Below are positions 1-64,000 of a stretch of DNA of 64,000 nucleotides, piece by piece. The notes below the pieces were generated by a model, which saw nothing but the letters and a program-made list of their open reading frames with translations, was not told the origin of the DNA and did no database searches. Source of the DNA: Myxococcales bacterium (lineage in GTDB: Bacteria > Myxococcota_A > Polyangia > Polyangiales > Polyangiaceae); assembly GCA_903642325.1 (NCBI GenBank), contig CAHJWM010000026.1, positions 1 to 64,000 of the forward strand. The letters are read 5' to 3'. The position numbers and the translations under genes were made by a program. Within the stretch, counting starts at the first letter, position 1; each line of letters begins with the position of its first letter.

Positions 1-1
1 G

Positions 2-325
2 CCGCCGAATCGCTGCGGGAAACACACGGCTCCGCTTGCTGTCGAGCGAAGCCCGGACCGCCCGGCGCGCTCGCGCTCACGGGCGGTCCTGAGCGCGCTC
101 AAGAAGGTCCAGAAGCGGCACTCGTTGCCGGCGCGCAGCCTCCACTTGCTCCGGCACTACTTCCTGTCGGCGCTGGTGCGCGGAGGGGCGAACCTCGAAG
201 CGGTCCGCGAGCTCGCGGACCACTCGAAGCTGCTGACGACGCAGCGTTACCTGCACGCTTCTGGTGCAGACCTTCGTGACGCCGTGTCACGGCTTCCGGG
301 TAACGCGAAGCCGTTAGTTAACTAG
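2..325 (+). pseudogene. Tyrosine recombinase/integrase, C-terminal part only (truncated by window edge or decayed)
   Basis: The frame is open from base 2 to the TAG at 323-325. The last ~65 residues carry the C-terminal signature of tyrosine recombinases: an H-L-L-R-H-Y-F block (the HxxR box), then G-A-N-L-E-A-V-R-E-L, then D-H-S-K-L-L-T-T-Q-R-Y-L-H-A, which supplies the second histidine and the tyrosine nucleophile with the usual spacing. Upstream residues 1-40 are Arg/Pro-rich and look less like the family, so the reading frame may be disrupted there. A TTG at 125 could only start a 66-residue fragment. It lies about 100 bp from the 3' end of a tRNA-Pro gene, the usual attachment target for such enzymes. 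I infer the remains of an integrated element. Whether the rest of the gene is intact left of base 1 cannot be seen. Confidence 0.7.
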
Positions 326-372
326 TGGGAAACGGCTCGCGTCCGGGCAACTAGTCACGGACCACAAAAGCG

Positions 373-399
373 AAAACCCGGCTTCGGGTGCCGGGTTTT
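373..399. terminator. Intrinsic terminator hairpin between integrase fragment and tRNA-Pro
   Basis: A perfect 10-bp stem (AAAACCCGGC / GCCGGGTTTT) encloses the 7-nt loop TTCGGGT. Read on the minus strand the stem ends in a T-run, so it is well placed to end tRNA-Pro transcription 25 nt after the mature tRNA 3' end. Because the stem starts with A and ends with T it can also stop plus-strand transcription from the integrase side. Confidence 0.88.
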
Positions 400-423
400 C
401 AGTCTGTCTCTGGTCTCTTATTG

Positions 424-497
424 TCGGGGCGGGCAGATTCGAACTGCCGACCTCTCGGACCCGAACCGAGCGCGCTACCAAACTGCGCTACGCCCCG
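424..497 (-). tRNA. tRNA-Pro (anticodon CGG)
   Basis: The reverse complement folds as a cloverleaf of 74 nt: acceptor CGGGGCG pairs with CGCCCCG, the D arm is GCGC-AGTTTGGTA-GCGC, the anticodon stem is CTCGG/CCGAG around the loop TTCGGGT, and the T arm contains GTTCGAATC. The anticodon is CGG, which reads CCG proline codons. The discriminator is A. The genome does not encode CCA after it (CAA follows), so a nucleotidyltransferase must add the tail. A promoter sits just upstream and a hairpin terminator just downstream, so it is a single-gene unit. Confidence 0.95.
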
Positions 498-512
498 AAA
501 CGGAGGCGGCGG

Positions 513-541
513 ACAATGGTCCGAGGGCAGGGGTCTGTCAA
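513..541 (-). promoter_or_regulatory. Sigma-70-type promoter of tRNA-Pro
   Basis: On the minus strand a perfect TTGACA (-35, bases 536-541) is followed after exactly 17 nt by CATTGT (-10, bases 513-518). The expected start point is about 10 nt upstream of the mature tRNA 5' end at 497. The -10 is imperfect, but the spacing and position are ideal. The other ~200 bp up to etfA (542-743) hold nothing I recognise. Confidence 0.7.
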
Positions 542-743
542 GGAAGGGCGGCGGCTACGCGTGAATTTTGTGGGGCAAAACAGGGCGCGTTGGGGGATCG
601 GGGCGCGAACGCGATCCCGCCACGCACCTTGGAGAGCGCGCATGCTCCGCGCGGCCCGGCCGGAGCCGAGACGGGGGGACATGCGCAAAGCTTCCGCGTC
701 GGACTGAGCACGTTCGACCTGCAGCTGGCGTCGCGTGCACCAC

Positions 744-1715
744 TTAGGTCCGCTTCTTGAGCTCGGTCACCAGCGCTGGGACGGCCGTGAATAGATCGGC
801 CACGAGGCCGTAGTCGGCGAGCTGGAAGATGGGCGCGTCGGGGTCTTTGTTGATGGCGACGATCACCTTCGAGCCCTTCATGCCGGCGATGTGCTGAATG
901 GCGCCGGAGATGCCCACTGCGACATAGAGCTTAGGCGCGACGATTTTCCCGGTCTGCCCGACTTGGAAATCGCCCGGCGCGTAGCCCGCATCCACCGCGG
1001 CGCGGCTCGCGCCGAGAGCGGCGCCGAGGGCGTCCGCGAGCGGTTCGAGCACGACCATGAACTTCTCTTTCAAGGCGCGGCCGCCGCTGACGACGACGCT
1101 CGCCTCAGCGAGCTCGGGGCGCGCGCTCTTTACTGCCTCGAGCGAGACGAATTGAACGCGTTCCGCGACCGCGGAGGGCGACACCTTGGCCACCGTTTCG
1201 ATCGGCGAGCTGCCGCCGGTGCTTGGCGCGGCTTCGAACTCGCTCTGACGCGCGGTCGCGACCTGAATGGGCGTGGACAGCGTGCAGTAGCCAAAAGCAT
1301 TTCCGGCAAACATCGGTCGTTTGTAGGTGATGTGACCGCCCTCACTGGCGACGCCGGAGCAGTCGCCGGCGTAGGCGGCATCCAAGCGAGCGGCCACCCG
1401 GGGCAATAAATCTTTGCCGAAGCTCGTGGCAGTGGCGACGATCAGGCCGAAGCCCTTGCCGACTTCAGAAACCGTCGGTGTGAATTGCTCGGCGGTGTAT
1501 TGTTCGAACGCCGGGTCTTCGCAAGCGAGCACCTTGGCGGCGCCACACGCGGTCAGCTCACTTGCGACAGCGCTGGCGTTCGCGCCCAGCACCAAGATTG
1601 AAAAAGTGCCGCCCAAGGCAGGCAGAGCGCGCTGCGCGAAGGTGACGGCGGACAGGGTGGATTTTTTGAGCTTGCCGTCATCGGAAAGCTCGGCAATCAC
1701 GAGTGCGTCAGACAT
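744..1715 (-). CDS. etfA: Electron transfer flavoprotein alpha subunit
   Basis: EtfA forms a heterodimer with EtfB, binds FAD, and passes electrons from acyl-CoA and related dehydrogenases to ETF:quinone oxidoreductase. The protein is 323 aa, close to the usual 310-330. The N-terminal half is the alpha/beta ETF domain (A-L-V-I-A-E-L start). The C-terminal FAD domain shows G-D-F-Q-V-G-Q-T-G-K-I-V and L-Y-V-A-V-G-I-S-G-A-I-Q-H, and ends with the I-N-K-D-P-D-A-P-I-F core. I chose the ATG at 1715 rather than an upstream codon inside etfB because the family begins there. It starts 4 nt after the etfB stop, so the two are translated from one mRNA. Confidence 0.95.
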   Translation of the reverse strand: MSDALVIAELSDDGKLKKSTLSAVTFAQRALPALGGTFSILVLGANASAVASELTACGAAKVLACEDPAFEQYTAEQFTPTVSEVGKGFGLIVATATSFGKDLLPRVAARLDAAYAGDCSGVASEGGHITYKRPMFAGNAFGYCTLSTPIQVATARQSEFEAAPSTGGSSPIETVAKVSPSAVAERVQFVSLEAVKSARPELAEASVVVSGGRALKEKFMVVLEPLADALGAALGASRAAVDAGYAPGDFQVGQTGKIVAPKLYVAVGISGAIQHIAGMKGSKVIVAINKDPDAPIFQLADYGLVADLFTAVPALVTELKKRT

Positions 1716-1719
1716 GGCT

Positions 1720-2553
1720 TCAAATAACCTTCGAAACTGAGGCAAGCTTTTCGACCAGCTCGGCCACGTCTTTGACTTTGGCGCCGCCTGCGCGTTGCGC
1801 CGGCCGCTCGAACTTCACGTATTTGGTGGCGAGCACCGCGCCGCCCACGAGCTCGGCCAGGGGCTTTACGTCGAGCGGCTTTTTCTTGGCGGCCATGATC
1901 GCCGGCAGTGGTGCAAAGCGCACCCCGTCCCCGTGCTTGAAGCCCGCTTCCATCGCGGTCAGCTTCGAAAACACGCTGGTCGGCGCCACGATGCGCAGGT
2001 CGACGGTGACCACTGCCGGCAAAGTCACGCGCAGTGTGAGCACGCCGCCATCGACCTCGCGGCCCACGAGCAGCGCGCCGGGCTCTTCGTGAAGGGTGGC
2101 CGCGAAAGTGGCCATTGGAAAATCCAGGAGCTCCGCCAAGCGCTGGCCGACCTGATTACTGTCACCGTCCACGGCTTGCTTGCCGAGCAGGATCAAATCC
2201 GGCTTTTCCGCCGCGACGACCGCTTTCAGGGCCCATGCTACGAGGCGCCCGTCTAGCTCCGCGTCAGTGGCCTCGATGCGGATGGCGCGGTCGGCGCCCG
2301 TGGCGAGCGCCGCGCGCAACATCGTCTCGCTCTCCTTCGGTCCGAGCGTGACGACGACGACCTCTCCCTCGCGCTTCTTGGGCGTTTTGCCGTTCTCGGT
2401 CAGGCGCAGCGCAGCCTCGAGCGCGTATTCGTCGAAGGGGTTCGTCTTCCACTCGAGCCCGGTCGTATCGATGGCGTCTCCGGCGGCGCTGACTTTGACC
2501 TTGTTGGCGTTGTCCGGATCGGCAACGCGCTTGAGTGCAACCAAGACTTTCAA
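1720..2553 (-). CDS. etfB: Electron transfer flavoprotein beta subunit
   Basis: This is the partner of EtfA; it binds AMP in the ETF dimer. The 277-aa protein starts K-V-L-V-A-L-K-R-V-A-D-P, the family N-terminus, and has the T-N-P-F-D-E-Y-A-L-E-A-A-L block and the A-D-R-A-I-R-I motif. Residues D-G-D-S-N-Q-V-G-Q in the middle match the nucleotide-binding segment. The start codon is TTG, supported by an AGGAG Shine-Dalgarno 7 nt upstream. The order is etfB-etfA, the usual operon order. A 7-bp-arm hairpin (2574-2591) lies about 20 bp upstream of the start codon. Confidence 0.95.
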   Translation of the reverse strand: MKVLVALKRVADPDNANKVKVSAAGDAIDTTGLEWKTNPFDEYALEAALRLTENGKTPKKREGEVVVVTLGPKESETMLRAALATGADRAIRIEATDAELDGRLVAWALKAVVAAEKPDLILLGKQAVDGDSNQVGQRLAELLDFPMATFAATLHEEPGALLVGREVDGGVLTLRVTLPAVVTVDLRIVAPTSVFSKLTAMEAGFKHGDGVRFAPLPAIMAAKKKPLDVKPLAELVGGAVLATKYVKFERPAQRAGGAKVKDVAELVEKLASVSKVI

Positions 2554-2573
2554 TTGAGACTCCTGACCCCGCG

Positions 2574-2591
2574 CTCGGCCATTTGGCCGAG
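2574..2591. promoter_or_regulatory. Inverted repeat in the etfB/nadB divergent region
   Basis: The sequence CTCGGCC-ATTT-GGCCGAG is a perfect 7-bp inverted repeat with a 4-nt loop. It lies 21 bp before the etfB start codon and 140 bp before nadB. It could be a regulator site or an mRNA hairpin in the etfB leader. There is no further evidence for either. Confidence 0.35.
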
Positions 2592-2730
2592 ATTCGCGCG
2601 TCTTCTTAGCTCAACGATAAGCCATGGCGGCGACGCGTCAACGCTCAGGCGTGCTTATTCGTGCGGGCTTTCAGGGCGCAGCCCTTGCCGTCATGGCGCT
2701 TTTGTACGACATAAACCGACGGAAAAAAGC

Positions 2731-4338
2731 ATGCAACTCACCACCGATTATCTGGTGCTCGGCAGCGGCATTGCCGGGCTCACTTTCGCCCTGCGTGCGG
2801 CCGAGTTCGGGGAAGTGCTGCTGGTCACCAAGCGTGAATGCGATGACGCAGCAACCAATTGGGCCCAAGGCGGCGTGGCCGCGGTGCTGGCCCCGGATGA
2901 CTCGTTCGAGAAGCACGCGGAGGACACGCGCGTCGCGGGCGCCGGGCTTTGTCATGACGTCGTCGTCGACATCTGCGTGCGTGAGGCGCCCGACAGTATC
3001 CGCTGGCTGAGCGAGATCGGTGCGCAATTTTCGCGCTCCAAGAGTGGCGAGTTCGACTTGGGGCGAGAGGCCGCTCACACCGAGCGTCGCATCGTGCACG
3101 CGGGCGATATCACCGGCCGCGAGATCCAGCGCGCCCTGCTGGAAGCCGCGCGAAGCTCGCCGAACATTCGTATCTTGGAGTGGCACATGGGCGTCGACTT
3201 GATCACCATGAGCAAGTTCGGAGGTCCCGACCAGTGCGTCGGCGCGTATATTTTGGACGAGCAAACGGGCTCCGTGCAGACCGTGCTGGCGCGCGCCACG
3301 GTACTGGCCACGGGCGGCGCCGGCAAAGTGTACGTGTACACCTCGAACCCAGACGTGGCATCGGGTGATGGTGTGGCCATGGCCTTTCGCGCGGGGGCCG
3401 AGATCGCGAATATGGAGTTTTACCAATTCCACCCGACCGTGCTGTACGAGCCCAAGGCCAAGGGCTTTTTGCTGAGTGAGGCCTTGCGCGGCGAAGGTGC
3501 GGTGCTTCGTTTGCCCGATGGCGACGCGTTCATGGGCCGTCACCATCCGCTGAAGGATCTGGCCCCGCGCGATGTCGTGGCACGCGCCATCGACTATGAG
3601 ATGAAGCGGACGGGGTCCGAGCACGTGCTGTTGGACATCACGCATCGCCCGGCCGACTTCGTGCGTTCGCGCTTTCCCAACATCTACGCCGAGATCAAAG
3701 CCTACGGCTTCGACATGACGACCACGCCCATCCCGGTGGTGCCCGCCGCGCATTACATGTGCGGTGGCATCACTTCGGATTTGCATGGCCGAAGCTCGCT
3801 ACCCGGGCTGTGGGCGCTCGGCGAAACCGCGTGCACGGGCTTGCACGGCGCCAACCGCTTGGCCTCCAACTCTTTACTCGAAGGCTTGGTGTTCGCCCGT
3901 CGTGCAGCAGATCGGCTGTCGCAGCAGGCGGCGGAGCTCCGCGCGGCACCCTGGCCTAGTGTGCCCGAGTGGCAAACCGGGTCGGCGGCCCCATCCGACG
4001 AGGCCGTGGTGGTTTCGCACAACTGGGAAGAGATCCGGCGCTTGATGTGGAACTACGTCGGGATCGTGCGCAGTGACGCGCGCTTGCGGCGCGCCTCGCG
4101 TCGCATTGCGCTGCTTGAAGAAGAGATCCGCGAGTATTACTGGAAGCACCTATTGACCAGAGATTTGCTGGAGCTCCGGAATCTGGCGGACGTGGCCTCG
4201 CTGATCATCGCCTCGGCCGCCAGCCGCAAAGAAAGTCGCGGCCTGCACTTCACCATCGATCATCCGGAAACGCTCGCAAGCTGCGCGGAAGACACCGTCA
4301 CCAAGCGCGGGGTCTTGCCTCACTTGCGCGGGCGCTGA
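2731..4338 (+). CDS. nadB: L-aspartate oxidase
   Basis: NadB oxidises L-aspartate to iminoaspartate, the first step of de novo NAD synthesis; NadA then makes quinolinate. The 535-aa protein opens with the FAD dinucleotide fold G-S-G-I-A-G-L. It carries N-W-A-Q-G-G-V-A, which is diagnostic for NadB/succinate dehydrogenase flavoproteins, then H-T-E-R-R-I-V-H-A-G-D and the late FAD motif G-A-N-R-L-A-S-N-S-L-L-E-G. The C-terminal helical domain (about residues 440-530) is present. I placed the start at ATG 2731 because it begins directly with the FAD domain and has a GGAAAA purine tract upstream; the open frame extends further left. No nadA or nadC is in the window. The stop overlaps the next start (TGATG), which suggests coupled translation. 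Confidence 0.95.
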   Translation: MQLTTDYLVLGSGIAGLTFALRAAEFGEVLLVTKRECDDAATNWAQGGVAAVLAPDDSFEKHAEDTRVAGAGLCHDVVVDICVREAPDSIRWLSEIGAQFSRSKSGEFDLGREAAHTERRIVHAGDITGREIQRALLEAARSSPNIRILEWHMGVDLITMSKFGGPDQCVGAYILDEQTGSVQTVLARATVLATGGAGKVYVYTSNPDVASGDGVAMAFRAGAEIANMEFYQFHPTVLYEPKAKGFLLSEALRGEGAVLRLPDGDAFMGRHHPLKDLAPRDVVARAIDYEMKRTGSEHVLLDITHRPADFVRSRFPNIYAEIKAYGFDMTTTPIPVVPAAHYMCGGITSDLHGRSSLPGLWALGETACTGLHGANRLASNSLLEGLVFARRAADRLSQQAAELRAAPWPSVPEWQTGSAAPSDEAVVVSHNWEEIRRLMWNYVGIVRSDARLRRASRRIALLEEEIREYYWKHLLTRDLLELRNLADVASLIIASAASRKESRGLHFTIDHPETLASCAEDTVTKRGVLPHLRGR

Positions 4339-5162
4339 TGCCGGCGCCGGGCCCGGTGCGCTTTTCGCCCCTGCTGGCGCTCGCATGGACGGGGCTGATT
4401 ACGGTAACCTTGTGGCTCGCGCTCGCGTTCGTGTTCCTCGCTTTGGGTCAGCGGGGGAACGACATTGCGTGGCTGGGTCTGACCCAGGTCGGCGTATATG
4501 CCTTCGTGCTGAGCGCCTTCGCTTTGTCTCTCGGCGTCCCACTCCGGCCGTTGCTCGCGCTCCGCCCGGCTTCGTTCGCGGTCTGCCTCGCCGCGGCGTT
4601 GCTCGGGGTGGCGCTGCAGATACCTGCGACCTTGGTCTCTAACGCGGTCGAGCACTTTTTCCCGACGCCCGCCGCGGAGCTCGCGCGGCGTCTCGCGCGC
4701 ATCACACCGCACTCAGCCGTGCACGCCGTCGTCATCGGGGGGCTCGTGGCGGGCCTTGGCCCACTGTTGGAGGAATTGTTTTTTAGGGGGGCTCTATTCG
4801 GCGCGTTACGGCAAAGGCACTCGGCGCAGGTCACCCTCTGGGTCACCGCGCTCTGCTTCGTGCTCGGTCATCTGGACTTTCGGCTGTTCTTTCCGTTGCT
4901 CGTTGCTGCGCTCGCGCTCGGACAGGTCCGCGAGCAAACGGGCTCCGTCTGGCCCGGCGTTGCATTGCACTCGGCCTTCAATGCAACGACGCTCGCCGCC
5001 ATATTTCAGGGCGCGCTGCCCAAGGGAAACCCGCCCCCAATCCCGGTTTCCGTCGCAGTTTTAGGCTGCTTGCTGGCGCTCGGCTTGTTCTTGCTGGTCC
5101 GCTCTCTTGCGCTTTCGAGCCCGGTGGCACAAAACGCTCGCCGTAGTGAGCGCCTTTCCTAA
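4338..5162 (+). CDS. CPBP-family intramembrane metalloprotease (CAAX protease-like)
   Basis: This 274-aa protein is predicted to span the inner membrane several times, with hydrophobic segments near residues 10-40, 45-65, 70-95, 130-150, 165-200 and 235-255. It has the family motifs E-E-L-F-F-R-G (the EExxxR metal site), F-V-L-G-H (FxxxH) and a later H-S-A-F-N-A, so the catalytic residues are intact. Bacterial members cleave peptide substrates or serve in bacteriocin immunity; the substrate here is unknown. Its ATG overlaps the nadB stop by one base, and its 3' end overlaps the patatin gene, so it sits in the middle of a co-transcribed run. Confidence 0.85.
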   Translation: MPAPGPVRFSPLLALAWTGLITVTLWLALAFVFLALGQRGNDIAWLGLTQVGVYAFVLSAFALSLGVPLRPLLALRPASFAVCLAAALLGVALQIPATLVSNAVEHFFPTPAAELARRLARITPHSAVHAVVIGGLVAGLGPLLEELFFRGALFGALRQRHSAQVTLWVTALCFVLGHLDFRLFFPLLVAALALGQVREQTGSVWPGVALHSAFNATTLAAIFQGALPKGNPPPIPVSVAVLGCLLALGLFLLVRSLALSSPVAQNARRSERLS

Positions 5163-6261
5163 GGAAGCAAAGATAGCCCTGTGCTTGCCGGGCGGTGGCG
5201 CCACGAGCGCCATGTTCCAAATCGGCGCGCTGGCGGCGTTCGAAGATTCGGTCGAAGGCGTCGAGGTAAACGGCTTCGATTTTTACGTGGGCAGCTCGGG
5301 TGGAGCGAGCGTCGCCGCGGCGCTCGCCGGTGGCCTACCGGTTCAGCGTATTTATCGCGCTTTTCTCGATCCTGCGGATGCCTACTTCGGGCTCGAGCGT
5401 AAACATTTGCTGCGCGTCGACTTGGGCGAGTGGCGGCGCACCTTGGTTTCGGCCTTCAGCGCCCTGCGTCACGGCGCTTCGTCGCTGCTGTCGCGCGGCT
5501 CGGCGCCGGCACCCGCAGCGCTCTGGGAAGAGCTCGATCGCTTGTACGATTCGCTGCCGGCGGGGTTATTCACCCTCGATGGCTACGAGCGATTTTTGGA
5601 AGACTTCTTCGTGCGCCGCGGCGTGCCCAACAGTTTCTACAGCATGCCGCGTCCGCTGCGGATCATGGCGCACGATCTGGATTCAGGGCAGCTTGCGATC
5701 TTCGGCCATGCCGGCATGGCCGACGTGTCCGTCACGCGCGCCTGCATCGCTTCCATGGCCGTGCCACCTTTCTTCTCGCCCGTGCGCATCGGCGAGCGGC
5801 ACTACATCAATGCGGGCGCCGGACAGGTTGCGCACTTGGAAGTGGCGATCGAGCAGGGTGCCAACGTGCTCGTCGTCGTAAACCCCATGGTCGCGTCGTC
5901 CGTCACGACCGTGCCCACGGGTCATGGCCACCGCGATAGCCTGCGCGACAAGGGCATGATGTGGGTGCTCAATCAGGCGATCCGCATTGGCATCCACAAG
6001 ATCGTGCGTGAGGAATGCGCGCGCATCGCCCGCGAAGGGCGCGCCACGGTGATCTTGATTGAGCCTTCGCCCGAGGATTGCATCCTGTTCATGTACAACC
6101 CCGCGAGCTTCGACGCGCGCCGCGCGATTCTCGAATACGCGTATCGGCACACGCGCGCCGAGCTTGCGAAGTCCTTCGCGGCGGGCGACGGGGTGCTGGC
6201 AGAGGCGGGCTTGCGTCCGCGGCCCGCACCCTCCTCGGTCTTCCCCCCGAGCGCGCCGTAA
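5146..6261 (+). CDS. Patatin-like phospholipase family protein with altered catalytic dyad
   Basis: The patatin fold is a lipid acyl hydrolase. The N-terminus has the oxyanion-hole block L-P-G-G-G-A-T-S-A-M-F-Q-I-G (residues ~13-26) and the nucleophile elbow G-S-S-G-G with Ser51. Where the family has the catalytic Asp in a D-G-G/D-G-A motif, this protein reads Y-I-N-A-G-A-G-Q (Asn222; codon AAT at 5809-5811), followed by a normal-looking A-I-E-Q-G-A-N-V-L-V-V-V-N-P segment. So the catalytic Asp appears to be Asn, and activity may be lost or changed. I prefer GTG 5146 as the start: the segment before it (from TTG 5107) is out of character and lies inside the CPBP gene. The length is 371 aa. 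No signal peptide is seen, so it is probably cytoplasmic or membrane-associated. Confidence 0.85.
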   Translation: MSAFPKEAKIALCLPGGGATSAMFQIGALAAFEDSVEGVEVNGFDFYVGSSGGASVAAALAGGLPVQRIYRAFLDPADAYFGLERKHLLRVDLGEWRRTLVSAFSALRHGASSLLSRGSAPAPAALWEELDRLYDSLPAGLFTLDGYERFLEDFFVRRGVPNSFYSMPRPLRIMAHDLDSGQLAIFGHAGMADVSVTRACIASMAVPPFFSPVRIGERHYINAGAGQVAHLEVAIEQGANVLVVVNPMVASSVTTVPTGHGHRDSLRDKGMMWVLNQAIRIGIHKIVREECARIAREGRATVILIEPSPEDCILFMYNPASFDARRAILEYAYRHTRAELAKSFAAGDGVLAEAGLRPRPAPSSVFPPSAP

Positions 6262-6262
6262 C

Positions 6263-6754
6263 GTGACCAGGCTGCGTGCCGCGCCGATCGCTGTCGCGCT
6301 GCTCACGCTGCTCACGCTGTCGGCGTGCAAAAAGCCTTATCGCGTCGGTGAGCTCGTGCTCGTCGACTGGGAAGAAAATCGGCCTTTCGCTGCGTACATC
6401 ACGGATAAGGTCACGAGCTCTCGCTACCGCGTCCACTTCGACGGATACGATTGCGATCAAGAGGTGAGCCTCGAGCGAATCAAGGGCCGCGTCGTGGGCC
6501 CTGTGCCTGGCCCAGCGCCCGGCAAGCTACCCTGCGCTCATGCGACCGCCGCGCCCAGCGGCTCGAGCCCAGCGGTAACGCTCGCTGCCTTCAAAGCCAA
6601 CGACCACGTGCGCGTGACGTGGCGCGGTGCGGTCTATTCGGCAACCGTGCTGCAGGTGATCGACAAAAGCCGCTTCCTCGTGCACTACGAGGGCCTCGAG
6701 TCGGCGTGGGATGAAACCGTCACGCTCGAGCGAATCGTCGGCAAGAGACCCTAA
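6263..6754 (+). CDS. Lipoprotein with two Tudor/chromo-barrel-like repeats
   Basis: This 163-aa protein begins at GTG 6263, one base after the patatin stop. The N-terminus is a lipoprotein signal (Arg, hydrophobic Ala/Leu stretch, lipobox L-S-A-C followed by K-K). Two similar ~45-residue barrels follow: R-V-G-E-L-V-L-V-D-W ... Y-R-V-H-F-D-G-Y-D ... V-S-L-E-R-I (about residues 30-80), and D-H-V-R-V-T-W ... F-L-V-H-Y-E-G-L-E-S-A-W-D-E-T-V-T-L-E-R-I (about 110-160). These aromatic 'WE..vhY.G....Wde.v..eRi' patterns resemble Tudor-knot/MBT/chromo-barrel folds. A Pro/Ala/Ser-rich linker joins them. A single Cys pair could form in the linker region. The function is unknown; a periplasmic binding module is my inference. 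Confidence 0.75.
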   Translation: MTRLRAAPIAVALLTLLTLSACKKPYRVGELVLVDWEENRPFAAYITDKVTSSRYRVHFDGYDCDQEVSLERIKGRVVGPVPGPAPGKLPCAHATAAPSGSSPAVTLAAFKANDHVRVTWRGAVYSATVLQVIDKSRFLVHYEGLESAWDETVTLERIVGKRP

Positions 6755-6762
6755 GCGGCGGA

Positions 6763-8304
6763 ATGCGTGTGCTTGTAAGCGGGACCGAACGAGTCAAGCC
6801 GGCTATTCCGGCCAGGCTGGAAATGGTGGAAGCCTTGAACTATCTAATCCCCGTGCCGCTGAGCGTCGAGCGCGCCACCGGCGTCTTTTACCTGACGCGG
6901 GCGACGGCAATTTTGGTGGAGCCCGCTAACGCGGAGCTGCTAGCGATCGCACGAGGTTTGGCCCACGAATTTCAGAAGTCGACCGGCCAAACCTGGACCG
7001 TCGCGAGCTGCGACGGGGCGCCGCGCGCAGGCAGTATTTATCTCACTACGGTTGGGGCCGACGCCAGCTTGAGTGAAGAAGGGTACCAGCTCGTCGTCGA
7101 TGCTCAGCGGGTGCGGCTGCAGGCGCCGCAGCCGGCGGGCTTGTTTCGAGGGCTGCAAACTCTTCGTCAGCTTTTGCCCCTCACGTTCGAGAGCGCCGCC
7201 GGCAGCGGACCCTGGCCCATTGCCGCTGTCACGATCCGCGACCGGCCGAGCTTCGCATGGCGTGGAGTCATGTTGGACGTTGCCCGCCACTTTTTCCCGC
7301 CCGTGGAAGTCGAGAAATTGATCGATCTCGCCGCATACTTCAAGCTGAACACGCTTCACTTACATCTCTCGGATGACCAGGGCTTTCGGATCGCCATCGA
7401 CTCTTGGCCCGAGCTCAGTCGCGTGGGCGGAAGGAGCGCGGTCGGCGGGGGTCCCGGCGGGTTTTACACACAATCGGAGTATGCCGCGCTCGTCGCCTAT
7501 GCCAAGGCCCGCTACATCACGCTGGTGCCCGAGATCGACGTTCCTGGTCACTGTAACGCCGCCCTCGCCTCGTACGCGGAGCTCAATCTCAGCGGTATCG
7601 CTTCCCCTCCGAGAACGGATACGCTCGTCGGTTACAGCTCGTTGTGCGTCGCTCATGACGCGACTTACGCGTTCGTGGCGGATGTCCTGCGGGAGGTGGC
7701 GGCGTTGACCCCAGGCCGCTACGTGCACCTCGGTGGCGATGAGGCCAAAGCCACGTCTGCGGCGGACTTCGACGCGTTCTTCGAGAAGGCACTGCCTTCG
7801 CTGCAAGCGGTAGGGAAGCGGCTGATCGGTTGGGACGCGCTCGGCCAGTTGCGGCAGGTACCCCCGCATACCGTCGTGCAGTACTGGATCTCGGATGACA
7901 ATGCTCGTCGTGCGCTGAGCCTGAACGCGAAGATCTTGATGTCGCCAGCCAGCAAAGCCTATCTGGACATGAAGTACGACTCGGCCACGACGCTCGGTCA
8001 GAGCTGGGCCGGCTACATCAGTGAGCAGGTGGCTTATGAGTGGGACCCGGCAGAGCTCGTGGCCGGCATTGGCGAAAGCGACCTAGTAGGCGTGGAGGCC
8101 CCGCTCTGGACGGAGACCCTGGAGACCCTCGCCGATCTCGAATACATGGCGTTTCCGCGTTTGATCGGCCACGCCGAGATTGCCTGGTCGCCCGCGAGCG
8201 CGCGCGGTTGGGACGAGTACAAGCTGCGTCTTGCGGCATTTGGGCCGCGTTTGCGGGCCTGGGGGGTGAATTTCTATGAATCCTCGGCGGTCCCCTGGCA
8301 GTGA
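6763..8304 (+). CDS. Beta-N-acetylhexosaminidase, glycoside hydrolase family 20
   Basis: GH20 enzymes remove terminal GlcNAc/GalNAc from glycans, chitin oligomers or peptidoglycan fragments by substrate-assisted catalysis. The protein is up to 513 aa. An N-terminal GH20b-type domain (about residues 20-150) precedes the catalytic barrel. The barrel shows H-L-H-L-S-D-D-Q-G-F-R, V-P-E-I-D-V-P-G-H and the catalytic Asp-Glu pair in H-L-G-G-D-E-A. Late W-x-E-T-L and tryptophans complete the active site. The start is either ATG 6763 or ATG 6823; the second begins right at the GH20b-like domain. I see no signal peptide in either version, which is unusual for this enzyme and suggests cytoplasmic recycling of sugars. 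The gene starts 8 bp after the Tudor-like lipoprotein and ends at the SDR gene. Confidence 0.9.
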   Translation: MRVLVSGTERVKPAIPARLEMVEALNYLIPVPLSVERATGVFYLTRATAILVEPANAELLAIARGLAHEFQKSTGQTWTVASCDGAPRAGSIYLTTVGADASLSEEGYQLVVDAQRVRLQAPQPAGLFRGLQTLRQLLPLTFESAAGSGPWPIAAVTIRDRPSFAWRGVMLDVARHFFPPVEVEKLIDLAAYFKLNTLHLHLSDDQGFRIAIDSWPELSRVGGRSAVGGGPGGFYTQSEYAALVAYAKARYITLVPEIDVPGHCNAALASYAELNLSGIASPPRTDTLVGYSSLCVAHDATYAFVADVLREVAALTPGRYVHLGGDEAKATSAADFDAFFEKALPSLQAVGKRLIGWDALGQLRQVPPHTVVQYWISDDNARRALSLNAKILMSPASKAYLDMKYDSATTLGQSWAGYISEQVAYEWDPAELVAGIGESDLVGVEAPLWTETLETLADLEYMAFPRLIGHAEIAWSPASARGWDEYKLRLAAFGPRLRAWGVNFYESSAVPWQ

Positions 8305-8330
8305 GGCCGGGCTCGGGTGAGTCTCCCGCC

Positions 8331-9248
8331 ATGAGCATCCTCGGACTAATCAAACCCAAAGGGCCGAGCGGCTACGGCTACGGAACGACGGCGGAGGTGG
8401 TTACGGAGGGCGTCGCGCTGAAGGGCCGTGACTTCCTCGTGACGGGCAGCACGGCGGGGCTCGGCTTGGAGACCGTGCGCGTGCTCGCGCAGCGCGGGGC
8501 ACGCGTGTTCGCGACCGGGCGCACCAAGCAAAAAGCCATGGCGGCGCGCGAGCGCGTTCCCGGTGTGATCGTCCCGCTCGAGTGCGAGCTTGGCGACCCC
8601 GCGTCGGTGCGCGCATGCGTCGCGTCTCTGAAAGCCGAGGGCGTGAAGCTCGACGCCATCATCGCCAACGCGGGCATCATGGCGCTACCCGAGCTGAAGC
8701 AAGCCTATGGCTACGAGCTACAGTTCTTTACCAATCACATCGCTCATTTTCTGTTGATCACGGAGTTGCTATCCGAGCTGAAGGAAGACGCCCGCGTGGT
8801 GGTGTTGAGCAGCGCCGCGCACAAGCGAGCGCCCAAGGTCGGCATCGACTTCGACAACCTGTCCGGCGCGCGCGGTTACAATCCGTGGCAAGCCTACGGG
8901 CAATCGAAGCTCGCCAATCTGTTGTTCGTCAAAGAGCTCGCAAAAAGGTTGCAGGGGAGCGCGAAAACCGCGAACGCCGTGCACCCCGGAGTGATCAAGA
9001 CCGGGCTGACGCGCGATATGAAAGCGCTGCGCGCAGCGTTCGTGGTCGCTTCCCCGCTCGTGCTGAAGAGCATCCCCGAAGGCGCCGCGACCCAGTGCTA
9101 CGTCGCCACGCGGCCGGAGCTCGCGAGCGTGAGTGGCGAATACTTTGCCGACTGCAACGTCGCGGAGTCGAGCGCCATCTCCCACGACGCCGCCTTGGCC
9201 ACGCGCCTTTGGGAAGAGTCCGAGCGCATCGTTGGAACGCTCGGTTGA
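8331..9248 (+). CDS. Short-chain dehydrogenase/reductase (retinol-dehydrogenase-like)
   Basis: This is an NAD(P)-dependent oxidoreductase of 305 aa with a classical SDR core. The nucleotide-binding motif is T-G-S-T-A-G-L-G (about residue 40), N-A-G-I-M-A follows, the active-site Ser is in L-S-S-A-A-H, and the Y-G-Q-S-K motif supplies Tyr and Lys. A ~35-residue N-terminal extension precedes the Rossmann fold, as in WWOX/retinol-dehydrogenase-like members. I chose ATG 8331; a GTG at 8301 overlapping the previous stop is possible. The substrate cannot be told from sequence. It is the last gene of the plus-strand run that starts with nadB. Confidence 0.85.
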   Translation: MSILGLIKPKGPSGYGYGTTAEVVTEGVALKGRDFLVTGSTAGLGLETVRVLAQRGARVFATGRTKQKAMAARERVPGVIVPLECELGDPASVRACVASLKAEGVKLDAIIANAGIMALPELKQAYGYELQFFTNHIAHFLLITELLSELKEDARVVVLSSAAHKRAPKVGIDFDNLSGARGYNPWQAYGQSKLANLLFVKELAKRLQGSAKTANAVHPGVIKTGLTRDMKALRAAFVVASPLVLKSIPEGAATQCYVATRPELASVSGEYFADCNVAESSAISHDAALATRLWEESERIVGTLG

Positions 9249-9402
9249 AGCCGGGTAGCAGAGCTCGACCGCGAGATCAGAGCGGGGCTCCCGGATGCGC
9301 TCCAGCCCAAAGGAGAAGCCGTCGCGCCGGGCTGAGGTCTTGGGAGCGAGGCCCATGCTCCGCGCTCAGCCGCAGTGCGCTGGCCGTCGCAGGATAGCGC
9401 CA

Positions 9403-9792
9403 TCAACGCGCGGCCCTCGCGCCGGGCGCGGGGATCGTGCTCGCAAAGCCTGGTTCGCCCGGCATGTGACCCATGCTTCGCCAGGCCGCGATCAGCTCGC
9501 CACGGTTCCGGTCATCGAAGACCGTAGGATCTTCGTCCGCTCGCTGTTTCGCGTAGCCTAGCCAGCGCGCCGCTGCGCGCGCATCGCCCAAGGCCAGGTG
9601 GGTGAGGCCGCGGTACAGTGCGTAGCTTGCGAACCCGCGCGCATCGAGAGCGCGCGCCGCTGGCTCGACCGCTCGAAATTGTGCAGCTGCCGTGGGATAG
9701 CGAGCGTCCGCATAAGCATCCATGGCGTCGTCGAGCCCCGAGTGGCAGCCCACGCCAACGCAGGCGAGCGATACCAGCAAAAGCGCGCGCAT
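9403..9792 (-). CDS. Small lipoprotein with TPR-like helices
   Basis: This 129-aa protein has a short lipoprotein signal (M-R-A-L-L-L-V-S-L-A-C-V-G-V-G-C) and then an Ala-rich helical region. Its D-A-Y-A-D-A-R-Y-P-T-A-A-A-Q-F-R and Y-R-G-L-T-H-L-A-L-G-D-A-R-A-A-A-R-W-L segments look like one or two tetratricopeptide repeats. The frame is open 189 bp further upstream, but only the ATG at 9792 gives a signal peptide. The function is unknown; TPR lipoproteins of this size often act as scaffolds in the periplasm. It is transcribed alone, opposite to the SDR gene. Confidence 0.65.
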   Translation of the reverse strand: MRALLLVSLACVGVGCHSGLDDAMDAYADARYPTAAAQFRAVEPAARALDARGFASYALYRGLTHLALGDARAAARWLGYAKQRADEDPTVFDDRNRGELIAAWRSMGHMPGEPGFASTIPAPGARAAR

Positions 9793-10196
9793 TTCCCTGC
9801 ATCGGCCATACCCCGCGCCAGTTGCTAGCTCGAGCGCGCGCGACAAGAGAGCTGCTTTCCTTCCTCCGTTGGGCCCGCGTGCCTGGGCACGCAGACCGGA
9901 TCGGCAAATCACAGCGCGGGCGCCAAGGAGAGCTAAGGCGGACACTATCGGCGGCGGTGCAGGCGAGCGCTCAGCGCACAAACGCGGTCAACGGACCATG
10001 GGGAAAGCGCCGTGCCGTACCCACGAAGACGAGCTAGCCCGGCCCTCGCAGTAGGCACGGCACGCCAAACCGCCGCGCCCCCCCGCACGGGCGCCCCGCG
10101 AACACCAGCACGTCCACTTGGCGGCCGGCGCGATGCCCATTGACTAATGCACGATTGGCCGGGCGCCGCGCGCCACGTGGAACGCGCGCTGTGCCG
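9793..10196. other. Gene-free stretch (404 bp)
   Basis: This lies between the small lipoprotein start and the end of the AI-2E-family gene. Short open frames exist on both strands but have no recognisable sequence. A 7-bp inverted repeat (GCGTGCC-TG-GGCACGC, 9877-9892) is the only structure I noticed. The promoter of the lipoprotein gene should be in here, but I could not pick it out. Confidence 0.5.
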
Positions 10197-11231
10197 TCAA
10201 TCGGGCGCACGCTGCTGCCGCTCGCGCTCTTCCTGGAGCATGTCCAAGCCTTCGATCGCACTGCGTACGAACAAGGGGCCGATGAGCAGCCCCCAGCCGC
10301 CGAAAAGGACGAGGCCGCCCAGCATGGCGATAAAGAGCAGTAAGCCGTGCATGCGTAGCGCGGCGTAACGCGAAAGAAGTGGCCGGATGACGTTATCGGT
10401 CACCGACACGACGAGTCCGATGATCAGCATCGTAATTGCCGCACCGGTGCGACCGCTGAGCCAAAGGCCGGCCGCGACGGGCACCCAGACGAGCCCCGAA
10501 CCGACCGAGGGAATGAGCGACGCAAACAAGGTGAGAACCCCCAGCACTAGTGCTCGAGGAACGCCGGTTATGAGATATCCGGCCGTTGCTACGCCGGCCT
10601 GAGCCATCGCCGTGAGCCCAACCCCGACGATCAGGCCGCGGCCCACCTCGGCGAACACGTTGGCGAGCCGCTGATGATTTCCGCGAGAGAGCGGCGACCG
10701 TTCAACGAGCCATCCCGTGAGGCGCTTGCCATCGACGAGAAACGCAAAGAAGGAGCCGCTGAAGACGACCAGGCTGACGACGACCAATGTCGCGGCCCCG
10801 AACACCGTGCGCGCAGCGCCGAACGCGTTCGCGCCGTACTGGCGAGCCAAGTCGAGAGCATACTTCACGTTTAGCTGTCGCAGCTGGAAGCCCCCACCGT
10901 CGGTGCCTTGTGACAGGGCTTTGAGCGCGTCGATTCCGCTCTTCGAGCCTGCAACGCTCTGAGCGAGCGCGACGGCGGCGCCAGAAAGTGAAATGAAAAC
11001 GAAGGCGAGGGGCAGCAGAAACGCGAGCGCAAGCAACACCGCGATCACCGCGGCGGCGATATTCCGCCGGTGCAGGCCCTTGGTGAGGCGCTGCTGAAGC
11101 GGCCAGGCGATGAGAGCGGCCCACGCTGCGAGCAATACGGGCGCCCAAAACGGCACCAGCACCGCGAACGCTGCGATAGCCATGATCCCGACTAACCAGC
11201 GTAACGCAACCGCCTCGTGCGACTGGGTCAT
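10197..11231 (-). CDS. AI-2E family (PF01594-type) membrane transporter
   Basis: This 344-aa integral membrane protein has about seven to eight hydrophobic segments: a pair at residues ~10-55, one at 60-90, a long soluble stretch, one at 150-175, then several between 205 and 330. The C-terminal block G-V-P-R-A-L-V-L-G-V-L-T-L-F-A-S-L-I-P-S-V-G-S-G-L-V-W is the conserved core of the family (P-x-x-G). Members include a reported AI-2 exporter (TqsA) and Na+/H+ antiporters, so the substrate is open. I placed the start at ATG 11231 rather than the GTG two codons upstream. It appears to be a single-gene unit. Confidence 0.88.
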   Translation of the reverse strand: MTQSHEAVALRWLVGIMAIAAFAVLVPFWAPVLLAAWAALIAWPLQQRLTKGLHRRNIAAAVIAVLLALAFLLPLAFVFISLSGAAVALAQSVAGSKSGIDALKALSQGTDGGGFQLRQLNVKYALDLARQYGANAFGAARTVFGAATLVVVSLVVFSGSFFAFLVDGKRLTGWLVERSPLSRGNHQRLANVFAEVGRGLIVGVGLTAMAQAGVATAGYLITGVPRALVLGVLTLFASLIPSVGSGLVWVPVAAGLWLSGRTGAAITMLIIGLVVSVTDNVIRPLLSRYAALRMHGLLLFIAMLGGLVLFGGWGLLIGPLFVRSAIEGLDMLQEERERQQRAPD

Positions 11232-11604
11232 GTGCACCTAGTTGAGGGCTTTGCCGACATGTTGGGGCTCCGGCGTGACGTCTGTCCCATCAGCGAGCGC
11301 CCCGCCTTCGCCCTGAGCCCCGGGGTTTGTTCGTCCTGATGCCAACGCGGCGCATCTTCAAGCGGAGCGGGCCTCGCTAAATTCGTGCCGGGCGCGTCGG
11401 GATCTCGCCGCGTGGGGCGTCCGGCTGGGGCGGGAAGGTCGAGCGGATTGAGCAAGCGTCCGAGCTTAGCCGATCAGCCGATGCTTCCGCGCCGGAGAAG
11501 CCAACTATGATGGATGGCTGCGGGAGGAGGCGCCTGTCTCGGCGCAGCTCGGCCGCTGTCGTGGCATTGTTTACGGCGCCGAGCGCCTCTGATAATTTGC
11601 CAAC
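11232..11604. other. Gene-free stretch (373 bp) between divergent genes
   Basis: This is the region between the AI-2E-family gene (minus) and the XRE-cupin regulator (plus). The long minus-strand frames here are mostly the mirror of the regulator gene. I see no hairpin terminator, no clear -35/-10 pair and no RNA gene. Confidence 0.5.
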
Positions 11605-12159
11605 ATGGCGGACCATAGCTCGACCATGCTTGCGGCCAATTTGCGGCGCCTCCGTGAACGGCGAAAGCTGACGCAGCAGGAGCTCGCCGAGCGCTCTGGG
11701 GTGCCGCGGCCGACGCTGGCGCACCTGGAGTCCGGCGAGGCCAATCCTACGCTGAGTGTGCTGGTGCGGGTGGCCGAAGCTTTGGGCACCAGCATCGAAG
11801 ATTTGATCGGTCGCGTGGAGGCGGCGGTCACCCTGCACCCGTGCAAGTCGCTCGGCGAGCAGCGCCGCGGCCGGGCGCACCTCACCGAGCTTGCGCCTGG
11901 CGCGTTCGCCGGCTTGAGCTTTCAGCGCGTCGAGCTGCCGGCGGGCGCGCGCTACGACACGCTGCCCGAGGCGCGCACGGGTCGCAGCTTCGTCACATTG
12001 GAAGCCGGAGAGCTGACGCTAGAGGCGGGCGGCGAGACACACCGCATGAACCGCGGCGACGTAGCGGCAATTCTTCGAGAAGTCGGCCACCGCTGCACGA
12101 ACGCGGGCGCCGTCCGCGTGGTCCTGTACAGCGTCACCGAAGGCTCAGCCGCCGGCTGA
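11605..12159 (+). CDS. XRE-family transcriptional regulator with C-terminal cupin domain
   Basis: This 184-aa DNA-binding regulator has two parts. Residues ~8-65 form a Cro/C1-type helix-turn-helix (L-R-R-L-R-E-R-R-K-L-T-Q-Q-E-L-A-E-R-S-G-V and then S-G-E-A-N-P-T-L-S-V-L). Residues ~95-180 form a cupin_2 barrel (P-A-G-A-R-Y, E-A-G-E-L-T-L-E-A-G-G, N-R-G-D-V-A-A-I-L). Family members such as PuuR and SutR sense small ligands in the cupin. The cupin here has few metal-binding histidines, so the ligand is probably not bound through metal. There is no obvious target gene next to it; typA is 174 bp downstream on the same strand. Confidence 0.88.
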   Translation: MADHSSTMLAANLRRLRERRKLTQQELAERSGVPRPTLAHLESGEANPTLSVLVRVAEALGTSIEDLIGRVEAAVTLHPCKSLGEQRRGRAHLTELAPGAFAGLSFQRVELPAGARYDTLPEARTGRSFVTLEAGELTLEAGGETHRMNRGDVAAILREVGHRCTNAGAVRVVLYSVTEGSAAG

Positions 12160-12333
12160 ATTCGCACAGATCCGTACACGTTTTCCCTGGTTGACAAAAG
12201 GCGACCGCCGCCTCCGCGCGCCCGCGCACGGCCCTGGCCAACCGTGTTCGGGCGCGGAGACCGGCTTCCGCTGCGGCCCGAAACCGACCGTTGCCTTGCG
12301 CAGACCACGGTTCCGGGCTAGCGATGCGCGCCT

Positions 12334-14157
12334 ATGTCCGCCGCGAATCTTCGAAACATCGCCATCATCGCTCACGTCGATCACGGCAAAACCACTTTGG
12401 TCGACGCAATGCTGCGTCAAAACGGCGTGTTCCGCGCCAACGAGGCCGTGACCGACCGCGTGATGGATTCGAATGACTTGGAGCGCGAGCGCGGCATCAC
12501 GATCTTAGCCAAGCACTGCAGCGTCAAGTACAAAGAATACACGATCAACATCATCGATACGCCCGGGCACGCGGACTTCGGCGGTGAGGTCGAGCGCACG
12601 CTGAAGATGGCGGACGGCGTTTTGCTCTTGGTAGATGCGGCCGAAGGCCCCCTGCCGCAGACTCGCTTCGTACTCTCGAAAGCGCTCGAGCTCGGGATGA
12701 CGGTGATCGTCGTGATCAACAAGATCGATCGTCAGGACGCGCGCCCGGACGACGTGCTGAACGAAGTATTCGACCTATTCTGTGAGCTGGAAGCCAGCGA
12801 TGAGCAGACCGAGTTTCCGACGCTTTATGCCATCGGTAAAGAGGGCATGGCCAAGCACGAGCTCACCGATACGTCGACCAATCTCGAGCCGCTGATGGAG
12901 ACCATCGTCAAGAAGGTGCGCGCGCCCAAGGTCGACGAGAATGGCCCGCTGCAGGCCTTGGTGCACAACACGGAGCATGACGACTACGTTGGGCGCCTGG
13001 CCATTATACGCGTCAACCGCGGCAAGATTGCCGTCAATCAGACGGTCGCCATGATCGGCGAAAAGAGCACCGTGAATCAGCGTATCAGTGCCATCTTCAG
13101 CTTCGAGGGCACCAAGCGCGTCAAGGTCGAGTCCGCCGAGGCCGGCGACATCGTTGCGCTTTCGGGCATGGAAGACGTGCAAATTGGCGACACCATCAGC
13201 GCGGTCGACAGGCAAGAAGCGCTGCCCCGCATCACGGTAGAAGAGCCGACCATCAAGGTCAGCTTCATGGTCAATACCTCGCCGCTGGCGGGTAAATCCG
13301 GGAAGTGGGTCACTTCTCGCCACGTCCGGGAACGCTTATTCAAAGAGGCCACGCGGAACCTCGCTCTGCGCGTGGAAGAGACGGTCGATGCCGACACCTT
13401 CTTGGTCTACGGCCGCGGGGAGCTGATGCTCGCCATCTTGGCCGAGACCATGCGCCGTGAAGGCTACGAGTTCTCGCTCGGCATGCCGGAGGTCGTGGTG
13501 AAGGAAATCGACGGCGTGAAATCGGAGCCTGTCGAGCTCGTGATCATCGACGTGCCTGATCAGTACGTGGGTGCCGTCAGCATGCGTCTCGGTGAACGCC
13601 GCGGCCAAATGATGAAAATGGCAAACCTTGGATTTGGCCGCGCGCGCATGGAGTTCAAAGTTCCGTCGCGCGGTTTGATCGGCTTTCGCTCGGCGTTCCT
13701 CACCGAGACGCGCGGTACCGGCCTGCTCAATTCGCTGTTCGGTGGCTGGCAACCGTACGGCGGGCCGATGCTCCGCCGCTCGAACGGCGCGATCGTCTCG
13801 GACCGCTTGGGCGTCGCTACGCCCTATGCCCTGTTTCACATTCAGCCGCGCGGCACCCTGCTCATCACCTCTAGTGCCAATGTGTACGAGGGGATGATCA
13901 TCGGCGAGCACAACCGTGACAACGATCTAGACGTGAACTGCGTTCGCGAGAAGAAACTCACCAACATTCGCGCCGCCGGCAAAGACGAAAACGTGGTGCT
14001 CATCCCACCGCGCGTGCTCTCCATCGACGCCGCTCTCGAGTTCATCGATCGCGATGAGCTCGTCGAAGTCACCCCTGACCAAATTCGCCTACGTAAGCGC
14101 GTGCTCGATTGCAACAAGCGCCCCCGCCGCGACGGCGACAAGAGCGAAAAGGCCTGA
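12334..14157 (+). CDS. typA: Ribosome-binding translational GTPase TypA/BipA
   Basis: TypA/BipA is an EF-G-like GTPase that binds the 70S ribosome and helps 50S assembly at low temperature and under stress. The 607 aa match the family length. The G domain has G1 A-H-V-D-H-G-K-T-T (residues 13-21), the R-G-I-T-I switch I, D-T-P-G-H-A-D-F, and N-K-I-D. EF-Tu-like domain II, two EF-G-type domains and the BipA C-terminal domain ([14 protein letters not shown] and the late E-N-V-V-L-I-P-P-R block) follow. The start at ATG 12334 places the G1 motif normally. It is monocistronic here, between the XRE regulator and a convergent SDR gene. Confidence 0.96.
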
Positions 14158-14188
14158 TCACCGCTCGCCGAGCCGCGCCCCTCGCCGT

Positions 14189-14914
14189 TCACTGCGTGAC
14201 GAGGTGGCTTCCCCCGTCGATTTCGTAAACGGAGCCGGTGATGAAGCCGGCGCTAGAGATGGTGGCGATGAGCTCGCCCACTTCCTCGGGAACCCCGATG
14301 CGGCGCACGGGTAGGGTGGCCCTGGCCGTTTCGAAGAGGGCGTCTCGCGTGGTGGCGGGCACGCCGTCCCACCACCGTGTCTCGATGATGCCGGGGCTGA
14401 CCGCGTTGACGCGGATCGGCGCGAGCTCGAGCGCCAGGACCGGAATCAAAGCTTCGATGGCTCCATTGACGGCAGCCAGGCCAGCGGTGCCGCGTACGAC
14501 GGAACGCGCGCTCGCAGCGGTCACGAAGGTGATCGAGCCGCCTTCGCGCACGTGGCCTGCCGCCACTTGGGCCACGGTCAGCTGGGCAATCGTCTTTTGC
14601 TCGAGCGCATCACGTACGTCGTTCAGATTGAGCTCGCGGAACAGGCCCGCGCCCTTGCCGCCGCTGACGCAAATGACCACATGGTCCACCGGGCCGCTGG
14701 CTTCGAAAGCGCGCTGCACCGAGTCACGATCGAGCGCGTGAACGACGGCGGTGCGGACTTGTCCGTACTCCGACAAGCGTTGCTCGGCGGCTGAGAGCTT
14801 GGCCCGGTCGCGGCCGGTGATGCTGACTTGCTGCCCCTGGACGAGCAAGGCGCGGGCGGTGGCCTCCCCGATGCCCGAGCTACCTCCAAATATCATCGCG
14901 TTTTTCCTGGTCAT
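14189..14914 (-). CDS. SDR family oxidoreductase, divergent from a TetR repressor
   Basis: This is a 241-aa short-chain dehydrogenase. It has G-G-S-S-G-I-G (coenzyme binding), V-I-C-V-S-G-G in place of the usual NAG, and A-S-A-R-S for the catalytic Ser. The usual Tyr-x-x-x-Lys motif is hard to find: the aligned region reads L-A-A-V-N-G-A-I-E-A, with no Tyr or Lys, so classic catalysis is doubtful. The C-terminal E-I-D-G-G-S-H is typical of the family. ATG 14914 is preceded by GGGAGAG; an upstream ATG at 14926 has no ribosome site. A TetR gene with an operator-like inverted repeat in the shared promoter region sits next door, which implies control by that repressor. Confidence 0.85.
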   Translation of the reverse strand: MTRKNAMIFGGSSGIGEATARALLVQGQQVSITGRDRAKLSAAEQRLSEYGQVRTAVVHALDRDSVQRAFEASGPVDHVVICVSGGKGAGLFRELNLNDVRDALEQKTIAQLTVAQVAAGHVREGGSITFVTAASARSVVRGTAGLAAVNGAIEALIPVLALELAPIRVNAVSPGIIETRWWDGVPATTRDALFETARATLPVRRIGVPEEVGELIATISSAGFITGSVYEIDGGSHLVTQ

Positions 14915-14937
14915 GCGCTCTCCCATTACGGAACTAT

Positions 14938-14970
14938 GAGTCTCGTATTATACGGGACGGAGAGTCTCGT
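14938..14970. promoter_or_regulatory. Probable TetR operator between the SDR and tetR genes
   Basis: The 19-bp element at 14940-14958 reads GTCTCGTA-TTA-TACGGGAC, an inverted repeat with one mismatch. A second copy of the GAGTCTCGT half-site occurs at 14962-14970, 24 bp from the first at 14938-14946, in the same direction. The cluster lies 24 bp upstream of the SDR start and 33 bp upstream of the TetR start. It overlaps where promoters for both should be. A TACAAT -10-like box for tetR lies at 14991-14996, which would give an almost leaderless tetR mRNA. Confidence 0.65.
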
Positions 14971-15002
14971 CAAGACCGGCCAAAGATCAGTACAATGGTT
15001 GC

Positions 15003-15596
15003 ATGCCCGATACGGCGCGTTCACCAGCCGGACGGAAGCGCAGTGCCGAGGCGCGGGTCGCAATCCTGGAAGCGTCGCTGTCGCTCCTGCGTCGGCGCAG
15101 CTACGCAGAGCTGAGCTGTGAGGCAATTGCCTCGGAGGCCGGCGTGGGCAAGCAAACCATTTATCGCTGGTGGAACAACAAGGCCGACGTCGTGCTGGAC
15201 GCACTGACCGAGCACGCGCGCGCCGTCACGGCCCCCGAAACCGGCACTCTGGAGGGCGATGTACGCGCATTTTTCGAGGCCACGTTTCGGCTCGCGCGGG
15301 GCACGCGCGGGACCGGGCCCGTGCTCAAGGGGCTGATGGCAGAGGCGCAGCTCGATGCGGCGTTCGCGCCGCGCTTCGCGGCCTTCATCGAAACCCGCCG
15401 CGCGGCCCTGCGTGGCGTGCTCGCGCGGCACCCAATTCCAGACGAGCGGGAGCTTTCCGCACTCGTGGACATGTTGTTTGGCGCTTTCTGGTACCGCCTA
15501 TTGCTCGGGCACGGTCCGCTCACGCCGGCGCTCGCCGCCACCCTCGGCAAGCTCGCTGCACGCGGCGCAGGCGCGGGCATACCGATTACGGACTGA
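15003..15596 (+). CDS. TetR/AcrR-family transcriptional repressor
   Basis: This 197-aa protein has the TetR helix-turn-helix at residues ~15-65: A-R-V-A-I-L-E-A-S, A-I-A-S-E-A-G-V-G-K-Q-T-I-Y-R-W-W and N-K-A-D-V-V. The rest is helical, with a C-terminal domain like TetR_C_11/16 types (F-F-E-A-T-F ... L-V-D-M-L-F-G-A-F-W-Y-R-L-L). It should bind as a dimer to the inverted repeat in the divergent promoter and repress the neighbouring SDR and itself. The ligand is unknown. Its last 11 bp overlap the end of hflX on the other strand. Confidence 0.9.
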   Translation: MPDTARSPAGRKRSAEARVAILEASLSLLRRRSYAELSCEAIASEAGVGKQTIYRWWNNKADVVLDALTEHARAVTAPETGTLEGDVRAFFEATFRLARGTRGTGPVLKGLMAEAQLDAAFAPRFAAFIETRRAALRGVLARHPIPDERELSALVDMLFGAFWYRLLLGHGPLTPALAATLGKLAARGAGAGIPITD

Positions 15597-17298
15597 GCTC
15601 GTTTTCGGCAAACTCGGCATATTGGGCGGCCTCGCGAGCTTTGCGTGTGCGCTCACTCCGCACCTTGACGAGCTCGTCACTCACGCGGTCGAGCAGCACC
15701 GCCAACGCGCCGCGCTCGAGCGCCGAGACGCACACCGAGCCCGGCTCGGCTTCGAACCCCAGAACCTCTTCTGCCGGTACGCGATCGATCTTGTTGTACA
15801 CGCGCAAGCGCGCGGTCAGATCTAGATCCAAACCACTCAGGATTTGGCTGGTGGTATCGCGATGCTCCTCTTGCTCGGGGTCGGAAGCGTCCACCACCTC
15901 CAAAATCAAGTCCGCCTCACTGGCTTCCTCGAAGGTGGCACGGAAGGCGGCGAACAAGTCTTTGGGCATGCCGCGGATGAAGCCCACGGTGTCGGTCAAC
16001 ACCACCAGCTTGCCGTCTGGTAATGTGAGCTGCCGCGCGCGTGTGTCCAGCGTGGCAAATAGCTTGTCCTCGGCGAGCACGCCGGCATCCGTGAGTGTGT
16101 TCAACAGCGTGCTCTTGCCGGCGTTCGTGTAACCGACGATGGCGACGACGGGCACATCGCTCTGGGCGCGCCGACGCCGCCGCTCGGAGCGTTGCCGGCC
16201 CAGGTTCTTCAACTCCTTTTCTAAACGATTGATGCGATCGCGCGCTCGGCGGCGGCCGATCTCGAGCGTTGTCTCGCCGGGGCCGCGCCCGCCGATCCCG
16301 CCGGTGAGTCGACTCAGTGAGTCGTCCTTGGCGCCCAGGCGAGGCAGGGTGTATTTCAGCTGCGCGAGCTCGACCTGCAATTTGCCGTCGCGAGTCGCCG
16401 CGCGCTGGGCGAAAATATCCAAGATCAGCTGCGACCGGTCCAAAATTTTTAGATCGGTTTGGCCGGCGATGCCGTGCGCTTGAGCGGGGCTTAGGTCGCA
16501 GTCGAAGATCAGAGTCTCCGCGTCCAGATCGATCGCCCGCATCACCACGTCTTCCAACTTGCCAGCGCCGATCACGAACTTGGGGTCGGGCTGGTCGCGA
16601 ATTTGAATCACCGTGTCGGCGACTTCGACCCCAGCCGTGCGCGCCAGACTCGTCAGCTCACCCAGCCGCGATTTCGCGCGCAGCAGGGCGCCCGGCCGCC
16701 GTTTTTCGCCGACGTGAATCAGAATTGCGCGCCCGTCTTTGGCGGTAACGGTGCGCGTTCGATCGTGCTGCGCAAATTCGGCTTCGAGTGAGCCAATCAG
16801 CTCGGCGAAGTTGGGCTCCTGCTGGCCGTACGGGTGGGGCCCCACCACCTGATACGGCGTGCCCTTGCCCTCGAAGGTTGGCACGTTGTAGGCCCAGCTC
16901 ATGCGCTGCGGCTCGCTCGCGGGGTTCAGCAGCACGGCGGCTACCAGATCCAAGCGCAAACGGGTGAGATCAACCAGGTCGTCCTTGGTCAGCGGCTCAT
17001 TGAACAGGTGCGTGTGCACCAGCCGCAGCGCACGGAAGCGGCCTTCCGCGGCGCGCAGGCGACCGATGTCGGGCAGCATCAGACCCGTGGCGTGCCCGAC
17101 TACGACGTAGTCGACCTGCCCGGAGCGGTGCACGAGCGCACCCACCTGACGTCGAGACTCGCGCGAGGCATCGGCTAAGGAACGAATGAGCTCTGGCGTC
17201 GCAATCCGGTCGCTGGGCACGCGGCGCCGATAAATGCGCTCGAGCGTCTTGATTGCGCTCGGCGAAAGGCCAGTGGTGTTTCCGTACAGCTCAGGCAT
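15586..17298 (-). CDS. hflX: GTPase HflX with extended N-terminus
   Basis: HflX is an OBG-related GTPase that splits stalled or heat-damaged ribosomes. The G domain shows G-Y-T-N-A-G-K-S-T (near residue 390), D-T-V-G-F-I, and N-K-I-D. It is preceded by the HflX N-terminal domain (G-A-G-K-L-E-D-V, D-L-S-P-A-Q) and the Gly-rich linker G-G-I-G-G-R-G-P-G-E-T. The protein is 570 aa instead of ~430 because of an extra ~165-residue N-terminal region (G-N-T-T-G-L, R-R-R-V-P-S-D, V-V-V-G, L-V-H-T-H-L), a form seen in deltaproteobacteria. The open frame runs to 18027, but ATG 17298 gives the family N-terminus. Its upstream neighbour on the other strand is the kinase gene at 17419. Confidence 0.95.
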   Translation of the reverse strand: MPELYGNTTGLSPSAIKTLERIYRRRVPSDRIATPELIRSLADASRESRRQVGALVHRSGQVDYVVVGHATGLMLPDIGRLRAAEGRFRALRLVHTHLFNEPLTKDDLVDLTRLRLDLVAAVLLNPASEPQRMSWAYNVPTFEGKGTPYQVVGPHPYGQQEPNFAELIGSLEAEFAQHDRTRTVTAKDGRAILIHVGEKRRPGALLRAKSRLGELTSLARTAGVEVADTVIQIRDQPDPKFVIGAGKLEDVVMRAIDLDAETLIFDCDLSPAQAHGIAGQTDLKILDRSQLILDIFAQRAATRDGKLQVELAQLKYTLPRLGAKDDSLSRLTGGIGGRGPGETTLEIGRRRARDRINRLEKELKNLGRQRSERRRRRAQSDVPVVAIVGYTNAGKSTLLNTLTDAGVLAEDKLFATLDTRARQLTLPDGKLVVLTDTVGFIRGMPKDLFAAFRATFEEASEADLILEVVDASDPEQEEHRDTTSQILSGLDLDLTARLRVYNKIDRVPAEEVLGFEAEPGSVCVSALERGALAVLLDRVSDELVKVRSERTRKAREAAQYAEFAENELSP

Positions 17299-17418
17299 GC
17301 AGGGGGGCGGGAGCGCGCAAAATAAGGTTAACACGGTCCCTCTGCTGCGCACGAGGGCCGCACTCATGCTCGAAAAAACCGCGCAGGCGGCTCGGAGCGT
17401 GGGGCATAATGCGCACGC

Positions 17419-18384
17419 ATGGCGACTTTGACCGCCCTTTCGTTGGCTGATGCTAAACCATTGACGGACGCATTTGGCTTGCGCCTGGCACGCATCGAGC
17501 CGCTGTCCGCAGGCTCCGTCAATTCGAACTTCAGGCTTACGGACACGACCGGCAACGCCTACTTCGCGCGCTTGTACGAGGAGCAGGATCACGCGGGCGC
17601 GGTCCGCGAGCACGCGCTGGTCGCGTCTCTCGACGATGCGGGTGTCCCCGTGGTCCGTGCCCTGACGAACCGCACGGGCGGTACGTTGGGGGATTTCCAA
17701 GGCCGAGCATTCGCGGTTTTTCCGTGGCGAGACGGTGAGATTTTTTGCCAAGCCCGGGTCAGTGCCGCGGCGTGCTTCGAGCTCGGCGCTGCCTTGGCCC
17801 GCGTACATCTGTGCTCGGGGCGAGCCCCGGCGCTGCCCGAAGGGCGATTTCGCATCAGCGACCTGCGCGAGCGGTTGCGGCGCGTCGCCGCCGCCGGGCG
17901 CCCCTCGCTCATGCCCGCAGTAACCGCGATAGAACAGGGTTTGAACGAATACGAGCCGCTCCGTAACCGGCAGCTCGAGCAGGGCATCTGCCATGGCGAC
18001 TTGTTCCGCGACAACGTGCTCTGGCAAGGCACCAAGCTTTGCGCGCTACTCGACTTCGAGAGCGCCTGCTCGAGCAACTTTGCCTACGACTTGATGGTCA
18101 CGACGCTAGCCTGGTGTTACGGCAGCGCTTTTGACCTCGACCTCGTGCGCTCGCTATTCGGCGGCTATCGAAGCGTTCGGGCCGTGCCGGCGGCGGAAGT
18201 GAGCGCGCTCCGGGTCGAAGGTGTTTTGGCATGTCTGCGCTTTGCCACCACGCGCCTCACGGACTTTTCGCTCCGCGTGCCCGAAGGCGCGCGGCCGGCG
18301 CGCGATTTCCGACGTTTTTTGGCCCGCAGCGCCGCCATCGAGGAGGGAGCGCTCGACGGCTGCTTGGCCTCGTTAGAGGGCTGA
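17419..18384 (+). CDS. thrB: APH-fold kinase, probable homoserine kinase (ThrB type II)
   Basis: Type II homoserine kinases phosphorylate homoserine for threonine synthesis and use the aminoglycoside-phosphotransferase fold. The 321-aa length fits. The N-lobe has L-S-A-G-S-V-N-S-N-F-R-L, where ThrB has a G-x-x-N-x-x-Y loop. The catalytic loop is I-C-H-G-D-L-F-R-D-N-V-L (His192-Gly-Asp), and the metal-binding motif is L-D-F-E-S-A. The tail L-R-F-A-T-T-R-L-T-D-F also matches the family. The start is ATG 17419. The next gene, a penicillin-acylase family member, begins one base after its stop, so they are cotranscribed. A related APH kinase with another substrate cannot be excluded. Confidence 0.75.
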   Translation: MATLTALSLADAKPLTDAFGLRLARIEPLSAGSVNSNFRLTDTTGNAYFARLYEEQDHAGAVREHALVASLDDAGVPVVRALTNRTGGTLGDFQGRAFAVFPWRDGEIFCQARVSAAACFELGAALARVHLCSGRAPALPEGRFRISDLRERLRRVAAAGRPSLMPAVTAIEQGLNEYEPLRNRQLEQGICHGDLFRDNVLWQGTKLCALLDFESACSSNFAYDLMVTTLAWCYGSAFDLDLVRSLFGGYRSVRAVPAAEVSALRVEGVLACLRFATTRLTDFSLRVPEGARPARDFRRFLARSAAIEEGALDGCLASLEG

Positions 18385-18385
18385 A

Positions 18386-20566
18386 ATGGGCAAAATAGCC
18401 GGCCCCCACGGCGGGATCTCGTTCACGCGCGATGTGTGGGGCTACCCCGCCGTAAGAGCACGCGATCTGTGCGACGGCAGCTATGCGCTCGGCTACCTCC
18501 ATGCGCGGGATCGTCTGCTGCAGATCACGTTCACCGGACTCGCTGCGCGTGGGGAGTTGATGAGTGTGCTCGGCGACGTGCCGATCGCGCGTTTGATCGA
18601 TCACAGCTCGAGGGCGCTCGGCTTGGGTCGTGATCTGTCGGCCCAGGTGGCAAGCTGCACGCCAGAAAGCCGCGCTTTGCTCGATGCCTATTCTGCGGGC
18701 TTCAATGCGGGTGCGCACGAGCGTGGTCAGCCGTGGCTTCTGCGTTTGCTGGGCCTACGAGCAAGGCCGTTCAGTGCAGAAAACGTGCTCGAGATCTATC
18801 GCTTCATCACCTATTTCGGGCTGACTAGCATGACGGTGTCGAGTCAGCTTCTGATTGCGGAGCTGGCCGCGCGCGGAGCGCCGCGACGCGTCTTCGAGCG
18901 CCTGCTCGGCCCGAACGCACACGGTATCGATCTCGAAGCGCTGAAGGAGCTACGCATTCCCAAGGAGCTGTCGTTTTTCGAGGCGGGCACCTCCGGTTCG
19001 CCGCAATACGGCTCGAACGCGTTTGCCGTATCCGCCGAGCGCTCGAGCACGGGCGGGGCCCTCTTGATGGGTGAGTTTCACATGGAGGTGGGTAAATTCC
19101 CGCCGCTCCTGTACGCCGCCGAGCTTTCGTTTGCCGACGGTTCGTACTTGAGCGGCATCACCATCCCCGGTTGTCCGTGGTTTGCCGCTGGCCGCACCGA
19201 GCACGTCGGCTGGTCTTACACCTTCGCCCACTCCGACAACGTACGCTTCATCTGCGAGCACGTGCGCGCTGGTAGCTACCTCCGCTCGGGCGGCTACCGC
19301 CCACTCACGCGGCGTGAGGAGACGGTGAAAGTGAGGGGGAAGGCCCCGGAAACTTGGGTCTACCACGACAACGAGCTCGGCACCGTGCTCGGCGACGTGA
19401 GCCTGGAGACGGATCGGCCGTGCGTGCGCGTGGCTGGAGTGGAGCAAGCGCATCGCGCCTTTTCGGCCGCCAGCCAGCTCTTGCACTGCCGCACCGTCGA
19501 GGACCTCCTCGAGATCCAGCGTGAGATCAAGAGTGTGTCGTTAGAGGCAATTCTGGCCGACAGCAGCGGCGCGATCGCGAGCTGCGTGACCGGCACGATC
19601 GAGCGCCGCCCAGAGGGCTTCAGCGGAGCGTATCCGCTGCTCGGGGTGAACCTCGTCGATGGCTTACCGGAGCCACTGGCTGAGGCGGAGCGGCCGATCG
19701 CGATCGGCTCCGGATTGGGCGTGGTGGTATCGGCAAACCAGGGCGGGCAGGGCGTCCACCGGCAGCGCTGGTGCACATTTCCCGAAGCGCCCTACCGATT
19801 CCAGCGCATCAGCGAGCTGTTGGCGGCGAGAGGTAAACACGACCCGCTGTCCCTCTTGAGCGCGTCGTATGACGTGCTCGATGGCAGTGCCCGACGGCTG
19901 CTTCCGATCTGGGGCCGGTTTCTTCCAGAAGACCCGCTGGCGAAGGCGTTGCTTGCCTGGGCCAACCAGCAAGCGGATCGCGGGCTAGTGAGTGTCTTTT
20001 GCAAGCTGTACGAAGAGACCTGCTTCTTACTTCTGGAGAGAGACTTGGAGCGCCCGCTGGCGCGGCGTTTTCGCGAGTGGTCGGCGCTCAGCTTCTACCA
20101 AGATCAAATTGACCAGTTGCTTGCCCTAGAGTGTCCAGAATTGCTCGCTGAGCCTGAGCTCGGAGAGCTCGTACGGGCCGCGTTCGAGATCGCCCGACGT
20201 AGCCACGCGCAGCACGACGTCCCGGTGCGCACGCGTTTTACGCATCTGCTAACGCGCGGCCGTTCGCCCGCATTCCTGGGCTTCGACTCCAAGCTCGTGA
20301 CACTACCTGGTAGCCCCGTCACGCCTTTTCAATGCCGGTTCTCGCCTATCTCGGGCGAGCGGTCGGTGTACGCGCCCGCCTTTCACCTGTTGATGGATAT
20401 GAGCCAGCGCGGCGCTTGGTACAACATGCCGGGTGGGGCATCGGAGTCGCGCTTCGGCCCGGGCTACGGCAAAGGGTTGGAGGCGTGGCTCGCCGGTACG
20501 CTATTGCCGCTGGGCTCGGCGCCGTTGCCCGAGCTTTCCTTGCCCCGACCGCTTGCCAACCCCTAA
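18386..20566 (+). CDS. Penicillin acylase family (Ntn-hydrolase) protein
   Basis: These enzymes cleave amide-linked acyl groups (penicillins, N-acyl-homoserine lactones, N-acyl amino acids) after self-processing into alpha and beta chains. The 726-aa protein has an alpha-like region (G-I-S-F-T-R-D-V-W-G-Y-P ... G-Y-L-H-A-R-D-R-L-L-Q, residues ~10-50). The processing site is Y-G-S-N-A-F-A-V-S, where Ser210 would become the new N-terminal nucleophile. Later come H-M-E-V and G-C-P-W-F-A-A-G-R-T-E-H-V-G-W-S-Y-T, also typical. No signal peptide is present, although most relatives are periplasmic. It overlaps the P450 gene tail-to-tail by 4 bp and follows the thrB-like gene directly, which hints at a substrate that yields homoserine (see findings). 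Confidence 0.88.
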   Translation: MGKIAGPHGGISFTRDVWGYPAVRARDLCDGSYALGYLHARDRLLQITFTGLAARGELMSVLGDVPIARLIDHSSRALGLGRDLSAQVASCTPESRALLDAYSAGFNAGAHERGQPWLLRLLGLRARPFSAENVLEIYRFITYFGLTSMTVSSQLLIAELAARGAPRRVFERLLGPNAHGIDLEALKELRIPKELSFFEAGTSGSPQYGSNAFAVSAERSSTGGALLMGEFHMEVGKFPPLLYAAELSFADGSYLSGITIPGCPWFAAGRTEHVGWSYTFAHSDNVRFICEHVRAGSYLRSGGYRPLTRREETVKVRGKAPETWVYHDNELGTVLGDVSLETDRPCVRVAGVEQAHRAFSAASQLLHCRTVEDLLEIQREIKSVSLEAILADSSGAIASCVTGTIERRPEGFSGAYPLLGVNLVDGLPEPLAEAERPIAIGSGLGVVVSANQGGQGVHRQRWCTFPEAPYRFQRISELLAARGKHDPLSLLSASYDVLDGSARRLLPIWGRFLPEDPLAKALLAWANQQADRGLVSVFCKLYEETCFLLLERDLERPLARRFREWSALSFYQDQIDQLLALECPELLAEPELGELVRAAFEIARRSHAQHDVPVRTRFTHLLTRGRSPAFLGFDSKLVTLPGSPVTPFQCRFSPISGERSVYAPAFHLLMDMSQRGAWYNMPGGASESRFGPGYGKGLEAWLAGTLLPLGSAPLPELSLPRPLANP

Positions 20567-22017
20567 TTCGCAGGCAATTTCAACATGCCTTGCACGTCAC
20601 CAGACACGCACGCCGCTCGCGCGTACGCGCGCCCCCGGCGCTCGACTCGCATCAAGACGCGCGGCGCCGGTGCCATCGTGATGGTGAACTTTCGATCGAT
20701 TCGTTGATTCGGGACCAGTTCGAAACGGAAGCGTTGCAGCAGCAAAGCAAGCACCACCTTGATCTCGAAAACCGCGAAGGTCGCCCCGATGCACATACGA
20801 GGCCCGGCGCTAAAGGGGTTGAATGCGTACGGGCCGGGATCGAAGCCCTGCCAGCGCTGCGGCCGAAAGCACAATGGATCCGGGTACAGCTCAGGCATGC
20901 GATGGGTGTGATAAATACTGCTCAACACCTCGGTACCGGCCGGGATGGCGAAGGCACCGAGCTCGCTGTCGCGAGCGGTGATCCGGTGATTCAGGGGCGC
21001 GGGGGGGAAGAGGCGCAGGCTCTCCTTCAGCACCTGATCGAGAAGCACGAGCTCCGGCAATGTCTCGAAGCTAGGGGCTTCGCCGTGTAATTTCGCGTCC
21101 AGCTCGTCGCACAGGTCGGCCATCACCTGAGGATGTTGCGCGAGCACGAACAGGGTCCAACTCAAGGCATTACTACTGGTTTCGTGGCCGGCCGCGAAAA
21201 TGACCCCCGCGTGCCCGACGAGCTCGTCCTCGGTCAGGCGCGCGCCAGCCTCGTCGCGTGCCTCGAGCAGCATCGATAACATGTCGCGACCGCCGGTGTC
21301 GCTGCGTCTGCCCGCGATCAACTGCAAGATTGCCGCGTCGATGGCCTGCGACAAGTCGAGCCAACGGCGATACGGCGTGCCAGGCAAATCGAACGGGAAC
21401 ATCGCCGCGCCCCGGAACAGCACGCCCCAGGCTTCCAAGTCATGACCGATGCGCAAGCCTCGCCGGCCGAGATCCGTGCCGAACAAGGTGCTGGTGGCGA
21501 TGCGCAACGTGACTTCCATCATATCGGGTCGGATGTCTCGAATCGTCCCCGGTCGATATTTTTCGAGCAACCCTTCTGTCGTAGCCACCATTTCCGCGCG
21601 GTAACTTTCAATGCGACTTCGATGAAAAGCCGGCATCAGCAAACGACGCTGCTGTCGATGCTGCTGCTCGTTGACGTGGAAAAGGCCCGTGAGCATGCGC
21701 GTGACCGGCCGTTGGCGCGGGCTCACGGGATGCTGGGGGTAGAGCGGGCCGGCGAGGCCGCATTTGTGAAAGTCGGCGTGGTTCGTGAGCAGGGCACGGT
21801 TCAGCTCCGGGCCGTGGACGAACACGGTGCCCGGCACATTTTGCTCGGTCGAAACGACGCGGGTGCGCGCACCGACGGTCAACGCCGTAATCGGCCCATA
21901 CAAGCGAAACAGGCGCCCAATCGCCTCGATCGGATCGTGGAGGAAACGCACCAGCTCCACCGAGGCGCCCAGTACCGGCAGCGCGCGTGGGCCAGGGACC
22001 GAGCTACGCGCTGACAT
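20563..22017 (-). CDS. Cytochrome P450
   Basis: This 484-aa haem monooxygenase has all family landmarks: the I-helix A-G-H-E-T-S-S-N, the K-helix E-S-L-R (ExxR), the P-x-R region F-R-P-Q-R-W, and the haem loop F-S-A-G-P-R-M-C-I-G, in which Cys is the iron ligand. The early segment G-P-R-A-L-P-V-L-G-A and W-x-x-H-R-x-x-R-R (here Q-Q-H-R-Q-Q-R-R-L-L-M-P-A-F) resemble class II/CYP102-like or eukaryote-like bacterial P450s. No ferredoxin or reductase gene is nearby, so redox partners must come from elsewhere. The substrate is unknown. ATG 22017 starts it and the 3' end overlaps the acylase gene by 4 bp. Confidence 0.93.
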   Translation of the reverse strand: MSARSSVPGPRALPVLGASVELVRFLHDPIEAIGRLFRLYGPITALTVGARTRVVSTEQNVPGTVFVHGPELNRALLTNHADFHKCGLAGPLYPQHPVSPRQRPVTRMLTGLFHVNEQQHRQQRRLLMPAFHRSRIESYRAEMVATTEGLLEKYRPGTIRDIRPDMMEVTLRIATSTLFGTDLGRRGLRIGHDLEAWGVLFRGAAMFPFDLPGTPYRRWLDLSQAIDAAILQLIAGRRSDTGGRDMLSMLLEARDEAGARLTEDELVGHAGVIFAAGHETSSNALSWTLFVLAQHPQVMADLCDELDAKLHGEAPSFETLPELVLLDQVLKESLRLFPPAPLNHRITARDSELGAFAIPAGTEVLSSIYHTHRMPELYPDPLCFRPQRWQGFDPGPYAFNPFSAGPRMCIGATFAVFEIKVVLALLLQRFRFELVPNQRIDRKFTITMAPAPRVLMRVERRGRAYARAACVSGDVQGMLKLPAN

Positions 22018-22225
22018 GCCCGGGTAGTCTCGCTCGGCACGTCAGCGAGTCAAGCTCGGGTCACGAGCGAGCGCGACCCGAGCAACTTTTCTGGCGGATG
22101 TCGGGCTTCGATGCCCGCTGCTAGGCGACGAGCATGTGTTCGTCCGCAGTGTACGGTGCTAACTGTTGGCGCGCGAAAATGTCCTGCAATCGCCACTCTA
22201 TTCAGCAGTACGAAAGAACGGCCCA

Positions 22226-23620
22226 ATGAGCAGCTCAGGAGGCGCTCGAGGCGGCCGGCTCCCAGACGCAATCGATGCCGCGATGGAGCGTCTGAACACC
22301 AGCGTCGACATCGACTGGGAGCTTTGGCGCGAGGACATCACGGGCTCGATCGCGCACGCCGAGGGCCTCGGCCGGGCCGGCGTGCTCAGCGCGGGCGAAG
22401 CGATCACGATTGTTGCCGGATTGGAACAGATTCGCGGAGAGATCGAGCGCGGTGATCTCGTGTGGGATCGAAAAAAGGAAGACGTGCACATGAACATCGA
22501 GTCGCGGCTCACGGAGATCGTGGGTCCGGTCGGGGGCAAGCTGCACACCGGTCGGTCGCGCAACGATCAGGTCGCGACCGACCTCAGGCTGTGGGCGCGG
22601 CGCCGGTGCGACGAAGCCATGTCGGCCATCGACGCGCTCGCTTCGGCGATCATCGACCGCGCCGCTTCGGAAATCGAAACGCTGATGCCCGCCTACACGC
22701 ACATGCAGCGCGCACAGCCCAGCCGCCTTTCGCATCACCTGCTGGCCTGGCAGGAGCTGTTGCTGCGGGACCGCGGCCGGCTTGCCGACGCTCGAGCGCG
22801 TTTGAACGAGTCGCCGCTTGGCGCGGGAGCGGTTGCAGGCAGCGGGTTTCCGCTAGATCGTGAGGGCGTGTCGCGCGCGCTCGAGTTTCGCCAACCGATG
22901 CAGAACTCGATCGATGCGACCGGCAGCCGCGATTTCTTGATGGAGGTTGCCTCCGCCCTGGCCATTTTGGGCGTGCACATGTCACGCATCGGAGAGGAAA
23001 TCGTGATCTGGTCGACCACCGAGTTCGGCTTCATCACTCTGAGCGATGCCTTCTCCACCAGCTCGTCGATGATGCCGCAGAAAAAGAATCCGGACGTCGC
23101 TGAGCTGGTGCGCGGCAAGAGCGCGCGCCTGATCGGCAGCGTTACGACGCTGCTCGTGCTGGAAAAAGGGCTACCTTTCGGCTACGGCCGGGACTTGCAA
23201 GAGGACAAGCGCCCCATCTTCGACGCGTTCGAGTGCGCCGTGGCCAGCGCGCGCGCTCTTACCGGCGCTATCGCGAGCGCCACCTTCAATGCCCCGCGCA
23301 TGAAAGCAGCGCTCGCAACGGGCCACTTGTGCGCCACGGATCTGGCCGACTTCTTGGTGCAACGAGGCGTGCCCTTCCGCGAAGCACACCACGTCGTCGG
23401 TGCCATCGTGCGCGAGGCGGAAAATCGCGGCGTGCAGATTGGCGAGCTGCCCCAGGAATCGCTGAGCGCCGCGCACTCCTCGCTGATCGGTCCCGAGCTT
23501 GCGCTGGCCTTGGATCCGGAGGCTGCGGTCGAGCGCCGTTCCCTCGTTGGCGGCCCGGCCAAAGCGACCGTGCTTGCCGCGATTAGCGCGGCGCGAGCTC
23601 GCTGGGCCGCGCTCTCCTGA
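22226..23620 (+). CDS. argH: Argininosuccinate lyase
   Basis: ArgH splits argininosuccinate into arginine and fumarate, the last step of arginine synthesis. The 464-aa length is normal. Diagnostic stretches are W-E-L-W-x-x-D-I, H-T-G-R-S-R-N-D-Q-V-A-T-D, P-A-Y-T-H-M-Q-R-A-Q-P, and the signature S-S-S-M-M-P-Q-K-K-N-P-D that holds the catalytic serine loop. I placed the start at ATG 22226 because the frame upstream (TTG 22166) is not homologous. There is a 207-bp leader between it and the divergent P450 gene. No other arginine genes are in the window. Confidence 0.95.
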   Translation: MSSSGGARGGRLPDAIDAAMERLNTSVDIDWELWREDITGSIAHAEGLGRAGVLSAGEAITIVAGLEQIRGEIERGDLVWDRKKEDVHMNIESRLTEIVGPVGGKLHTGRSRNDQVATDLRLWARRRCDEAMSAIDALASAIIDRAASEIETLMPAYTHMQRAQPSRLSHHLLAWQELLLRDRGRLADARARLNESPLGAGAVAGSGFPLDREGVSRALEFRQPMQNSIDATGSRDFLMEVASALAILGVHMSRIGEEIVIWSTTEFGFITLSDAFSTSSSMMPQKKNPDVAELVRGKSARLIGSVTTLLVLEKGLPFGYGRDLQEDKRPIFDAFECAVASARALTGAIASATFNAPRMKAALATGHLCATDLADFLVQRGVPFREAHHVVGAIVREAENRGVQIGELPQESLSAAHSSLIGPELALALDPEAAVERRSLVGGPAKATVLAAISAARARWAALS

Positions 23621-23851
23621 GCCGGTCCGCCGGCGCCCGTCTCAGAAGTGCAGGCCCATTTGCAAGCTAGCGCAGCGCGCGTGTGCTGCTGCTATGGCGT
23701 GGCTGGCCGCGGATTGCCTCTGGGCGATGTCGTCCGGACTGCAGGCGACGGTTGCGGCCACGGTCTGCATGAAATGTAGGCAATGCAGATGCCGCTGAAA
23801 GCCAGACGAGAGCGGCCGTTTGGCTCATAAATGCTCCATGATAGGCTAAAA

Positions 23852-23867
23852 GCGGCGAATTTGCCGC
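23852..23867. promoter_or_regulatory. Near-perfect 16-bp palindrome upstream of the MglA-like GTPase
   Basis: GCGGCGAATTTGCCGC is symmetric with one mismatched pair. It sits 51 bp before the GTPase start, just downstream of a weak promoter-like pair (TTGGCT 23820-23825, 16-nt spacer, TAGGCT 23842-23847). A repressor site is possible. The remaining part of the 298-bp gap (23621-23818) shows nothing. Confidence 0.35.
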
Positions 23868-23918
23868 AATTGTCAAAGCGCAAGATGCGCGGTGCGGCGT
23901 GGAAGTGGCGAGGAACTC

Positions 23919-24644
23919 GTGCAGCTTGATTTCGTGAACCGCGAGCTGACGATCAAGCTCGTTTACTACGGGCCCGCCCTCAGCGGGAAGACCACGAACC
24001 TGCAAGCGCTGCACAAAGTGGCGGAACCGGGGGCGAGCGGGCGTTTGATGACCCTCGAGACCAAGGACGATCGGACGCTTTTTTTCGACCTCTTGCCGCT
24101 CACCTTTCGCAATCAAGGCAGCCTGGCGGTGCGCTTGAAAGTGTTTACGGTGCCGGGTCAGGTGATCCACGCCTCGACACGACGCTTGGTGGTGCAAAAC
24201 GCGGATGGCATCGCCTTCATCGCGGATTCTCGCTCGAACGAGACACAGCACAACACCGAATCGTTCATGGATCTGCGCGAGAACTTGAAGCAACACGGCC
24301 TGACCCTGAAGCAGATGCCGTTGATTATTCAGTTCAACAAGCGCGACATGCCGGACGTGCGTAGCGACGCAGAGATCGCGGAGCTTGCCTCCAAAGGGCG
24401 CGAGCCGGTGTATTTGGCGGTCGCCACGCGCGGCATAGGCGTGGTCGAGAGCATGATCGGTCTTCTGCACCTCACATGGAGCGCGCTCGACGCGGAGCAC
24501 GACCTGAATAAGAAATTCGGCTTCGATTCCAAAGCGTTTTTGGGCCAGGTTGCGCAAAAATTGGGCAATCCGAAGCCCATTCCGGAGATCCTTCAAGCCT
24601 GTGTCGGCGGCGCGCTCGACGTGCTGCGGCCGGAGGCGGGCTGA
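23919..24644 (+). CDS. MglA-like small Ras-family GTPase
   Basis: MglA-type GTPases set cell polarity and gliding motility in myxobacteria, but many paralogues have other roles. The 241-aa protein has the P-loop Y-Y-G-P-A-L-S-G-K-T-T-N near its N-terminus, the MglA-type switch R-T-L-F-F-D-L-L-P-L, V-F-T-V-P-G-Q-V for the DxxG region (the typical Pro-Gly-Gln form), N-K-R-D for guanine specificity, and A-V-A-T-R-G-I-G. A C-terminal helical tail of ~45 residues (H-D-L-N-K-K-F-G-F-D) is extra compared with MglA. GTG 23919 is chosen because GAGGA lies at proper distance and the family starts there; GTG 23892 is an alternative. The stop overlaps the histidine kinase start (TGATG). No mglB-like roadblock gene is adjacent. 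Confidence 0.92.
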   Translation: MQLDFVNRELTIKLVYYGPALSGKTTNLQALHKVAEPGASGRLMTLETKDDRTLFFDLLPLTFRNQGSLAVRLKVFTVPGQVIHASTRRLVVQNADGIAFIADSRSNETQHNTESFMDLRENLKQHGLTLKQMPLIIQFNKRDMPDVRSDAEIAELASKGREPVYLAVATRGIGVVESMIGLLHLTWSALDAEHDLNKKFGFDSKAFLGQVAQKLGNPKPIPEILQACVGGALDVLRPEAG

Positions 24645-26065
24645 TGATTCCGCCTGCTGCGGCCAAGACGTTCGACGAGCTCACGCTCGGCCATGGCGTC
24701 GGTCTCGAAGATCTGATCGACCGGGACGCCTTGAGCGAAATGGTGAAAAGCTTCTACGAGCTGCTCGGTGTGCCCCTGCGCATCTTCAGTGAAGACGGCA
24801 AGCTACTCGCAGACGCCGCCGATCAAAACCCCCTGTACGCTTACCTCAACTCGGCCAAGGCGGGCCGGGTCGCGCTCTCGGACATAGCGGGCAAGGTCAA
24901 GAACCTAGCCCTCGGAGAAGACGGCTTGGCGAGCTATCCATGCCCGACCGGTGAGAGCTATGTCGTCGCCGCCATTCAATACGACGGCAAACGCATGGGC
25001 CGGATGATCCTCGGACCATTCGTGTCCCCAAGTGACGCCGTTCCAACGCGCGTGTTGCTCACATTGGACCCTGCGCTCGAAGCGTCGCGCCTGCAGGAGC
25101 TGTTTCTGGAGCTGCCCCGTGCCGAGTCCGAGGCGGTCCTGAAGCTCGTTCGACACCTGCAGCGCACGCTCGATCTGCTCTTGTTCAGCGGCCACCGCGC
25201 GCTGCTCACGAGCAACATGCACCTGGCGTCGGTACGGGAGAGCTTTCGAGAGCTAGAGGACAAAAATGACAAGCTGCAAACCGCGTTCGACCGCTTGAAA
25301 GAGCTCGACCGGCTGAAGAGCAACTTTTTGGCAACGGTCTCCCACGAGCTGCGCACGCCCCTGACCTCGATCATCGGCTACAGCGAAATGCTGGTGGAAG
25401 GCTTGGCTGGCGAAATGACCGCTGAGCAGCGCGAGTTCGTGCAAACCATCCGCGACAAGGGCGAGCAGCTTTTGCAGCTCATCAAGGGCCTTCTGGATCT
25501 TTCGAAGCTCGAGAGCGGGACGATGAGCCTGCGCAAGAGCCAGACCGATATCTTGACCGTGCTCCGCGACGTGGCGCAGACCATGAGCCCCACGGCGCGC
25601 AAGAAAGAAGTGGAGATCATCGTCGACGTTGAACGGGGCTTACCTCTGATGTGGGCGGACTCCGAGCGGCTGCGGCAGGTTTTTTTGAACCTCACGGAGA
25701 ACGCCATCAAATTCACGCCCCCGAGCGGGCGTGTCACGCTCTCCGCGCGCATCACCGCGGTCGACGCATCGAACCCAGAGGAGGCGGGAGGACTCGTGAT
25801 CTTGAGCGCGCGGCGCACCGCCATCGAATTCCGAGTCGCCGACACGGGTATCGGCATTCCAGAAGCCGAGCGCAGCCGAGTTTTCGACGCTTTCTACCAG
25901 GTGGACTCGAGCTCCACGCGCGAAGCGGGCGGGACGGGCCTTGGCCTGTCCATCGTGCGTCGCTTGATCGATGGCCATGACGGCACGGTGCGCATCACCG
26001 ACAACACGCCCAAGGGCGCGGTGTTCGTGGTCACCATTCCCGTGAAGCGGGCGACCATCGGCTAG
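24644..26065 (+). CDS. Sensor histidine kinase with PocR-type sensory domain
   Basis: This soluble 473-aa kinase has no membrane segment. Residues ~20-180 match the PocR ligand-binding domain (S-F-Y-E-L-L-G-V-P-L-R-I-F, E-S-Y-V-V-A-A-I, I-L-G-P-F-V-S-P). A coiled coil (R-E-L-E-D-K-N-D-K-L-Q-T-A-F-D-R-L-K) at ~205-228 links it to the HisKA domain with phosphoacceptor His234 in T-V-S-H-E-L-R-T-P. The ATPase domain has N-A-I-K-F, D-T-G-I-G-I-P and G-G-T-G-L-G-L-S-I-V. No response regulator gene is adjacent, so it is an orphan kinase. Its start overlaps the MglA-like GTPase stop, which ties the two functionally. Confidence 0.93.
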   Translation: MIPPAAAKTFDELTLGHGVGLEDLIDRDALSEMVKSFYELLGVPLRIFSEDGKLLADAADQNPLYAYLNSAKAGRVALSDIAGKVKNLALGEDGLASYPCPTGESYVVAAIQYDGKRMGRMILGPFVSPSDAVPTRVLLTLDPALEASRLQELFLELPRAESEAVLKLVRHLQRTLDLLLFSGHRALLTSNMHLASVRESFRELEDKNDKLQTAFDRLKELDRLKSNFLATVSHELRTPLTSIIGYSEMLVEGLAGEMTAEQREFVQTIRDKGEQLLQLIKGLLDLSKLESGTMSLRKSQTDILTVLRDVAQTMSPTARKKEVEIIVDVERGLPLMWADSERLRQVFLNLTENAIKFTPPSGRVTLSARITAVDASNPEEAGGLVILSARRTAIEFRVADTGIGIPEAERSRVFDAFYQVDSSSTREAGGTGLGLSIVRRLIDGHDGTVRITDNTPKGAVFVVTIPVKRATIG

Positions 26066-26096
26066 TCGAGACGGGCTCGTGTAAGATGTGGGCGCC

Positions 26097-27080
26097 ATGC
26101 GTCGTTCGCAGACCGTTCAGGAATTTGCGGCGATCGCGCAGTTGCGCGCCATCTTCAGGGATCAAAGCCGTCACGTCGAGCTCGGCATCGGCGACGATGC
26201 CGCGGTACTAAGCTCCGCCGGGCGTCTGGTCTGGACGATTGACACGGCGGTGGAGCACGTTCACTTCGAGCGCGGCTGGCTGTCGCTTGCCGACCTCGGT
26301 TGGCGGAGCTTCCATGCCGCCGCAAGTGACGTGTGCGCGATGGGCGGCGCGCCGATCGCCGCGCTCTCCAGCGTGATTTTTCCAGCGGGCTTTCGCGCTT
26401 CTCAATTGGCCGAGCTCGCGCGAGGTCAACGTGCGGCGGCGCGCGCGCTCGGCTGCACGGTGGCGGGCGGAAACCTCTCGCGCGGCTCCGAGCTCAGCGT
26501 CACCAGCACGCTGCTCGGAGCGGTGTCGCGCCCGATTTTGCGCAGCGGGGCGAAGCCCGGCGACGAGCTCTGGCTGTGCGGTGAGCTGGGTTGGGCGGCG
26601 GCGGGCTTGCGTGTGTTGCAGCGTGGGCGAACCGGCGCGGCAAAGGCAGCTGCACGCCGCGCGCTCGCTGCATTTCGTCGACCGCAGGCCCAACTCGCAG
26701 CGGGCTTAGCCCTCGCGGGTCGCGCACGCGCCGCGATCGATATCTCGGACGGTCTTGCCGGTGACGCTGCGCACCTGGCGAAAGATAGCGGTGTGCAGCT
26801 CGTGCTGGAGCTGCCTGCGCTGAGGGCAAGCTTGGGCAGGGCGCTGGTCACGCTCGCAGAACGCCTTGGCACGGCGGCCTTGCAACTGGCGTTGTACGGC
26901 GGCGAAGACTACGCCCTGCTCGCCGCGGGGCCGATGCGCAAACGCCCTGCGGGCGTGCGGGTCATTGGCCGGGTCCAGCAGGGGCGCGGCGTTTGGTTGA
27001 GCGAGGGAGCAACGCTCACGCCGGCTGCTGCCGGTTTCCAGCACTCGGGTGGACGTAAGGCCCCGGGCGTGGGACGCTAA
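26097..27080 (+). CDS. thiL: Thiamine-monophosphate kinase
   Basis: ThiL phosphorylates thiamine monophosphate to the active cofactor thiamine diphosphate. The 327-aa protein has the PurM-like N-domain signature G-I-G-D-D-A-A-V, then T-I-D-T-A-V-E-H-V-H-F, A-A-A-S-D-V-C-A-M-G-G-A-P, G-G-N-L-S-R-G, and the C-domain A-I-D-I-S-D-G-L and Y-G-G-E-D-Y-A-L-L. ATG 26097 is the start; a TAAGAT box 10 nt before it could be a -10 element, which would make the mRNA almost leaderless. No other thiamine gene is near. The gene is 31 bp after the kinase gene. Confidence 0.93.
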   Translation: MRRSQTVQEFAAIAQLRAIFRDQSRHVELGIGDDAAVLSSAGRLVWTIDTAVEHVHFERGWLSLADLGWRSFHAAASDVCAMGGAPIAALSSVIFPAGFRASQLAELARGQRAAARALGCTVAGGNLSRGSELSVTSTLLGAVSRPILRSGAKPGDELWLCGELGWAAAGLRVLQRGRTGAAKAAARRALAAFRRPQAQLAAGLALAGRARAAIDISDGLAGDAAHLAKDSGVQLVLELPALRASLGRALVTLAERLGTAALQLALYGGEDYALLAAGPMRKRPAGVRVIGRVQQGRGVWLSEGATLTPAAAGFQHSGGRKAPGVGR

Positions 27081-27090
27081 ACCACGATAA

Positions 27091-27840
27091 ATGGCTCGAT
27101 TGCACCGGTGGCCAGCCAATTGGAAACATAACGTACCCGTGCGATGCGTGGTTCTGATTCCCTTTTTGCTTGTGCTGAGCGGCTGCTCCGGGTCGTCCGC
27201 CACCGCGTCCGTCGACGGCGGTTCCCCGGATGCTCGGCCGGACTACGATACCCACCGGGTAAGCGTTCCGTTCCTGGTGGACGACCAATTCATCCCCAGC
27301 GGCTGCATCGGGGACTGCGCAAGCAGCGTGCTCAACAATAACGACTGCCCGGAGCGTGGCTCACCTGACGCCCAGGGCGAGTGTCATCACTTCGTGTTCA
27401 CGGCGAACACGGCCGCCGGCGCATGGGGCTGGGCCAGCGTGCTCTGGCAAACCACGGAGCAAAATTGGGGCTCGCTCCCGGGCCGCGCGGTAGCCCCGGG
27501 CGCGACCGGCATGCGTTTTTACGCCGCAGGCAAGGCGGGGGGCGAGGCCCTCGATATCGTCGTGGGCGGTATGATTCCGACCGACGCGGGCAAGGCGTGC
27601 GAAGACGCCAACGAATGCTCGAGCGGTGTATGCAAGGCAGCCGCATGCGCCGAGCCGCACCACGACACGCTGAACGTCTCGAAGCACGTGGAGCTCAGCG
27701 CAGATTATGCGCTCTTCGAGATTCCATTCGGCAGCAAAGACTACGGCTCGGAGGTCATGAGCGGCTTCGGCTGGACCGCGAAGATGCCGAAGAACGCCGA
27801 TAAGATCGAATTTTTTATCGACGACCTCAGGTGGGAATGA
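27091..27840 (+). CDS. Secreted lipoprotein of unknown function, Cys-rich
   Basis: This 249-aa protein starts with a basic n-region, a hydrophobic stretch and the lipobox L-V-L-S-G-C. A linker of Ser/Asp/Gly precedes a beta-rich domain with Trp- and Tyr-rich strands (G-W-A-S-V-L-W, R-F-Y-A-A-G-K). It resembles carbohydrate-binding or galactose-binding domains. Residues A-C-E-D-A-N-E-C-S-S-G-V-C-K-A-A-A-C form a compact four-cysteine loop inserted before the last strands. The last codons overlap the next lipoprotein gene (ATGA), so they are made together. A later GTG (27139) could be the start. I do not recognise the family. Confidence 0.7.
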   Translation: MARLHRWPANWKHNVPVRCVVLIPFLLVLSGCSGSSATASVDGGSPDARPDYDTHRVSVPFLVDDQFIPSGCIGDCASSVLNNNDCPERGSPDAQGECHHFVFTANTAAGAWGWASVLWQTTEQNWGSLPGRAVAPGATGMRFYAAGKAGGEALDIVVGGMIPTDAGKACEDANECSSGVCKAAACAEPHHDTLNVSKHVELSADYALFEIPFGSKDYGSEVMSGFGWTAKMPKNADKIEFFIDDLRWE

Positions 27841-29543
27841 CACGCGGCGGCCTCGGCTGCGCAAGCGTCTCCTTCTTCCTGCTTTGCTCGCAGCTCGGCT
27901 GCCGGCCCGAGGACGCAAATCTGGGCGGCGCTTGGAGCTGTCCGCCGTCTGCCGCCGAATCCTGCTTTTTTTTCGATAGCGCGCTGATGGCGCAGTCGAG
28001 CCTTAGCGATGTCCGCGCACAATTCGACGCGCCCATCGATCCCGACGCCGCAAAAGCGCCGAGCGTTGTCTATCCACTCGACGGCACCACTGAGCCGTCG
28101 AATATATATGACCTCGACGTTCAGTGGCGACGCCCGCGTAGCGCGCAAAAGTTATTTCGGATTCGGGTCGAAAGCGCGGCGTTACCCTTTGGGCGATACG
28201 AGCTGTACATACCGTGCTTTCCGAAGAACGACGGCTGCCATTACAACGTGCCTGAGCAAGCATGGTCAGCGAATGTCACGTCGCAGCTACGCGGAGCCGA
28301 CGCCCTGTTGACGGTCGCGGCGAGTGACGGGGAGGGCGGCGAGGTCTCGGTTTCGCCGGCGGTACATCTGCGCTTCACGTATGCGCCGGTGCCGGGGGGT
28401 CTGTACTATTGGTCCGCTCATCCGCCCAACACTCCGCCCGGGACCCCGGATCAAGGCACCACGTATCGTTTGGCCTTCGGCGCCCTTCGCGCGGCTCCAT
28501 TCATCCGGCCCAATCAAGAAAATCCAAAGAGCTGCGAAGGGTGCCACTCGGTTAGCGGGAATGGCAACCTGATCGCCTTTACCGCGACGGACAGCTTGGA
28601 CGGGCCCAAGGCGGGTAATTTCGTGGCCAGGGACACGTCAAACCCAACCGCCGCCACCTTTCCCGTGTCGAGCAAGCCCGACAGCACGATGATCGCCCTC
28701 AACTACACGGGCACGCTCGGCGTGATTGGCTTCGACAATGAGCTTTCACTGAAAAATCTCGCGGACGGAAGCTCGACGCCCATCGCCTCTTCTCTGTTCG
28801 GGGCGGAGGGCCATGGCTACTTCCCTGATTTTTCCCCAGACGGAAAGCATATCGCCGTCACGCTTTCCGATAGCCCGGACACGCCTTGGGCGGTGAGCAC
28901 CGGTTCGATTGCCACGCTCGACTTCGACGGCCACGCCTTCTCGGCGGCCAAGGTGCTCGTCCCGATGACCGACAACGAGTTTCACTTTTATCCGAGTTGG
29001 TCGCCCGATAACCAATGGATCGTTTTTGCTTCGGCACCCCGCGGTGTCGACCCCACGCGCGGCTGCTCCGACCCCAACGATTCGAAGTGTCGAGCCATCA
29101 GCTACGATCAACGCAACGCTCGTCTGCGGCTGGTGCACTTTCCCGACGGCCGCGTGTACGACCTGAACCGCGCCACTCAGGGCGCCGGGCTGACCTCGAC
29201 CTTGCCGAAGTTCGCGCCCTTACCGACGAACGGCCACAATCAGCTGTTCATCACCTTCAACAGCAAAATGCGTTACGGGATCGAAGTGCCGGATAACAGC
29301 CCGGCGCAGCTTTGGCTGTCGGTGCTCGACTTCGAGCGCCTGCCGGACGACCCGTCGAGCGCGCCAGTGTGGCTGCCGTTTCAGAGCTTCGGGCAGAAGA
29401 ACCACATGGCGTATTGGTGTGACAAAGTGCCTTGCCGAACTGACGTGGACCCTGGGCTCGAGTGCGGTCCGGAAGAAAACTGTGTCGATCAAGGCCCGCC
29501 GGACGGCCCGGTGTGCATACCGATCGCGCCGACCGTCAAATAG
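27837..29543 (+). CDS. Lipoprotein with TolB/WD40-like beta-propeller and a CxxCH motif
   Basis: This 568-aa protein starts at ATG 27837 inside the previous stop. A lipoprotein signal ends at Q-L-G-C. An N-terminal beta domain follows, then C-E-G-C-H at residues 233-237, the haem c attachment motif (N-P-K-S-C-E-G-C-H-S-V-S). The middle is a PD40-type propeller with F-S-P-D-G-K-H-I-A and S-W-S-P-D-N-Q-W-I-V-F repeats. The C-terminus has a Cys-rich tail (P-C-R-T-D ... C-G-P-E-E-N-C). A single c-type haem is plausible, but no cytochrome maturation genes are near. The function is unknown; a surface sensor or cell-envelope binding protein is my guess. Confidence 0.8.
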   Translation: MTRGGLGCASVSFFLLCSQLGCRPEDANLGGAWSCPPSAAESCFFFDSALMAQSSLSDVRAQFDAPIDPDAAKAPSVVYPLDGTTEPSNIYDLDVQWRRPRSAQKLFRIRVESAALPFGRYELYIPCFPKNDGCHYNVPEQAWSANVTSQLRGADALLTVAASDGEGGEVSVSPAVHLRFTYAPVPGGLYYWSAHPPNTPPGTPDQGTTYRLAFGALRAAPFIRPNQENPKSCEGCHSVSGNGNLIAFTATDSLDGPKAGNFVARDTSNPTAATFPVSSKPDSTMIALNYTGTLGVIGFDNELSLKNLADGSSTPIASSLFGAEGHGYFPDFSPDGKHIAVTLSDSPDTPWAVSTGSIATLDFDGHAFSAAKVLVPMTDNEFHFYPSWSPDNQWIVFASAPRGVDPTRGCSDPNDSKCRAISYDQRNARLRLVHFPDGRVYDLNRATQGAGLTSTLPKFAPLPTNGHNQLFITFNSKMRYGIEVPDNSPAQLWLSVLDFERLPDDPSSAPVWLPFQSFGQKNHMAYWCDKVPCRTDVDPGLECGPEENCVDQGPPDGPVCIPIAPTVK

Positions 29544-29573
29544 CAGCCGGCACCGTTCAGCGCGGGTTGCGCG

Positions 29574-30473
29574 TCAGTTGGCAACCAATGCCGAGACCTT
29601 CACGTAGTCGACCGCCATGTGCGCGGGCAGCGGCGTCGCAGCATCGGGGTCACCGTCGTAAATGCCGCCAACCGCCAAGTTGAGCAGAATGAACATGGGC
29701 TGATCGAAGATCCAGGGTAGATGAAGGTTGGCCATGCCCGATGGCGTGCGCCACGCATAAGGATTCTCATCGATTAGCCAGCGCATCCCCTGCGCGGTCC
29801 ATTCGAGCGCAAATACGTGGAAGGCATCCGCGAATGAGCCCGCCGGCAAAGTGTAGCTGTCATGTGTCGTCGAGCCGTCCTCGTAGCCCGGACCGTGCAC
29901 GCTGCCGGTGACGACGCTCGGGTTACTGCCGCCGAGCTCCATGATGTCTACCTCTCCGCACTTCGGCCAACTGACGACGTCGATATTGCTGCCGAGCAGC
30001 CAGAAGGCGGGCCACAGGCCCTTGCCGGCGGGCACCTTGATGCGCGCTTCGATGCGCCCGTATTTGGGCTGGACGAAGCCCTGGGTGTCTAGGCGGCCGG
30101 AGGTGTACGGTTGCGCGCTGGCAACGCCGGCCGCGTTCACGAAAAACTCACGTTGAGCCGTGATCAGTAGGTTGCCCGCGCCGTCGAGCATGATGTTGCT
30201 CGGACGGTCCGTGTAATACTGCTTCTCTGCATTGTAGGGCGCGGCGACCACACGCTCGTTCCAAGCCGCCGAGCTCGGGCGGCTGCCGGATGGCCCATCG
30301 AAGTCATCGACGTACACCACCTGCCAGTGACTTTGGACTCCGGGGCCCGGCTTGCTGCCGGCGTCCGCGGGGCCAGCCCAGTAGTCCGGTCCTGCTTCAG
30401 GCGGAGGCGCGCTGCAGCCGACTAGGCTGAGCGCCCAGGCTACCGCGCCGAACAGAGAGACGAGACGGAACAT
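29574..30473 (-). CDS. Glycoside hydrolase family 16 lipoprotein (beta-glucanase-like)
   Basis: GH16 enzymes cut beta-1,3 or mixed glucans, agarose or carrageenans. The active-site motif G-E-V-D-I-M-E-L (E-x-D-x-x-E, both catalytic glutamates and the Asp) is intact. Flanking motifs are G-R-I-E-A-R-I-K, P-A-F-W-L-L-G, S-V-H-G-P-G and F-A-L-E-W. The 299-aa protein carries a lipobox, L-V-G-C-S, so it is anchored at the outer or inner membrane. I placed the start at ATG 30473; the frame continues 75 bp upstream without a signal peptide. It follows the ECF sigma/TPR operon by 71 bp on the same strand and may be co-transcribed, so it could be a regulon member. The specific polysaccharide is not deducible. 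Confidence 0.9.
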   Translation of the reverse strand: MFRLVSLFGAVAWALSLVGCSAPPPEAGPDYWAGPADAGSKPGPGVQSHWQVVYVDDFDGPSGSRPSSAAWNERVVAAPYNAEKQYYTDRPSNIMLDGAGNLLITAQREFFVNAAGVASAQPYTSGRLDTQGFVQPKYGRIEARIKVPAGKGLWPAFWLLGSNIDVVSWPKCGEVDIMELGGSNPSVVTGSVHGPGYEDGSTTHDSYTLPAGSFADAFHVFALEWTAQGMRWLIDENPYAWRTPSGMANLHLPWIFDQPMFILLNLAVGGIYDGDPDAATPLPAHMAVDYVKVSALVAN

Positions 30474-30544
30474 GCTGCGCCGAGCGATGTCCAGCAAGCG
30501 GCGACTCGATCGGCCCAATTCCGTTGGCACCGACGAGGGCAAAA

Positions 30545-31246
30545 TCAACGGCTAATGAGCGTGCGAACGCGCGTCGCGTAGGGGCTGTTAGCGTGCGAGG
30601 CGAGGAAGCGCTCCGCGAGTGATTCAGCCGCAGACGCATCGCCCTCGCGAATCAGTGCCTCGATCCGCACGACCGTCGCTTCTTGAGCCAGACGACCACG
30701 CGGGAAGCGTGTTTTATAGCCATCGAGCTCGCGGAGCGCCTGCGCCGCGTTGCCGGACGCCAGCGCCGCTTTGGCGCTCTTTATCGCCGCCACTTCCTCG
30801 GCGAGTGAGGGCGCGCCCACGTTCTTCGGCGCGTCTGCCCCGTACGCCAAGGTCGGCAAGTCTTCGAGCTTGGTGACCGGGACCAAGTCTACGCTGCCGG
30901 CCTCCGCGGCAGTCGGCGCTACCACATCGGCCGTGGCTCGAGCTACCGCTAGGCGCACCTCATGCGGCTTTGTCTGCAAGCTGAACAAGGCGGCTAGAGT
31001 GGCGCCTAGCGCCACCACGCCCGCGGTGCCCCACTTCAAAGCTGCGGAGCTCACCGTATGGCTAAACGCGCCCTGGGCCGCGCTCGACGGCTCGCCCAGC
31101 ATACCGCCGACGACACCTACGCCCAGACCGGCGAGGATACGCTGACGACCTTCCCCGCTCGGACCTTCGCTGCGAGCGATCCTCAAGAGGCTCGCTTGCA
31201 GCGAGTCTGTTCCTGGCTCATCGAGCAACCGACTCGGGTCTTTCAT
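30545..31246 (-). CDS. TPR-containing membrane protein next to ECF sigma factor (possible anti-sigma)
   Basis: This 233-aa protein has a short N-terminal cytoplasmic segment (~75 residues), one transmembrane helix (G-T-A-G-V-V-A-L-G-A-T-L-A-A-L-F-S-L) and a C-terminal helical domain with TPR-like repeats (A-L-A-S-G-N-A-A-Q-A-L-R-E-L-D-G-Y and G-D-A-S-A-A-E-S-L-A-E-R-F-L). No classic zinc anti-sigma motif (HxxxCxxC) is seen. Its ATG overlaps the sigma stop, which supports a regulatory pair. The topology suits an anti-sigma-like sensor with a periplasmic TPR domain, but that role is inferred. Confidence 0.75.
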   Translation of the reverse strand: MKDPSRLLDEPGTDSLQASLLRIARSEGPSGEGRQRILAGLGVGVVGGMLGEPSSAAQGAFSHTVSSAALKWGTAGVVALGATLAALFSLQTKPHEVRLAVARATADVVAPTAAEAGSVDLVPVTKLEDLPTLAYGADAPKNVGAPSLAEEVAAIKSAKAALASGNAAQALRELDGYKTRFPRGRLAQEATVVRIEALIREGDASAAESLAERFLASHANSPYATRVRTLISR

Positions 31247-31899
31247 CACACCGCTCCTCGTCTAAAATCGTGCTTCGCCCGGTAGCGGGTGACGGCATCC
31301 TGAAAGGCCTTGCGCGCGCGCCTGAGGCGCGAGCCAACCGTGCCCAGAGGGATGCCGATGGAGTCGGCGATCTCGTACACGGACAACTCTTCGATCTCGA
31401 ACAGAACGAACACCGCTCGCAAATCTTCGGGCATGCTCTCCATCACCTGATCGAGTAGTGCCCGAGCGCGTAGCTGATCAGACAACTGATCTTGTGTGAC
31501 TACCGGATCTTCCGGAACATGCGCCAAGTTGTCGTACGCTCGTTTTCGGCGGTGTATCGAGCGGCGCGCATTTGCGGCCACGCGCGCCGCGGTCGCGAAT
31601 AGGAAGCTCCGTTCCTTATCCACTGGCACTTCATCGAGCTTCTGCGCGGCGACCAGGAACACCTGCTGGGCAGCGTCGTCTGCATCCGCCGACGGCACTC
31701 CAAAGCGGCGCAGGCAGCGCCACACGAAATCCAAATGCGTGGTTGCGACTCGGCGCAACCGGTCGAGGTCGTGCACGAGGGGCAACTCCAGACCCGCATC
31801 GCGCCGCTCATTGCTGGCGGGGCGTGGACTTGCAGCAACACCCGAAGCCGGGTCGGGCCCGTATTCGCGATCAGTTGCCACTTTTTGCGCCCACGGCAT
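31246..31899 (-). CDS. ECF-type RNA polymerase sigma factor
   Basis: This 217-aa protein has sigma-70 region 2 (F-V-W-R-C-L-R-R-F-G-V-P, A-D-D-A-A-Q-Q-V-F-L-V-A) and region 4 (L-P/M-P-E-D-L-R-A-V-F-V-L-F-E-I-E-E-L-S, then I-A-D-S-I-G-I-P-L-G-T-V-G-S-R-L-R-R-A-R). The spacing matches ECF sigmas. ATG 31899 is my choice; TTG 31917 is an alternative and neither has a good ribosome site. It lies between a secreted beta-rich protein (33 bp upstream) and the TPR membrane protein (overlapping). Such sigma factors usually transcribe their own operon, so a promoter upstream of 32952 is expected. Confidence 0.92.
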   Translation of the reverse strand: MPWAQKVATDREYGPDPASGVAASPRPASNERRDAGLELPLVHDLDRLRRVATTHLDFVWRCLRRFGVPSADADDAAQQVFLVAAQKLDEVPVDKERSFLFATAARVAANARRSIHRRKRAYDNLAHVPEDPVVTQDQLSDQLRARALLDQVMESMPEDLRAVFVLFEIEELSVYEIADSIGIPLGTVGSRLRRARKAFQDAVTRYRAKHDFRRGAV

Positions 31900-31932
31900 C
31901 CTCCATGCGGTTTCCAACGAGGATGCTTTTGA

Positions 31933-32952
31933 TCACATAAAATGTACACCGACGGCCAAGCTCACTAGGTAGCCGAGCTGCCCAACTTGGTGCAACTCCC
32001 GCAATTTCCCGGTATTTTGCAAGACGACGTAGCGCTGGAGCAAGAGCGGTGCACGCCCTCCGCCAACAACCTGCAAAAACAATCGCCCGGGGCCCTCGAG
32101 ACGACCGCACAGGCCTACATCGACCGCGGCCCACGCCTTGTCGACGTTGAACGCGGGGCTGATGTTTCGACCCTGTGCGCTGACGCGGCCCAACTCGAGA
32201 GCGGTCTCACCCCAGATCGAAAATCGTTTTAGTTCCGCCAGGCGGTATCCTAACCCCGCCCACGTCGACAAATCCGAGAACCGCGTCTCGCCGTCGTGTT
32301 GGGCGGGGCCAACAGCCACGCCGAAATGCAGCTCGAGAGGTGCGTAATACGTGCTTCCGAGCTCGGCAAAGAGGTCGAGCTTTGCGAAGGGGGCGAGGTT
32401 ATCGCCGGCGCGCGCTCCGACACTCAAATCGAAGAGTGGGGGGCGGGGCTCGGCCCGTGGTGGTGGCCGGCGGGAGACGTCAATCGAGATCGTCGGCTTG
32501 GGTGCAGGTGGCTTTGGAGGCTCGGGAACGGCGAGTGGTGCGGCGGTCGGCGGCGCTTCGCTGACGGTCGCGTCCGGGTCGGCGCCGAGCGCGTCGGGAT
32601 CGATTGCGAGCGCCGTCGCCAACGCAAGCGCGGAGATCACTTCATCGCAGCTCGCTCCCGACACGCGGCGGACCGCCTGTGCGGCCTGATCCTCGATCGT
32701 GAGCTCGCCGTTCACGAGGTTGCCGGAATGCGAAACGCGGATCGCGAATTTGCGAAGTGATGCACCGCCATCATTCGCGACCTCTACTTTGTTGGTGATG
32801 GCCTGAACTAGCTCGACGAACTTCTTTCGGTCCGGACAACCCTTGGCGGGTTGATAAGCCAGCTGGATCAGCTCTTTGTCGGCGTATGCGGGGGAGGGCG
32901 CGATCAGACACGCAAGAATCAGCGCCCCGCGCCACTTCACCGGTTGCCTCAC
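31933..32952 (-). CDS. Secreted/outer-membrane protein of the ECF sigma operon
   Basis: This 339-aa protein starts with a Sec signal (A-L-I-L-A-C-L-I-A-P-S-P-A-Y-A, cleavage after A-Y-A). The first ~110 residues form a small domain with Cys pairs (G-C-P-D-R, A-S-C-D-E) that looks like a periplasmic ligand domain. A Pro-rich linker (P-E-P-P-K-P-P-A-P-K-P) follows. The last ~170 residues are alternating beta strands with aromatic belts ending in G-V-H-F-M, consistent with an outer-membrane barrel or surface domain. It is the first gene of the operon with sigma and TPR proteins, so it may be the signal receptor. I do not recognise a named family. Confidence 0.75.
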   Translation of the reverse strand: MRQPVKWRGALILACLIAPSPAYADKELIQLAYQPAKGCPDRKKFVELVQAITNKVEVANDGGASLRKFAIRVSHSGNLVNGELTIEDQAAQAVRRVSGASCDEVISALALATALAIDPDALGADPDATVSEAPPTAAPLAVPEPPKPPAPKPTISIDVSRRPPPRAEPRPPLFDLSVGARAGDNLAPFAKLDLFAELGSTYYAPLELHFGVAVGPAQHDGETRFSDLSTWAGLGYRLAELKRFSIWGETALELGRVSAQGRNISPAFNVDKAWAAVDVGLCGRLEGPGRLFLQVVGGGRAPLLLQRYVVLQNTGKLRELHQVGQLGYLVSLAVGVHFM

Positions 32953-32998
32953 GCGCCCTCCGCTCAGCGCCCCCCTACGGGCGGGGCCGAGACACCGA

Positions 32999-33433
32999 TC
33001 ACAAACACGCGCTGGGCATGCCTACGCCGCGCAGGAGACCCTGCACGGCGCTGACGATCCCGGGACCGGTCTGGCCCGCTTTGACCATGCTCGTGCACAT
33101 ACCTGCCGCCGTAGTGAGCGACGTCTTGGTGGGCTCGGGCGCGCTGGCCGCGTTTTGGCTGAGGGCCGCGCAACACTTGGCAAAGCTCTGCGCCGGAGCC
33201 CCGCCGGTCGCCTTCTTCACCGACTCTACCGGCGCAGCTGACGCGACGGACTCCTCCGGTGCGAGCTCCAAAGGAGCAGTCGGAGTCGGTGTCGCCGCGG
33301 GCGCTGCCGAGGGAAGGGGCGGGGGTGCCTCGTCCTTCTTGCAGCCCAGGTAGCCGGTCGTCAGGAACGACACGACCACTCCGAGCACAACAGGTCCGAA
33401 CACCGACGAAGCCACCTTTGACGCTTGCACCAT
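32999..33433 (-). CDS. Small lipoprotein of unknown function
   Basis: This 144-aa protein has a long hydrophobic signal (F-G-P-V-V-L-G-V-V-V-S-F-L-T-T-G-Y-L-G-C-K-K) with a lipobox L-G-C. A Pro/Ala/Thr linker (~35 residues) leads to a helical domain with three cysteines (F-A-K-C-C-A-A-L ... M-C-T-S-M-V). ATG 33433 has a very good AGCGGAGGA ribosome site 7 nt upstream. A perfect 15-bp palindrome lies 50 bp upstream. It ends 47 bp before the operon's first gene and may or may not be cotranscribed with the sigma operon. No family is recognised. Confidence 0.65.
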   Translation of the reverse strand: MVQASKVASSVFGPVVLGVVVSFLTTGYLGCKKDEAPPPLPSAAPAATPTPTAPLELAPEESVASAAPVESVKKATGGAPAQSFAKCCAALSQNAASAPEPTKTSLTTAAGMCTSMVKAGQTGPGIVSAVQGLLRGVGMPSACL

Positions 33434-33483
33434 TTCCGAATTCCTCCGCTGACCTGCTACCGGTCGCAATACTTTTCGCTGCC

Positions 33484-33498
33484 TCTTCTACTAGAAGA
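33484..33498. promoter_or_regulatory. Perfect 15-bp palindrome upstream of the small lipoprotein gene
   Basis: TCTTCTA-C-TAGAAGA is a perfect 7-bp inverted repeat with a central base. It lies 51 bp upstream of the ATG at 33433, a position fitting a repressor or activator site. The rest of the gap to nrdJ (33499-33717) holds nothing else I recognise. Confidence 0.45.
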
Positions 33499-33717
33499 AC
33501 GCCCGTGAGTTGCCGAATTCTTACCGGCGAATCGCGCGCCGAGCTTTCGGGCCCGACCGCCCCTCCGAAGCGCTAGGCTCCGATATCATTGAGCTTTATC
33601 CAAGGCAAGCGGGGTTGATACAAAGCCCCGGTCGACCGAGGGCGGCGAGCTCACGTGCGGCCGAGTCAGGCGCTTCGCGCGCCACCCAGCCGCGGAAGGA
33701 TTCGGACCGAGCATCGC

Positions 33718-36700
33718 TCAAGAACAGCCCATCGAATTGCCACAATTCAGGCACTTGTAGCAGGCGCCGTTACGCACCGTGATGTGCCCGCAGCCGTCAC
33801 ACACCGGCGCGTCGCCCATCATCTCTTCCAGTTGGGCGTCCAGCGCGCCGTGCGCTTCCGCGCCGGGATGGCTGGCCGCGGCAGCCGACGGGGATGGCGG
33901 CAATAGGCTCGCGCTGGGCGGCTCGGCTGGCACGTGCTTGGGCTGCGTCGGATCCTCGATCGCGACGTCGTCCTCCGCCGGCTTCACTTGCGCGAAATCA
34001 TACCGCTTGAGGTACTCCACGCCGATCACTCGGAAGATGTAATCCACGATCGAGGTCGAGAATTTGATGTTGGCGTGACCAGATACCACGCCATGTGGCT
34101 CGAAGCGGGTGAACGTGAACTGCTCCACGTACGTCGCGAGGGGCACGCCGTACTGAAGACCGACGGACACGGCCATCGCGAAGCAATTCATCAGCGAGCG
34201 GAAGGCGGCGCCCTCTTTGTGCATGTCGATGAAGATCTCGCCGAGCGAGCCATCCGCGTACTCGCCCGTGCGCAAAAATACCTTGTGCCCGCCGACATGC
34301 GCCTCTTGGGTGAAGCCATGCCGCTTCTTGGGCAGACGGACGCGCGTGCCTTCGGGGCGCACCGCACGAGCCAGTGCTTGCGCCGCCGCCTGCACCACCG
34401 GTGCCAGCGCTTCAACCGCTGTTTTGCTGTCTTCCGAGCTCGAGGTGAGCGGTTGGGAAGCCTTGCACCCGTCGCGATATAGCGCCACGGCTTTGAGCCC
34501 GAGCTTCCAGCTCTCTTCGTAGATTTGGCGCACGTCCTCGACCGTTGCCTCATTCGGCAGATTCACGGTCTTACTGATCGCGCCGGACAAGAACGGCTGG
34601 GCGGCGGCCATCATCTTCACGTGCGCCATGGGCGCAAGAAAGCGTTTACCGATGCGGCCGCAGCGGTTTGCGCAATCGAACACCGCGTAGTGTTCGTCCC
34701 GCAAGTATGGGGCCCCTTCGATGGTCATGCGACCGATGATGGTCTCGTTTGCTTCTTCGATCTCTTTCTCGGAGAAGCCCAGGTACTTGAGTAAGCTAAA
34801 CCCGGGCTGGCCGATGCGCTCCGCCGTCACGCCCAGTCGCTCGTACGTGTCCCGCCCGACGACCCAGGGCGCGAACGCCAAGCTTAGATCGAACACCCCG
34901 GCCAAGGCGCCCTCGATCTTGGTCAGCTCCTCGTCCGTCAAGCCGCGCGCTTTGAGCGAAGCGCGGCTGATATGCGGAGCGCCGAGCAAGGTGTTCGTGC
35001 CCGACACATAGGCGACGATTTCGTGGATCTGAGCTTCTGAATAACGCAGGCGCTTGAGAGCCTCCGGCACGGACTGATTGACGATTTTGAAGTAGCCGCC
35101 GCCGGCGAGCTTCTTGAACTTCACGAGCGCAAAATCGGGCTCGATACCGGTCGTGTCGCAGTCCATCAAAAGGCCAATGGTGCCGGTGGGAGCGAGCACG
35201 GTGGCCTGCGCGTTGCGATAGCCGTGTTGCTCGCCCAAGCGCACCACGTTGTCCCAATCCTCCGTCGCTGCGCGGTACAGCGCCTCCGGACATTGATCGC
35301 GATTGATGGCGTAAGCGGCGTCCTGATGCATGCGCATCACACGCAGCATGGGCTCGCGGTTCTTGGCGTACCCGGCAAACGCACCCTTGGTCGCGGCGAT
35401 TTCCGCGCTAGCCACGAACGCGTGACCGCACAGAATGGCGGTGAGGGCCCCTGCGATACTCCGCCCCTTGTCCGAATCATACGGAATGCCGAGCAGCATG
35501 AGCACCGTCCCTAAATTCGCGTAACCCAAGCCCAGCGGGCGGAAATCGTGCGAATTTTTGGCGATGCGATCGGTCGGGTAGCTCGACAGATCGACCAGGA
35601 TCTCCTGGGCCAAGAAGAACACGTCGATGGCGTGGCGGTAGCCCGCGATGTCGAAGGTGCCCTGTTCATCGAGGAACTTGGTCAAATTCAGGGACGATAG
35701 ATTGCAGGCCGTGTCATCCAAGAACATGTACTCGGAGCACGGGTTCGAGGCGTTGATTTTGCCGGTGTTCGAGCAGGTGTGCCAGCGATTGATGGTGGTG
35801 TCGTACTGCACGCCCGGGTCCGCGCAGGACCACGCCGCCTCGGCCACCGTGTTCCACAGATCCGCGGCATCGAGCGTGTCGATCACCGCGCCCGTCGTGC
35901 GCGCGCGGGTTTGCCATTTGCCGCCGGCCAGGGCGGCCTTCATGAAATCGTCGGTGACGCGGATGGAGTTGTTCGAGTTCTGACCGCTGACGGTGTGATA
36001 GGCCTCACCGTTGAAGTCGCTCTCGTAGCCCGCGGCGATCAGCGCCTTGGCCTTCTTTTCCTCGCGCACTTTCCAAGTCACGAAGCTCTCGATCTCGGGA
36101 TGATCCATGTCCAGGCAGACCATTTTGGCCGCGCGGCGAGTGGTGCCGCCGCTCTTGGTCGCGCCCGCCGCGCGATCCAACACCTCCAAAAAGCTCATCA
36201 AACCGCTAGATGTGCCGCCGCCCGAGAGCTTCTCCTGCTTGCCGCGAATATGGCTGAAATTAGAGCCCGTGCCGGAGCCGTACTTGAAGAGCCGCGCCTC
36301 GTTCTTGGCGAGGTCGTAGATGGCCATCAGGTCGTCGTCGACCGACTGAATGAAACAGGCCGAGCACTGCGGGCGGGCGTAAGCGTTCGCGGTCTCTTCG
36401 CACTTCTGCGCGGCTTCACTCCAAGCCCAGTTGCCGCCGGAACCTTCGATGCCGTATTCGTGGAACAGGCCGCAGTTGAACCAAACGGGGGAGTTGAACG
36501 CGCCATACTGATTGGCGAGCATCCAAACGAGCTCAGCCTCGAAGGTGTCCGCGTCCTTCTTGGACGCGAAGTAGCCGCCGGACGCTTCGCCCGCGGTGCG
36601 GATGGTGTGCGCGATGCGGTGCACGACCTGACGCACGCTGGTTTCGCCTTGGGCCTTGTCGCCATGCAAGCCAGCTTTGCGAAAATATTTGGAGACGACG

Positions 36701-36996
36701 ATGTCGGTCGCGAGCTGTGACCAAGCCGCCGGGATCTCCGCGCCTTCCATCTTGAAGACGACGGAGCCGTCCGGGTTGGTGATGACGCTGGTCCGCCCTT
36801 CCCAGGTCATATCGCCGAGCGCGTCGCCGCCCGTGGTCGTGTAGCGACGTTCGAAAGTCATGCCGCGGGTCTTCTTGGCCCGCCTACCGTGCGGAGCTGC
36901 CCCGGGCTGCGTCCCCGCAGGGGAGGGCTCGGTGTGGCTCGTGCTCGCGCTCTTCACTCGGCTATTTTCCTGACCCACGATCGTCGATTGCGCCAT
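33718..36996 (-). CDS. nrdJ: Vitamin B12-dependent ribonucleotide reductase (class II)
   Basis: NrdJ reduces ribonucleotides to deoxyribonucleotides using adenosylcobalamin, with or without oxygen. The 1092-aa protein has P-Q-C-S-A-C-F with an active-site Cys, [17 protein letters not shown] and [12 protein letters not shown], which are typical of class II enzymes. The C-terminal ~30 residues form a zinc ribbon (C-D-G-C-G-H ... C-L-N-C). This C-terminal domain may regulate or re-reduce the active site. ATG 36996 has a near-perfect GAGGAGGT ribosome site (37003-37010); codons upstream of it (from 37035) are not part of the protein. No class I nrdAB is seen in the window. The 563-bp upstream region is described separately. 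Confidence 0.96.
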
Positions 36997-37223
36997 CTCG
37001 ATACCTCCTCGAACGCCACGGCGAGCCGCCCCCACGCAGGGCAGATCACCAGTAAGAGCTGCCCAGCACTATCGAACCTGGCCAGCTCGTCATTCCTCGG
37101 CATGTTGGCTCGGCTGAGCGAGCAAGCTTGCCGGACGTGAACACTCGTTACGTAAAATCCGTTCAGTCACTGCGTGTTCGGGGCGCCCAGGCCCGTAGGC
37201 CTTACTGATGACCCGAACAGAAG

Positions 37224-37241
37224 TTCCCGCATTGGCGGGAA
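37224..37241 (-). promoter_or_regulatory. Hairpin in the nrdJ leader region
   Basis: A perfect 7-bp stem with loop ATTG/CAAT (TTCCCGC / GCGGGAA) lies 230 bp upstream of the nrdJ start. It would be transcribed only if the start point is further upstream. It may be part of a structured RNA leader. Confidence 0.35.
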
Positions 37242-37449
37242 GGATCAGCGTACCCCAAGCCTTTGGGCTCGAGCAAGTAAAAACCACTAGGTATTGGGCG
37301 TGGGCGAGCCCAGAAGGTGAGCCGCGGATGAGATCCACAAGCTTAAATGTACGTCACCCAAGGGCTTTTTCTACTGAACAAAAATCGCTGAACAGGTCGA
37401 CCCCAAGCGCGTCACGGGTGCTGAACGGGTTGTCCCCGGCGCGTCCACA

Positions 37450-37477
37450 GGGTTATCCACAGGTTTGTGGATAACCC
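37450..37477. promoter_or_regulatory. Two inverted consensus DnaA boxes upstream of nrdJ
   Basis: The 28-bp element is GGGTTATCCACA-GGTT-TGTGGATAACCC, a perfect 12-bp inverted repeat. Each arm contains TTATCCACA, the strict DnaA-box consensus (37453-37461 plus; 37466-37474 minus). A third, 7-of-9 match (GCGTCCACA) lies immediately to the left at 37441-37449. DnaA binding here would be 455 bp upstream of nrdJ and about 80 bp after the M16 gene. DnaA is known to regulate ribonucleotide reductase genes in other bacteria. Confidence 0.7.
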
Positions 37478-37478
37478 A

Positions 37479-37496
37479 ACCATCAGGGTTGATGGT
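37479..37496. repeat. Second hairpin beside the DnaA-box pair
   Basis: ACCATCA-GGGT-TGATGGT is a perfect 7-bp stem, placed two bases after the DnaA element. It has no T-run, so it is not a standard terminator for the M16 operon that ends at 37560. Confidence 0.4.
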
Positions 37497-37559
37497 CGCG
37501 ATTCGGCCAGATCCGCGGCCCAGCCTTCGGCGTCGCTACCGATTCCTGCTTCCAGCCGA

Positions 37560-39212
37560 TCAGCGCGGATGAGGGGTCGTCTCCGGAACGGACCGGGCGG
37601 CGGACGCGGGCGGTGGTGCCGCTGGGCGCGGTTCGGGCGTCGCTTCCAAGCCTTGACTCGAATCCATCGGCAGCTCTTTGCCAGGTTGAAAATCGCGTTC
37701 CGGATCGATGATCACGACCTTGGCGAAATGAGACAGTGGCAGGGCGATGCGTGCTGCGTCGCCTGCAACGACGATCACCGGATTTTTCAGGCTGAAGTAG
37801 TGCCGGGCGGCGTCGTACACGGCCGCATTGTCGAGCTTACGCAGTGCGTGCCGATAGTCGTCGAAGTAATCGTCTGGCAGGCCCAGTACGGCGAGCTTCA
37901 CGGTCAGGTCGGCGACGGCAGCGAGCGTTTCGGTGCGAAACAAAAAGCTGTCGGATAGGTAGCGAGAGGCCATGCCGACTTCTGCGTCGGTGGGCGGCGC
38001 GCTCGAAAGCTTTGCGAGATTCTCTAGAAGCGCTTGCAGGGCGAGCCCGGTCTTTGCCGTCTGCGTACCGGCGGAGAGGACAATCGGCACCGGGCTGTGA
38101 GCGGGCTCTTCGACGCTGGAGCTCGTGCCGTAAGCGAGTGATCGTTTCTCGCGCACGTCGAGGAACAAGCGGCCCGCCACTCCGCCGCCCAAGATTTGAT
38201 TGCTGGCGGCTAGCGCCGGCCACACCGGGCTCGAGCGCTCGGGTCCGAGCCCAGCCACGTAAAGCTGGCTCTGCGCGGCATGCGGACGATCGACGAGCCA
38301 CACGATGTGTTGATCGGATGGCACGGGCGCGTTGAACACTTGGCCGCTCGGCTTCTCGCCCTTCCAGCTCGAAAATACGCGCTTGGCGGCGGCCTCCGCT
38401 AGCGCCGGCTCGACGTCGCCCGCGATCACGAGCGATGCGTTCTTGGGCGTGACGTTGGCCTGGTACCAGCGCTTGCAGTCGGCGAGGCTCAGTTTCGCCA
38501 GATCGGATGGTTTCGCGTCGTAACGCGAGTACGGGTGCACGGCGGTGGGCAGGTCGAACAGCTCACGATACAGCACCATGGACGCGGCCCAGCCCGCGCT
38601 CGCTTTGGCCGCATTCCGCACCCGCTCGAGCTCACGCTGCTTGAGCTTGTCGAACTCTACCGGTTGAAAACGAGGTTTTTGCGCGACGGCCCCCAATAGG
38701 TCGAGCGCCGCGTCCAGGTCGGCGGTGGTGACGGCAATGGAGATGCGGGTGGCGTCGCGCTCCGTACTGACGTTTAGGCTCGCTCCCAAAGATTCCGCGC
38801 GCTCGGCAAGTTCTGCCGCATTCCACGGGCCAGCGCCGCCTGCCTTCAGCAGCTCGCCTGCGACCGAGGCCACGCCCGGTTCTGAGCCGTCGCTTGCGAC
38901 GCCGGAGAAGATCACCAAGCGCAACTCGATAATCGGGTAATTTTTGCGCGGCACGACGCGCAGCTCGAGGCCATTGTCGAGCCGGCTGTGGCTGATGCTC
39001 GGGAACGGCTTGTCTGCGGCGACCCCCGCGGGCGGCGGAATGCTCAGCGGATCCGCGGGGGGCGGGAGGGCGCCACGCGCCATGGCCGCGGTCTTGGCGA
39101 GCGGCACACGAGTGGGCAAATGGTGCGTCGCGCAAGCGACCGCGATCCAGGGCAGCGCCCCGATGAACGCGCGCGGCGAGAACGATCGACGAGAGCGTGA
39201 TGATGAGCTCAC
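37560..39212 (-). CDS. M16 family peptidase, non-catalytic partner subunit (lipoprotein-like)
   Basis: M16 zinc peptidases often work as pairs: one subunit holds the HxxEH zinc site and the other the R...Y substrate-binding residues. This 550-aa protein lacks HxxEH in its first domain (the aligned segment reads I-F-S-G-V-A-S-D-G-S) but has the R...Y pair in R-E-K-R-S-L-A-Y-G. The N-terminus is a secretion signal with possible lipobox (I-A-V-A-C-A-T). GTG 39212 overlaps the previous stop (GTGA). The C-terminus is a Pro/Ala/Thr-rich tail of ~40 residues. It should form a heterodimer with the upstream gene product in the periplasm. Confidence 0.87.
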   Translation of the reverse strand: MSSSSRSRRSFSPRAFIGALPWIAVACATHHLPTRVPLAKTAAMARGALPPPADPLSIPPPAGVAADKPFPSISHSRLDNGLELRVVPRKNYPIIELRLVIFSGVASDGSEPGVASVAGELLKAGGAGPWNAAELAERAESLGASLNVSTERDATRISIAVTTADLDAALDLLGAVAQKPRFQPVEFDKLKQRELERVRNAAKASAGWAASMVLYRELFDLPTAVHPYSRYDAKPSDLAKLSLADCKRWYQANVTPKNASLVIAGDVEPALAEAAAKRVFSSWKGEKPSGQVFNAPVPSDQHIVWLVDRPHAAQSQLYVAGLGPERSSPVWPALAASNQILGGGVAGRLFLDVREKRSLAYGTSSSVEEPAHSPVPIVLSAGTQTAKTGLALQALLENLAKLSSAPPTDAEVGMASRYLSDSFLFRTETLAAVADLTVKLAVLGLPDDYFDDYRHALRKLDNAAVYDAARHYFSLKNPVIVVAGDAARIALPLSHFAKVVIIDPERDFQPGKELPMDSSQGLEATPEPRPAAPPPASAARSVPETTPHPR

Positions 39213-40618
39213 GGCTTGCCTCCCTTGGGCGCCGGTAAAACCTCGACGAGGGAGCGCCGCTCGGGAATCAGGTAGCGGGCGACAGCCTGCTGTACAGCCT
39301 CGGGCGTAACGGTCAAATATTGCGAAAGCTCGCGAGAAAGCCCACGTGCATCGCCCCAATAAGACTCGAACTCGCCGAGCTGTATGGCTCGGCCCAGGTT
39401 GGTCTGGAGCCCAAACACGAAGCTCGAACGCAGCTGGCGCTTGGCTTTTTCGAGCTCGGCGGGCCGGGGCGGTGCTTTCCCGAGCCGGGTGAGCTCAGCG
39501 TCGACGGCGGCTTCCACGTCTTTCAGCTGGCCCTTGTCGGTAAGGACAGCCATGACGGTGAATTGATCGGGACCGCGGTGGTCGTCGGTGCTGGCGGACA
39601 CGCGCTCGGCCACGGCGCGATCGTGGACCAGCGTCTTGTACAGCCGCGAGCTCTCCCCATCGGCCAGGATCAAGCCCGCCAGCTCGAGCGCGTAGTGCTC
39701 GGGTGTGCGCGAGGCCGGGATCAAAAAGCCAAACATGAAGCCGGGCGTGCGTGCGTTCGTGTCCTCGACCCGCTCCCGGCCGGTATTCGGCCTCTCTGGC
39801 GGCGCTGCGAAAACGCGGGCCGGAGGGTTCTTCTTTTCCGCCGGGCCGAAGTAACGCTGAACGAGCGTCATGGCGGGGTCCGTTTCGAAGTCGCCAGCAA
39901 TGGTCAGCACGGCGTTGTCGACGGCGTAATGGCGGTCGTGAAAGTCTTTCACCCAGTCGAACGCGGCCGCGTCTAGATCTGCCATCGAACCGATGGTTGG
40001 GTGCGCGTAGGGCTCGTAGCCCTTGAATACGATCTCGCCCAAGCGAAGCTCACCCGGGACATACGCCGCGTTCTGAATGCGCATGCGAAATTCTTCTTCC
40101 ACGACAGCGCGCTGATTTTCGAACGTTTCGGGGGTAACTGAAAGCCAGCGCATGCGGTCGGACTCGAGCCACAACGCGAGCTCCAGCTCATTGGCGGGCA
40201 GGACCTCGAAGTAATTGGTGCGGTCGGTGTTGGTGGTGCCGTTGAGGCTGCCACCGCGATCCGAGATCAGCTTGAAGTGCTCGCCTTTGGGCGCGTGCTT
40301 GCTGCCCTGGAACATCATGTGCTCGAACAAATGCGCGAAGCCCGTTTTGCCTTCGACCTCACTGCTCGAGCCGACACCGTAGGTTACGGACACAGCCACG
40401 GTAGGCGCCGAGTGGTCGGGGTTCATCACGACCTTCAGCCCGTTCTCGAGCGTGGCGCGCTGAATCGAAAGGCCAAAGCGCTCGAGGGATAGGACGGCCG
40501 GGTCCGGCGAAGCTGGGCTCGAGCTAGCCGCAGTCGGGCTCGCCGCGGCGTAGCTCGGCTGGGAGCCAGCGGCGGCGCTCGCCAGCAGTAGGCAAACACG
40601 AGGAGCAAACAGGCGCAT
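39209..40618 (-). CDS. M16 family zinc peptidase, catalytic subunit
   Basis: This 469-aa protein carries the inverted zinc motif H-L-F-E-H (residues ~85-90) and the distal Glu in V-V-E-E-E-F-R, so it is the active subunit. The signal peptide M-R-L-F-A-P-R-V-C-L-L-L-A-S-A-A-A ends in A-Y-A-A, pointing to the periplasm. The fold has two homologous halves, as in pitrilysin-like proteins (N-Y-F-E-V-L-P-A-N-E-L, A-G-L-I-L-A-D-G-E-S-S-R-L-Y). ATG 40618 is the start. It is translated together with the partner gene through a GTGA overlap. Confidence 0.9.
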   Translation of the reverse strand: MRLFAPRVCLLLASAAAGSQPSYAAASPTAASSSPASPDPAVLSLERFGLSIQRATLENGLKVVMNPDHSAPTVAVSVTYGVGSSSEVEGKTGFAHLFEHMMFQGSKHAPKGEHFKLISDRGGSLNGTTNTDRTNYFEVLPANELELALWLESDRMRWLSVTPETFENQRAVVEEEFRMRIQNAAYVPGELRLGEIVFKGYEPYAHPTIGSMADLDAAAFDWVKDFHDRHYAVDNAVLTIAGDFETDPAMTLVQRYFGPAEKKNPPARVFAAPPERPNTGRERVEDTNARTPGFMFGFLIPASRTPEHYALELAGLILADGESSRLYKTLVHDRAVAERVSASTDDHRGPDQFTVMAVLTDKGQLKDVEAAVDAELTRLGKAPPRPAELEKAKRQLRSSFVFGLQTNLGRAIQLGEFESYWGDARGLSRELSQYLTVTPEAVQQAVARYLIPERRSLVEVLPAPKGGKP

Positions 40619-40668
40619 GGGTCGGACACTTACCACGCTCGGAGCGCAAGCCAAACGCCGCGTGCGGC

Positions 40669-41427
<759 letters not shown>

Positions 41428-41569
41428 TTGCTGCGCTTGCGCTTATATCGAGCAACGGAAGCAGCGCCTGTCCGATCATTGGCTCAGCAAAGCCTGCTAA
41501 CTATCGGCCAGCACCCGCGACCCATCACCAACTTCATGCGGCACACGTGATCTGCTTCGAAGCGCTCCC

Positions 41570-42379
41570 ATGCTCGTGATGTTGGCCCCGAGCTTCGAGG
41601 GCTCGAGTGACGCCTACCTGCGGCTTGCGAAGGCCACGGGCTTGGTGCTGTACGACTTGAAGGCACGCGTGAAGCCCGGCGTGTGGGGCGTGGTCAAGGC
41701 GTTGGCGGACGAGGCCCAGGCGACGGCACTGGCCGAGCGCTTGCTCGCCGAGGGTTTTCCCGTGTCCATCGTCCCGCGCGAGATCGCGCACGACCCCAAC
41801 CGTCGCATCGTCCCCATTCGCTCGCTCGACATGCGCTCCGATCAATTGTTGCTGCACCTCCGTGAGCGCGAGATGGCGATTTCCTTCGCTGCGCTGTGCT
41901 GCATCGTGCGCGGTGAGGTGCACCTCGGCCATGTGCCAGCGCGATCCATCACGCCGAGCAGCCCAACGTTTCGCGCGGTCGTGCCGAGCACCAGTGACGT
42001 GCAAGTGTTTCGCGAATCGCAGTCGCCCAGCAACTTCGAGGCTTACGCGGCCGCGGATTTGCACTTCACGACGGTCTTCTGGGTCGCGCGTATCGACGTG
42101 CGCAGCTTCGACTTCTCCGCGCTCGGCGCCACCAGCGAAAGTCCGGCCGCGGATCTCGACCAGCTGGTGGACGAGCTGTCCGCGCGCTCGGGGGTACGCG
42201 TCGACCGCGGCGTGCGCTCGTCGAGCGTGGTCTCGGCGCTGTTGCAGCGCGGCGGCGCCCCCAGCTCGCAAGCGCCACGGTCCAGCCGCGAGGCCGCCGG
42301 AGACGAGCGATTCGACCCGTATTCTCGGGTAATCGCCGAAGCAGAGCGCCAGCTCGCGCAAGCGTCCAAGCGAGCCTAG
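41570..42379 (+). CDS. Conserved-looking hypothetical protein
   Basis: This 269-aa protein has no signal peptide or membrane segment. The N-terminal part reads like an alpha/beta domain (L-A-K-A-T-G-L-V-L-Y-D-L-K-A-R, A-L-A-D-E-A-Q-A-T-A-L-A-E-R-L-L, F-P-V-S-I-V-P). It contains alternating strands and helices, then an R-S-D-Q-L-L-L-H-L-R-E-R-E-M-A-I-S region, and a His/Tyr-rich segment (A-A-A-D-L-H-F-T-T-V-F-W). The C-terminal ~80 residues are disordered, Ser/Ala/Arg-rich. ATG 41570 is the start. It resembles no family I can name. Genes on either side are a SEC-C protein and a GATase. Confidence 0.7.
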   Translation: MLVMLAPSFEGSSDAYLRLAKATGLVLYDLKARVKPGVWGVVKALADEAQATALAERLLAEGFPVSIVPREIAHDPNRRIVPIRSLDMRSDQLLLHLREREMAISFAALCCIVRGEVHLGHVPARSITPSSPTFRAVVPSTSDVQVFRESQSPSNFEAYAAADLHFTTVFWVARIDVRSFDFSALGATSESPAADLDQLVDELSARSGVRVDRGVRSSSVVSALLQRGGAPSSQAPRSSREAAGDERFDPYSRVIAEAERQLAQASKRA

Positions 42380-42423
42380 GCCCTGCCAATCATGTCGCCT
42401 CGACAGTGCGCAAGGCTCATACG

Positions 42424-43134
42424 ATGACGGAGGTCATTGCCGTTCAACACACCCCGGCGGAAGGGCTAGGGCGGCTAGGACCGGTGCTGAGTGAAGCCGG
42501 CGTTCAGGTCCGAATGGTGCTGCCCGAACAAGCCATTGGGGTGTCCGCCTTAGCAGGCGTCGATGGCGTCGTTGTGCTCGGGGGCCCGATGAGTGTCTAT
42601 GAGACCGCCCGGCACCCACGGCTCGTCTCCGAGATGCGGCTCATCGAACAGGCATTGCGCGCGCGGCTTCCCATTTTGGGCATCTGCCTCGGAAGTCAGC
42701 TGTTGGCCTCGGTTTTGGGAGCCCGCGTGCACCTCGGGCCTTCCAAGGAGCTCGGTTGGTTCGACGTCACGCGAGCGCCGGCGGCCGCAAGTGACCGGCT
42801 GTTCGCGCCGCTGCCCGATACTTTCGTGGCGTTGCATTGGCACGGCGACGTCTTCGAGCTTCCCGCGGGCACAGTCTCGCTAGCTAGAAGCAAGCAGACT
42901 CCACATCAAGCATTTAGATATGAAGATTCGGCCTGGGGCTTGCTTTTCCATCTCGAGGCGGACCGCGCACAAGTGCAAACCATGTGTGAGCACTTCGAGG
43001 CAGAGCTGCGAGCGGCCGAGGTCAGCCCGCTCGCTTTGGCCAATGAGACGGCTTTTCACGAACGAGCCACTCGAGCGTTAGGAACGAAATTGTTCGACGA
43101 ATGGGTCAAGCTGGTGGTGGCCCGGCGGACCTAG
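42424..43134 (+). CDS. Class I glutamine amidotransferase (GMP synthase-like)
   Basis: This 236-aa protein is a stand-alone GATase1. The catalytic Cys is in G-I-C-L-G-S-Q-L, and the His-Glu pair is F-H-L-E-A. V-L-G-G-P-M-S-V and E-L-G-W-F are typical for the GMP-synthase-like (GuaA-amidotransferase domain) group. It lacks the ATP pyrophosphatase domain, so it is not GuaA itself. Such proteins hydrolyse gamma-glutamyl compounds or supply ammonia to other enzymes. ATG 42424 is chosen over GTG 42406. No partner synthase is beside it; the genes on both sides are unrelated. Confidence 0.85.
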   Translation: MTEVIAVQHTPAEGLGRLGPVLSEAGVQVRMVLPEQAIGVSALAGVDGVVVLGGPMSVYETARHPRLVSEMRLIEQALRARLPILGICLGSQLLASVLGARVHLGPSKELGWFDVTRAPAAASDRLFAPLPDTFVALHWHGDVFELPAGTVSLARSKQTPHQAFRYEDSAWGLLFHLEADRAQVQTMCEHFEAELRAAEVSPLALANETAFHERATRALGTKLFDEWVKLVVARRT

Positions 43135-43267
43135 CCGTTCGGTCGCTCGAAGCCGAGCGCGACCTTCCGTCCGGAACCGCCAGCCGAACGGTCACGACAT
43201 CGTTGGGCGAGAATCATTCGGCGCTGCCAACCGCGGGAAGCGGAGCGGCGCATCGCAATGCGGACTT

Positions 43268-43879
43268 TCAGGGGCTCGGCAGCTCGTGACAGACGGGCAC
43301 ATCCAGGTATCGGCAGAGCTCGCGCGCGCGCAGAATCAGCGCGTCCGCGTTGCGGTCGCTCTGCGGGACGCCTGCGCCGGCGCGATACAACCTCGAGAGT
43401 GCGACGCACGCAGCGGCCGAGTTGCGATCGCAGCGGCTGATCCACATGGTGAGGGCGATACGCCGGTACTTGGACGCTTTGACGGCATCGGTCGGGCCAG
43501 CGCTGCCGGATTCGTAGCTGCGCGCCGCGATGATGCACGACTCGGGCTTGCCTTGGTCGCAGCGCATCTCGGCGCGAAGGAGCTTATCGGGCGTCGCGGG
43601 CAAGGGCGCACTGAAGGCGCCGCTCGCGGGCTCAGGCGTTGCCGTTTTAGCAGACTCGGTACCCGGTATAGTGCTGCTGCTGGCAGTGCCGCTCGGCGCT
43701 CGAGCATTGCCCGAGGCCGCGGGGACGGCCGCTTGCACTTGCGCGTTCATCGGGCCGCTAGGGTCTGAGGTGACCGCCTGGGGCGGGGCGAGCGGGGCCG
43801 ATGAGCCCAGCACCGCGGCAAACGTGCCGCCGGTCCCACCCGCTGCGATCGCGAGCCAGTTGGCGAGGCGAGCCGCCAT
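43268..43879 (-). CDS. Secreted Sel1/TPR-like protein, Cys-containing
   Basis: This 203-aa protein starts with a weakly hydrophobic N-terminus (W-L-A-I-A-A-G-G-T-G-G-T-F-A-A-V-L), which may be a signal or membrane anchor. A ~60-residue Pro/Ala/Ser linker follows. The last ~110 residues contain alpha-helical pairs with regularly spaced cysteines (M-R-C-D-Q-G, S-C-I-I-A-A-R-S-Y, R-C-D-R-N, A-A-C-V-A-L-S-R-L-Y-R-A-G-A-G-V-P, L-C-R-Y), like Sel1-type repeats with disulfides. This pattern is common in myxobacterial secreted proteins. One base separates it from the M3 peptidase start region downstream, so both may share an mRNA. Confidence 0.65.
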   Translation of the reverse strand: MAARLANWLAIAAGGTGGTFAAVLGSSAPLAPPQAVTSDPSGPMNAQVQAAVPAASGNARAPSGTASSSTIPGTESAKTATPEPASGAFSAPLPATPDKLLRAEMRCDQGKPESCIIAARSYESGSAGPTDAVKASKYRRIALTMWISRCDRNSAAACVALSRLYRAGAGVPQSDRNADALILRARELCRYLDVPVCHELPSP

Positions 43880-45898
<2,019 letters not shown>

Positions 45899-45974
45899 GA
45901 GCGTCGCTGATTTAGCCCGTTTCTGGGCAAAGCGCCTGCCGTTTCTGCGTTAGCGTTATGCTGGATGAAGCAGC

Positions 45975-47966
45975 ATGACCGATGACACGCCGAATGCGGC
46001 TTCGGCGGAAGACGTGAAAGAAGGGCAGCTCCTGTGGCAACCGACGGAGCTACAGCGAGCTCAGAGCCGGATGGCCGATTACCTGCGGTACCTCGCGCGC
46101 ACACGCGGGCTTCACTTCGACGACTATGCGAGCGTGCAACACTGGTCGGTGACGGAGCTGCGTGAATTTTGGGGCTCGATCGTCGAATACTTCTCGCTGA
46201 AGCTCGACCTGTCCGGCGCTCCAAGCCCGAGCGGCACGCTTCCGCACGTGCGCTGGTTTGCAGGTGCGACGCTGAACTATGCAGAGCACGCGCTCCGCGT
46301 GCGAGACGATAAGATCGCCGTAGTCGCGCGCAGCGAGCATGGCCCGCGTCGAACTTGGACTCGCGCCGAGCTAGCGCACGACGTGGCTCGTGCGCGCGCC
46401 GGTTTACGCCGCTTGGGTGTTGGGCGGGGCGACCGGGTGGCCGCCCTTCTACCGAACGGCGGGGAAGCCCTGATTGCGTTTCTCGCCACCGCGAGCTTGG
46501 GGGCGCTGTGGTCCAGCTGCGCGCCGGAGTTCGGCGTGAGCAGCGTGCTAGATCGCTTTCGGCAGATCGAGCCGACCGTGTTGTTCACCGTCACCCGCTA
46601 CACGTACGGCGGCAAGGTGTTCGAACGCGCCGCTGACGTCGCACAGATCATCGCTGAGTTGCCGAGCTTACGAGGTACGGTGTCTGTGGGCAGTGACTCG
46701 GGCGTGCCGAGCGGGGCGATAACGTTCGCCGAGCTACTCTCCGAGCACGAGGAGCTCGCGTTCGAACAGGTGCCCTTCGAACATCCCATTTGGGTGCTCT
46801 ATTCGTCAGGGACTACCGGTCTGCCAAAGGCCATCGTACACGGCCATGGCGGCATGTTGCTCGAGCACTCGAAGGCGCTGGCATTGCACCTAGACCTCGG
46901 CCCGAAGGATGTCTTCTTCTGGTACTCGACGACGGGGTGGATGATGTGGAACATGCTCGTATCGGGGCTACTCGTGGGAGCACGCGTCGTGCTGTACGAC
47001 GGCAGCCCGGTGCATCCGGGCTTGTATGCGCTTTGGAAACTAGCCGAAGAGGAGCAAATCACTTACTTCGGCGCGAGCGCTCCTTACTTGACGGCTTGTC
47101 AGAAGGCCAAGCTCGAGCCGGGGCGCGAACAGGACCTGACTCGAATCCGCGGGTTGGGCAGCACGGGCGCGCCACTTTCGGCGAGCGGCTTTGGCTGGGT
47201 GTACGACCACGTGTCTGGGGAGCTCTTGTTGGGCTCGCTGAGCGGTGGCACGGACGTGTGTACGGCCTTCCTATTGCCCTGTCCGCTCCTGCCGGTGCGA
47301 GCGGGCGAGATCCAGTGCCGCGGGCTAGGTGTAAGAGTCGAAGCCTTCGACGAGCAGGGGCGTAGCGTGCAAGATGAGGTGGGGGAGCTCGTGCTCACCG
47401 CCCCGTTTCCGGCCATGCCGCTGTATTTTTGGGGCGACGCGGACGGCGCGCGCTTGCAAGAAAGCTACTTCGCCATGTACCCAGGGGTCTGGCGGCATGG
47501 CGATTGGGTCAAGATCACTGCAGCAGGCTCGGCCGTGATCTACGGGCGTTCAGATTCGACGCTGAATCGCGGCGGCGTGCGCATGGGGACCAGTGAATTT
47601 TATCGCGTGGTCGAACACATCCCCGAGCTTGCTGACAGCTTGGTGGTCGATACCGGGTCGCTGACGAATGCGACGGGCACGCTCTATTTGTTCGTCGTCC
47701 TCGCGCCCGGCGTAGAATTGAGCACCACCTTGAAAAAACGAATATCCGAGACCGTGCGCCGTGAGCTTTCCCCGCGCCATGTGCCCGATCACATCCTCCG
47801 CGTACGCTCAGTACCCCGCACTATCAACGGAAAAAAGATGGAAGTGCCGGTAAAACGGCTGCTGCTGGGCGCGCCGGTCTCGAGCGTAGCGAACCCCGAC
47901 ACCCTGGCCAATCCGGAAGCCTTGGCGGAGCTCGCGGCCCTTGCTCTCGAGCTCCGCGCGCAATGA
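45975..47966 (+). CDS. Acetoacetate--CoA ligase
   Basis: This 663-aa adenylate-forming enzyme activates acetoacetate to acetoacetyl-CoA for lipid or ketone-body use. The AMP-binding motif is Y-S-S-G-T-T-G-L-P-K-A-I. The acetoacetyl-CoA synthetase features W-x-P (L-W-Q-P-T), F-x-G-A-T-L-N-Y-A-E, and G-x-x-x-W-M-M-W-N are present, and the C-terminal lysine is in I-N-G-K-K-M-E-V-P-V-K. ATG 45975 starts it, divergent from the M3 peptidase with a 76-bp intergenic region. It is the only lipid-metabolism enzyme in this part of the window apart from plsB. Confidence 0.93.
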   Translation: MTDDTPNAASAEDVKEGQLLWQPTELQRAQSRMADYLRYLARTRGLHFDDYASVQHWSVTELREFWGSIVEYFSLKLDLSGAPSPSGTLPHVRWFAGATLNYAEHALRVRDDKIAVVARSEHGPRRTWTRAELAHDVARARAGLRRLGVGRGDRVAALLPNGGEALIAFLATASLGALWSSCAPEFGVSSVLDRFRQIEPTVLFTVTRYTYGGKVFERAADVAQIIAELPSLRGTVSVGSDSGVPSGAITFAELLSEHEELAFEQVPFEHPIWVLYSSGTTGLPKAIVHGHGGMLLEHSKALALHLDLGPKDVFFWYSTTGWMMWNMLVSGLLVGARVVLYDGSPVHPGLYALWKLAEEEQITYFGASAPYLTACQKAKLEPGREQDLTRIRGLGSTGAPLSASGFGWVYDHVSGELLLGSLSGGTDVCTAFLLPCPLLPVRAGEIQCRGLGVRVEAFDEQGRSVQDEVGELVLTAPFPAMPLYFWGDADGARLQESYFAMYPGVWRHGDWVKITAAGSAVIYGRSDSTLNRGGVRMGTSEFYRVVEHIPELADSLVVDTGSLTNATGTLYLFVVLAPGVELSTTLKKRISETVRRELSPRHVPDHILRVRSVPRTINGKKMEVPVKRLLLGAPVSSVANPDTLANPEALAELAALALELRAQ

Positions 47967-48019
47967 GGCCGCACGAAGACATTGTAGCAACGTGTCTCAG
48001 GCCGGAAGGAGTGGGGCGT

Positions 48020-48202
48020 TCAGACGCGCGTCCCCGGCATCAGGTTGACGATGCCGAACACGTTCAGCAGCCAAACCACTAGGGCAATGATCACGACGGC
48101 CTGCAAAAGCCGAAGAACCTTGGCGTCCATCGGAATGAACGACTCGATTAGCCAAAGGGCGACGCCAGCAACGACCAGCACCAATACCACGTGAATCAGC
48201 AT
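48020..48202 (-). CDS. Small two-helix membrane protein (Thivi_2564-like)
   Basis: This 60-aa protein has two transmembrane helices (V-V-L-V-L-V-V-A-G-V-A-L-W-L-I and A-V-V-I-I-A-L-V-V-W-L-L-N) joined by S-F-I-P-M-D-A-K-V-L-R, the motif that marks this small family. Its function is unknown. ATG 48202 is chosen; the extra eight residues from 48226 do not match the family. It lies close to the acetoacetate-CoA ligase gene but on the opposite strand, and is transcribed alone. Confidence 0.8.
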   Translation of the reverse strand: MLIHVVLVLVVAGVALWLIESFIPMDAKVLRLLQAVVIIALVVWLLNVFGIVNLMPGTRV

Positions 48203-48328
48203 GCGGCGGGCCCGTGCAAGCACCACGCCAGATCGCCCGGATCTGCGAAACGTTGGCTATCAGTTAGTCGTTCACACCGCACCCTCGTCATCCCATAACC
48301 GCCGCGTTTGGGCCGGTGTACTCCGCCA

Positions 48329-49219
48329 TCAGCTTCCAGTGGTTCGCAGCTGGGCGAGTAAGCGCGTTTTTGCGGTGCGGTGAGCGAGCGGGCTTTGATC
48401 GATTCCTAGCCACGAAAGCGCGAGGCGCTCGGCCACGGCGAGCGTGGTGCCAGAGCCATGCATTGGATCGAGCACACGGCTCGTGGGGAGAGTAGCGGCG
48501 CGCAAGACGCGCTCCATCAGCGACTCGGGCTTCTGTGTCGGGTAGCCCGTGCCCTCTTTGATCAGCGGTGTATTGGCGCGCATCGACGGACAGTCGGCCC
48601 ACACGCTGCCCATGCGGCGACCAACGTCGGCATAGTAGCGGTAGGTTTTACCGGACACGATTCGGTCGCGGTACTGCCGCCCGTTTTCGTCGACATTTTT
48701 GAAGTGCATGCGCAGGCTGGTCGCCGCGTGCCGCTCGCGTAGGGCGGGGTGATCGCCGTTCCAAATCATGTCTTTGCCGCGCGCGAAGATCAGTATGGTT
48801 TGATGGGTGACACTCGGTCCGCCGCGGCGCTTGCCGCCGTTGCCGGGGACCCAAATGACTTCGCCTTGAAAAGCGGCGCGGCCGAATACTCGATCGGCCA
48901 GCACTTTGGCGTCGTGAACGGCGCGGTGATCGAGGTGTAGCCAGAGGCTGCCAACGGCACTGAGCGTGTCGCGCACGGCGGCGAGCCGCGGCTCAAGCAT
49001 GGCTAAAAAAGCGTCTAACCCGCCCCATGCGTCGCGGTACGCGACCCGGCCTGCGGTGCGCTCGCCCGGTTCGTGTCGCGCGCTCCGAGTGCCGCCAGCG
49101 TTGAACGGCGGATCCACGTATGCCAGATCAACGCTGCCTGCGAGCTGGAGCTCCGACAGCACGTCCAAGCAATCTCCGCGCACGAGCTCACCCTGGCCGA
49201 TGCGGGCGCTACGGACCAT
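48329..49219 (-). CDS. Site-specific DNA methyltransferase (N6-adenine/N4-cytosine, beta-type order)
   Basis: This 296-aa enzyme has motif IV D-P-P-F-N near the N-terminus, then a target-recognition region, then motif X-like Y-P-T-Q-K-P-E-S-L and motif I D-P-M-H-G-S-G-T-T, where the usual Phe is Met. The order is that of beta-class N6-adenine methyltransferases. There is no restriction endonuclease gene beside it, so it is an orphan. ATG 49219 overlaps the end of the MepA gene by 11 bp, so it is in the plsB-mepA mRNA. The target sequence cannot be predicted here. Confidence 0.9.
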   Translation of the reverse strand: MVRSARIGQGELVRGDCLDVLSELQLAGSVDLAYVDPPFNAGGTRSARHEPGERTAGRVAYRDAWGGLDAFLAMLEPRLAAVRDTLSAVGSLWLHLDHRAVHDAKVLADRVFGRAAFQGEVIWVPGNGGKRRGGPSVTHQTILIFARGKDMIWNGDHPALRERHAATSLRMHFKNVDENGRQYRDRIVSGKTYRYYADVGRRMGSVWADCPSMRANTPLIKEGTGYPTQKPESLMERVLRAATLPTSRVLDPMHGSGTTLAVAERLALSWLGIDQSPLAHRTAKTRLLAQLRTTGS

Positions 49220-50114
49220 CGACCGCGTCGCCAGATTGCAGGGCGGCGGTTGACCGGGCGACACCGTCGAGCTGAAATGGATCCTCGCGCGCGATGTCCG
49301 CAAAGTCCTGCGCGGTCAGCGAAGGCCCAACTGGATACGCCGGGAGCCACTGCCAGCGCGGGCCCCCACCACTGCACCCGGAGACTGCTTCCTCTGGCGC
49401 GCAGGCAATGCGTAGGTGCACGTGATCGTCGTGACGCAGGCTATCGCTCGGCTCCAACATCACCGTCTCGGCCCGCAGCACGAGATCGTCCGACTCACCA
49501 AGGGCGCGAGCGTGGTCGATGAGTAGGGCTTCGACCTCGTGGCACACGAACATGAATTGAACGTCGATGTCAGGGGACAGGAGCAGTGAACGAAGGAGCC
49601 ACCACTCGCGATCGACGTCGATCCGTATGTAATCTTTGCTGGCTTCGGGCAGCGCCAAGCCGTCGCCTTCGAAGCGCACGAAGCCCGGGCTCGGCCGCGA
49701 AACTCCGGCGGGTGACATGACTAAAAATAACAGATCGACGTCACGACCGCTGCGATGCGAATCGTGACCCGCGATACGCCCGCCGGTCTTGGCCGACAGA
49801 TCACCCACGAACAAGGGCGCGCCTCCGGGGGCGTGCGTGGCTACGCTGGCGGCGGCCGATTCGAGCGCGCGCACCAGACGCGGGCGGCCGTAGTAGTGCG
49901 TGCTCAACGGCCGATAGCGCGCGAAACCAAGTCCGCGCACGGGCAGCTCTTCGGCTTCGGTGAGCACGCCCTGATTGGGGACCCCAACGCTGCCCTGTAA
50001 GCCCGGGGCGAGCGGCGTAGGCGTGCTCAGGCAGCCGCTCAGGGCCAGGCCCGCCGCGAAGATCACTGCTCCCGGGCTTCGCCGTGAGCTCAAGCCGTGC
50101 GCCCGGGGATCCAC
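49209..50114 (-). CDS. Penicillin-insensitive murein endopeptidase (MepA family), lipoprotein
   Basis: MepA-like LAS metallopeptidases cut D-Ala-mDAP cross-links in peptidoglycan. The zinc residues are visible in A-G-H-D-S-H-R-S-G-R-D-V-D and in H-D-D-H-V-H-L-R. A Cys pair (F-V-C-H-E and R-I-A-C-A) follows the family. The N-terminus has a lipobox L-S-G-C, which is unusual because E. coli MepA is a soluble periplasmic protein. The 301-aa length is normal. ATG 50114 or TTG 50093 are possible starts; both overlap the plsB stop. It is translated from the plsB mRNA and overlaps the methyltransferase gene at its 3' end. Confidence 0.9.
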   Translation of the reverse strand: MDPRAHGLSSRRSPGAVIFAAGLALSGCLSTPTPLAPGLQGSVGVPNQGVLTEAEELPVRGLGFARYRPLSTHYYGRPRLVRALESAAASVATHAPGGAPLFVGDLSAKTGGRIAGHDSHRSGRDVDLLFLVMSPAGVSRPSPGFVRFEGDGLALPEASKDYIRIDVDREWWLLRSLLLSPDIDVQFMFVCHEVEALLIDHARALGESDDLVLRAETVMLEPSDSLRHDDHVHLRIACAPEEAVSGCSGGGPRWQWLPAYPVGPSLTAQDFADIAREDPFQLDGVARSTAALQSGDAVDGP

Positions 50115-52717
50115 GCCCGCAAGTTTTCGGCCACCGCGCCGAACGCCTCCCGCGAGGCCATGCCATCCGCCAAGTCGAGCTTCGTGTCGCGCACGGTCAG
50201 GTAGCCATGATCGATGAACGCCTGGAATGCATTTTGAACGATGGTCTTACTGACCGACTCCGCGCGTTCGATGCTGCCCTCCAAAAATAAGCGATGCCCG
50301 GCGGAAAGCGCCTTTTTCGTCAGCTCTTTTTCGGCCAACGGGGATTTTTCGAGCAGCTCCAGCGCGCGCGCCGCAACGTAATACCCCTCGATGAAATTTT
50401 GTAAGATGGACGCGTAGGTTCGCAGCCACAGGTGTCCATTCCAGCCGTCGTGGCCTGGCCCCGCGGCCAGCATCTCGCCCTCGCGCACGACCTCCCCGGC
50501 CGCCGCCATGGCCTGCACCGTGCTCTCGAAAATGGCTTCGAAGGGCGCATCCGCGCGGAATCGGAACTCGAACTTGAACAGCTTGGACAACGCCTGCACG
50601 CGATCGCGCACCCAGGGGAAGGTGGCCCGACCCTCGCCGGCGCCTTCCGGCGCGGTCAGCAAGGCCATGGCTACCAGGGCGCGTTCCACGAAAAAATGTA
50701 CGATGATGTTCTTCGAGGTGTCGAGCGAAAGCCGCTTATTCCGGAGCACGCTGTAGGTTGCGCCGGCGCCCGCCTGGTTGCCGGAAGAACCCGGGTCTTC
50801 CAGAAACTGCACTTCCACGATCTCTGCGTCGATGAACATTTGGCAGGCCTCGCGCAGCGCTTCGGGCCGCAGGCGACCGGCGGCGGTGCGTAGGGTTTGG
50901 CTGGTGCGGGCACCCATACCCTCGGCCACGGACAAGAGCTTCGAGCAGTAATCGACCAGCTCGCTGTGGCCGATGCCGCGCTGCTCGTGCGACAAAAGAC
51001 TTAGCGCGGTGAGAGCCCCGGGCGTGATGGCCGTCACGCGGTTGATCTCGTCCATCACGCGGTTACCCAGGCGAGTGACCAAGCTGCGGCGCTTCGCCGG
51101 GCTCAACGGAACCCCCGCGTCAATCGCAATCTCGCGACGAATCTCGCCAAAAGTCAGGATCTGCCCGACCTGCATGTTGATGGTGCCGTAGCGGTGGCGC
51201 AAAAGCTCACGGCTTTTCAGCAGACCCGCCGCGTCCTCTTTCGTCTTTTCGCCGCCGCGGAGCTCGCGCTCATAGCCTTGTGCCTCGATCACGCGCTCGT
51301 AGCCGATGCTGATCGGCACGAAGAGACACTCCTTGTCCGGAATGGCCAGCGCCGCGTCGGCGACCATGTTCAAGAGACCGAACTTGGGCGCCAAAAGTTT
51401 GCCGGTTCGGCTGCGGCCGCCTTCCAAAAACAGCTCGACCGGGTAACCGCTGCGCAGCAAGCGGCGAACGTACGCGTCTACGACGGCTCCGTACAAGCGG
51501 TCGCCGCGGAACGAGCGGCGAATGAAAAACGCGCCGCCACGCCGAAACACGGCCCCCATCGGGAAGAAGTTCAAATTATCGCCGGCGGCAATCAGGGGCA
51601 GAGGCAAGTTGTGCTGATTGAAAATGTAACTCAAGATGAGGTAGTCGATGTGGCTCTTGTGACTCGGTAGGAGCACGAGAACACCGTCTTTGGCCGCAGC
51701 GCGCAGACGCTCGATGTCGCTCTTCTCGAACTCGATACCGGCGTAAATTCGAGTGAAAATTCGGTCGAACAACACCTCCATCGCCTTGATGGTCGTGCGG
51801 TCGGGAGTCGCTTGCAGCTCCTTCAGCATCTCCAATGCGCGCTGGCGGAGCATGTACTTGTCGGTGCGCTCGTCGGCCAGGTCGTCGATCACCGCGCGCA
51901 TCTTCGGACTGCGGATGATCTCTTGACGCACGCGCTCGGGCGGCTTTTCCGCCGGGCCAGTCACGCTGCGCCGCTCGCGCTCCAAGCGGCCGAGCACCGC
52001 GTAGGTCAGGCGCCGGACCAACACCGGGTCCGGGCTCCCGGGATTGGCGGCCAAGAATGCAGACAGGTCTATCGGCTCGCCGAGCTTCAGCTCGACGTGC
52101 TTGTAGTTGTACAAAAACTGGGCGACCGTGCGCAGCGGGCTCGGCCACTCACGCGGGCCAAGCACGAAGTCGAGGGGCTCGGTGCCGCGGGAATCCGGAA
52201 ACTTCGTCCACACGAACACCTGAGGTACAAGCAGGATTGGCCGGTCGCGCTTACGCTGCAGCTCGAACAGGGTGCGCACGAGCCCGTCGCCCTCGTTCAG
52301 GCCGCGGCCCCCGCTAGCGCCTGCTGCAAGATCGAGTACCCCTGGCGGGCGCTTGAGAAAGAGCGCTGCCGAGCCGCCGCGCTCGAGCGCATCTTCCAGC
52401 TCTGCCGAACGCGAGATCGTCTTCGGCGGCATGATCGCGTTCAGCCAGCCTTTGCCCATCGGATTCAAGATCCAGAGCCCCAGGTCGTTCACGAAGCGAA
52501 CCTGGGGCAAGCGGTGGCGCTTGGTCAGATAATCGAGCGCCAAAAAGTCGATGAAGTTGAGGTTTCGGAGCACGTAAACGATGGAGCCTTCCGAGGCCAA
52601 ATCGAGGACTTTGCGCACCCACGCGTCGTCGACCTGAATCTTCTCGAAAAATCGCCGGTAGATCGCACGTAGAACCGGATTCGGTTCGTACGGCCGGGTC
52701 AGTTCACGTTTCGCCAT
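50090..52717 (-). CDS. plsB: Glycerol-3-phosphate 1-O-acyltransferase
   Basis: PlsB puts the first acyl chain on glycerol 3-phosphate in phospholipid synthesis. The 875-aa protein has the acyltransferase box P-S-H-K-S-H-I-D-Y (HxxxxD, near residue 355), then G-A-F-F-I-R-R-S, F-L-E-G-G-R-S-R-T-G-K (block III) and V-P-I-S-I-G-Y-E (block IV), all intact. The N-terminal ~240 residues contain a second, decayed acyltransferase-like fold, where the HxxxxD equivalent is N-F-I-D-F. The C-terminal half is helical, as in E. coli PlsB. ATG 52717 is the start. It begins an mRNA that continues to mepA and the DNA methyltransferase gene. Confidence 0.93.
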   Translation of the reverse strand: MAKRELTRPYEPNPVLRAIYRRFFEKIQVDDAWVRKVLDLASEGSIVYVLRNLNFIDFLALDYLTKRHRLPQVRFVNDLGLWILNPMGKGWLNAIMPPKTISRSAELEDALERGGSAALFLKRPPGVLDLAAGASGGRGLNEGDGLVRTLFELQRKRDRPILLVPQVFVWTKFPDSRGTEPLDFVLGPREWPSPLRTVAQFLYNYKHVELKLGEPIDLSAFLAANPGSPDPVLVRRLTYAVLGRLERERRSVTGPAEKPPERVRQEIIRSPKMRAVIDDLADERTDKYMLRQRALEMLKELQATPDRTTIKAMEVLFDRIFTRIYAGIEFEKSDIERLRAAAKDGVLVLLPSHKSHIDYLILSYIFNQHNLPLPLIAAGDNLNFFPMGAVFRRGGAFFIRRSFRGDRLYGAVVDAYVRRLLRSGYPVELFLEGGRSRTGKLLAPKFGLLNMVADAALAIPDKECLFVPISIGYERVIEAQGYERELRGGEKTKEDAAGLLKSRELLRHRYGTINMQVGQILTFGEIRREIAIDAGVPLSPAKRRSLVTRLGNRVMDEINRVTAITPGALTALSLLSHEQRGIGHSELVDYCSKLLSVAEGMGARTSQTLRTAAGRLRPEALREACQMFIDAEIVEVQFLEDPGSSGNQAGAGATYSVLRNKRLSLDTSKNIIVHFFVERALVAMALLTAPEGAGEGRATFPWVRDRVQALSKLFKFEFRFRADAPFEAIFESTVQAMAAAGEVVREGEMLAAGPGHDGWNGHLWLRTYASILQNFIEGYYVAARALELLEKSPLAEKELTKKALSAGHRLFLEGSIERAESVSKTIVQNAFQAFIDHGYLTVRDTKLDLADGMASREAFGAVAENLRAWIPGRTA

Positions 52718-52797
52718 CGAGGGAAGAGTGCTCGGAGTATCTGGGCTCGATCATACTTGCTCGACAGAGCGCACGCGAGTAGTCGATTGCGGGCGGC

Positions 52798-54237
52798 ATG
52801 CGGAAGCAATGGCTCTTTGGAATAGCGGTGGCAGGCGAGTACGCCGCGGTAATCGGGCTGACCGCCATCACACTGTGCAGCGCGCAGCTCGCGGCCTGCA
52901 AGAAGAAGCCCGCAACCCCCGCGGTCCCGCCGGAATCAAGCGTAGAAGGCCCAGATATCGTCGAAGCTACGGCGCCCCCACCACCCGCGCCACCATCTCC
53001 TGGGCCGGTTCCGACACGTTGTCATGAGCTTCCGGGGGCGAGCCCATTCCGCATCGGTGAGCTTTCTACGAGCCGGTCGTCGCCAGCGGCACAAGACGAT
53101 ACGGAGGCCGCTGGACCCGACGATGACGACGAGGTGCCCGCCCCCTTTTCCGTCGAGCTCGGCCAAGCCCGCTCGGACGCGGATGGCTTCGTCATCAGCG
53201 CCTTGCGCTCGCTCAAGGGCGAATCGCACGCGCTGGTCGCTGTTTTGAATGCGGAGGCCGGCGCGGGAAAGCTCATCGATCTGGGCGTAGTCCACGGCGA
53301 CCCGGACCCCCCGTCATTCGCGGTGCATGGCAAGGATTTACTAATCGCCGCGTCGGACGCGGACGCCGGCGGGGCCATGCTCAGGCTCGGTTCGGTCCGC
53401 GATGCTCGTGGCGCCGGACAGCTGGTCTGGGGGCCGGAAATCAGTGGGGTGCGGCGCGATTCCACCTTTGCGCTCGAGGTCACGGGCGAACGCGCGCTAT
53501 TGGCGTATGCGACCGACAATGCGGGTCGAATCCGCGTTTACGGCGCTTCGTTCGATGCACAGGACTCAAAACAAAAATTCACGTCGGAGCCGCTGAGCGG
53601 AGCGGGTGCCGACGCGGAGTCGCCGCGTCTCGCGGTGCGCAAAGGTGGCTACTGGCTGGCCGTAGCGCGCTCGCTGGCTGCGCCAAAGGCCAAGCCCAAA
53701 CCGCACGCCGACGATACTGCGCCGGAGCTTGCAGGGGATGACCCGGTAGTCGACCTCGGTGCACGCCGGATCGAGGTGACGAAGCTCGACACGCAGGGCA
53801 AAATTGCTTCTTCGGCTCTGGTGGTGACGGCGGCAGGGGCGCGACCCATGAGCTTCGAGTTGAGGGCGGCGTCGGATGGTGGTGCCTACGTTGCGTTTCG
53901 CGCGGACGACAGCACGCCGGGCGCAGACGGCGGCGCGCTCGAGCTCGTGCACGTGAGGCCCGATGGCAGCTTCGAAACAGTCGAGCTCAGCGGCGACTCG
54001 AATGGCACGGGCACGCCCTCGTTGTTGGTCGATAGCAGCGACACTGCGCGCGTCTGGCTCGCGGCCGCTGGCGAGAACGGTGCCACTTGGTTCGGTCGCA
54101 TCGGCGAGCACACGACCATGGCCCCCGACTCGGCGGTACGCGGCGCGGATTTAATCGCGGGCCGCGACGGAAAATTGTTGCTGTCGCGCGCACGCGGCAC
54201 TGCCGCCGAGCTCTCACTCGTGCAATGCGCGGACTGA
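52798..54237 (+). CDS. Large lipoprotein with repeated beta-strands
   Basis: This 479-aa protein has a signal ending in L-A-A-C-K-K-K, a typical lipobox. A ~75-residue disordered, Pro/Ala/Asp-rich region follows. The remainder looks like a beta-propeller or beta-sandwich: repeating blocks such as S-F-A-V-H-G-K-D-L-L-I-A-A-S-D, R-L-A-V-R-K-G-G-Y-W-L-A-V-A-R and A-S-D-G-G-A-Y-V-A-F-R-A-D-D. C-R-S/C-H-E and the terminal V-Q-C-A-D supply cysteines. I do not recognise a family. It is transcribed alone, convergent with the DJ-1-like gene. Confidence 0.7.
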   Translation: MRKQWLFGIAVAGEYAAVIGLTAITLCSAQLAACKKKPATPAVPPESSVEGPDIVEATAPPPPAPPSPGPVPTRCHELPGASPFRIGELSTSRSSPAAQDDTEAAGPDDDDEVPAPFSVELGQARSDADGFVISALRSLKGESHALVAVLNAEAGAGKLIDLGVVHGDPDPPSFAVHGKDLLIAASDADAGGAMLRLGSVRDARGAGQLVWGPEISGVRRDSTFALEVTGERALLAYATDNAGRIRVYGASFDAQDSKQKFTSEPLSGAGADAESPRLAVRKGGYWLAVARSLAAPKAKPKPHADDTAPELAGDDPVVDLGARRIEVTKLDTQGKIASSALVVTAAGARPMSFELRAASDGGAYVAFRADDSTPGADGGALELVHVRPDGSFETVELSGDSNGTGTPSLLVDSSDTARVWLAAAGENGATWFGRIGEHTTMAPDSAVRGADLIAGRDGKLLLSRARGTAAELSLVQCAD

Positions 54238-54238
54238 G

Positions 54239-54871
54239 TCAGGGTCGCCCCGGCTGCAGGATCTCGACCCCGTGAAGCTCGCCCGACCAATCGACACCGA
54301 GCGCAAACGAGAGCGCGGATGCAAGCTTCTGTCCCAAGCAGCGCGCGACGATTTCACAGCTGATATCGAGACTCAGCGCGCTCGCGCTCGTGCTCACTAT
54401 GTTGCCCGAGGTGCAAATGCGGTCCCGGGAGTTGGGTTGGGCGCTTGGGCAGGTAGCGAGGATGTTCTGGGCTAGCTCGGCGTTGGCGGCGACTTGTACC
54501 TCCTCGAGCAGCCCGGCCTTGGCAAGCAGCCAGACGCCATTGCCGACCGCCGCGATCAGCGCGGCTTGCTGCACCGCGCGGCGTAACCAGGCGAGCAGCT
54601 CAGGGTCCTCCGCGGCCCGAAGCGCACCGTAGCCGCCAGGCAGAATGACGCACTCCGCCCCTGAGTGCGCGGACCAGGCATGGCTCGCGTGGAGCGACAG
54701 TCGACTCCGCGTGCTTACCGGTCCCACGGAGCTAGCGACCAAGTCGATGTCGAACGGCTTGAAATTCCAGTGCCGACCCGCGCTCGACAGCACGCTCATC
54801 GGCCCCGCAACGTCCAGCAGCTCGACCTCATCGAAGACGGCGATCGCGGTCGCATAAGGCTTGGTCCGCAT
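54239..54871 (-). CDS. DJ-1/PfpI-family protein lacking the catalytic cysteine
   Basis: The 210-aa protein has the DJ-1/PfpI (GATase1-like) fold, as in the N-terminal part of FtrA/GlxA-type AraC regulators: V-F-D-E-V-E-L-L-D-V-A-G-P, V-I-L-P-G-G-Y-G, and T-S-G-N-I-V-S-T. The nucleophile elbow should read A-x-V-C-x-G; here it is A-A-V-G-N-G (Gly110), so the Cys is lost. The AraC DNA-binding domain is absent. It may be a non-enzymatic sensor. ATG 54871 has an AGAGAGAG tract upstream; the frame extends to 54925. It ends next to the lipoprotein gene and starts divergent from ilvE. Confidence 0.85.
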   Translation of the reverse strand: MRTKPYATAIAVFDEVELLDVAGPMSVLSSAGRHWNFKPFDIDLVASSVGPVSTRSRLSLHASHAWSAHSGAECVILPGGYGALRAAEDPELLAWLRRAVQQAALIAAVGNGVWLLAKAGLLEEVQVAANAELAQNILATCPSAQPNSRDRICTSGNIVSTSASALSLDISCEIVARCLGQKLASALSFALGVDWSGELHGVEILQPGRP

Positions 54872-54989
54872 GCTCTCTCTGGCCTCGAAACTGCGCGATC
54901 CGCGCTCCGGCCTGGCCGAGCGCACACTAGCCAGGTTTTTTCAGCGATGCGACGGCGATCTGCCCGCGGCTGGAGCGCGGAGGGTCGAT

Positions 54990-55035
54990 CGTTCGGCGGA
55001 CCTGCGTTCGGCGGACCCTGCGTTCGGCGGACCTG
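54990..55035 (+). repeat. Three tandem 15-16-bp repeats upstream of ilvE
   Basis: The unit CGTTCGGCGGACC(C)TG is repeated three times without gaps at 54990-55004, 55005-55020 (with one extra C) and 55021-55035. It ends 34 bp before the ilvE start codon. It could bind a protein or be a young tandem duplication. Confidence 0.8.
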
Positions 55036-55068
55036 CGCAGGGTTCTGTGGTATCCCAAAGCAGTACGC

Positions 55069-56169
<1,101 letters not shown>

Positions 56170-56546
56170 TTGTTCCCGGCCGAGCCTCGGCCCACGCACT
56201 TTCCTGCGTTGGATACGAGTGGCCATCTCGCCCCATAGCGCGCGAGCTTTCGCTCTTCGCCCTCGCCACGCGCTGAGCGCGGACACACAGTTCGTTCAAG
56301 CTCGCTCGCGGTGCACGAGAAAGAGCCGGGGCGGTGGCTATTGAAACCGCCCTCGCGTTCCAGAGGAAGAAATGAGTCACGCTGAATTTCGAACACCTGC
56401 TTCGCTTGGCGCTGCACCCCCTTCAGGCATGCAAGCCTGCAAGAGACGGGTCCCTTGATGGTCACGCGGGCTCGCAGGGTCGTCCAAGCCTTCGGCGGCG
56501 AGGCTCGGGTACATGCTTGCTCGTGCTCGTGCGTACGCCGTGCCTA
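56170..56546. other. Gene-free stretch (377 bp) between ilvE and the VWA cluster
   Basis: Open frames exist on both strands but none resembles a protein. A short inverted repeat, GGCCGAG-C-CTCGGCC (56178-56192), follows the ilvE stop by 9 bp and could weakly stop transcription, but it has no T-run. The VWA operon on the minus strand ends at 56547. Confidence 0.5.
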
Positions 56547-59500
56547 TCACACTCGCTTACCCCTGCGCCGCGCGAGCAAGATCTCAGCGGCGGTCTGGCC
56601 GCGCCCGGTCGTGCGCGCCGCCTCCGCGGAGGGTGCCGCTTCCGGGGAGGCTGCGGCTCCGGGCGTAGGCGCCGGGGACTGCGCCGCGGAGCGCGGGTTT
56701 GCTGGCGGTCCGCCGATCGGCGTCGCCGGCGGCAGCACGGGACGCGGCGTCAGCGCGGCGGCGCGTTCGTTCGCGCGGGCCTTGGCTTGGCGCAGTGCCT
56801 CCAGGCCTGACCTCGCAGGTTCGCGTTCGGGGGTGCGGAGGCGCGCCGATCGGGCCTGTTTTACGAGCCGCAGCCATGATCCGGCAGCCGCGGTTGCGTT
56901 CAGCGCGAAGTCCGGCACGGCCAAGCGTCGGCTGGCTACGCCCAACAGCAAACAGCTCGCAGCGAGCACGGCCATTGCTCGACTTAGATTTTGATAAGCG
57001 AAGCGCAGCGCTCCGCGATCCGCAAAGATGCCGGCTAATGTGTCGCGCACCCTGCCACCGGTCACGCGCGCGACCTGGCGCAACAATCCACGGTCGGTGC
57101 CGGTGGGCCGAAGCTCTTCGCCCGCGGACAACGCGGCGGCGGTCGTGCCGAGGGCTTCGTTCGTCTGTTCGTCTACCGCCGTTGCCACGTAGGCGCCCGG
57201 GCGGGAGAGCGGTAGGCGGCCCGCGTACGCGCCCGCGCCCGCTGCCTCCAAGGGGATGGTGGCTGAAAACCCGTCCGGGCCGGCTACGCGGACCTCGATA
57301 CGGCGGAAGTTTTCGGCGTGGCCGTGCTCGTCGATCAAACTAGCGCGCACGCGAAGCTCACCGCCCAGGGTATCGGCCTCCACGCGTACGCGCGGGTTGT
57401 CCGCGCGCCGCGACAGATCACGGCCGAGTTGGCCGAACAGCTGCTGGGCTCCTTCCCACCCCGTCCACGCCACGCCCCAGCGATCACTGAAGTCGCTCGT
57501 AAACGTGGCCGCGCGCCCGATGCCTGCGGACCAAGTCGCCAAAATGGGGTCTCCTTCTGGCCCGCTCAAGTGCACTTGAGCGCGGCCCTTGGCCAAGGTT
57601 ACGTCGTAGCCAAGGAGCTGCGGCGCGCTCGTGAAGTCGATGCCGCGAGTTGCTGGTCCGGCCGCGCCGAGCTCCGGGCGAAATGAAAGCTCGTTGATCG
57701 AGCTGCGCGCGGCCAAAATGGTTTCTTGCGCGAACACGGCGGGCAAGCGGCTGGCATCCTCGATCAAATAGAAACGGCCGTCCCCGAGTGCGCTCATGTG
57801 CTCGAGCGCGGGCACGTCCGAGCCGTTTCCCAGAGCCACGACGCTGGTAGTGATCCCGCGCGCCTTGCCCGAGCTGACGAGGGCAAAGGCGTTGCTGCGT
57901 TCTTCGGCGTCATTGCCGTCTGAAAAGAGCAACAGATGCTTCAGCTGCACGTGCTCCTTGGCCAACGCTTGGTAGCCAGACTCGAGGGTCAGATCCACGT
58001 AGATGCCGCCGCCCCCCGGCCCTACCGCGCGGATGTCGTGGGCGATGCGCACTTTATCCCTCACCGGGCCGAGGGGCACGGTCCATTTCACCGCCGTATC
58101 CACGTGCATGACGCCCAGGCGATCGCCCGCGCCCAAAAGCTCCGCGCTGCGCACCGCTGCTTCGTTTGCCAGCTCGAGCTTGGTGTTCGTGCCCGCGCTC
58201 ATGGCCATCGAACCGGAGTAGTCGACGGCGATCACTTCGGCCAGGCTTGCGCGGCGACGCTCCTGCTTGAGATCGAAGGACACGGGGCTCACTTCTTCGA
58301 CGGGGGTCTTGCCAAAGCCGCCTGGGCCAAGCGAGTGGTCGCCGCCCATGAGCAGGAGCCCCCCGCCTAAATCGCGCACGTAGGACGCCAAAGCATCGAG
58401 CTGCGATGCGGCAAGCTCGCTGGCGGCGATGTCGCTCAGCACGATGAGGTCATACGCCGTGAGGGCTCCAAGATCGGACGGGATAGCCGCCAGCCCGGCA
58501 ACGGTGACCTTGAAAGCGGCGGCCTCGAGCGCGCGTTGTAAGGCGCGCGCAAGCGGCGGGTCGCGCTCCAAGATCAAGGCCACGGCTTCGCCGCGCACGC
58601 GTACGAAGGCGGTGCCCGAGTTGTCCTCGGGCGCTCGATCAAGGCTCGCGTCGAGCGCGCTCAGCTCTACATCGTAGCGGTGGAACCCAGGATCGCCGGC
58701 GACTTCACGCAAGTGCAGCACGCCCTCGCCAACCGAAATTTTCGTGTTGCCTTTACGGATCAGCTGGCCGTCGCGGAGCACGCGCAGCTCGACCTCGGCG
58801 GTCGACGTAGCTTGCGTGACCACGCGCAGATCCAGCGCTTCCCCCGCGTTGGCGCGCGGCACCGTGTGTACGGAAGCAATGCGCACGTCCGGCACCTTGG
58901 CTTGATCGAGCGGCACCACATCGACGGGCACCCCGGCGGCAACAGCGGCGGCAGCGGCGGTCAGCGTGTCACCGCGCGTGGCGACGCCGTCGCTCACGAC
59001 CACGATCCGGGCCGCCGCGTCGGCGGGAACCTCTCCAAGCGCGCGGCTCACCGCCGCGCCAAGATCAGTGCCGTCCCGGCCGATGTCCGCCTTCTGCGGC
59101 GCGGGCAGGACGGAACGCTCGCGCAGCGGGTCCTCCACGGCGGCCGTGGCCCCAAAGGCGATGGTGCCGATGCGATCGTGCTCACGCATTCCGAGCTCCG
59201 CCACTCGGAGCTCGCTCAGCAGACGTGCGTCGGCGCCCGGCACCAGATCAATGCTGCGGCTGCGATCGATGGCCACGATCACGGCCAAGCGGTCCAAGGG
59301 GCGGCCGAGCTCGATGCCCACGACCGCGTAGGCAGCCGTCAGCGCGGAAAGGCCCACGCCGAGTGTTTGCAGGAGCCGTCGAACTCGATGCTGGCGCAAC
59401 GGAAGCTGCGCCAGTCGAGCGACAACGAACCAAACGACGGCCGCCGCTGGTAAAGCGAACAACGGGCGCTCGAAACGCAAGTAGGGGATGTAGAACCAGG

Positions 59501-59573
59501 GCAACCGGGCGAGCAGAAGCCAGGCACACGGTAGCGCGGCCAGCAGACGCAAGGCATGCCGGAGGCGTTTCAC
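56547..59573 (-). CDS. Large membrane protein with VWA domains, GATase-like domain (Bat-like cluster)
   Basis: This 1008-aa protein starts with two membrane helices, then a VWA-like domain (V-I-V-A-I-D-R-S-R-S-I-D), then a GATase1-like fold (D-L-I-V-L-S-D-I-A-A-S, L-G-G-G-L-L-L-M-G-G-D-H-S-L-G-P-G-G). A second VWA domain has a full MIDAS motif (A-V-D-Y-S-G-S-M-A) and T-L-E-S-G-Y. A third transmembrane helix near residue 880 and a long Pro/Ala/Arg tail follow. Such proteins partner with BatA-like proteins. GTG 59573 overlaps the upstream stop (GTGA). The role is not known; MoxR-type metal-insertion or envelope-stress functions are suggested by the cluster. Confidence 0.85.
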   Translation of the reverse strand: MKRLRHALRLLAALPCAWLLLARLPWFYIPYLRFERPLFALPAAAVVWFVVARLAQLPLRQHRVRRLLQTLGVGLSALTAAYAVVGIELGRPLDRLAVIVAIDRSRSIDLVPGADARLLSELRVAELGMREHDRIGTIAFGATAAVEDPLRERSVLPAPQKADIGRDGTDLGAAVSRALGEVPADAAARIVVVSDGVATRGDTLTAAAAAVAAGVPVDVVPLDQAKVPDVRIASVHTVPRANAGEALDLRVVTQATSTAEVELRVLRDGQLIRKGNTKISVGEGVLHLREVAGDPGFHRYDVELSALDASLDRAPEDNSGTAFVRVRGEAVALILERDPPLARALQRALEAAAFKVTVAGLAAIPSDLGALTAYDLIVLSDIAASELAASQLDALASYVRDLGGGLLLMGGDHSLGPGGFGKTPVEEVSPVSFDLKQERRRASLAEVIAVDYSGSMAMSAGTNTKLELANEAAVRSAELLGAGDRLGVMHVDTAVKWTVPLGPVRDKVRIAHDIRAVGPGGGGIYVDLTLESGYQALAKEHVQLKHLLLFSDGNDAEERSNAFALVSSGKARGITTSVVALGNGSDVPALEHMSALGDGRFYLIEDASRLPAVFAQETILAARSSINELSFRPELGAAGPATRGIDFTSAPQLLGYDVTLAKGRAQVHLSGPEGDPILATWSAGIGRAATFTSDFSDRWGVAWTGWEGAQQLFGQLGRDLSRRADNPRVRVEADTLGGELRVRASLIDEHGHAENFRRIEVRVAGPDGFSATIPLEAAGAGAYAGRLPLSRPGAYVATAVDEQTNEALGTTAAALSAGEELRPTGTDRGLLRQVARVTGGRVRDTLAGIFADRGALRFAYQNLSRAMAVLAASCLLLGVASRRLAVPDFALNATAAAGSWLRLVKQARSARLRTPEREPARSGLEALRQAKARANERAAALTPRPVLPPATPIGGPPANPRSAAQSPAPTPGAAASPEAAPSAEAARTTGRGQTAAEILLARRRGKRV

Positions 59574-61540
59574 CGGGGCGCCGCCGATCCACGCTCCGGG
59601 CGCAGCGGGACAGTGAGCACGAGCGGCTGCGGTCGGCGCGTGACCCACCAGACGTCCAGCGCGATCAGCGCTAGCGCCAGCGCCGCCAATAACCACGACC
59701 AATCGATGACGGCGTCCGCGAGATTTTGCTCGGAGCGCGTGACGACGGGTCCCGCGAGCGTCCGCGGAAGCTCAGCCGAGTTCAGATCACTTTCGCGCTC
59801 GCTCGTCAGATTCGCGCTAAATAAAGCGCTTCCCCTGCGCTTGCCGGCGTAGCTCGCGAAGTAAAATCCGGCGCGCGGCAAATTCGGTACGACGCACAGG
59901 CCGTCCCGGGCGCCAAGCTTTTGGCGGTGGCCGCTCGGGCTTTCCAGCTCGACCTCCGTCACGTCCAGGGGCACACGCAGGCCGTACGGTTCCCCCGTCC
60001 GCCCAGTTGGCTCGGCGCCGCGCAAGCGGTGGCTGCGAGCCAACTCCACCACGTTGCGCATGAAGAGCACGAACGAGGCCTTGAGCGGCCAATTGCTGTC
60101 ACCGACGTCGAACCCGACCACGGTGGCGGTGCGTCCGGGGCTGGAAGCGTCGGCGATCAGCGTGCCCTCGCGGCTCTGTACCAGGGCGGCCTGTGGGCTG
60201 TCGGGTTCGAGTCGGCGCGCGTGCAAGAGCTCGACGCCGTCGAGCGATAGAAAGCGCAGGCGCGGGTCAACCTCCGCCCAGGACGTCACGGTCGGGCCGT
60301 CTAGCGTCGCACCCACTACGGTCGTGCCGCACACACCGGCGGGTGGATTCAGGATCAACAAATCGCCACCTGGCGTGTCCGTGGGGCAGGCGCCATCGAC
60401 TACCAGCAATGCATCCGGGGCCAGGCCCGCGCCCCCCAAGCCGGCAAGCGATGCTCCCAGCAGCTCCACATTCGGGTCGGAGCCGAGTGCGCGGGCGACC
60501 CAGGCATTGCCTTTGGCCGGCGCCATGACCACCGGGAGCTTCGTGCCGTTCGGCACGCGGCCGTACGCGCGATCGTCGCTGGCCAGAGCGTCTTCCGGCG
60601 AAAGCTCGACGATTAGGCCAACGCCGGCGTCGCCTGGCGCTGGCTCGAACGCGAGCACCGCCGGAGCGCGCTCGCCGGGCGCGAGATCGATGCGCCGTGA
60701 GGCGAGGGGCTGAGCGACGTTTCTTTCACGGAGCGTCACATACAGACTGCGCGCCTTCCGGCCGAAGTTCTGGACCATCGCGAAGGCTTGGACTTGCTCG
60801 TGATGCGAGCTCGGGTCCTGGCTGTTGGCTATGTCGAGGCGCACCAGCGCGGCATTTTCCACGGGACTGCCCACGCGCACGAGCTCGATGGGCAGCCGGC
60901 TCGACGCAAAAGCGTCGCGGTCGGCGAGGGCGCCGTCGCTGACGACCACCAAGCGCGCTCCGCCCTGCGCGACGTAGGGCCGCAGCTGGGCGCTGGCGGT
61001 GGCGATCGCCTGGGCCATGCGGCCCTCCGCGTCCGAGTCCTCCAGCTTGGCAAGCGACGCCTCCAGCCGGCGGCCATCGCTGTCCATGGCCGAGACCACG
61101 TGGGCTTCACGCCCGGCTTCGACGATCACCGCCTGGGCGCCCGGAGAGAGCGCGCGAATCACGGCGGACGCAGCGTCCCGAGCATGGGCCAGCCTGGAAC
61201 GACCGTCGGGCTCCCGCGCCGACATCGAGGCGCTGGTGTCGACGACGATCGCCACATGGTCGCCTGCGATGCGCCCAGCACGCGATGCAGGGCGCGAAAG
61301 CGCCAGGGACAGGAGGCCTAGGGCGACGAGCTCGAGCAGCAAGGGAAGCTGCCAAACCAGTCGTTTGAACGGACTTTTGGCCGCTAAATCGCGTGCCGCC
61401 GCGGCCCACAACCACGTCGACGAGACGGCTACGCGTGGGCGCCGGACCTTGAGCACGTAAAGCAGCACGAGCGGCAGGACGAGGCTGAGTAGCCACAGTC
61501 CAGCGGGGGCTTTGAGCTCGAAGGGCACGCCGTGCAGCAT
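59570..61540 (-). CDS. BatA-like protein with VWA domain
   Basis: This 656-aa protein begins with the BatA N-terminal membrane domain (L-W-L-L-S-L-V-L-P-L-V-L-L-Y-V-L-K-V-R-R-P, then L-P-L-L-L-E-L-V-A-L-G-L-L-S-L-A-L-S-R-P). A VWA domain follows with MIDAS motif V-D-T-S-A-S-M-S. A large beta-rich periplasmic region continues to a C-terminal membrane helix (W-L-L-A-A-L-A-L-A-L-I-A-L-D-V-W-W). The layout is that of aerotolerance-type BatA proteins. ATG 61540 starts it. It shares a GTGA overlap with the large VWA gene. The DUF58 gene that normally accompanies it lies ~1.3 kb upstream on the same strand. Confidence 0.88.
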   Translation of the reverse strand: MLHGVPFELKAPAGLWLLSLVLPLVLLYVLKVRRPRVAVSSTWLWAAAARDLAAKSPFKRLVWQLPLLLELVALGLLSLALSRPASRAGRIAGDHVAIVVDTSASMSAREPDGRSRLAHARDAASAVIRALSPGAQAVIVEAGREAHVVSAMDSDGRRLEASLAKLEDSDAEGRMAQAIATASAQLRPYVAQGGARLVVVSDGALADRDAFASSRLPIELVRVGSPVENAALVRLDIANSQDPSSHHEQVQAFAMVQNFGRKARSLYVTLRERNVAQPLASRRIDLAPGERAPAVLAFEPAPGDAGVGLIVELSPEDALASDDRAYGRVPNGTKLPVVMAPAKGNAWVARALGSDPNVELLGASLAGLGGAGLAPDALLVVDGACPTDTPGGDLLILNPPAGVCGTTVVGATLDGPTVTSWAEVDPRLRFLSLDGVELLHARRLEPDSPQAALVQSREGTLIADASSPGRTATVVGFDVGDSNWPLKASFVLFMRNVVELARSHRLRGAEPTGRTGEPYGLRVPLDVTEVELESPSGHRQKLGARDGLCVVPNLPRAGFYFASYAGKRRGSALFSANLTSERESDLNSAELPRTLAGPVVTRSEQNLADAVIDWSWLLAALALALIALDVWWVTRRPQPLVLTVPLRPERGSAAPR

Positions 61541-61579
61541 AGGGGCAGGCCAAGCCCGTCGCCAGCAGAGGCCGCTCGG

Positions 61580-62281
61580 CTACTCCGGCGCCCCGTCATT
61601 CGCAAGCTCGTCCCGAAGGCGGGCGTAGCTCTCGTCGCGGTCCCGGCGAAGGTCTAAAAACAGCGCTTCCAAGACGTCGATCCCCGTCTCCAGAGCGGTG
61701 TCGAGATTGGCCTGCGCGATGCGCTGACGTAGGGAAACAGGCTCCTTTTGCGGTAAGGCTCGCGTCGCGAGGTCGGAGAGATCGAGGAACGTGGTGCCCT
61801 CCTGATTGCCACCTCGGACGCGCTCGAGCGCCGTCCGGCGTACGACCTGGATGGTAGGGTCCGGGGTCCGGCGTAGAAATGGAATCAAGCGCTCGGGCTC
61901 TTTGAGATCAGCCGGGGCATCCGGGTGGAAGGCGGCCATGGCAAAGGGCACGGTGCCGACCTCGTAGCGTGCCGAGTCACGTTCGCGGAGCGTCCGAGCG
62001 AAGCTGTCGAAGCCCAAGCGATCGAGCGCTAAGTCTGGGTAAATGAAGAGCGCGATCTCGGTCTCGAGCGCGCCTTTCAGGCTCGTTAGCAGCGCGAGCG
62101 ACTGTCGCGGATCCTGCTGATTTTCGGCCAAAACGACGACTTCCAACACCCGGCCATCACGGCGCGCGGAGGCCGCCCAGGGGCACAAGCCATAGCCTTC
62201 GACCACCTCCCGCATGTAGCGGCGATAGACCCTCAAGGCCTCGCTTCGGAGCGCGTCATCGTAGGCTTTGCTAGCTGTCAT
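61580..62281 (-). CDS. DUF1415-like protein
   Basis: This 233-aa soluble protein contains V-V-E-G-Y-G-L-C-P-W-A (DUF1415's G-L-C-P-F/W motif), V-G-T-V-P-F-A-M-A-A-F-H-P and the late R-T-P-D-P-T-I-Q region that fits this family of unknown function. The longer family copies start near A-L-R-S-E-A-L-R-V-Y-R-R-Y. ATG 62281 is chosen because the 38 upstream residues from 62395 are Arg-rich and unlike the family. It lies 39 bp upstream of the BatA gene on the same strand, so it may be cotranscribed with it. The reaction is unknown. Confidence 0.8.
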   Translation of the reverse strand: MTASKAYDDALRSEALRVYRRYMREVVEGYGLCPWAASARRDGRVLEVVVLAENQQDPRQSLALLTSLKGALETEIALFIYPDLALDRLGFDSFARTLRERDSARYEVGTVPFAMAAFHPDAPADLKEPERLIPFLRRTPDPTIQVVRRTALERVRGGNQEGTTFLDLSDLATRALPQKEPVSLRQRIAQANLDTALETGIDVLEALFLDLRRDRDESYARLRDELANDGAPE

Positions 62282-62507
62282 CTGTGATCGATTCTCGAGT
62301 CTATTAGGCAAGCGAGCGCGTGTCTCGGCGGCCCTCGCTCGGCGGTCCTGAACGAGGCTTGCGAGAGAAATTTCGATCAGCGAGCGCATGAACAATCAAT
62401 CGCGATCGTAACGTGCTTCTTGACGGCACGTGCACATGGATTGCAAAGTGTGATCTATTGATTGCGCTCGCGTGTGTTAGCGCATCAGAAAAATAGAGGA
62501 CGGATCA

Positions 62508-62705
62508 ATGGCCGCCAAAAAGAAGAAGAAGAGCGCGAAGAAAGCTGCATCCACACCGGCTGTAGCGGCGCCTGCTGCCAAGAAGAAGGCTAAGAAGAAA
62601 GCCGGCAAGAAGAAGTCGAAGAAGAAGGCTTCCAAGGCAGCGGCTCCGGAAGATGAGCCGGTGCCCGCCAAAAAAGCCAAGAAGAAGTCGAAGAAGAAGG
62701 CTTGA
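62508..62705 (+). CDS. Lysine/alanine-rich histone H1-like protein
   Basis: This 65-aa protein is 28/65 lysine, with Ala, Ser and Pro making up most of the rest, and runs such as K-K-K-A-K-K-K-A and K-K-K-S-K-K-K-A. This is the composition of bacterial H1-like nucleoid proteins. One acidic stretch, P-E-D-E-P, interrupts it. The ribosome site GAGGA lies 8 nt before the ATG. The 3' half contains a 26-nt direct DNA repeat (62606-62631 and 62678-62703). A GC hairpin (62736-62759) follows. It is likely DNA- or RNA-binding; high expression is possible. No helix-turn-helix or other domain is present. Confidence 0.75.
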   Translation: MAAKKKKKSAKKAASTPAVAAPAAKKKAKKKAGKKKSKKKASKAAAPEDEPVPAKKAKKKSKKKA

Positions 62706-62735
62706 GCTTCCCTTGAGCGCGAGCGCTACCGACCG

Positions 62736-62759
62736 CCGCCGCCGCTTTCTCGGCGGCGG
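62736..62759 (+). terminator. GC-rich hairpin after the H1-like gene
   Basis: A perfect 9-bp stem CCGCCGCCG / CGGCGGCGG with loop CTTTCT lies 30 bp after the stop codon. There is no T-tract after it, so it is a weak candidate for intrinsic termination. Confidence 0.4.
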
Positions 62760-62882
62760 GAGATCGGTGGCGCTCGCAGCTCGTCGGTTGCGGTTTCCTC
62801 GTGATGAGTCGTCGCCTCTGCCCCAAACATGGCTGGCTCTGATCAACTTGCCGGTTTTTTGAACTAAATGGCCTGAATCTGC

Positions 62883-63791
62883 TCAGTCCACCGCTTTCGC
62901 CACGAAGCGCCGCACGACTCCTTCCAAGGGTTCGTCGTTCGTGACTCGCACGTAGCTGGCCCGGTGCTTACGCGCCCAGGAGCGCAATTCTTCGATCAGG
63001 CCGGTCAACCGCGCCACGTAAGCGTCCATGGCGGCGGCGTCCACACTGAGCTCGACCTCGGCGTGCGTCTCGGCGTCTACCAACCTGCAATCGCCATCGA
63101 ACGTAGGCGCTACTTCTTCGCGCGCTAGCACTTGAACCAAGGCCACTTGGTGGCCACCGCTGCAGGCACGAGTCAGGGCCCGGGTAACGGGTCCCGAATC
63201 CAAGAAATCGCTCACCACGACCAGCAAGCCTGGTCGTGCCAAGCGCTGCACCGTGTGGGTCACGGCGCGGGCCAGGTCGACCGAGCCATGCGCCGCGGGT
63301 TCGGAGAGGTCGCGGAGCAGCGCCGCGAGCGCATCTCGTCCCCGACGCGGCAGGCCCACCCGCTCGAGGCCACGACCGGCGCTCGGTCCGCTGGCCTCGC
63401 GGGCGACCAGCACTTGCACGCGTTGGCCGTTGGCAAGCCCCAAATAGCCGATGGCGGCGGCAACACGCCTCGCCACCTCGAGCTTCGGCGGGGCCCCGAA
63501 TCCGAGCGATGCGGAGGCGTCGACCAGCACGCGCAATAAGCTGTCTTCTTCCGCGCGGAATAGCTTCACGACCGGCTCCCCCGTGCGCGCGAAGGCCGCC
63601 CAATCGACGCGTCGCAGGTCGTCGCCCGGCGCGTACGGGCGATGGTCCTGAAATTCGGCTGAGCCGCCTCGACGCGGCGAAGCGCGCTCGCCGGCGCTTC
63701 CGCTTTGCACCGTGAGCTCGAGCCGACGGCGCAGCGCCTCTAGCTCCCGAACGAAGCCAGGGTCGAGCAACGCGCGCGCGTGCGACGACAA
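62883..63791 (-). CDS. DUF58 domain-containing protein
   Basis: This 302-aa protein has the DUF58 hallmark G-x-x-x-D-x-R-x-Y-x-x-G-D-D-x-R-x-I-D-W (here F-Q-D-H-R-P-Y-A-P-G-D-D-L-R-R-V-D-W-A-A-F-A-R) and the VWA-like core L-V-D-A-S-A-S-L-G-F. DUF58 proteins are encoded with MoxR ATPases and BatA-type proteins. The start is TTG 63791, immediately after the previous stop, with GAGG 5 nt upstream. It has no membrane segment. The partner MoxR ATPase is not in view and is probably beyond the right edge. Confidence 0.9.
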   Translation of the reverse strand: MSSHARALLDPGFVRELEALRRRLELTVQSGSAGERASPRRGGSAEFQDHRPYAPGDDLRRVDWAAFARTGEPVVKLFRAEEDSLLRVLVDASASLGFGAPPKLEVARRVAAAIGYLGLANGQRVQVLVAREASGPSAGRGLERVGLPRRGRDALAALLRDLSEPAAHGSVDLARAVTHTVQRLARPGLLVVVSDFLDSGPVTRALTRACSGGHQVALVQVLAREEVAPTFDGDCRLVDAETHAEVELSVDAAAMDAYVARLTGLIEELRSWARKHRASYVRVTNDEPLEGVVRRFVAKAVD

Positions 63792-64000
63792 TTAGACCTC
63801 GCCCAGCGCGGGCTCGGGGGCTGCCCGTTGAGCCGCCTCCTCCTCGTCGAAAGCTCGTTGCAGCTTGGCGCGCGCGGCCGCGTCCAATGCCACGCGCGCC
63901 CGAACCTTCAGGCCGGCCGCCGCGAACAATCCGAGCCCGATCAAAGCCCACGCCGCCGCGCACGCAGAGCCCGTGGTCGCGACCAAACTCGCGTCCGCCG
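63792..64000 (-). CDS. C-terminal part of a small membrane protein (cut by window edge)
   Basis: The frame is open from the right edge to TAA at 63792. The visible 69 residues have one hydrophobic segment (C-A-A-A-W-A-L-I-G-L-G-L-F-A-A-A-G-L) and a charged, Ala/Glu-rich tail (L-Q-R-A-F-D-E-E-E-A-A). The stop lies immediately before the DUF58 start, so it belongs to the same operon. A TTG at 63986 is not a convincing start; the real one lies outside. No family can be assigned. Confidence 0.6.
   Translation of the reverse strand, partial: ADASLVATTGSACAAAWALIGLGLFAAAGLKVRARVALDAAARAKLQRAFDEEEAAQRAAPEPALGEV

Follow-up and report, generated by a model that had tools for sequence, protein, structure and literature searches.

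Many Polyangiaceae-like bacteria carry, upstream of the class II (B12-dependent) ribonucleotide reductase gene nrdJ, a helically phased tandem array of what their sequence identifies as degenerate DnaA boxes, separated by gaps of 2–3 bp. Here, we describe this array and its counterpart in one 64-kb window (the whole stretch of DNA that was analysed), where the tandem boxes are joined by a perfect inverted partner, and argue that the element is quite probably a part of the nrdJ control region that binds and responds to DnaA, so that replication and DNA-precursor supply would probably be linked in these bacteria too. This suggests a coupling between replication initiation and dNTP supply that is independent of reductase class and, as the phased array is recurrent, the idea is directly testable in cultured relatives. 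A search of the open-access literature, with most subscription papers lying outside it, found no report of DnaA control of a class II reductase, or of such control in myxobacteria.

A cluster of DnaA boxes upstream of nrdJ

The only two exact DnaA boxes in the window, both assigned by sequence match, are TTATCCACA at 37453–37461 on the plus strand and its inverted copy at 37466–37474 on the minus strand, which follows after 4 bp. Both are carried by a 28-bp inverted repeat, GGGTTATCCACAGGTTTGTGGATAACCC (37450–37477), which folds as a 12-bp stem. Three base pairs from the perfect plus-strand box is a near-consensus box, GCGTCCACA (37441–37449, plus strand), and the two together form a double box of the E. 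coli type, namely two near-consensus boxes in direct orientation with a 2–3 bp gap, following the published definition (PMC11317965). This double box, GCGTCCACAgggTTATCCACA, has two mismatches by TTNTCCACA scoring and is the sole one in the window with two or fewer. A further degenerate box, TTGTCCCCG (37430–37438, plus strand), lies 2 bp from GCGTCCACA, just beyond the interval 37441–37496 to which the earlier note had drawn attention, and extends the series in 11-bp phase. On the other side of the repeat, at about 37480–37497 on the minus strand, there is a second hairpin (ACCATCA...TGATGGT) that lies 3' of an M16 peptidase gene and has no U tract.

Pattern searches of the whole genome (5.83 Mb in 140 contigs), a count that the earlier note had proposed, returned 12 exact boxes and a single exact pair, that of 37450–37477, where random placement of 12 boxes would produce about 9e-5 such pairs (exact, inverted, gap of 2–8 bp). 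The description in that note proved accurate, with the 28-bp repeat, the two perfect boxes 4 bp apart, the near-match and the second hairpin all found as placed; its further statements that the site lies upstream of a class II nrdJ and far from dnaA also hold, Pfam confirming the reductase, whose start is about 457–478 bp from the inverted pair, and dnaA being on a different contig.

The nrdJ control region and its surroundings

The reductase gene occupies 33718–36996 on the minus strand, with its ATG at 36996 and GAGGAGGT 6 bp before it. Its upstream neighbour on the same strand is an M16 peptidase-like gene (37560–39359; Pfam). Closer to the start than the DnaA boxes are two NrdR-type boxes on the minus strand, the first with the core CAATACCTAG (37287–37296), in which C and G are 9 bp apart, and the second with the core CAAAGGCTTG (37256–37265), 31 bp from the first and inside the sequence CCCAAN4TTGGGGTA. 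That sequence occurs once per genome in six of eight genomes of the genus, each time upstream of nrdJ. Both spacings, 9 bp from C to G within a box and 31 bp from one box to the next, are those published for NrdR boxes (PMC9110341). The palindromic cores, both upstream of a ribonucleotide reductase gene, are separated by about three helical turns, and the genome also carries nrdR. Both boxes share the core CWA-N4-TWG and lack the AT-rich flanks of the consensus acaCwAtATaTwGtg (PMC4009431), the operators as a whole (37253–37298) being GC-rich (CCCAA-N4-TTGGGG), unlike that AT-rich sequence. Between the NrdR-type boxes and nrdJ, a hairpin at 37224–37241 on the minus strand was flagged by a terminator scan in which 0.5 would be expected by chance, and no Rfam riboswitch was found at nrdJ at E values up to 1.

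A GTTCAG-N8-GTTCAG direct repeat (37374–37393, minus strand) lies between the DnaA boxes and the operators. Across the genus it is kept ahead of nrdJ, and GTTCAG pairs elsewhere in the genus are scattered matches. An alignment of about 70 upstream regions shows degenerate CTGTGGA repeats followed by GTTCAG repeats, the two palindromes and then nrdJ, and in some relatives inverted GTTCAG copies, CTGAACAA, stand in 11-bp phase with DnaA-like boxes. We considered the repeats as LexA sites and rejected this, since, judged by eye, the left half of the 17-bp Myxococcus xanthus site, CTRHAMRYBYGTTCAGS (PMC9705874), is missing.

Besides nrdJ, the genome's second reductase gene is of class I and nrdA-like (L312, G000:C40:13500-19500); in front of it Rfam places a cobalamin riboswitch (88 bits, 3539–3768 in that stretch, minus strand), and no double box was found at this gene in the stretch examined. 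The riboswitch suggests a B12-dependent switch between the two reductases. With B12 present, nrdJ would plausibly be the main reductase, and its control would then be the more consequential.

A phased tandem array in relatives

Exact boxes proved a poor yardstick of conservation, failing already within the genus, where among the members compared only this genome has the exact inverted pair upstream of nrdJ; degenerate phased boxes were used instead. The comparison covered the nrdJ upstream regions of about 70 Polyangiaceae-like relatives, Minicystis rosea included. A clear NrdR-type pair is present at 29 loci, and the 300-bp stretches that precede it contain 29 DnaA-like boxes, spread over 17 of these loci, against 4.3 +/- 2.0 (maximum 11) in 200 dinucleotide shuffles, and 27 of the 29 boxes point the same way. 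The enrichment is confined to this stretch, the counts being at or near background both in the 300 bp downstream of the NrdR-type pair (4 boxes against 3.7 shuffled) and farther upstream (5 against 2.6). Spacings between boxes on the same strand peak at 11 bp (17 against 0.05), 12 bp (7), 21–23 bp (15) and 32–34 bp (10), and are nearly empty between these values.

Counting as a double box any two boxes spaced 11 or 12 bp that together deviate at no more than 3 of 16 positions, we find double boxes in 28 of 69 loci of the family, representing 20 genera (0.35 in shuffles, maximum 3), and in 6 of 27 loci of other families, compared with 0.2 shuffled; nearly all point the same way. The boxes lie in the gene's own control region and are conserved with it, though at this threshold the remaining 41 family loci have no double box, nor do three of the seven genus members with nrdJ (L022–L024). 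In density, 43 double boxes in 68 kb of nrdJ upstream DNA compare with 3 in 800 kb of background from two relatives, a difference of about 170-fold. Two loci (L025 and L026) have no M16 match upstream of nrdJ and keep their double boxes, so the array travels with nrdJ. Both the use of TTNTCCACA with one mismatch and that of 11- and 12-bp doubles were chosen after the alignment and with PMC11317965 in hand and hence not blind, and because motif, thresholds and anchor were picked after inspection and the genomes are related, these statistics overstate significance; the enrichment is large even so.

The inverted partner was tried as the conserved core and set aside. An inverted box was sought beside each of 100 tandem doubles. 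With up to 2 mismatches, a 4-bp gap yields 2 such boxes, the window locus included, and gaps of 5 and 6 bp yield none, where 0.26 would be expected per gap; with up to 3 mismatches, a 3-bp gap shows a weak excess, 7 boxes against 1.8. As the partner shows no clear excess at 4–6 bp gaps, we take the tandem array to be the conserved part. The earlier note had put the inverted pair forward as the key feature, and here it has to be corrected, the pair being missing in most relatives while the tandem 11/12-bp arrangement persists. Its proposal that DnaA ties dNTP supply to replication gains from the enrichment of phased arrays upstream of nrdJ in the family, but loses the inverted pair as its core.

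Inverted pairs across the order

Exact inverted pairs are rare across the order: 7 of 183 genomes have one, and the reversed pattern used as a control matches none. Two are at nrdJ and two at dnaA, the latter by Pfam, and three are placed at rRNA operons by indirect means. The second nrdJ case, in a relative from another genus (G133), again has the exact pair upstream of the gene, joined by a third box in tandem; its contig breaks off early in nrdJ, about 1.2 kb downstream from the two boxes. The pairs of G135, G140 and G170 are at contig ends and adjoin TCCTTGAAAACTGA, a motif that stands ahead of 16S rRNA in the genome of the window. No rRNA genes were found directly on the contigs of the other exact pairs, which end first; from the shared TCCTTGAAAACTGA, these three pairs most likely belong to rRNA-operon leaders. 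The exact pairs that this motif places beside a 16S rRNA leader (L017, L018 and L020) come from two genera, g1 and g48, and weak Pfam matches put a PPIC-type rotamase gene near those of L018 and L020.

A relaxed pair, with one free base per box and a 3–4 bp gap, is found in 32 of the 183 genomes (reversed control 0), and in 18 of these 32 it lies 67–427 bp from a dnaA match. In this genome, too, dnaA has a pair of the same geometry, CTATCCACAGACCTGTGGATAAG, just 5' of its start, and its DnaA carries the helix-turn-helix signature NRDHTTV. Other degenerate inverted pairs lie elsewhere: in G073 (L178, G073:C80, near 1501) an SMC/RecN-type reading frame has one, TTTTCCACAGGCCTGTGGAGAA, close to its 5' end, and the identical sequence is found on the other strand in G072, also of genus g8; six genomes of genus g43 (L192–L197) have such pairs, adjoined in L194 and L197 by a radical SAM gene, and pairs also occur in genus g6 and family f12, the flanks in g43 and g6 being partly annotated by Pfam. 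The earlier note had held that its reading would be refuted if this repeat turned up in numerous unrelated intergenic regions. In the order-wide survey, exact pairs are divided between nrdJ, dnaA and the presumed rRNA operons, and degenerate ones are mostly at dnaA.

Alternative explanations

In the window, the succession of box, 3 bp, box, 4 bp and inverted box comes near the order of E. coli DARS1 and DARS2, and the element could be a DARS-like reactivation or titration site that adjoins nrdJ by chance, at which head-to-head DnaA drives ADP release or DnaA is stored. We regard this as possible but rather improbable, and less likely than a module of nrdJ, given that the inverted partner is not conserved in relatives and that the array which is conserved is positioned relative to nrdJ's own operators; of the reactivation site suggested earlier, what stands is the DARS-like geometry in this one genome, without clear conservation. 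Four clustered boxes could also mark oriC or a secondary origin at nrdJ, and a distance of only about 104 kb separates nrdJ from dnaA in Minicystis rosea (G130). An origin is nevertheless extremely unlikely. The distance between nrdJ and dnaA varies among genomes, dnaA of this genome has its own pair, and in the window A+T reaches at most 56 percent per 50 bp of the intergenic DNA sampled, with no AT-rich unwinding region next to the boxes. Sparse 20-kb sampling of two long-contig relatives, moreover, puts nrdJ off the GC-skew switch, at 8.60 Mb in a negative-skew stretch in G144 and at 1.84 Mb in a positive one in G148.

Two further readings leave DnaA out. With two strong adjoining hairpins past the M16 stop codon and a fold z-score of -3.0, the inverted repeat might be an RNA hairpin of the M16 peptidase gene, a terminator or processing site, in which the boxes are incidental; yet a perfect inverted repeat folds by construction, there is no U tract, the terminator scan reports nothing at the pair, dnaA too has similar pairs nearby, and what relatives keep is the phased direct repeats rather than the inverted partner, all of which makes this very unlikely. 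The identity of the sites rests on the consensus, so a different regulator with a DnaA-box-like CTGTGGA-repeat site might bind the array, perhaps in keeping with the adjoining GTTCAG repeats, some of whose inverted copies are in 11-bp phase in relatives. To this we likewise give very little credence, as perfect TTATCCACA pairs are present both here and in G133, the same geometry is found at dnaA, and gaps of 2–3 bp fit the known cooperativity of DnaA (PMC11317965, PMC8682772).

A model for nrdJ control

If the element is a DnaA-responsive module of nrdJ, the three tandem boxes, one perfect and two degenerate with 2- and 3-bp gaps, would together with the perfect inverted box make up a cooperative landing site for DnaA, about 130–180 bp upstream of the NrdR-type operator pair, which itself probably overlaps the putative nrdJ promoter. 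DnaA would nucleate on the perfect boxes and, as ATP-DnaA builds up, spread head-to-tail over the phased degenerate boxes, tuning nrdJ transcription to replication initiation, with NrdR expected to repress the gene at high dATP. As to the sign of the response, we favour activation at low DnaA occupancy, which is a guess made because the sites precede the operators rather than overlapping them. A wider scheme, in which DnaA directly controls dnaA, nrdJ and, in some lineages, rRNA operons and the SMC/RecN-type gene through paired or phased boxes, such that initiator activity sets dNTP supply by the B12-dependent enzyme, is tentative and on balance doubtful.

Comparison with known systems

Control of nrd genes by DnaA is known or proposed in E. 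coli, Bacillus subtilis and Caulobacter, the nrdAB operon of E. coli being activated by DnaA-ADP or low DnaA-ATP and repressed by high DnaA-ATP (PMC8203912). ChIP-seq shows that E. coli DnaA prefers box pairs with 2–3 bp gaps, including those at nrdA and nrdD (PMC11317965), and low-affinity boxes at 2–3 bp intervals favour head-to-tail DnaA assembly (PMC8682772). Applied to published E. coli sites, the detector used here recovers nrdA, DARS1 and DARS2, the nrdA double box, TTATCCACAaagTTATGCACT, having two mismatches by the same scoring. The likeness to nrdAB, where the double DnaA box is bound in ChIP-seq (PMC11317965) and lies upstream of a reductase operon that also has NrdR boxes, is one of site content. 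The differences are that the gene here is the class II nrdJ, that there are more boxes, among them an inverted perfect one, and that the array is well upstream of the putative operators. For the operators themselves, the closest parallel is the box pair of Streptomyces coelicolor nrdRJ, with its 9-bp C–G spacing and 31 bp between boxes (PMC9110341), whereas the GC-rich flanks of the putative operators depart from published NrdR box pairs (PMC4009431).

DARS1 and DARS2, with their opposing boxes I and II (PMC8682772), both carry two boxes in tandem with a 3-bp gap and, 5 bp further on, an inverted box. The window has the same tandem arrangement with its 3-bp gap, but here the inverted box follows after 4 bp rather than 5 and is not clearly conserved in relatives. 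The pairs near dnaA in Polyangiaceae-like genomes resemble the window's pair in being head-to-head with a 3–4 bp gap, and in 18 genomes their distance to the dnaA match is 67–427 bp; at nrdJ, by contrast, the conserved part is the tandem array and not the pair.
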